Source: a virus. Taken from it: 21,023 nt of DNA. Positions 1 to 21,023 of the stretch are shown in pieces; within the stretch, counting starts at the first letter, position 1, and each line of letters begins with the position of its first letter. The position numbers and the translations under genes are program-made. The notes under the pieces were generated by a model that made no database searches, was not told the origin of the DNA, and saw only the letters and a list, made by a program, of their open reading frames with translations. The stretch covers positions 1 through 21,023 of the IMG/VR virus record IMGVR_UViG_3300032046_000257. One strand, given 5' to 3'.

Positions 1-2
1 TG

Positions 3-245
3 GATGAAATCGACGACTACAAGGTAATAGGTTGTGGTGGTAATGATTTCAACTGCAACTGGAAATACATGAAGGAGAACGACATCATGCCTGAGAAGTT
101 CATTCACTTCACCGACGGGTATGATTGCGGACTTGGCTTCGGCGACCCCGTGTATTGCGATACTGTGTATGTCATTCACAGCGACCCGGAGCATCGTATC
201 AAATCTCCGTTTGGCATGACGACATATTATGAAAAAGCTCGCTGA
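3..245 (+). CDS. C-terminal end of a VWA-like metallopeptidase-family protein (DUF2201 type), partial at left edge
   Basis: This is an open frame from the left edge to a TGA at 243-245, about 80 residues, with the N-terminus outside the window. It contains GCGGNDF near residues 10-16 and HFTDGY near 36-41. In the DUF2201/VWA-like family the corresponding segments are GGGGTDF and (Y/H)FTDGYG, which form the MIDAS metal site next to a short C-terminal strand. The match in order and spacing is good. The usual MIDAS threonine after the glycines appears to be asparagine here, so metal binding may be altered. In bacteria and some large phages such proteins sit beside a MoxR-type AAA ATPase; if that holds here, the partner lies to the left and cannot be seen. 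The gene overlaps the next start by 17 bases. The family call is fairly sure; the function in phages is unknown. Confidence 0.65.
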   Translation, partial: DEIDDYKVIGCGGNDFNCNWKYMKENDIMPEKFIHFTDGYDCGLGFGDPVYCDTVYVIHSDPEHRIKSPFGMTTYYEKAR

Positions 246-411
246 AGATAAGCCAACCATTTGTACATGGATTGGAGATGGTGAAAAATGCCATCATCCA
301 ACTATTTTTGGTAAATCCTATTGTGAAACACATTACGAAAGAGTGTATCTAACATTATTTCCAGAGATGGCAACTTATATAATTGAGCAAGAGCTTAATT
401 CTACATCGTAA
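229..411 (+). CDS. Small Cys/His zinc-motif protein, GcrA-like pattern
   Basis: This 60-residue protein carries C12, C21, C32 and H35, a probable single zinc site. The segments CTWIGDGEKC and GKSYCETHYERVY resemble the C-terminal zinc region of GcrA, the alphaproteobacterial cell-cycle transcription factor (C-x-W-P-I-G...GKPYC-x2-H...RAY). The GcrA N-terminal HTH region is missing, so this is not a full GcrA. It could bind DNA or RNA polymerase, or be an unrelated small zinc protein. The start overlaps the end of the upstream gene and has no clear ribosome binding site, so translation may be coupled. The open frame and the motif are seen directly; the GcrA link is recalled from family knowledge and tentative. 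Confidence 0.6.
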   Translation: MKKLAEDKPTICTWIGDGEKCHHPTIFGKSYCETHYERVYLTLFPEMATYIIEQELNSTS

Positions 412-419
412 AACACCAG

Positions 420-448
420 TTGACATTGTACCCGTGGGCCATTACAAT
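420..448 (+). promoter_or_regulatory. Sigma70-type promoter for the ligase operon
   Basis: TTGACA at 420-425 and TACAAT at 443-448 are separated by exactly 17 bases. They lie in the 57-base gap before the DNA ligase gene, 20 bases upstream of its ATG. A ribosome binding site, AGGGG at 459-463, follows. This is one of five closely matching elements in the window. Confidence 0.8.
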
Positions 449-468
449 AGTGGCATACAGGGGAAATT

Positions 469-1839
469 ATGATTCTGCAAATTCTCGAAGAGATTGAATC
501 GGATTCGAAGCGAACACACAAAGAGTCAGTCATTAAGAAATACAAGGAAAATCAACTTTTCCTTCGGGTTCTTACATTGGCACTTGATCCCTATATCAAT
601 TTTTATATCAGGAAAATCCCTGATTATACATTCAAATTCCTCACAGCCGCACCCGGAGAAACATATCAGTCCTTAGACTGGGCGTTGGTTGAACTTGAGA
701 AGTTGTCGTCTAGACAACTCACCGGTCATGCGGGCATTGAGCATCTTCGCAGTATTCTTTCTGCTCTTGATCGCAATGATGCCATTGTTATTGAGCGTAT
801 TATTGGTAAAGATCTTCGTTGTGGTGCTGGTGATGGTACGGTAAATCGAGTAATTAGCAACTTCATTCCTACGTATCCTTGTCTGCTTGCTCGTCCCTAT
901 GACGACAAGAATATTAAGAACATTACCTATCCTGCTATTAGTCAATTGAAGGCTGATGGATTAAGGGTAAACTTCCATATCATGGGTGAAAAAATTAGTA
1001 TTTGTGGCCGCAGCGGTCGTAACATTGACTTGCTCGGATACATGGATAGTGATTTAATTGAACTCGGGGCACAATATTTCTTAACACCCGTTGTCATCGA
1101 CGGAGAGTTGGTCGTGGTAGATGAAAATGGAAAGCTCCTCTCGCGTAAAATTGGCAACGGCATTATCAACAAGGCAATTAAAGGTACAATTACTCCCGAA
1201 GAAGCCAAGATGGTTCGCGCCCAAATATGGGATATTATCCCTATTATGGAATTTAAGAAAGGCATATCCAATTGGTCCTATGAAGCACGATTTCGTTCCC
1301 TTTCATCTGCTGTAAAGACGGTATCTGAAAATCACAATCGAAGTGTAAATAAATTGGCAATTAATTCACAATTAAAATTCTGGATGATTCCGTCTAAGGT
1401 AGTTAATAGTTTGCCGGAGGCTGTTGCTCATTTTGAAGAATTACTGGCTTCTGGCGAGGAAGGCACCATCCTGAAGAACTATTGCGGCCTCTGGGAAGAT
1501 ACTCGCAGCAAACACCTGGTTAAATTCAAGGCCGAAAAAGATGCAGATCTGGAAGTTATTGGATACAACCCCGGTGAAGGAAAATTCGTAGGTCAAATTG
1601 GTAGTTTGATTTGTGCGTCTAGTGATCGTAAGGTAGAGGTCTCGATTAGTGGCTTCTCTGATGCACTTCGTTTAGAAATCACTAAGGACATTGGTGATTG
1701 GATTGGTAGCATTGTCACGGTTCTTTACAACGAAAGAATCACCAGTCAACAACGAGATGTGGATAGTTTGTTTCTTCCGCGATTTGCGGAGCGTAGGTCG
1801 GATAAGTCAGTTGCTAATTCCTCAAAGGAGATTAAATGA
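469..1839 (+). CDS. 30: ATP-dependent DNA ligase, T4 gp30 type
   Basis: This 456-residue protein seals nicks in duplex DNA through an enzyme-AMP intermediate, joining Okazaki fragments and repair patches in phage replication. The N-terminus (MILQILEEIES) resembles T4 gp30 as I recall it, and DLRCGA near 115-120 matches its N-terminal domain. Motif I is KADG at 161-164, with K161 as the adenylated lysine. DGELVV at 211-216 fits motif III, EEGTILKN at 330-337 motif IV, and LVKFK at 350-354 motif V. The OB-fold region follows. The length is close to the 487 residues of T4 ligase. The ATG at 469 has a good ribosome binding site (AGGGG) and sits just behind a strong promoter. The stop overlaps the next ATG (ATGA at 1836-1839), so the two genes are probably co-translated. 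The call is secure. Confidence 0.95.
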   Translation: MILQILEEIESDSKRTHKESVIKKYKENQLFLRVLTLALDPYINFYIRKIPDYTFKFLTAAPGETYQSLDWALVELEKLSSRQLTGHAGIEHLRSILSALDRNDAIVIERIIGKDLRCGAGDGTVNRVISNFIPTYPCLLARPYDDKNIKNITYPAISQLKADGLRVNFHIMGEKISICGRSGRNIDLLGYMDSDLIELGAQYFLTPVVIDGELVVVDENGKLLSRKIGNGIINKAIKGTITPEEAKMVRAQIWDIIPIMEFKKGISNWSYEARFRSLSSAVKTVSENHNRSVNKLAINSQLKFWMIPSKVVNSLPEAVAHFEELLASGEEGTILKNYCGLWEDTRSKHLVKFKAEKDADLEVIGYNPGEGKFVGQIGSLICASSDRKVEVSISGFSDALRLEITKDIGDWIGSIVTVLYNERITSQQRDVDSLFLPRFAERRSDKSVANSSKEIK

Positions 1840-2309
1840 TCAGGCATTTCTTGTTTGTTGCGGCATTTACAGTTTCAACACCGGCATTCTGCGACGGGCT
1901 TGTATTTCATTTACAATCCCATCATAAAGATGGCAATCATGATGTGACTGAAACATGGGTCGATAAAGACAACACTTCCCATACCAAAACACATTACGCA
2001 CTCAATAATAATAACTACGGAATTGGATATAAAACCGATGATGGTTATACAATCGGTGTATACAAGAATTCTTTTTCTGACACATCTACCTATGCGGGTA
2101 AGGAATTTATGTTTAATAGATATCTTGGTTGCTTTGTTGGTATTGCAACCGGATATAAAGATCATGCAGGAAAGGCAATTCTTCCCTTTATGTCGGGAAC
2201 AGTAAAGATTCCAATTGACAACAAGTATGGTTTAATGTTTAATGTTATTCCAGCCAAAGATTTTAAGGACTATGTTGTTATCAACATGGCGTTAGAAAGA
2301 AAATTTTAA
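1836..2309 (+). CDS. Exported small protein, outer-membrane beta-barrel/PagP-like
   Basis: This 157-residue protein begins with a typical Sec signal peptide: positive n-region (MIRH), hydrophobic core (FLFVAAFTVST) and likely cleavage after PAFC or PAFCD near residues 19-20. The rest alternates polar and hydrophobic residues in short beta-like segments rich in Asn, Gly and Tyr, such as NNNYGIGY and VYKNSFSDTSTYAG. It ends in Phe (LERKF), and a terminal aromatic residue is a hallmark of BAM-inserted outer-membrane proteins. The pattern fits a family of phage and bacterial outer-membrane-like proteins with a PagP-like small barrel. It starts inside the stop of the DNA ligase gene. Its placement between two ligases is odd; a role at the host envelope, such as superinfection exclusion or surface modification, is only a guess. 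Confidence 0.75.
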   Translation: MIRHFLFVAAFTVSTPAFCDGLVFHLQSHHKDGNHDVTETWVDKDNTSHTKTHYALNNNNYGIGYKTDDGYTIGVYKNSFSDTSTYAGKEFMFNRYLGCFVGIATGYKDHAGKAILPFMSGTVKIPIDNKYGLMFNVIPAKDFKDYVVINMALERKF

Positions 2310-2311
2310 AT

Positions 2312-2329
2312 GGTAGCCCTTGGGCTACC
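2312..2329 (+). promoter_or_regulatory. Perfect 8-bp hairpin just upstream of a ribosome binding site
   Basis: GGTAGCCC (2312-2319) and GGGCTACC (2322-2329) are exact inverted repeats around TT, so the working loop is probably CTTG on a 7-bp stem. It starts two bases after the stop of the exported-protein gene and runs directly into AAGGAG (2330-2335), the ribosome binding site of the RNA ligase gene. There is no U-tract, so it is not a standard terminator. It may stabilise the 3' end of the upstream cistron, act as an RNA processing site or modulate ligase translation. Confidence 0.6.
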
Positions 2330-2341
2330 AAGGAGCTTATC

Positions 2342-2968
2342 ATGTTTACGAAATACCCACGCACACCGCACCTACCCTGGAGTCCCGGCACCACCGATGA
2401 CGACAAGGTTCTGCACGACCTTTCGCACTTTGAAGGTAAGCGTGTTGTTATTACTAAGAAAATGGATGGAGAGAATACAAGCATGTATTCAAACCATATC
2501 CACGCCCGTAGTATTGACAGCAGAGGCGGTATTGATAGGGACTGGGTCAAGACAATGTGGGCAGGTATGGCTCACAATATCCCCGAAAATTGGCGAATCT
2601 GCGGAGAGAATCTGTGGGCTCGCCACTCTATAGCATATGATGAACTGCCTTCTTACTTCATGGCATTCTCTATTTGGGATGAATCTAATATTTGTTTAAG
2701 TTGGGATGACACAGTTCAATATTGTGTTTTGCTTGGCATTGAACCTGTTCCTGTAATTTACGACGATGTGTGGAATCAAGATAATTGCATGAAATTACAC
2801 AAGACACTTAATTCGGAAAAGGATGAAGGATTTGTTGTTCGCCTTGCAGACAGCTTTCACTATGACAATTTCGGAACTAGTGTTGCAAAATATGTTCGAA
2901 AAGGTCATGTGCAAACTGATGACATACATTGGCGCCATCAATTGCTGGTACAAAACGGCCTAAAATAA
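2342..2968 (+). CDS. RNA ligase (Rnl2/RNA_ligase family, ligase domain only)
   Basis: This 208-residue nucleotidyltransferase probably joins or repairs RNA ends, for example after tRNA cleavage by host anticodon nucleases. Motif I is KMDG at 40-43, with K40 as the predicted AMP-carrying lysine. GENLWA at 88-93 fits motif III/IIIa, EGFVVR at 162-167 motif IV, and VAKYVRK at 181-187 motif V. There is no room for an added C-terminal domain, so it is a compact single-domain ligase, shorter than T4 Rnl1 or Rnl2. It could also act on nicked RNA:DNA. The ATG at 2342 has an excellent AAGGAG site at 2330-2335. It is the last gene of the unit that begins at the promoter at 420, and a terminator follows 16 bases after its stop. 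Confidence 0.85.
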   Translation: MFTKYPRTPHLPWSPGTTDDDKVLHDLSHFEGKRVVITKKMDGENTSMYSNHIHARSIDSRGGIDRDWVKTMWAGMAHNIPENWRICGENLWARHSIAYDELPSYFMAFSIWDESNICLSWDDTVQYCVLLGIEPVPVIYDDVWNQDNCMKLHKTLNSEKDEGFVVRLADSFHYDNFGTSVAKYVRKGHVQTDDIHWRHQLLVQNGLK

Positions 2969-2984
2969 GAACCAAGCAAGTCAG

Positions 2985-3006
2985 GGGCGCCTACGGGCGC
3001 CCTTTT
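2985..3006 (+). terminator. Intrinsic terminator after the ligase operon
   Basis: GGGCGCC (2985-2991), loop TACG, GGCGCCC (2996-3002), then TTTT. The GC-rich 7-bp stem with a U-run lies between the RNA ligase stop (2968) and the late promoter at 3033. It separates early and late transcription units. Confidence 0.85.
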
Positions 3007-3032
3007 CAATGGCCGGAAACTCCGCAAACCTT

Positions 3033-3041
3033 GATAAATAC
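3033..3041 (+). promoter_or_regulatory. T4-style late promoter
   Basis: GATAAATAC contains the ATAAATA box (3034-3040) read by T4 gp55-type late sigma factors (consensus TATAAATA). It lies 26 bases before the ATG of the 1095-residue gene and just after the terminator, in non-coding DNA. The same box precedes several other starts in the window. Confidence 0.65.
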
Positions 3042-3066
3042 AATATTGAATAACAAGGGACTTCCG

Positions 3067-6000
3067 ATGTCAGAAATTAGAAAATGGTTAAAGATTATGG
3101 AAAGTATTCCAGCAATTTTCCCAAACCAGGATGCAAAACATGCACTTATTAAGCAAGATGCTACTGTAATGGTGAATCCGAGTGTTGGCGGTGGTACTGC
3201 AAGATACATGAGTAGCACACCAAACGGTGCTATGGTTGATATCAAGGGGATTGCTAAAGAATTAAGCCAAGACGAATTTAGTCTCCCAGAGCGTGATTAC
3301 GAAGATGGGTATCAAAAAGGTAATGACTGGTTTCATATGAGTGTCAATCCCGATACACCGGGAACAATGAACGACAAGCCAGAATTTCGTGCCGGCAATA
3401 TCGTTAAGATTGCAGATGTCTATGGTTCTGTCATCGGTCCAGGAATCGGCATTTTCGTTGCTTATAGCACAAGTGGTAAGGAATGTATTATTAGTTTTGA
3501 TGATAAGGAAATTGTAGTTCCGACAGCAAATGTTGGTTCAGTTCTAGAACAGAACGCAAAAGATAATTTCGGAGAGATGGACAATGATGGTAATTTGTTA
3601 CCAATGTCACTGGGATCAAAGAATGTAAAAATAGAGGAACCGGAAATGGATCAAAGAGATGAATTTTCAAAATGGATGTCAGCTGTCGAAGAAGCCTTAA
3701 CAAGTGAAGGTAGGCCAGAACTTGCAGAATCGTTGCCAGCAACTAATAATTGTGATTGTAATGAATGGGATTGCCCAGTATGTTTCCCCGAAATGGATCC
3801 AATTGCTGCCGCACACGATCACGAGTATGATCACGTTGGATGTCCAAAATGTGACGGTAAAGGTTGCGCAGCCTGCAGTGGGCCCGAATTAGGAAGTAAG
3901 GTCGATGAGGAAGATAATGATTTCCTAGAAAAACCAAAGTCTGGCAAAGGAGTCAAGCTCGGCGACATCGTTCACAAGACAGAATTTAGGAAGACAGGTG
4001 GACAGAATTCCCCAATGACCTATGGCGACGACAACTTAGACGAAGAATTACCAGATGGTGCTAATCCAGCAGATTACGGTAAAGCTGGTCGATATATTGA
4101 TAAGCATTCCTTTGGTGATACTCTCGAAGTTGACGAAGGTAATTGGTATGATCCAGATCAAGATGATTTTAGTGACCTCGGAAAATACGAACCAACTCAA
4201 CGAGATATGGCAGATTATAACAGCAGCGATGTAGGTTATGGTGATCATCAGGAAGATGAAGAAAAAGAAAGTATGATTTCTAAGATTACTAATATCCAAA
4301 ATATGGGATTTAGTAAAGATAATCGCCATTATGATGAAATGACATTAAGATCATATACACCAGAAGAATTAAAGGCTTGCTATGATAGAGTTATGGGCGA
4401 TGTCAGCGAAGCAAAGCCAACAATGACAAAACAAACATATCATCACCTTGATGATATCGATGATATTCTAAATCCACGTCAGGCTCATCTCCCAGCAGCA
4501 ATAGATACCGATGATGGTGAGGTAGTCGGGGACGAGCAACCAATGCATCTTCCAGCAGCATCACGTGCAGATACTCAACGTAGAGTAGGTGCTATTACTC
4601 CTACAGATACAATGCGTGATTTCATGGATCGGATCGATCCAATGGCAGGCGCCGGGGAAGCAGATGTTCTTCCTGATACTCAACAGAATGCGGTAGCACT
4701 ACGAACAGCAGCAGATGTACCGGTAGTTATCAGCAATGCTATGCAAGCATCTGGAATGCAAACACCGGAATGGCATACCGTTAATAATCTACCAGGATAT
4801 TCGCAACGCAATACACGCGGCATGGGTCGTCAGATGTTCAGTATGTTTACATCAACACCACTAGAAAATATCCAGACACTTGCTAACGTAAACGGCCAAG
4901 GACCAAATACAGATGCAGAAATGCGTGCTGTGGCAGGATGGTTAAGAGATAATGCAGAAGACCTCGGCGAAGTAAATGTTAGCCACGGCGAAGCAATTCC
5001 TGGATATACTCCAGACGTTAAGGAATATAAGGCAAATGGAGTTAGATTCCAGCTTGTAAGAGATCCAATGGGACAATACATCTATGCTTATCCGGATGCA
5101 GATGCAAGATTAGGTGGTCCACAGCAAGGACAAGCACAGGTCGCAGGTCCGCAAGGCGGCATGCCTAGATTGCGTGAATCAATGCTAAAACCAACCTTGC
5201 TAGAGCAGATGAAGTGGGACGAGGAGATTGATGAGGCGTTTATTGAAGAAAGCACACTAAGTAAGTTAATTGGTAAGCAGCAGGGCGGACAGAAGCTTGT
5301 CCAATGGTTGCACAGAAAGCATCAACTCAGTAATGATGCTAATCTAGAACCAGCACCTTTTAGCGAAAGAATGTTATGGAAAGAGTTTAAGGCTCACCCA
5401 GATAATTTTGTTGTTGTTTCAGCAGCAAACGGTGTGGCCGGTGTCAAACCATACAAGAAATTCATCGACGATAGAAGAGCAGCATTTGCTAAAAAGGGTA
5501 AGACATATAATCCAGCTGGCGATAGTACATTGCCTTACCAGATTATTGCTTTTACTGATGATGGTCAACAAGTTGATCCAAATCTATTCCGCCAACCGGC
5601 AGAACCAGGTGAAGAGCCAGAAGAGCGTTATTCAGATCCGACAGTAATGAAGGCACGTATGGGTAAGCATAGCGGCAAGGATATGCAGAATCCAAATAAT
5701 ACCTTTAACCTACTTGCAGATGAAATCGGCGCATTAAAAACTGTATGGATGTCTACAGGTTCAGTTGAACGTGGCAAGATGGCGCATCGTGATGCAGGAT
5801 CACCGGCATCAACATCTAAATATAAGGATCCTGAATATGATCCTAATAAATCCTACGATGATCAATTTCCAAGTGATCGACCATCGGTTAATGCGCCATC
5901 GAAGGGCGAACGAGATAAAATGAAATATAGTGGACCTGCTGCAAAGAAGTCAGCGGCTGCATCTTCGGCTGATTCTGTAAAGAAGATTTTCGCAAGAGTA

Positions 6001-6354
6001 AGGCCAGTCCTCAAGACACTTGCCAATCAAGCAATTCTTCAAATCAATAAGAGAGCCCAGCGTTATATTGAGGGTGGAAATTTTGAAGGCGCACAGAAAG
6101 TTGCCGCAAGTGGACAGAAACTGAAGCAATTGTTAGTGTCATTAGATACATCAAACGATGTAGGTATTAACACAGACTATGGATCTAAGACAGCAGAATT
6201 ATCAACTGCCATTACAAAGGCAATTGCACAGGCATCCGGTTCCCCGGTTGGATCAACTGATTATAACGAATATGCATCTGAAGCTGCTGCCGGCAATGCT
6301 GCACAATTGCGTCCAATCTTAGATGCATTAAGGGATAATCTTGTAGGATTATAA
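3067..6354 (+). CDS. Large probable virion-internal protein, with Cys cluster and candidate cleavage sites
   Basis: This 1095-residue, acidic, Asp/Gln/Pro-rich protein matches no family I can name. The ATG at 3067 follows AAGGGA and the late promoter. An upstream in-frame TTG at 2929 would run through the terminator and promoter, so it is rejected. The N-terminus MSEIRKWLKIMES fits a T4-type capsid-targeting peptide cut after I-M-E12. A cysteine cluster has C229-x-C231-x4-C236-x2-C239 and C259-x2-C262-x4-C267-x2-C270; the second half resembles DnaJ-type CxxCxGxG zinc repeats. Two HLPAA segments occur near 475-500. Further (I/L)-x-E-S sites are at 704/705 (LRE-S) and 728/729 (IEE-S). The last 130 residues are Ala/Lys-rich and probably helical. 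The stop overlaps the next ATG (TAATG). A packaged or injected head protein is the best guess; function is unknown. Confidence 0.85.
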   Translation: MSEIRKWLKIMESIPAIFPNQDAKHALIKQDATVMVNPSVGGGTARYMSSTPNGAMVDIKGIAKELSQDEFSLPERDYEDGYQKGNDWFHMSVNPDTPGTMNDKPEFRAGNIVKIADVYGSVIGPGIGIFVAYSTSGKECIISFDDKEIVVPTANVGSVLEQNAKDNFGEMDNDGNLLPMSLGSKNVKIEEPEMDQRDEFSKWMSAVEEALTSEGRPELAESLPATNNCDCNEWDCPVCFPEMDPIAAAHDHEYDHVGCPKCDGKGCAACSGPELGSKVDEEDNDFLEKPKSGKGVKLGDIVHKTEFRKTGGQNSPMTYGDDNLDEELPDGANPADYGKAGRYIDKHSFGDTLEVDEGNWYDPDQDDFSDLGKYEPTQRDMADYNSSDVGYGDHQEDEEKESMISKITNIQNMGFSKDNRHYDEMTLRSYTPEELKACYDRVMGDVSEAKPTMTKQTYHHLDDIDDILNPRQAHLPAAIDTDDGEVVGDEQPMHLPAASRADTQRRVGAITPTDTMRDFMDRIDPMAGAGEADVLPDTQQNAVALRTAADVPVVISNAMQASGMQTPEWHTVNNLPGYSQRNTRGMGRQMFSMFTSTPLENIQTLANVNGQGPNTDAEMRAVAGWLRDNAEDLGEVNVSHGEAIPGYTPDVKEYKANGVRFQLVRDPMGQYIYAYPDADARLGGPQQGQAQVAGPQGGMPRLRESMLKPTLLEQMKWDEEIDEAFIEESTLSKLIGKQQGGQKLVQWLHRKHQLSNDANLEPAPFSERMLWKEFKAHPDNFVVVSAANGVAGVKPYKKFIDDRRAAFAKKGKTYNPAGDSTLPYQIIAFTDDGQQVDPNLFRQPAEPGEEPEERYSDPTVMKARMGKHSGKDMQNPNNTFNLLADEIGALKTVWMSTGSVERGKMAHRDAGSPASTSKYKDPEYDPNKSYDDQFPSDRPSVNAPSKGERDKMKYSGPAAKKSAAASSADSVKKIFARVRPVLKTLANQAILQINKRAQRYIEGGNFEGAQKVAASGQKLKQLLVSLDTSNDVGINTDYGSKTAELSTAITKAIAQASGSPVGSTDYNEYASEAAAGNAAQLRPILDALRDNLVGL

Positions 6355-7808
6355 TGAGTTTCATCCAATATCTTACAGAAATGTTTCTAACCGAAGCGAC
6401 TGCCCTGACAAAGGGCAGTCAGCGTGTTCTTGCTGATAAAAAACTTGTTGCGGGACTTGCTGATGCAATGCGCGATGATGCACGTTCACACCCACAGAAT
6501 TTTCCACCCAATTCGGCCAGAACTTTCCAAAAAGCACCAGACGAAGAACTTGCGCAATGGTTCCTAGAAAATATTGATAAAATTGAAAAAGAAGGTTATG
6601 AAGGTACCATTTATTCTAAAGATGGTGTCTATAGTGACTGGATTGTTCGTCGTTATATTGCAGGTAGTCATAGCTGGGAAGATATCATCGGTGTTATGAA
6701 TATGAATATGAGAGATTGGACTCTCTTAAAAAATCGTAATATGCTTGATACAACTCATAAAGATATTCCAAAGTTTAATAGTGTGAGAGATTTGGGTAAA
6801 TATTTAGCAACCCATTATCATGATAAATTAGAACAGATTCGCGACGCTGCTAAGAATGCCGCCGTGAACAAAATAGCAAAGAAAGCTAAGATTGTTGATA
6901 ATGAAGATTATTCGATTTATACTGTTTTTAATTGGGCCGCAGCAAGGGCATTAGGATTGGGAACACAATGGTGTACTGCCAATTCAAAAAACAATCATAA
7001 TTATGAAACTTACGCGTCAAGGGCAATGGTATTTCAAGTCTATCCAAAAAATCCAGAGCATGTTGATCGAGAAGGCAAGGTATTAGGTAAAAGAACCACA
7101 GGACCAGAAAAGTATCAATTTGATGCTGGGACACCATGTTTTCATGATATTGCTGACGATCCTGCATCAAAGCCCGAAATTATAGAAAAATTTCCATACC
7201 TTTATTCTGACATAGTAAAAGGATTGAAGCAACATAAATCCCAACTCGAAATTTTAATGAAGGAAATGTCCGAAGATCCTCAATTAGCAGGTAATGAGGC
7301 TGGAAAAACTAAGGTTTACGATATAGATGACGAAATAAAGAAATTAAAGAAGTTACAAAATTTAGGATATTTTACAGATCAGGTTCGCCCAAAATCGGGT
7401 GTATCATCGGCCGAAGAACCAGCAGGGGATCAACCACAGGCCCTACCTGCACCACAACAACCAGCACCACAAGGAAATCCACAAATGGAAAATGTAGATA
7501 AAGACGTAGCAGCAATGCTTAATTCACTAAAGAAATATGACATGCTTACTGAATCAGTATCACCGGTTTTGGGCATGGTTACTCTTGGCGAAAAGAAGAA
7601 GCCAGACTTCCTAGACTTCGACAAAGACGAAGACAAGAAAGAGCCAATGACTAAAGCCCTCAAGGATAAAGAAAAGAAAGCCGGTCCTACGGACGAATCT
7701 GACTCCGAAGGCGGGGAAATTGATGAATCAGCTCAAACAGGCGCAGATCAAGAAGTGCTAACCTGGATGAAGCGTTTCGCCAGTCTTGGTAAAATGTCAG
7801 GATATTGA
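6354..7808 (+). CDS. Probable internal head protein with WCTA-motif domain and acidic DxDxD tail
   Basis: This is a 484-residue protein. The N-terminus MSFIQYLTEMFLTEATA holds two candidate prohead-protease sites, LTE9-M and LTE14-A, and the second resembles the T4 internal-protein pattern EFIAE-A. Residues about 185-270 form a domain with ARALGLGTQWCTANSKNN (W206, C207) and KYQFDAG. I recognise this pattern from many tailed-phage proteins but cannot give its function. A Pro/Gln/Ala linker (355-377) leads to MLTE400-S, another candidate cleavage site. Then comes KKPDFLDFDKDEDKKEPM (415-432), an EF-hand-like DxDxDxxxxE stretch that recurs at the ends of phage structural proteins. The tail is highly charged. 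The gene overlaps the previous stop by one base and shares its late promoter. A role inside the capsid is inferred. Confidence 0.85.
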   Translation: MSFIQYLTEMFLTEATALTKGSQRVLADKKLVAGLADAMRDDARSHPQNFPPNSARTFQKAPDEELAQWFLENIDKIEKEGYEGTIYSKDGVYSDWIVRRYIAGSHSWEDIIGVMNMNMRDWTLLKNRNMLDTTHKDIPKFNSVRDLGKYLATHYHDKLEQIRDAAKNAAVNKIAKKAKIVDNEDYSIYTVFNWAAARALGLGTQWCTANSKNNHNYETYASRAMVFQVYPKNPEHVDREGKVLGKRTTGPEKYQFDAGTPCFHDIADDPASKPEIIEKFPYLYSDIVKGLKQHKSQLEILMKEMSEDPQLAGNEAGKTKVYDIDDEIKKLKKLQNLGYFTDQVRPKSGVSSAEEPAGDQPQALPAPQQPAPQGNPQMENVDKDVAAMLNSLKKYDMLTESVSPVLGMVTLGEKKKPDFLDFDKDEDKKEPMTKALKDKEKKAGPTDESDSEGGEIDESAQTGADQEVLTWMKRFASLGKMSGY

Positions 7809-7809
7809 T

Positions 7810-8100
7810 ATGAGATTAGATGAATTTTCTTCCGTAGTTAAGAAAGTTAAGGAAACTACGGGTGATGAAAAATTCGACAATATGATGAATAATATTTCTA
7901 GTAGTGATTCTCCACAAACTAATCTTGGAAATCGGTCGATAACCACCGATAGAAAAATAATGGAATTAACTCACAAGATATTTCTTAGATTAAGAGAATA
8001 TGATGATCCAGAAATCTATGAGAAATTTATTAATTTTATGATAAAGACAGTAGAAACCAATGTCGGTCCTATAGACGAATCTTTGAAGAATAAAGCTTGA
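7810..8100 (+). CDS. Small conserved-type phage protein, unknown
   Basis: This 96-residue charged protein starts MRLDEFSSVVKK and looks mostly helical, with a predicted amphipathic stretch around DRKIMELTHKIFLRLREY. I chose the ATG at 7810, which follows AGGAT and lies just after the previous stop; a TTG at 7786 would add eight residues inside the upstream gene. An IDE-S triplet near the C-terminus matches the loose prohead-protease consensus but could be chance. It is the last gene of the late unit. I recognise no family. Confidence 0.65.
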   Translation: MRLDEFSSVVKKVKETTGDEKFDNMMNNISSSDSPQTNLGNRSITTDRKIMELTHKIFLRLREYDDPEIYEKFINFMIKTVETNVGPIDESLKNKA

Positions 8101-8134
8101 ATAAGAAATTATATCTCTTTTCTTTAGTGGTTGA

Positions 8135-8163
8135 TTGACTTTTCAGTAAGTAGTTGTTACACT
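8135..8163 (+). promoter_or_regulatory. Sigma70-type promoter for the exonuclease gene
   Basis: TTGACT (8135-8140) and TACACT (8158-8163) are separated by exactly 17 bases, in the 86-base gap after the late unit. The exonuclease ATG is 23 bases downstream, with GGAG at 8174-8177 as its ribosome binding site. Confidence 0.75.
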
Positions 8164-8186
8164 ATTGCTTACTGGAGAGTTTTACC

Positions 8187-8954
8187 ATGTCTCACAAAGA
8201 AAATTTCTTACAGAGTTGTTTAGTTTTAGATACCGAAACCAATTCTGATGATTATAAAATTGCTGAAATTGTAGAATCTGGCTTCGTTATTAGAGAAGAC
8301 GATGATTGGACAATTTTTCAAGAATTACACAAGCCCGTCGATCGTCCTATTCCACCCAAGGTAGAATCAATTTGCTACATCACAAATAAGATGGTGGCTG
8401 ATAAACCATCCTTTGTTGATTCGAGCGAAATATTTCAGTCAGTAATAAATGGTTATACTGGTGGTTACCTTGTGGCCCATAATCATTTCTATGATATGCG
8501 TGTTTTAGAAAGACACGGTATCGATACATCAAAGCACAATTGGTTATGTTCTTGGCGTATGTCTAAAAAACTATTCAATGGTGTAGATACAATTGAAGAA
8601 ACAAATCTCCCATATTTACGATTTGCACTTGAATTGGATATTCCAATCGAGATGCGTTGCCATCGCGCTGGTAATGATTCCTATATAACTGCTAAATTGC
8701 TTGAGGCACTTGTGAGTTATATGGAGGAAATGGGATTGATTGATAAGGATCAACCATATGGTCCACAAATTGCAAAATGGGCAGCTGAGCCTATCATCTA
8801 TGAAAGAATGCCCTTTGGTAAACACAAGAATGAATTAATGACTTCTGTCCCACACTCGTATTGGTCATGGGCGATGAAAAACACAGATTGGTTTAATGAA
8901 GATGCCGATAATCACGATCCGGATTTAGCAGCGAGCATTAATGCCGTGCTATAA
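8187..8954 (+). CDS. DnaQ-type 3'-5' exonuclease fused to a DUF3820-like C-terminal domain
   Basis: This is a 255-residue protein. The N-terminal DEDDh exonuclease domain shows ExoI D15-T-E17 (LDTET), ExoII HNHFYD with D103, and ExoIII H159-x4-D164 (HRAGNDSYIT). These are the metal-binding and catalytic residues expected for 3'-5' removal of nucleotides from DNA or RNA ends. Residues 206-231 (ERMPFGKHKNE...PHSYWSWAM) match the short DUF3820 pattern MPFGKHKG...PxxYLxW, often fused to or near DnaQ-like exonucleases. The ATG at 8187 fits the promoter and the GGAG site; an upstream in-frame codon at 8154 would overlap the promoter -10 region. The stop abuts the stop of the convergent minus-strand gene with no spacer. 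Roles could include proofreading in trans, host DNA degradation or RNA trimming. The family call is strong. Confidence 0.88.
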   Translation: MSHKENFLQSCLVLDTETNSDDYKIAEIVESGFVIREDDDWTIFQELHKPVDRPIPPKVESICYITNKMVADKPSFVDSSEIFQSVINGYTGGYLVAHNHFYDMRVLERHGIDTSKHNWLCSWRMSKKLFNGVDTIEETNLPYLRFALELDIPIEMRCHRAGNDSYITAKLLEALVSYMEEMGLIDKDQPYGPQIAKWAAEPIIYERMPFGKHKNELMTSVPHSYWSWAMKNTDWFNEDADNHDPDLAASINAVL

Positions 8955-9344
8955 TTACTGCCCATTTGAATTGCGAGCACCGTCCATTGTTTGTGTTGCT
9001 AATAATCTCTGTGGATCAGGTTTGTATGCTTGTACATCGTGGTTGTAAGGTAGATTTGCAGCAGCTAAAGCATATTGTAAGCCACGATAGCCGGGAGATT
9101 GAAGCTTGCCCTTCTTAGGCATATTAGTGTATTCTGCTTGTGGCTTGGTAATTGGTTTTGTAAAGACTGGAACTATTTCTTCACTAAACCATTGTTTGAA
9201 GTGTTCGTCGTAATATTCTTTATTTAGGTTCTTGTATTTTACATCTTCAGGATTATAAAATTTGTCCATATCAGCAGACGCTTCTTTATAGAAACGAGCA
9301 ACAACATCAGTGGCGCTTTCGCCCAAGAATTCTTTTATCTTCAT
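8955..9344 (-). CDS. Small late-type protein with capsid-targeting-like N-terminus; only minus-strand gene
   Basis: This 129-residue protein begins [15 protein letters not shown]. The segment EFLGE-S closely resembles the T4 internal-protein signal (EFIAE-A), cut by the prohead protease after the glutamate at residue 9. The rest is Lys/Tyr/Pro-rich with no family I recognise. The start is taken at 9344 (ATG); a TTG at 9359 would add five residues. An ATAAATA late box on the minus strand lies only five bases before this ATG, leaving no room for a leader, and no ribosome binding site is visible. It is convergent with the exonuclease gene, with touching stops, and divergent from clpP, with 27 bases between starts. 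A small virion-internal protein is the likely role. Confidence 0.7.
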
Positions 9345-9349
9345 AGCAC

Positions 9350-9356
9350 TATTTAT
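9350..9356 (-). promoter_or_regulatory. Late promoter box on the minus strand, abutting a start codon
   Basis: Read on the minus strand the sequence is TTTGATAAATAGTGCT followed by ATG. The ATAAATA box matches the plus-strand late boxes, but it is only five bases from the start codon, where the others are 20-26 bases away. If used, the mRNA would be leaderless or nearly so. The same bases form part of the clpP leader on the other strand. Confidence 0.4.
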
Positions 9357-9371
9357 CAAAGGAAAACAAAA

Positions 9372-9968
9372 ATGAGAAACGCATTGATTCCAATCGTAGT
9401 TGAGCAGACCGCCCGCGGAGATCGTTCCTATGATCTATATTCACGTTTAATGAAGGAAAGAGTCATTTTCTTCACAGGAGAAGTAGAGGAGCACATGTGT
9501 GATGTTATTGTGGCGCAATTACTCTTCTTGGAAGCCGAAAATCCGGATATGCCGATAAGTATGTATGTCAAGTCCCCCGGTGGTTCGGTATATGATGGAT
9601 TGGCTGTCTATGATGTAATGCAATATATCAGATGTCCAGTTCATACCTATGCTATTGGTTGGGCAGCAAGTATGGGTTCGTTTATTGCACAGGCAGGTGC
9701 GCCCGGCCATAGGTATTTACTTCCGCGGACAATGACAATGATACACCAGCCCGCATCTGGCACAAGGGGTAAGATTACTGACATGGAAATTGATCTTAAG
9801 GAAAGTATTCGGATGAAGAAACAGATGACGGAATTGTATGTCAAGCATAATTCCAGAGGTGTAACATATGATCAGTTTGTAACATTGCTTGACAGAGATA
9901 AATGGTTAACTGCACCCGAAGCTGTTGAGCTTGGATTAGCAGATCAGATTGTGGATAAAAGACTATGA
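9372..9968 (+). CDS. clpP: ClpP serine protease subunit
   Basis: This 198-residue peptidase would form the barrel that degrades proteins delivered by ClpX or ClpA unfoldases. The catalytic triad is complete: S100 in [10 protein letters not shown]125 in MIHQP, and D176 in LDRDKW before the conserved [13 protein letters not shown] segment. The N-terminal loop ([23 protein letters not shown]) that contacts the ATPase and gates the pore is well preserved. This favours a working subunit that docks on host ClpX/ClpA over a prohead protease that has lost these features. No ATPase partner is in the window. Start: ATG with AAAGGA at 9358-9363. The stop overlaps the next ATG (ATGA at 9965-9968), coupling it to the Fe-S carrier. 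Remodelling of host proteins or virion maturation are both possible. Confidence 0.95.
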
Positions 9969-10285
9969 TTACAATTTCAGAAAAAGCAAAAGAAAAAATT
10001 ATATTAGTCCTTGATGAAGAGAAGGCAACAATAATTCGCTTTGGATTGCAAGGCGGCGGTTGTAACGGATTTACATACTTCTTTGCAGTTGAAACAAAAC
10101 AAGAAGAAGATGATTTTGAGTATCCGCTTGATGAATCACATAAACTTGTAGTAGACTCTGCAAGCAGCATGTATCTTGAAGAGGCAACCATCGATTATAA
10201 GGAAGATATGATGGGTGAGAGTTTTGTATTCAGTAACCCATCACAAAAAACAAGCTGTGGATGTGGTAATTCAGTAAGTTTCTAA
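9965..10285 (+). CDS. A-type iron-sulfur carrier (HesB/IscA/ErpA family)
   Basis: This 106-residue protein has the three conserved cysteines of A-type carriers: C33 in GGGCNGFTY and C98/C100 in the C-terminal CGCG. These bind iron or a [4Fe-4S]/[2Fe-2S] cluster passed on to client proteins. Length and layout match the family (about 107-110 residues). IscA/HesB homologues are known auxiliary genes in cyanophages and other marine phages, where they may support iron-sulfur enzymes during infection. Whether it is closer to IscA, ErpA or SufA cannot be told by eye. It starts in the ATGA overlap with clpP, so both are probably made together. Its stop codon is part of the late promoter region of the next gene. 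Confidence 0.92.
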
Positions 10286-10291
10286 TAAATA
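10284..10291 (+). promoter_or_regulatory. Late promoter for the hydrolase gene
   Basis: ATAAATA at 10285-10291 overlaps the last base of the Fe-S carrier stop codon and lies 24 bases before the hydrolase ATG, in the 30-base gap between the genes. The ribosome binding site AGAAAGGG (10302-10309) follows. Confidence 0.55.
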
Positions 10292-10315
10292 TATATGCTA
10301 TAGAAAGGGCAGTAT

Positions 10316-11047
10316 ATGGCTGGTCCGTCGAAAATGCTATTAGGGTTAGAGGCTGCAAGATGCATATATGAATATGGTCTTGGATGGCTGTTAAATTCAC
10401 CTTTGCAATTTATAGCACCGCCCGGAGATGGACATCCGGTTTTAGTTATTCCCGGTCTCGGTGGGTCGGATGGTTCCACTCAATATATCAGAAATTTTAT
10501 TGATGGAATTGGTTACCATTCCCATACTTGGGGACTAGGACGAAACCTAGGTCCGCGTCAAGGAATGGAGAAATTACTCAAAGACCTAACCAATCGTGTT
10601 GCTGAGATATCAGATGCGTCTAACGGCGCGCAGATTAGCCTAATAGGGTGGAGTTTAGGCGGTATCTATGGCAGAGAAATAGCTAAGGTGTGCCCCGATC
10701 TCATAAGACAAGTCATTACACTTGGTACACCATTCAAATCTGTAGATGACGGAACCAATGCTGGTCGTGTATACGAAATGTTGAGTAAAGATAAGACCTA
10801 TAAGAATCCTACCATAGTAAAACAGATTAGTGAACCCCCACCGGTACCATTCACATCCCTATATAGTAAAACAGATGGTGTGGTAGACTGGAGATGTTCT
10901 ATTGAAGATGAGACTGGCCTATCCGAGAATATCGAAGTTCTTGGTGCAAGTCATATGGGTATAGGTCATAATCCTATTGCGATGTATATTATTGCTGATA
11001 GATTAAAACAGACAAGGGAAAATTGGGCACCATATAAACCAAAATAA
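10316..11047 (+). CDS. Alpha/beta-hydrolase (lipase/esterase type)
   Basis: This is a 243-residue protein. The nucleophile elbow is GWSLGG at 111-116 (GxSxG, S113). The strand and oxyanion region before it reads VLVIPGLGGSDGST (42-55). The acid is probably D187 in SKTDGVVDW and the base H213 in GASHMGIGHNP, in the expected order Ser-Asp-His. There is no signal peptide, so it acts in the cytoplasm or needs holin release. The pattern is closest to the bacterial triacylglycerol lipase/PGAP1-like group. The substrate is unknown: envelope lipids at lysis (compare LysB of mycobacteriophages) or a metabolic ester are possible. The ATG has a strong AGAAAGGG site and its own late box, and an intrinsic terminator follows 14 bases after the stop. 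Confidence 0.88.
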   Translation: MAGPSKMLLGLEAARCIYEYGLGWLLNSPLQFIAPPGDGHPVLVIPGLGGSDGSTQYIRNFIDGIGYHSHTWGLGRNLGPRQGMEKLLKDLTNRVAEISDASNGAQISLIGWSLGGIYGREIAKVCPDLIRQVITLGTPFKSVDDGTNAGRVYEMLSKDKTYKNPTIVKQISEPPPVPFTSLYSKTDGVVDWRCSIEDETGLSENIEVLGASHMGIGHNPIAMYIIADRLKQTRENWAPYKPK

Positions 11048-11061
11048 TAGTCGAATATAGC

Positions 11062-11084
11062 AAAAGGGCCTTAGGGCCCTTTTT
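11062..11084 (+). terminator. Intrinsic terminator after the hydrolase gene
   Basis: AAAAGGGCC (11062-11070), loop TTAG, then GGCCCTTTT and one further T. The 9-bp stem is perfect and ends in a U-run. The A-run on the 5' side means it could also terminate minus-strand transcripts. It directly precedes the promoter at 11093. Confidence 0.88.
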
Positions 11085-11092
11085 GCATGGCC

Positions 11093-11121
11093 TTGACATA
11101 ATACAAAAATTATGTTACAAT
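11093..11121 (+). promoter_or_regulatory. Sigma70-type promoter for the small-gene run
   Basis: TTGACA (11093-11098) and TACAAT (11116-11121) are separated by 17 bases, directly after the terminator. The next ATG is at 11148, with AGGATAAG (from 11139 on) as a ribosome binding site. The -10 context GTTACAAT resembles GTTACACT at 8156-8163. Confidence 0.8.
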
Positions 11122-11147
11122 GCATTAAATTGGCAATATAGGATAAG

Positions 11148-11378
11148 ATGGATAAAAATACATACGTACCGATGAATGAATTGATTCGCGATAAGGATAC
11201 ATCATGGACATTTACGCATATAAATCTTCCTTATCACGAAATTGCTAGTAGGGGAATTGTTATTTGGTGTGTACAGAATCTCGAAGGGCGCTGGACTATG
11301 CTGGGTGGCAATAAATTTGGATTTGAGGACGCACCCGATGCTACAATCTTTAGAATACAGTTTGGATTGGGTGCATAA
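11148..11378 (+). CDS. Small phage protein with C-terminal FxxExDAxxFKLxW-like motif
   Basis: This 76-residue protein has an unknown function. The C-terminus FGFEDAPDATIFRIQFG resembles the ends of several small proteins further right (13427-16103), where the pattern is F-x-x-E-x-D-A-x-x-F-(K/R)-(L/I)-x-W. The centre is Trp-rich (SWTFTH, IVIWCVQ, GRWTML), suggesting a small beta-rich domain. The ATG follows AGGATAAG and is the first gene behind the promoter at 11093. Confidence 0.75.
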   Translation: MDKNTYVPMNELIRDKDTSWTFTHINLPYHEIASRGIVIWCVQNLEGRWTMLGGNKFGFEDAPDATIFRIQFGLGA

Positions 11379-11406
11379 ACAGGTTGACTACAATGGAGAT
11401 GATATT

Positions 11407-11604
11407 ATGTACGGAGTTCAAGAATTAAAGCAACGTCTAATTATTATTAAACATTCGGACCTCGATGATGCAACTATCCTTGACGAAAAGTATCTTCAGC
11501 TCATTAAGGAAACACCAAATCCTGATGAGAAGGAACAATTTATAGTCTTACGATCTATTGTCCACCGTAGAATTAAACATTTAATAAGCGATAACGGAAA
11601 ATAA
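11407..11604 (+). CDS. Small helical phage protein, unknown
   Basis: This 65-residue protein is charged and probably helical (VQELKQRLIII, EQFIVLRSIVHRRIKHLI). I chose the ATG at 11407, which follows GGAG (11395-11398). The frame stays open back to 11242, but that part overlaps the upstream gene in another frame and is probably not translated. It sits between a motif-family protein and the 382-residue protein. I recognise no family. Confidence 0.6.
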   Translation: MYGVQELKQRLIIIKHSDLDDATILDEKYLQLIKETPNPDEKEQFIVLRSIVHRRIKHLISDNGK

Positions 11605-11607
11605 TTA

Positions 11608-12756
11608 ATGCTCAATATTGCAAAACAGATTTATTCAGGATGGAATACAATAGGAAAAAAACACGAATTACCAGAAGCAGAAGTTATTCCTTTTGGAAAT
11701 TCTGCCAATGAGAAAAAGAGATTACAAAATATAACAAAGAAGTATACGGTACTAAAAGAATATAATAATATTCCTTTGCCAGGATTTACCCTGCATAAGA
11801 CAGATAGAAAAAACTGGGGATCTTTAGATCAGACCTGGCTTATTATCGATCCGCGTGGATATCTAGTCAGAATCAGTAATGATAATTTAGAAAATATTCT
11901 TCATGTCACAGGAATCACAGAAGGCCTGATTCAGGAGAAATGTGTTTGGGCTAGAGAAGATAGTCAAACCAAGATGGTTTTAGTTCCTGTTAGTTCCCCG
12001 ACATATCTCGAAGCTTCACAGAATACAGAACTTATTGAGAGTAAGGTTAATCTTAAGGATGTGCAGATTGGTGATACAGTCATGCTTCAAAATGAATTAG
12101 TTGGAACATATATGGGTGTTTTATCTCTCTATGCTCCGCTTGATTCTTCGGGATTTGTATACAAACCACAGATATTTTTTCGCCGGCAAATTATTAAAAT
12201 TGAAGATAAGAAATATCATTATCAGACTGATTTAAAAATCCTAAAGGTAATTAAGAAAACAGACAATCCACTTACACGAGAGGAATCTATGGAATATCTA
12301 AACAAAGATATTGCTAGTGGATCTTCGTATTTTACTAACCTTATCGGTATGTCTGGTTCGAGCTATTACTCATCACGTGGAATGATTAAACTAGCATCGG
12401 TTCATGCTGTACCAAAGGTATCTATTACATTAGAGGAAATTACTCTCTCTGAAGCAACACATTTATTTTATATTGCCTTGACAATTTGTGATTCGGGTAT
12501 GTTGATTCTTGAGAATGTTCGTGGTCGGAAAGTAATGATCGATTTTCCTTATAATTTTTCAGGAAGAATGCCAACAACATTCGATTCTTTTGAAATTGAT
12601 TACATTGAGGAACCTGTCGATGAGCCTTATGATAAGCTTACACAAATAAAAGATACTAATGTGACCTCTAGTAAAACCAAACCACGATATTCACTTGACA
12701 AATTTGTGAAATTCTATAAAATAGTCAAGCATGTAAAACAAGACACTTATGTCTAA
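11608..12756 (+). CDS. Conserved-type phage protein, 382 residues, unknown function
   Basis: This long intact frame has no catalytic motif I can name. The N-terminus (MLNIAKQIYSGWN...FGNSANEKKRLQ) and the block WLIIDPRGYLVRI with VTGITEGLIQ...CVWAR (about 77-115) look like a domain recurring in large myoviruses of proteobacteria. The rest is rich in beta-like segments, with a Ser/Tyr-rich stretch (SGSSYFTNLIGMSGSSYYSS) in the middle. There is no signal peptide or membrane segment. The ATG lies four bases after the previous stop with only a weak GGAAAA site, so translation may depend on the upstream gene. It is probably expressed early or in the middle period from the promoter at 11093. Confidence 0.75.
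   Translation: MLNIAKQIYSGWNTIGKKHELPEAEVIPFGNSANEKKRLQNITKKYTVLKEYNNIPLPGFTLHKTDRKNWGSLDQTWLIIDPRGYLVRISNDNLENILHVTGITEGLIQEKCVWAREDSQTKMVLVPVSSPTYLEASQNTELIESKVNLKDVQIGDTVMLQNELVGTYMGVLSLYAPLDSSGFVYKPQIFFRRQIIKIEDKKYHYQTDLKILKVIKKTDNPLTREESMEYLNKDIASGSSYFTNLIGMSGSSYYSSRGMIKLASVHAVPKVSITLEEITLSEATHLFYIALTICDSGMLILENVRGRKVMIDFPYNFSGRMPTTFDSFEIDYIEEPVDEPYDKLTQIKDTNVTSSKTKPRYSLDKFVKFYKIVKHVKQDTYV
12695..12722 (+). promoter_or_regulatory. Possible sigma70-type promoter inside a gene end, upstream of the MazG-like gene
   Basis: TTGACA (12695-12700) and TAAAAT (12717-12722) have a 16-base spacer. They lie in the last 60 bases of the 382-residue gene and about 90 bases before the MazG-like ATG. 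The boxes are good, but the spacer differs from the 17 bases of the other five and the site is within coding sequence, so it may be chance. Confidence 0.35.
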
Positions 12757-12810
12757 GTCAATTTATATGTTAATAAGATAGTCAATATTGGAAAATAATA
12801 AGGATACAAA

Positions 12811-13164
12811 ATGGATGCAAAAAAATATTTAGAAGTATCAGATCGTACATGTAAACACATCGGTGATGAGGGAATTGTGATTCTGCCAGAAATGTATAAT
12901 CTTTTACATGCCACTCTCGGAATGGCTGGTGAGGCCGGTGAATTATTAGATGCGGTAAAGAAATCATTTATCTATAATAAGCCATTAGACAAAGAGAATG
13001 CTAAAGAAGAAATTGGAGATTGTCTGTGGTATATTGCGTTAGCATGTCGAACACTTGAAATATCATTTGAAGAAATTATGCAAATAAATATTGATAAGCT
13101 TACAAAAAGATATCCAGAAAAATATACTGATCTTGATGCTATTACCCGTGCCGATAAAATTTAA
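12811..13164 (+). CDS. MazG-like nucleoside triphosphate pyrophosphohydrolase
   Basis: This 117-residue all-alpha NTP pyrophosphatase-type protein carries the divalent-metal motif GEAGE (E41 and E44) followed by KEEIGD (E66, E67, D70). This is the ExxE...ExxD pattern of MazG/dUTPase-type enzymes that hydrolyse (d)NTPs to monophosphate and pyrophosphate. Phage MazG proteins are thought to clean nucleotide pools or lower ppGpp-type alarmones; the substrate cannot be told from sequence. The single-domain length is typical of phage versions. The start is ATG after AAGGAT. It sits in the same gene run as the dCMP deaminase, so a nucleotide-pool role fits. Confidence 0.88.
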   Translation: MDAKKYLEVSDRTCKHIGDEGIVILPEMYNLLHATLGMAGEAGELLDAVKKSFIYNKPLDKENAKEEIGDCLWYIALACRTLEISFEEIMQINIDKLTKRYPEKYTDLDAITRADKI

Positions 13165-13175
13165 ATGAATAGGAA

Positions 13176-13430
13176 ATGATATCTAATATATCTAGTATGT
13201 CAAATTTAATTTGGAACCTCTATAAACCATCTGTTCCTGTTATCGGAGACTGTTGGTTTGATACTTCCAAAAAACAAGGTTATATTTGGCAGGGTACGAC
13301 CTGGATGCCCTTTACGGGTGATCCAGGTCCGACATTTATACCGCCTACAAAAGAACAACTAGAAAAACATCCAGCATTAAAAACAGCCTGGGAAGAATAT
13401 GTTGTTATTAAGAGATTATTAGGAGTATGA
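13176..13430 (+). CDS. Small protein with a virion-type WxGxxW motif
   Basis: This is an 84-residue protein. The centre GDCWFDTSKKQGYIWQGTTWM matches the pattern GD-x-W-x-D...(Y/L)-x-W-x-G-x-x-W common in tail, whisker and capsid-decorating phage proteins. A Pro/Gly-rich stretch and a helical end (PALKTAWEEYVVIKRLLG) follow. The ATG at 13176 has AGGA very close by; the ATG at 13197 is an alternative start with no better signal. The stop overlaps a mini-gene start (ATGA at 13427-13430). A minor structural protein is plausible, but it sits among early-type genes. Confidence 0.65.
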   Translation: MISNISSMSNLIWNLYKPSVPVIGDCWFDTSKKQGYIWQGTTWMPFTGDPGPTFIPPTKEQLEKHPALKTAWEEYVVIKRLLGV

Positions 13431-13525
13431 AACAATTCAGATCTATGCTCTGTGATGTTCATCTTGACGACCTAAGTAACGAAGGGAACACATTAGCATT
13501 TAAATTAAGGGTCAAATGCAAGTAA
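13427..13525 (+). CDS. Mini-gene (32 residues) holding a motif-family C-terminus
   Basis: This short frame starts in the ATGA overlap with the upstream gene and overlaps the next start by ten bases. The protein ends LSNEGNTLAFKLRVKCK, which fits the C-terminal pattern (x-N/D-E-x-D/N-x-x-x-F-K-L) of the neighbouring small proteins but has almost no domain in front. It may be a remnant of a duplicated paralogue or a real micro-protein. AGGAG lies one base before the ATG, too close for good initiation, so expression would rely on coupling. Confidence 0.4.
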   Translation: MKQFRSMLCDVHLDDLSNEGNTLAFKLRVKCK

Positions 13526-13800
13526 ATGTTCGTCATTGGCGATATGAAGATGGTTGGTGTGATATTCCGATCGTATTACGAGACAAGAACGCTATCCAAA
13601 CACAAACTAGGGAATTCAGAGAAGAAATAGTGGGCTGGCATTGTCGGGCTTACGCAGATAATGATTTTGAAAACTGGATGGAACAAAATATGAAGGGTAA
13701 GTATGATTGTACATTCCGATTCAACAGCGGTGATCCAATGTATACTATCCATATTTGTAATAACGAAGACGCAATACTTTTTAAACTGATCTGGATGTGA
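13516..13800 (+). CDS. Small Trp-rich phage protein with C-terminal NNEDAxxFKLIWM motif
   Basis: This 94-residue protein has an unknown function. It ends CNNEDAILFKLIWM, nearly the same as the end of the protein at 14171-14377 (NNEDALAYKIIWMC). The N-terminal part has several aromatic residues (RHWRYEDGW, GWHCRAY, DFENWMEQN). DNDFENWMEQN aligns with DRDKWLRENV in the later paralogue, so the likeness extends beyond the tail. The gene overlaps the upstream mini-gene. I know no function for this group. Confidence 0.75.
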   Translation: MQVNVRHWRYEDGWCDIPIVLRDKNAIQTQTREFREEIVGWHCRAYADNDFENWMEQNMKGKYDCTFRFNSGDPMYTIHICNNEDAILFKLIWM

Positions 13801-13819
13801 CTATTCTTAAGAAAAGGAT

Positions 13820-13897
13820 ATGAGAGTATATGCTTTCAAGGATGAGGCAACTTTACTTATTTTTAAATTAACATGGGGACAATATGGAATTAGGTAG
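13820..13897 (+). CDS. Mini-gene (25 residues) consisting mainly of the shared motif
   Basis: The frame reads MRVYAFKDEATLLIFKLTWGQYGIR. Nearly the whole peptide is the motif F-K-D-E-A-T-L-L-I-F-K-L-T-W shared by neighbouring small proteins. AAAAGGAT directly precedes the ATG, and the end overlaps the next gene start by 14 bases. It looks like a paralogue reduced to its last exon-like segment, or a micro-protein made of the motif alone. Its placement directly after a full-length paralogue suggests tandem duplication and decay. Confidence 0.45.
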   Translation: MRVYAFKDEATLLIFKLTWGQYGIR

Positions 13898-14180
13898 ATA
13901 TATAAAAAAGATTATAAAGGGTATAATTAAATGGTCTGTAAATGAAGACAAAAGAAATTATCCTGAAGATTCAAAGGTAACGGTTTCATCAGGTATCGGT
14001 GACAGATCAAATGGTATGAATTTTATCGTACATGCTGCTACAGGCGGCAAGGTAATTCAGGTTAGCGTATTTGATCCTCGAACCGATCGTCATAATACTA
14101 GCCTATATGTAATTACAGATAAAGAAGATCTCGGTGAAGAACTTGCTCTAATTATTACAAAAGAAAGTCTGTGTCGATAG
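13884..14180 (+). CDS. Conserved-type small phage protein, unknown function
   Basis: This 98-residue protein starts with a basic helix (MELGRYIKKIIKGIIKW). A beta-rich part follows, with VTVSSGIGDRSNGMNFIVHAATGGKVIQV and FDPRTDRHNTSLYVI. The layout looks like a small domain found repeatedly in large myoviruses, with no assigned function. It overlaps the mini-gene in front and the GTG-started gene behind. GGGGAC lies a few bases before the ATG as a weak ribosome binding site. Confidence 0.7.
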   Translation: MELGRYIKKIIKGIIKWSVNEDKRNYPEDSKVTVSSGIGDRSNGMNFIVHAATGGKVIQVSVFDPRTDRHNTSLYVITDKEDLGEELALIITKESLCR

Positions 14181-14377
14181 TAATCAAGGAAATTTTTCCA
14201 GGATCCGGTGATAACTGGTATAACCAAAATATCGTTGATAGAGATAAATGGTTACGTGAAAATGTCAATGATAAAAATGTTAAGGTTTGGTATGGTGGAT
14301 TAGAATCCGATGATAGATTCATCGAATTTATTAATAATGAGGATGCACTTGCATATAAAATAATATGGATGTGTTAA
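14171..14377 (+). CDS. Motif-family small protein, GTG start
   Basis: This 68-residue protein ends FINNEDALAYKIIWMC, matching the end of the protein at 13516-13800. I use the GTG at 14171, overlapping the previous stop; no ATG is available without losing most of the protein. It probably depends on translational coupling. Its last codons overlap the dCMP deaminase start by 13 bases. Function unknown. Confidence 0.65.
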   Translation: MSIVIKEIFPGSGDNWYNQNIVDRDKWLRENVNDKNVKVWYGGLESDDRFIEFINNEDALAYKIIWMC

Positions 14378-14847
14378 AAGATAAATGGATGCGGCGTCTT
14401 CTAAGGATGGCAAGAGAAGTTGCTACTTGGTCTAAAGATGATTCCACAAAAGTAGGTGCAGTAATTACATCTAGTAATGGATCCCCTGTTTCGTGGGGAT
14501 TTAATGGTATGCCAATGGGAATTGATGATATCAGACCAGATCGTCATGTACGGCCCTACAAATATAAATGGATGTGTCATGCCGAGCGCAATGCAATGGA
14601 TTTGGCACCAAGAGCCGATTTATCTGGCTGTATTATGTTTGTTACATTTAGTCCTTGTACCAATTGTGCCCAATCAATCATTCAACGCGGAATCACAGCG
14701 GTTGTAGTGGATGCTAATTTTACGGTAGAAAAAATGCCTGAACATTGGAAAGAAGATATGTTAGTAGCAAAGGAAATGTTGGAAGAGGCTGGTGTAAGTA
14801 TAATTGCGACATATCCGGATACACCAGTTGACACAGATAGCATCTAA
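14365..14847 (+). CDS. dCMP deaminase (zinc-dependent, ComEB/T4 CD family)
   Basis: This 160-residue cytidine/deoxycytidylate deaminase-fold protein has the zinc site H72-A-E74 (CHAERNAM), with E74 as the proton shuttle, and P97-C98-x2-C101 (PCTNCA). The N-terminal SKDDSTKVGAVI segment is typical of dCMP deaminases. It converts dCMP to dUMP for thymidylate synthesis and fits a phage that makes its own dNTPs. The insert between strands is shorter than in T4 CD (193 residues), so it may lack the extra structural zinc of that enzyme. Specificity for dCMP over other deoxycytidine or guanine substrates is inferred. The start overlaps the upstream gene by 13 bases, and a strong promoter lies within its last codons. 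Confidence 0.92.
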   Translation: MDVLKDKWMRRLLRMAREVATWSKDDSTKVGAVITSSNGSPVSWGFNGMPMGIDDIRPDRHVRPYKYKWMCHAERNAMDLAPRADLSGCIMFVTFSPCTNCAQSIIQRGITAVVVDANFTVEKMPEHWKEDMLVAKEMLEEAGVSIIATYPDTPVDTDSI

Positions 14848-14856
14848 TACTAAAAT
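14828..14856 (+). promoter_or_regulatory. Sigma70-type promoter at the end of the deaminase gene
   Basis: TTGACA (14828-14833) and TAAAAT (14851-14856) have a 17-base spacer. The -35 box lies in the last codons of the deaminase gene and the -10 box just after its stop. The next ATG is at 14892. Confidence 0.7.
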
Positions 14857-14891
14857 ATAGACTCAACAACCTAACTTACAGAAAGTGTAAT

Positions 14892-15161
14892 ATGAACAAG
14901 CAAACTACTCCCAAGGCACTCCCGGTGAACCTGAAGGAACAGAACGCGGCTCATACCTTCCGTGTTACGATTCGCGATCGTGATCATTTCTACAAGCTTG
15001 TAAACTGGCTGAACACAAACGTCGGCAAGGGTCAAGACAAGTGGACCATGGAAGGTCGTGTTCTGAAGACCCTAAAGGGCGGCAAATCGGTTAGCCCAAA
15101 GATCTATATCTTCAAGCAGGATTTTGATCCGGCGTCTTCGCTGTATCTCAGTCTCCTGTAA
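14892..15161 (+). CDS. Small phage protein with GC-richer codons, unknown
   Basis: This 89-residue protein has a visibly different codon choice from its neighbours (many C- and G-ending codons such as ctg, acc, aag and ggc) and a strong promoter in front. High expression or a separate origin could explain this. It is basic, and RVTIRDRDHFYKLVNWLNTNVGKGQDKW looks like an alpha-beta fold. The end IYIFKQDFDPASSLYLSLL is loosely like the aromatic/acidic tails of the small-protein group. The ribosome binding site is weak (GAAAGTG). The stop overlaps the next ATG (TAATG). I recognise no family. Confidence 0.75.
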   Translation: MNKQTTPKALPVNLKEQNAAHTFRVTIRDRDHFYKLVNWLNTNVGKGQDKWTMEGRVLKTLKGGKSVSPKIYIFKQDFDPASSLYLSLL

Positions 15162-15424
15162 TGGTCTATCAAGTTGATGTAATTTACACAACTTGTGGAG
15201 CAACCGTACTCCTTAAGTTTATTGAATCCTTTTCTTTTGATAAAGGCACAGAGGAAATGGTAATAGATAAACTTATGGATGACTTCTGTTTTAATATTCG
15301 TACTGTCTCTGGGCAGGAATATCGCATCTCCACTAAAATGATTGCTGAAATCATCGGTGGCGGTGCTTCTATACCTGTGGTTGCTCAGAGTGTTTTTGAT
15401 AAATGGAAGTTTATTCATCGTTAA
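15161..15424 (+). CDS. Small phage protein, unknown
   Basis: This 87-residue protein begins in the TAATG overlap with the upstream stop, so it is probably translated by re-initiation. It has a mixed alpha-beta look (YQVDVIYTTCGATVLLKFIE, RISTKMIAEIIGG). It has three cysteines but no zinc motif, signal peptide or membrane segment. I recognise no family. The tail VAQSVFDKWKFIHR does not carry the shared motif. Confidence 0.65.
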   Translation: MVYQVDVIYTTCGATVLLKFIESFSFDKGTEEMVIDKLMDDFCFNIRTVSGQEYRISTKMIAEIIGGGASIPVVAQSVFDKWKFIHR

Positions 15425-15435
15425 TGGAGATATAA

Positions 15436-15678
15436 ATGAAACAACGAGGAAGATGTATTGTTGGTGATCTACGTGTGGTAGATAGTTATACCTCTGACTG
15501 GATGTCTATTAAGATGCATCCTGCTACTTTCTATCGCCGCGAAGACGATATTCGGCCTACCTTAGAAAAAATTAAGGGCCTATATGCCGAACTCGACATG
15601 GGTCAATATATTCTTCTACGATTTTCTGAGAAGGATGATGTCACCGCCTTTCATAGACGCCATCACGAATACATATGA
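15436..15678 (+). CDS. Motif-family small protein
   Basis: This 80-residue protein ends LLRFSEKDDVTAFHRRHHEYI. The part FSEKDDVTAF fits the shared pattern F-x-x-E-x-D-(A/V)-x-x-F, though the residues after it are basic instead of K-L-x-W. The ATG follows GGAG (15426-15429) at good spacing. The stop overlaps the next ATG (ATGA at 15675-15678). Function unknown. Confidence 0.7.
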   Translation: MKQRGRCIVGDLRVVDSYTSDWMSIKMHPATFYRREDDIRPTLEKIKGLYAELDMGQYILLRFSEKDDVTAFHRRHHEYI

Positions 15679-16103
15679 GCGTTAAACGGCTTCATTCCAG
15701 GACTAAGATATTCTTTCCTAATCCATACGTGTTTAGGCTAGAATATCCTCTTCTTAATTCTGATGAGGCAATGGCCGAATATATAAAACTTACAAGACAG
15801 GCCTATAAACTCCTTAAAGGAACTTGGGGATATTGCCAACTTCAAGAAGAACAAGTAAAAATAAAGGATGAATTTAAACATACTGCACAGCTGATATCCA
15901 GTCATTTTGCTGGATTGAGTCCTATTCTTCAAATTGCTGCCTTATTTAATTCAGATTATCAACGTGTCTTACGCGGTTATATATGTTTTTCAGATGAGCT
16001 GGATGCATTGCAATTCAGACTCTCGATTTCCACAAATGCTATTCAAGTATCTATGTGGCCCGAAAGATGGTTTACTATTCACGAAGTGGCAGAAACAGAA
16101 TAA
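15675..16103 (+). CDS. Motif-family protein with N-terminal extension
   Basis: This 142-residue protein contains YICFSDELDALQFRLSIS near residues 100-117, the shared pattern F-x-x-E-x-D-A-x-x-F-R-L. It then continues about 25 residues (MWPERWFTIHEVAETE). It is the largest member seen here. The N-terminal two thirds have a helical, charged look (KLTRQAYKLLKG, QEEQVKIKDEFKHT). It starts in an ATGA overlap. Function unknown. Confidence 0.7.
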   Translation: MSVKRLHSRTKIFFPNPYVFRLEYPLLNSDEAMAEYIKLTRQAYKLLKGTWGYCQLQEEQVKIKDEFKHTAQLISSHFAGLSPILQIAALFNSDYQRVLRGYICFSDELDALQFRLSISTNAIQVSMWPERWFTIHEVAETE

Positions 16104-16139
16104 TGCTGTCATCTTTTACAAGAGAGGCCTAATTTTGCC

Positions 16140-16147
16140 ATAAATAC
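16140..16147 (+). promoter_or_regulatory. T4-style late promoter
   Basis: ATAAATAC lies in the 64-base gap after the motif-family run, 21 bases before the ATG at 16168. The ribosome binding site GAGGA (16157-16161) follows. Position and sequence match the late box at 3033. Confidence 0.6.
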
Positions 16148-16167
16148 AGATAATATGAGGACTCTCT

Positions 16168-16416
16168 ATGCACCCGTTTTTAGATGTTGCCAAACTAACC
16201 GACGAAGAGATTATTGAAAGATTAGGAAGAGCCTATACCTTTATGAACATGCAGAAAACACTCGGACATTCACCGGCGGTTCTTAGTATTAGAGAAGTTA
16301 TCCAATCATTGGAAGATGAACGAGCTGGAAGAATGCAGAAGATGGTCGATGATGAATATTCAAGAAAATTCCCAGAAATAAATAAGCCAATTGAATTAGG
16401 AAAGATTGAGGAATAA
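16168..16416 (+). CDS. Small helical phage protein, unknown
   Basis: This 82-residue protein (MHPFLDVAKLTDEEIIERLGRAY...) is largely helical and charged, like a small coiled-coil or capsid/neck-associated factor. The part LGHSPAVLSIREVIQSLEDER looks like one long helix. The late promoter and GAGGA site support this start. It resembles small proteins of T4-like marine phages that I recall without an assigned role. Confidence 0.7.
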   Translation: MHPFLDVAKLTDEEIIERLGRAYTFMNMQKTLGHSPAVLSIREVIQSLEDERAGRMQKMVDDEYSRKFPEINKPIELGKIEE

Positions 16417-16418
16417 TT

Positions 16419-17135
16419 ATGATGAAACGAGGGAAAAGTATCATCAGAAATTATATGACCATGAGTTATGAATTTGCTGGCACAAGAATACAGGCGGGGT
16501 TTCTTACGCCCGTCGATTGGGAATTATCTGTTAATTTAATTGTATCGGGAAAGAAATCTAAATCAAAAGAAGAAATTGAATATAAGGCAAGTGTTATATA
16601 TCAGAAATTATATTTTTGGCTAGATACCAATTTATCTTATATAACAATGGTAGATGTAGGTAATGAAGATGACTTATACCTTGCTAATCTATCATCTAAT
16701 ATTATGTTATATTGTCCTGGAAACCCCAGTGATGATTTAATTGTACGCTTGATACATTCGAAACTTTCTGCCCTGGCCGGTGTAGACATGGAGATTGGTG
16801 AAATTAAATTAAAGGCAAGCGATACATCGTTGCAATATACATATGACTGCCCCGAACATGAGTACGAATTGCCATCAACAACAACAGAATATTATACAGA
16901 AGGTACTTGTAGAGATAAAGACCCTTGGTGGCTTAGAGACGATGGATTTTGTTTTGAATTCGTCAAGCCTGCCGATTCAGTGGAAACAGATGAAGAAATA
17001 TTTGCGGGAATTATTGATCCAATGAACGAGTTTGAAAGAATGATTTCGGAAATGACTGATACGCATATAGGCATGGTAAGAGAACCGGCAAGAATTGTTC
17101 AGGTGGAAAAATGGAAGCCCAGGAAAGTCGAGTGA
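16419..17135 (+). CDS. Phage protein of unknown function, possibly T-fold-like
   Basis: This 238-residue protein has a ribosome binding site GAGGA (16408-16412) before the ATG at 16419. The region about 35-150 alternates strand and helix. NPSDDLIVRLIHSKLSALA followed by a strand (EIGEIKLKAS) resembles the helix and final strand of 6-pyruvoyl-tetrahydropterin-synthase/QueD T-folds, where NPTAENLA...WERL is typical. The HxH zinc ligands of QueD are not evident, so if related it is not a standard enzyme. The C-terminal part is acidic and Trp/Cys-containing (CRDKDPWWLRDDGFCFEF). Only the open frame is sure. Confidence 0.7.
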   Translation: MMKRGKSIIRNYMTMSYEFAGTRIQAGFLTPVDWELSVNLIVSGKKSKSKEEIEYKASVIYQKLYFWLDTNLSYITMVDVGNEDDLYLANLSSNIMLYCPGNPSDDLIVRLIHSKLSALAGVDMEIGEIKLKASDTSLQYTYDCPEHEYELPSTTTEYYTEGTCRDKDPWWLRDDGFCFEFVKPADSVETDEEIFAGIIDPMNEFERMISEMTDTHIGMVREPARIVQVEKWKPRKVE

Positions 17136-17156
17136 TAATCATAAAAGAAAGAAGAA

Positions 17157-17687
17157 ATGAAAGAAGGTGGAATAAAAGTGAATATGTATGGCCAGGCCAT
17201 ACTTTCCAGTAATGAATTGAGAGAATTATTATTACAAGGAAAGAACATAAGTCACTTGAATGTTATGTTTGATGAGGAAATAAACCTCTTTAAAGAACAC
17301 CAGGCTGAGTTATTGCAGGAAACAATTACATTTTTAGATGCACCAGAGGAAATTTTAACATTTGACGAGTTCCATCAAACGTGTGCTGATGAATGGATTT
17401 TCCCAGAAATTTATCAGCAAATAGATGTAAAATCCTGGTTGTTATCTAGATGCAAGACTGAAGAGGAAATTAGAAGAGTAAATTTAGAATACGGGTTATT
17501 TGAAGAGAGAGACTTGATAATGTTATTACGACTTTTTATCTATATTATAGATTATTTTAGAAAAAATAATTATGTATGGGGAGTCGGTCGAGGAAGTTCG
17601 GTTAGTAGTTTTATATTATTTTTAATTGGGACACACTTTGTAAATCCAATAAAATATAATTTGGATATTAGAGATTTTTTAAAATAG
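17157..17687 (+). CDS. Truncated DnaE-like protein (DNA polymerase III alpha fragment without the catalytic aspartates)
   Basis: This is a 176-residue protein. Residues 139-176 (YVWGVGRGSSVSSFILFL, then NPIKYNLDIRDFLK) match the DnaE palm segment G-P-G-R-G-S...DP-(I/L)-(K/R)-Y-(N/D)-L...FL that carries the nucleotide-binding GS motif. In complete DnaE the next residues hold the catalytic DxD, and this protein stops just before them. The preceding helices (LEYGLFEERDLIMLLRLF) align with the DnaE stretch before GPGRGS. The first 70 residues are unlike DnaE. The stop is a clean TAG with no downstream continuation of homology. The GTG at 17178 or ATG at 17184 may be the true start, since AAGGTGG lies before them. 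It cannot be a polymerase by itself; a regulatory or binding role is possible. Confidence 0.78.
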   Translation: MKEGGIKVNMYGQAILSSNELRELLLQGKNISHLNVMFDEEINLFKEHQAELLQETITFLDAPEEILTFDEFHQTCADEWIFPEIYQQIDVKSWLLSRCKTEEEIRRVNLEYGLFEERDLIMLLRLFIYIIDYFRKNNYVWGVGRGSSVSSFILFLIGTHFVNPIKYNLDIRDFLK

Positions 17688-17698
17688 GGAGAAATAAG

Positions 17699-18037
17699 AT
17701 GAGCCGACACGTTACATATAGAGGTGCTACTTTGGATATGGATTCCATTCGTCGTGAAAATGAAAAGGTTCCGGCAATTGGAAATATGAGGGTAAATTCC
17801 AAAGGTGATCAAATTAAGGGTGGTCGCGTAACCAAAACCGCTGATCAGATTGCTCGTGAAAATCATAGAGTTCAATCTACTGTAGTAAATACCGGCTTGA
17901 AGGGGGCTGTTCCTGCGGCACCCACAACGGTATTAGAAGCACCAAAGGTATCCAAAGTTGCAAAGACAACAAAGGCAATGAAAGAAGTAGAGTTGCCCAG
18001 TGGCGACATTATTATGAAAGAAGACAATGGAAATTAA
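17699..18037 (+). CDS. Conserved-type phage protein, unknown
   Basis: This 112-residue basic protein has the start MSRHVTYRGATLDMDSIRREN and the middle GNMRVNSKGDQIKGGRVTKTADQIARENHRVQ. This looks like a family repeatedly found next to replication genes of T4-like phages, with no assigned role. The end is an Ala/Pro/Lys/Val-rich linker and a short acidic tail. The ribosome binding site GGGAG (17688-17692) fits the ATG. It overlaps the GroES-like gene by 11 bases. Confidence 0.75.
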   Translation: MSRHVTYRGATLDMDSIRRENEKVPAIGNMRVNSKGDQIKGGRVTKTADQIARENHRVQSTVVNTGLKGAVPAAPTTVLEAPKVSKVAKTTKAMKEVELPSGDIIMKEDNGN

Positions 18038-18380
18038 AGCACTCAAAGGTAAGGTACTTGTTACTGACCTGGAACGAGGGTCGCGGGTAGTCAATGGAAT
18101 TATTATTCCAAGTGATGATGGTAAGAGCGAAGGCATACGTCCGCGCTGGTGTAAAGTATATTCTGTTGGAGAAGACATTACAGATATTATTCCCGGACAA
18201 TGGATTCTTGTTGAACACCTACGATGGACTCGTATGATTAAGATCAGACAGGAAGATGGCACATATCTCCAATTATTTGGTGTAGAATGGCCACAGGCAT
18301 GTATGCTTGTTTCAGACGATGACCCTGAAACATCGATTTTCTCCGTATTTTCACAGGCAAACGAACGGGCCCAGACTTGA
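18027..18380 (+). CDS. GroES-like co-chaperonin (T4 gp31 analogue)
   Basis: This 117-residue protein has the Cpn10 layout. The N-terminal strand reads IKALKGKVLVTDL. A mobile loop with the hydrophobic tripeptide that would dock on GroEL follows (NGIIIPSDDGKSEGI, about 23-37). The VYSVGED turn and a strand (GQWILVEH) come next, all in GroES order. Length is like T4 gp31 (111) and GroES (97). T4 gp31 replaces GroES to fold the major capsid protein, so a similar role with host GroEL is likely. The tail (after about 90) is extra. The start lies inside the upstream gene with a weak AAAGAAG site. The family call rests on visual alignment. Confidence 0.7.
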   Translation: MEIKALKGKVLVTDLERGSRVVNGIIIPSDDGKSEGIRPRWCKVYSVGEDITDIIPGQWILVEHLRWTRMIKIRQEDGTYLQLFGVEWPQACMLVSDDDPETSIFSVFSQANERAQT

Positions 18381-18405
18381 CATTTCTATTGTTTATAGCT
18401 ATACT
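18377..18405 (+). promoter_or_regulatory. Sigma70-type promoter for the clamp-loader gene
   Basis: TTGACA (18377-18382) and TATACT (18400-18405) have a 17-base spacer. It overlaps the stop codon of the GroES-like gene. The clamp-loader ATG at 18430 is 24 bases downstream, with AGAAAGG (18417-18423) as ribosome binding site. Confidence 0.78.
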
Positions 18406-18429
18406 TGTTACAAATCAGAAAGGTCAGTC

Positions 18430-19371
18430 ATGAAGGAATTATGGGTAGAAAAATATCGTCCGCCTACACTTGACGGTTATGTTTTTAAAGACAAAAATCA
18501 GAAAAAGCAAATTGAACGATGGATCTCCGGCGGAGCATTGCCACACATGCTTCTGTCAGGATCGCCGGGTACCGGTAAATCGACACTCATAAAAGTATTA
18601 CTGAATGAGTTAGGTGTAGATCCGTTTGATGTGCTTCAAGTAAACGCATCAAAAGATAATGGTGTTGATTTTATTCGCGACACCATTACAAAATTCTCCG
18701 AGACAATGGGTTATGGAGAAATCCGCTATGTATTCTTAGACGAAGCAGACGGACTTTCACCATCGGCTCAGGGAACTCTGCGTGGCACAATGGAAAAATA
18801 TGCAACGAGTGTACGATTTCTGTTGACATGCAATTATCCACACAAGCTTATTCAAGCAATTCATTCACGTTGTGAAACAGGTAGAATGCATATTGAGAAC
18901 TTGAATAAGGATGAGTTTGATATGCGTCTCATTGATATTCTGCAGAAGGAGAGCATTGAACTCGACTTCGATGCGCTAGAAGCAATCTCTAAAAAGACTT
19001 ACCCCGATCTGCGCCGTGGAATTAGCATGGCGCAGGCTAATTCGTTAGATGGAAAGTTGCAGACACCGGGTGAAGATACGGAGGATGTTTCTGACTACAG
19101 ATTAGAGATGGTTGTTCTTTTCAAAGACAAGAAATTCAAATTAGCACGACAACTAATATGCACCCAGGTGCAACAAGAAGAATACGAAGATATCTATCGC
19201 TTCATGTATGAAAATCTTCAATATTGGTCAGATGGGGATTCTGGTAAAGAAGACCGTTGTATTATGGCCATACGTGATGGTTTGGTCAATCACACACTTT
19301 GTAGTGATTCTGAATTGAATTTATCAGCTACTTTTGTAGAACTCGAAAGAATAGCACGAGGGGAGTGGTAA
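18430..19371 (+). CDS. 44: Sliding-clamp loader ATPase subunit (T4 gp44 type)
   Basis: This 313-residue AAA+ protein opens the DNA sliding clamp and places it on primed DNA. Motifs: the N-terminal LWVEKYRP signature of RFC/gp44, Walker A GSPGTGKS (44-51), Walker B VFLDEAD (101-107), sensor 1 LLTCNY (131-136) and the SRC arginine-finger motif HSRC (145-148). The C-terminal collar region follows. T4 gp44 has 319 residues. The ATG at 18430 has AGAAAGG at six bases and begins MKELWVEKYRPP; an upstream in-frame codon at 18307 would read through the promoter and the previous gene and is rejected. In T4, gp62 follows gp44; here an HNH endonuclease lies next and no gp62 is recognised in the window. 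The call is secure. Confidence 0.95.
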   Translation: MKELWVEKYRPPTLDGYVFKDKNQKKQIERWISGGALPHMLLSGSPGTGKSTLIKVLLNELGVDPFDVLQVNASKDNGVDFIRDTITKFSETMGYGEIRYVFLDEADGLSPSAQGTLRGTMEKYATSVRFLLTCNYPHKLIQAIHSRCETGRMHIENLNKDEFDMRLIDILQKESIELDFDALEAISKKTYPDLRRGISMAQANSLDGKLQTPGEDTEDVSDYRLEMVVLFKDKKFKLARQLICTQVQQEEYEDIYRFMYENLQYWSDGDSGKEDRCIMAIRDGLVNHTLCSDSELNLSATFVELERIARGEW

Positions 19372-19402
19372 AGGAAAAGCAACATAAATTGACCTGGATA
19401 TG

Positions 19403-19410
19403 ATAAATAC
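19403..19410 (+). promoter_or_regulatory. Late promoter box for the homing endonuclease
   Basis: ATAAATAC lies in the 58-base gap after the clamp-loader gene, 20 bases before the HNH ATG at 19430. A weaker TTGACC...TATACA pair with a 19-base spacer overlaps it (19389-19419). Late expression is known for T4 homing endonucleases. Confidence 0.5.
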
Positions 19411-19429
19411 ACTTATACAGGAGTATTTT

Positions 19430-20149
19430 ATGTTGTGTAATAGAGGATGTGGTAAGGAAGCGACTCATTTTTCTAAAAATAAGAATGAATGGGTATGCCA
19501 TAAAGTTCCAGCGAAATGTAATATTATAGCTGATAAAATAGGGGCAACGAGAAAACAAATTTTTCAAGATGATCCATTTAGACATAACGGCTGGGGCAGA
19601 GTTATGTCTAACGAAACAAAAAGAAAAATAGGTGAGAAGACATCGGCAGCATTGCTTGGCAGAAAAATGCCAGAACACGTTAAAATTAAAATAGCTGAAG
19701 CAAACATAGGCAGAATTTGTTCCGACAATACTAAAGAAAAGATTAGGCAATCTAATTTAGAATACTGGGCAGAGAATAAAAGAGTTCCCTGGAACAAGAA
19801 TAAGAAAGGATCGCAAGTTGCCTGGAATAAAGGGCTAAAGAAAATAGAATCACCAGAAATACTATCGCGTGATGATCCTGTATATTCTGACTTTAAGAAA
19901 TATAGACATCGTGTAGGAACACATACTGCCTATTCATACAGGTTGTTCAAAGAAGAAATCAATCCACAAAATTTACCAAGAGGTAAATGTGGAATAGATG
20001 GTGCCTATCAATTAGATCACATTATTACCGTACGGCAAGGTTTTGAACAAGGTATTTCAATTGAAGAAATTAGTTCTAAAGAAAATCTAAGGGTTATATC
20101 CTGGTTAGAAAATGTAAAGAAATATGATGGAAAAGGTTTAAGAAAATGA
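19430..20149 (+). CDS. Free-standing HNH homing endonuclease with NUMOD3 repeats
   Basis: This 239-residue protein is a selfish mobile gene that cuts endonuclease-free alleles so that it spreads by repair. The N-terminus (MLCNRGCGKEATHF...WVCHKVPAKC) holds a C-x3-C...C-x6-C probable zinc knuckle. Two NUMOD3-like DNA-binding helices follow: SNETKRKIGEKTSAALLGRKM and CSDNTKEKIRQSNLEYW. WNKGLKK is a further NUMOD-type hallmark. The C-terminal catalytic part has QLDHIITVRQGFEQGIS and SKENLRVISWLENVKKYDG, the H...N...N/K order of this HNH branch. The ATG at 19430 has AGGAG (19419-19423) at six bases. It sits between the clamp-loader gene and small unknowns, a typical place for T4-like phage homing genes. 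It probably recognises a sequence in or near gene 44. Confidence 0.85.
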   Translation: MLCNRGCGKEATHFSKNKNEWVCHKVPAKCNIIADKIGATRKQIFQDDPFRHNGWGRVMSNETKRKIGEKTSAALLGRKMPEHVKIKIAEANIGRICSDNTKEKIRQSNLEYWAENKRVPWNKNKKGSQVAWNKGLKKIESPEILSRDDPVYSDFKKYRHRVGTHTAYSYRLFKEEINPQNLPRGKCGIDGAYQLDHIITVRQGFEQGISIEEISSKENLRVISWLENVKKYDGKGLRK

Positions 20150-20190
20150 GAAAGAGATATGATTGTAGACCAAAAAAGGAAAAAGAATGA
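20146..20190 (+). CDS. Possible 14-residue linking ORF
   Basis: An ATG in the ATGA at the HNH stop opens a 14-codon frame (MRKRYDCRPKKEKE). It ends in another ATGA, which is the start of the next gene at 20187. AAAAGG lies nine bases upstream. Its size makes a functional peptide doubtful; it may only carry ribosomes from the endonuclease to the next gene. Confidence 0.25.
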   Translation: MRKRYDCRPKKEKE

Positions 20191-20561
20191 GAAAAGAAAA
20201 AGTTTTTATTGTTGTATCACACAAGAATAGCCTCAAGAAAGATCCTAGGACAGACAAATGTCTCAAAGGTCAGTGGGAGGTTGCAGAATCTGTAGAATTT
20301 ATAAACCAAGTTAGAGATAGACATATTTCTACAAGTAGCGCCATTGGTGATTACATCAATAGAAAAATGATTACAGGCGCACGATATGGTATAACCGAAT
20401 ACGATAAATTCGAAGAATATGTACGCACAAAATATAAGAAACAAATGGATGAATTAGATGCAGCATATCGTGAGATTCAGGTTCAATCAGAAGAAAGTCC
20501 CGAAGTTATTGCCGATCAATTTGGCAATATAAGAGCCAAGACTGTTTTTGACGTAGCATAA
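20187..20561 (+). CDS. Conserved-type phage protein, unknown
   Basis: This 124-residue protein has the N-terminus MRKEKVFIVVSHKNSLKK and the middle WEVAESVEFINQVRDRH...SSAIGDYINRKMITGARYGITEYDKFEEYV. This looks like a family present in several T4-like phages with no assigned function. The C-terminal third is helical and acidic. AAGGA (20176-20180) gives good initiation at this ATG. It is not gp62 by sequence, although it lies near gene 44. Confidence 0.75.
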   Translation: MRKEKVFIVVSHKNSLKKDPRTDKCLKGQWEVAESVEFINQVRDRHISTSSAIGDYINRKMITGARYGITEYDKFEEYVRTKYKKQMDELDAAYREIQVQSEESPEVIADQFGNIRAKTVFDVA

Positions 20562-20570
20562 GGAAACATC

Positions 20571-20780
20571 ATGGGAAGCATCATCGGAGCAATTTACGAC
20601 GACATCAACGAATATATTTTGTTGTGCAAACAATACAATGAAAAGATTCAATATTCGCATGGTTCAGAGGATTGTTATGGTAAACATGCAAATAAGTTGA
20701 AGAAATGGGCACGCGAAGATTATTCCGAAGATATGAAGACCTTGCGTGAGCGTGCCGAAAGAAGAAGACATGAAGCCTAA
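20571..20780 (+). CDS. Small charged phage protein, unknown
   Basis: This 69-residue, mostly helical protein (MGSIIGAIYDDINEYILLCKQYNEK...) has a very basic end (LRERAERRRHEA). The ribosome binding site AAGGA (20560-20564) sits six bases before the ATG. It overlaps the next gene by 11 bases. I recognise no family; cysteines and histidines are too few for a clear metal site. Confidence 0.7.
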   Translation: MGSIIGAIYDDINEYILLCKQYNEKIQYSHGSEDCYGKHANKLKKWAREDYSEDMKTLRERAERRRHEA

Positions 20781-21023
20781 AATAATACTAACCGATGCCG
20801 ATGGTGTATTATTTTGGTGGTTCGGCGGATTTAAAAAATTCATGGAAGATAAGGGATATAAATTAATTCCAGGAACTAACCAACATTATTCAATGAGTTC
20901 TCGCTACGACATCAATGATGAACAAGCCCATCAGTTGATTAATGAATATAATGAAAGTCCATACATAGCCAATCTAGAACCATATAAGGATTCTGTTGAA
21001 TATATTAAGAAATTAACAGAATG
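20770..21023 (+). CDS. HAD-superfamily hydrolase, partial at right edge
   Basis: The frame starts at ATG 20770 inside the previous gene and runs open to the window end (84 codons). The N-terminus MKPKIILTDADGVLFWW holds HAD motif I, D9-A-D11-G-V, with D9 the phospho-accepting aspartate. The following cap-like segment (FKKFMEDKGYKL...) and EPYKDSVEYIKKL fit a small phosphatase of the 5'-nucleotidase/phosphatase type found in many T4-like phages. Motifs II-IV lie beyond the window. A nucleotide phosphatase is the likely role but is not proven. Confidence 0.75.
   Translation, partial: MKPKIILTDADGVLFWWFGGFKKFMEDKGYKLIPGTNQHYSMSSRYDINDEQAHQLINEYNESPYIANLEPYKDSVEYIKKLTE

Follow-up and report, generated by a model that had tools for sequence, protein, structure and literature searches.

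Predicted prohead-targeting leaders of the T4 type on three proteins encoded by a relative of the Pseudomonas jumbo phage PA5oct

Three leaders interpreted as prohead-targeting propeptides

Three proteins of the window (the entire 21,023-base virus record analysed here), designated A, B and C, begin with short leaders that we interpret, with a probability of approximately 0.72, as T4-type prohead-targeting propeptides predicted to be cut by the phage S77 protease. Such leaders would be a variant of the already known T4 mechanism. Of the three proteins, B offers the strongest support for the propeptide interpretation and C the weakest. A sequence-only reading had pointed to the three N-termini at 3067 (+), 6354 (+) and 9344 (−), all confirmed at these positions, and had described them as capsid-targeting-like propeptides cut by a gp21-type protease. 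The bare likeness to T4 leaders turned out to be at chance level, while the proposal as such gained comparative support: cleavage residues are kept in otherwise variable leaders, an S77 protease is present in relatives, late-type promoters are conserved at A and C, and mass spectrometry (MS) of PA5oct virions detected the homolog of B and shows an enrichment of leaders of this class.

The mechanism that we propose is as follows. A, B and C would be expressed late and belong to the head (prohead core) of a PA5oct-like jumbo phage, each bearing an amphipathic N-terminal propeptide of 9–14 residues. Hydrophobic residues of the propeptide would bind the assembling core or scaffold; the phage Peptidase_S77 (gp21-type) would then cut after (L/I)-x-E, and the mature protein would stay in the head with the DNA. 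The three proteins are probably packaged alongside viral DNA. Targeting, cleavage, head location and any release into the host are inferred; A, B and C might conceivably be delivered into the host.

The window and its relatives

No near match to the window was found among sequenced phages at the DNA level. C has homologs in several Pseudomonas phages, PA5oct, Paride and MIJ3 among them; other window genes with matches in PA5oct code for ligase, ClpP, MazG, dCMP deaminase, clamp loader and a DnaE-like fragment. Since the C homolog resides in the same gene context and several more genes match those of PA5oct, the window is, by its gene content, a piece of a jumbo phage related to PA5oct (Wroclawvirus, Arenbergviridae). 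The larger IMG/VR relatives used in comparisons were G001 (385 kb), G003 (369 kb) and G006 (363 kb).

Gene B directly follows A, and its start overlaps the stop of A (Table 1). The third gene of this operon, whose start is similar to the leader class, is a possible further member of that class, a weak candidate with few orthologs. Gene C stands alone, antisense, between genes for a DNA polymerase III epsilon-like exonuclease and ClpP; the same arrangement is seen in PA5oct and Paride. For all three genes a simple gene caller, which reproduces 352 of 370 PA5oct starts, chose the same start codons, and orthologs align from residue 1, which confirms the called starts. Elsewhere in the window, a 176-aa protein (17157–17687) carries only a fragment of PF07733 (DNA polymerase III alpha domain) and is kept in PA5oct as gp196.

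Table 1. Positions of the genes, predicted leaders, promoter-like boxes and predicted internal sites in the window
Feature	Position	Strand	Description
A	3067..6354	+	1095 aa; predicted head/core protein
A leader	3067..3102	+	MSEIRKWLKIME, then SIPAIF; predicted cut before S13; kept in orthologs reaching the N-terminus
A E209	3691..3693	+	predicted internal site SAVEE, then A; 9/9 orthologs
A E704	5176..5178	+	predicted internal site RLRE, then S; 9/9 orthologs, x varies
A E728	5248..5250	+	predicted internal site FIEE, then S; 9/9 orthologs, x varies
B	6354..7808	+	484 aa; WCT-motif protein; homolog of PA5oct virion protein gp279
B leader	6354..6395	+	MSFIQYLTEMFLTE, then ATALTKGSQRV; predicted cut before A15
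B E400	7551..7553	+	predicted internal site YDxLxE, then S; 11/11 orthologs, x varies
Third gene of A–B operon	7810..8100	+	96 aa; starts MRLDEF...
C	8955..9344	−	129 aa; homolog of PA5oct gp213
C leader	9318..9344	−	MKIKEFLGE; predicted cut before S10; [LI]xE kept in 14/14
GATAAATA box	3033..3040	+	T4-late-like; upstream of A; 15/15 orthologs
GATAAATA box	9350..9357	−	five bases before ATG of C; 11/12 orthologs (in the twelfth the region is cut off by the contig end)
GATAAATA box	19402..19409	+	upstream of endonuclease-like gene at 19430

Conservation of the leaders

We ran a blind scan of all 34 window genes for a hydrophobic-x-E column that diverse orthologs conserve among their first 20 residues. 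Conservation of 100% was observed in A, B and C only (16, 20 and 22 distinct sequences); the runners-up (ClpP, lipase and others) had Q, Y or R after the E. It is only in this comparison of orthologs that the likeness of the three proteins to T4 leaders exceeds chance.

We compared 21 leaders of B. Both the E and the L/I at position −2 were retained in 21 of 21, with leader length varying from 13 to 15 residues; examples are MKPAELLDEMILTE, MHFFSLIESLLME and MKSLFRSLLRTFLTE, each followed by A, MNTFNSLTRKVLTE followed by S and MTFANYLPEAFLLE followed by D. Positions −7 (L/I/V) and −5 (mostly E) had pairwise identities of 66–73%, and most other leader positions 12–38%; a nearly invariant core, KGSQRV, comes directly after the leader. 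The 14 leaders of C sharing [LI]xE include the one from the PA5oct homolog, MKIKEIILE followed by N, as well as one with an inserted residue. In A the leader is nearly invariant among orthologs, and the motif is present in every ortholog that reaches the N-terminus; as this leader hardly varies, its conservation cannot tell a cleavage signal from general constraint. The G006 copy of A is without the first ∼195 residues, leader included.

An almost unchanging leader, along its full length, is what would be expected of a helix with a permanent binding role. Thus, A, B and C could be virion or core proteins with an uncut N-terminal helix that binds scaffold, portal or neck, the likeness to LxE being incidental. 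We consider this explanation unlikely, given that in B, where leader length and most helix positions differ among orthologs, the L/I and E of the protease motif are retained, that the motif of C survives an insertion and that the phage group possesses an S77 protease.

Prohead protease

The gp21-type protease presumed in the sequence-only reading was identified in each of the four relatives that measure 287 kb or more, though not within the 21-kb fragment itself: Peptidase_S77 is present in PA5oct, G001, G003 and G006 (E-values from 7e-25 to 3.5e-28), and was not found in the window or in partial contigs of 60, 134, 166 and 238 kb, all of them fragments. The PA5oct enzyme matches the structure of T4 gp21 (5jbl) with an E-value of 3.5e-15. 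The order of genes in PA5oct is portal, a 73-aa protein (gp333) starting with MKINDIITE/GYYNPADD (here and below the slash follows the E of the motif), core-like protein, protease, scaffold-like protein and capsid protein; the 73-aa protein occupies what we take to be the position of T4 gene 67.

The window gene at 9372–9968 (PF00574, 224 bits) codes for ClpP. As a candidate for the processing enzyme it was ruled out, being a ClpP with the S77 protease encoded by a separate gene. Its counterparts in PA5oct and Paride carry the label ‘head maturation protease’, apparently in error, since Peptidase_S77 is encoded by a gene of its own. The PA5oct ClpP itself is flagged as virion-detected.

A late-type promoter box

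The word GATAAATA appears in the window three times, with two copies just upstream of A and C. In PA5oct, we observed GATAAATA within 80 bp upstream of 27 genes (32 sites in total) versus 2 expected; genes for MS-detected proteins had the box in 17 of 93 cases in comparison with 10 of 352 for the others (p 1e-6). The numbers of genes and sites were 41 and 77 in G001, 59 and 88 in G003, and 52 and 64 in G006. Strongly concentrated directly before gene starts and, in PA5oct, enriched at genes for MS-detected proteins, GATAAATA acts like a late promoter box throughout the group of PA5oct-type phages. It resembles the T4 late box, TATAAATA, and PA5oct has an annotated gene for a late-transcription sigma factor. 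A literature search for the word GATAAATA listed no paper containing it.

A pre-stated prediction that G006 genes with the narrow leader motif would be linked to the late promoter failed (1 of 9, p 0.55), while broader leader motifs in G006 gave a p of about 0.05; with four genomes pooled, the narrow motif coincided with the late promoter in 9 of 32 cases versus 170 of 2197 (p 6e-4).

A spacing of just 4–7 bases between GATAAATA and the ATG was observed at C (9344–9357, −), at 359395 in G001 and at 83113 and 218533 in G003; such close spacing is seen in several leader-type genes and in genes for GIY-YIG-like homing endonucleases. The G006 copy of C has the box at normal spacing. A box this close to the ATG suggests that stand-alone genes of the C type have nearly leaderless late mRNAs.

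Virion proteins of PA5oct

Virion proteins of PA5oct are known by mass spectrometry; the window phage is known from sequence alone. We used as evidence of virion detection the ESI-MS/MS flags of the PA5oct record as annotated (93 proteins marked). Leaders of the C class, defined as M[KR], hydrophobic, x, [DE], hydrophobic, then E, were present in 6 of the 93 MS-detected proteins and in 1 of the 352 others, with a p-value of 4e-4 that is optimistic since the definition of the class was broadened once the first surveys had been made. The MS-detected set with these leaders includes MKINDIITE/G, the start of gp333, and MKIKDILVE/S.

The homolog of B, gp279, is MS-detected, and its own start, MKLFEVFTLYE/D, fits too. 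The relation of B to gp279 was established in the region of the WCT motif by BLASTP (3.4e-4 within the proteome) and HMM search (1.1e-3), along with hhalign (2.4e-6, probability 89%) and Foldseek (1e-5 from a low-confidence model). The A-type leader was found on the G001 and G003 counterparts of another MS-detected protein, gp281 (MKSMRDMIKLME and MKSMRELISLME, each followed by G). In gp281 a Cys-rich stretch similar to that of A (see below) comes directly after the leader, for which the predicted cut site is AVKE/S.

Packaging in virions was a part of the original proposal. Virion presence is supported by the comparison with PA5oct for B alone, via gp279; the homolog of C, gp213, has no detection flag among PA5oct virion proteins, and no PA5oct homolog of A was found. 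In the virion study of MIJ3 only four proteins were identified.

With gp213 unflagged and C residing alone on the minus strand between the exonuclease and ClpP genes, one could suppose that A and B are packaged head proteins, whereas C is a late stand-alone accessory protein outside of the virion, its leader having another role. This scenario appears improbable to us: the leader of C is the strictest of the three and belongs to the same class as the starts of the MS-detected MKINDIITE/G and MKIKDILVE/S proteins, the late-type promoter of C is conserved, and small proteins are easily missed in mass spectrometry.

Frequency of the bare pattern

We also counted occurrences of the bare pattern, M followed by at most 16 residues and then [LIFMV]xE[ASG], with internal sequence as background. 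No excess was observed: the window had 3 against 2.5 expected, G001 had 36 against 38 and G003 had 33 against 32. Therefore, likeness to T4 leaders taken alone is no evidence, and bare-motif counting in the window and the two large relatives was dropped as a line of evidence. For motif variants with a hydrophobic pair at −3/−2 some excess was seen in PA5oct; their link to MS detection was not significant. Although counts equal to expectation are what would be observed if the leader pattern were a chance trait of ordinary amphipathic N-termini on non-virion proteins, we find this very unlikely, as the blind ortholog scan was passed by A, B and C only, A and C are preceded by late-type promoters, and virions were found to contain the B homolog.

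Internal sites and other features of A and B

Beyond the leaders, A and B have conserved candidate sites inside the proteins (Table 1). Variants seen among orthologs were RLRE/S, RLTE/A and QMSE/S at E704 of A, and FIEE/S, FIKE/S, LLDE/S and ELDE/S at E728. In G006, A starts just upstream of the E209 motif. In G001 (27755–30633), A is split near E728 into proteins of 608 aa and 349 aa, and the 608-aa one is fused to the tail of B; the split of A and the fusion of the C-terminal tail of B indicate that the A–B region is modular. Multi-site processing is known for T4 core proteins (PMC9026906); the internal sites and the split and start points of the orthologs would fit processing of this kind.

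Several features of the mature proteins were observed as well. Residues 229–270 of A (3751–3876) contain six invariant cysteines (C229, C231, C236, C239, C267 and C270), a cluster that looks like a metal-binding knuckle. B has a QWCT motif at residues 205–208 (6966–6977); the WCT-motif family was also found, by Foldseek and tblastn, in Caulobacter phage CcrBL9, Salicola phage SCTP-2 and Marseillevirus-like proteins. Structural models were too weak to suggest fold or function (mean pLDDT 49 for B and 60 for the C-terminal part of A). Foldseek searches with these models gave no useful match for A, and most of the relatives that they returned for B are uncharacterised; no relatives of B were found in bacterial genome contigs. 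The tail motif DKDxDKKEP was considered as a marker of packaged proteins and dropped; with the pattern used, it was present only in B.

Comparison with known systems

In T4, the internal proteins IPI, IPII and IPIII as well as Alt have capsid-targeting sequences cut by gp21; the propeptides of Alt and the internal proteins are 7–19 residues long and end in (L/I)-x-E, with positions 4 and 7 mainly responsible for targeting and positions 8 and 10 for processing (PMC9026906). The leaders of A, B and C are alike in length (12, 14 and 9 residues) and in the (L/I)-x-E end. When aligned from the E to positions 4, 7, 8 and 10 of IPIII, C has I, F, L and E; B has hydrophobic residues at −7, −3 and −2, and A has K at −3 but hydrophobic residues at −5, −4 and −2. 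Changing this E to D is reported to abolish cleavage of T4 IPIII. T4 and the phage group of the window also share a gp21-family protease, a late-type promoter box and mature proteins that are mutually unrelated.

There are differences too. As far as searched, mature A, B and C have no homology to the T4 internal proteins; A is a 120-kDa acidic protein (pI 4.8), whereas the T4 internal proteins are small and basic. The conserved internal sites in A and B also set them apart from the T4 internal proteins, and targeting and cleavage are, in the window phage, predicted. The closest parallels are those in PA5oct, where gp279 is homologous to B, gp333 has a leader of the C class and counterparts of gp281 bear the A-type leader. 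Jumbo phages of the phiKZ/SPN3US type pack many proteins with their DNA, several of them cleaved by a prohead protease (PMC10052503, PMC7411985). They form a separate lineage with its own protease and propeptides.

Implications for PA5oct-type jumbo phages

One could speculate further that in Arenbergviridae-like jumbo phages a portable, modular head-targeting leader of 9–15 residues has come to be carried by many unrelated genes, whose products would be packaged, cleaved and delivered together with the DNA. In this broader idea, which we regard as tentative and rather doubtful, the leader is at times coupled to a compact late promoter that is nearly leaderless, with GATAAATA lying five bases ahead of the ATG, and the packaged proteins include one of 120 kDa in which internal protease sites are conserved.

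In T4, a 10-residue label brings proteins for host takeover and anti-restriction into the head. If PA5oct-type jumbo phages did likewise with many unrelated proteins, their packaged and possibly injected proteome would be readable from the genome, which would give a list of candidate proteins that these phages, among them Paride with its ability to kill dormant Pseudomonas, may deliver at infection. The leader might also serve as a tag by which foreign proteins are brought into a capsid of very large size.
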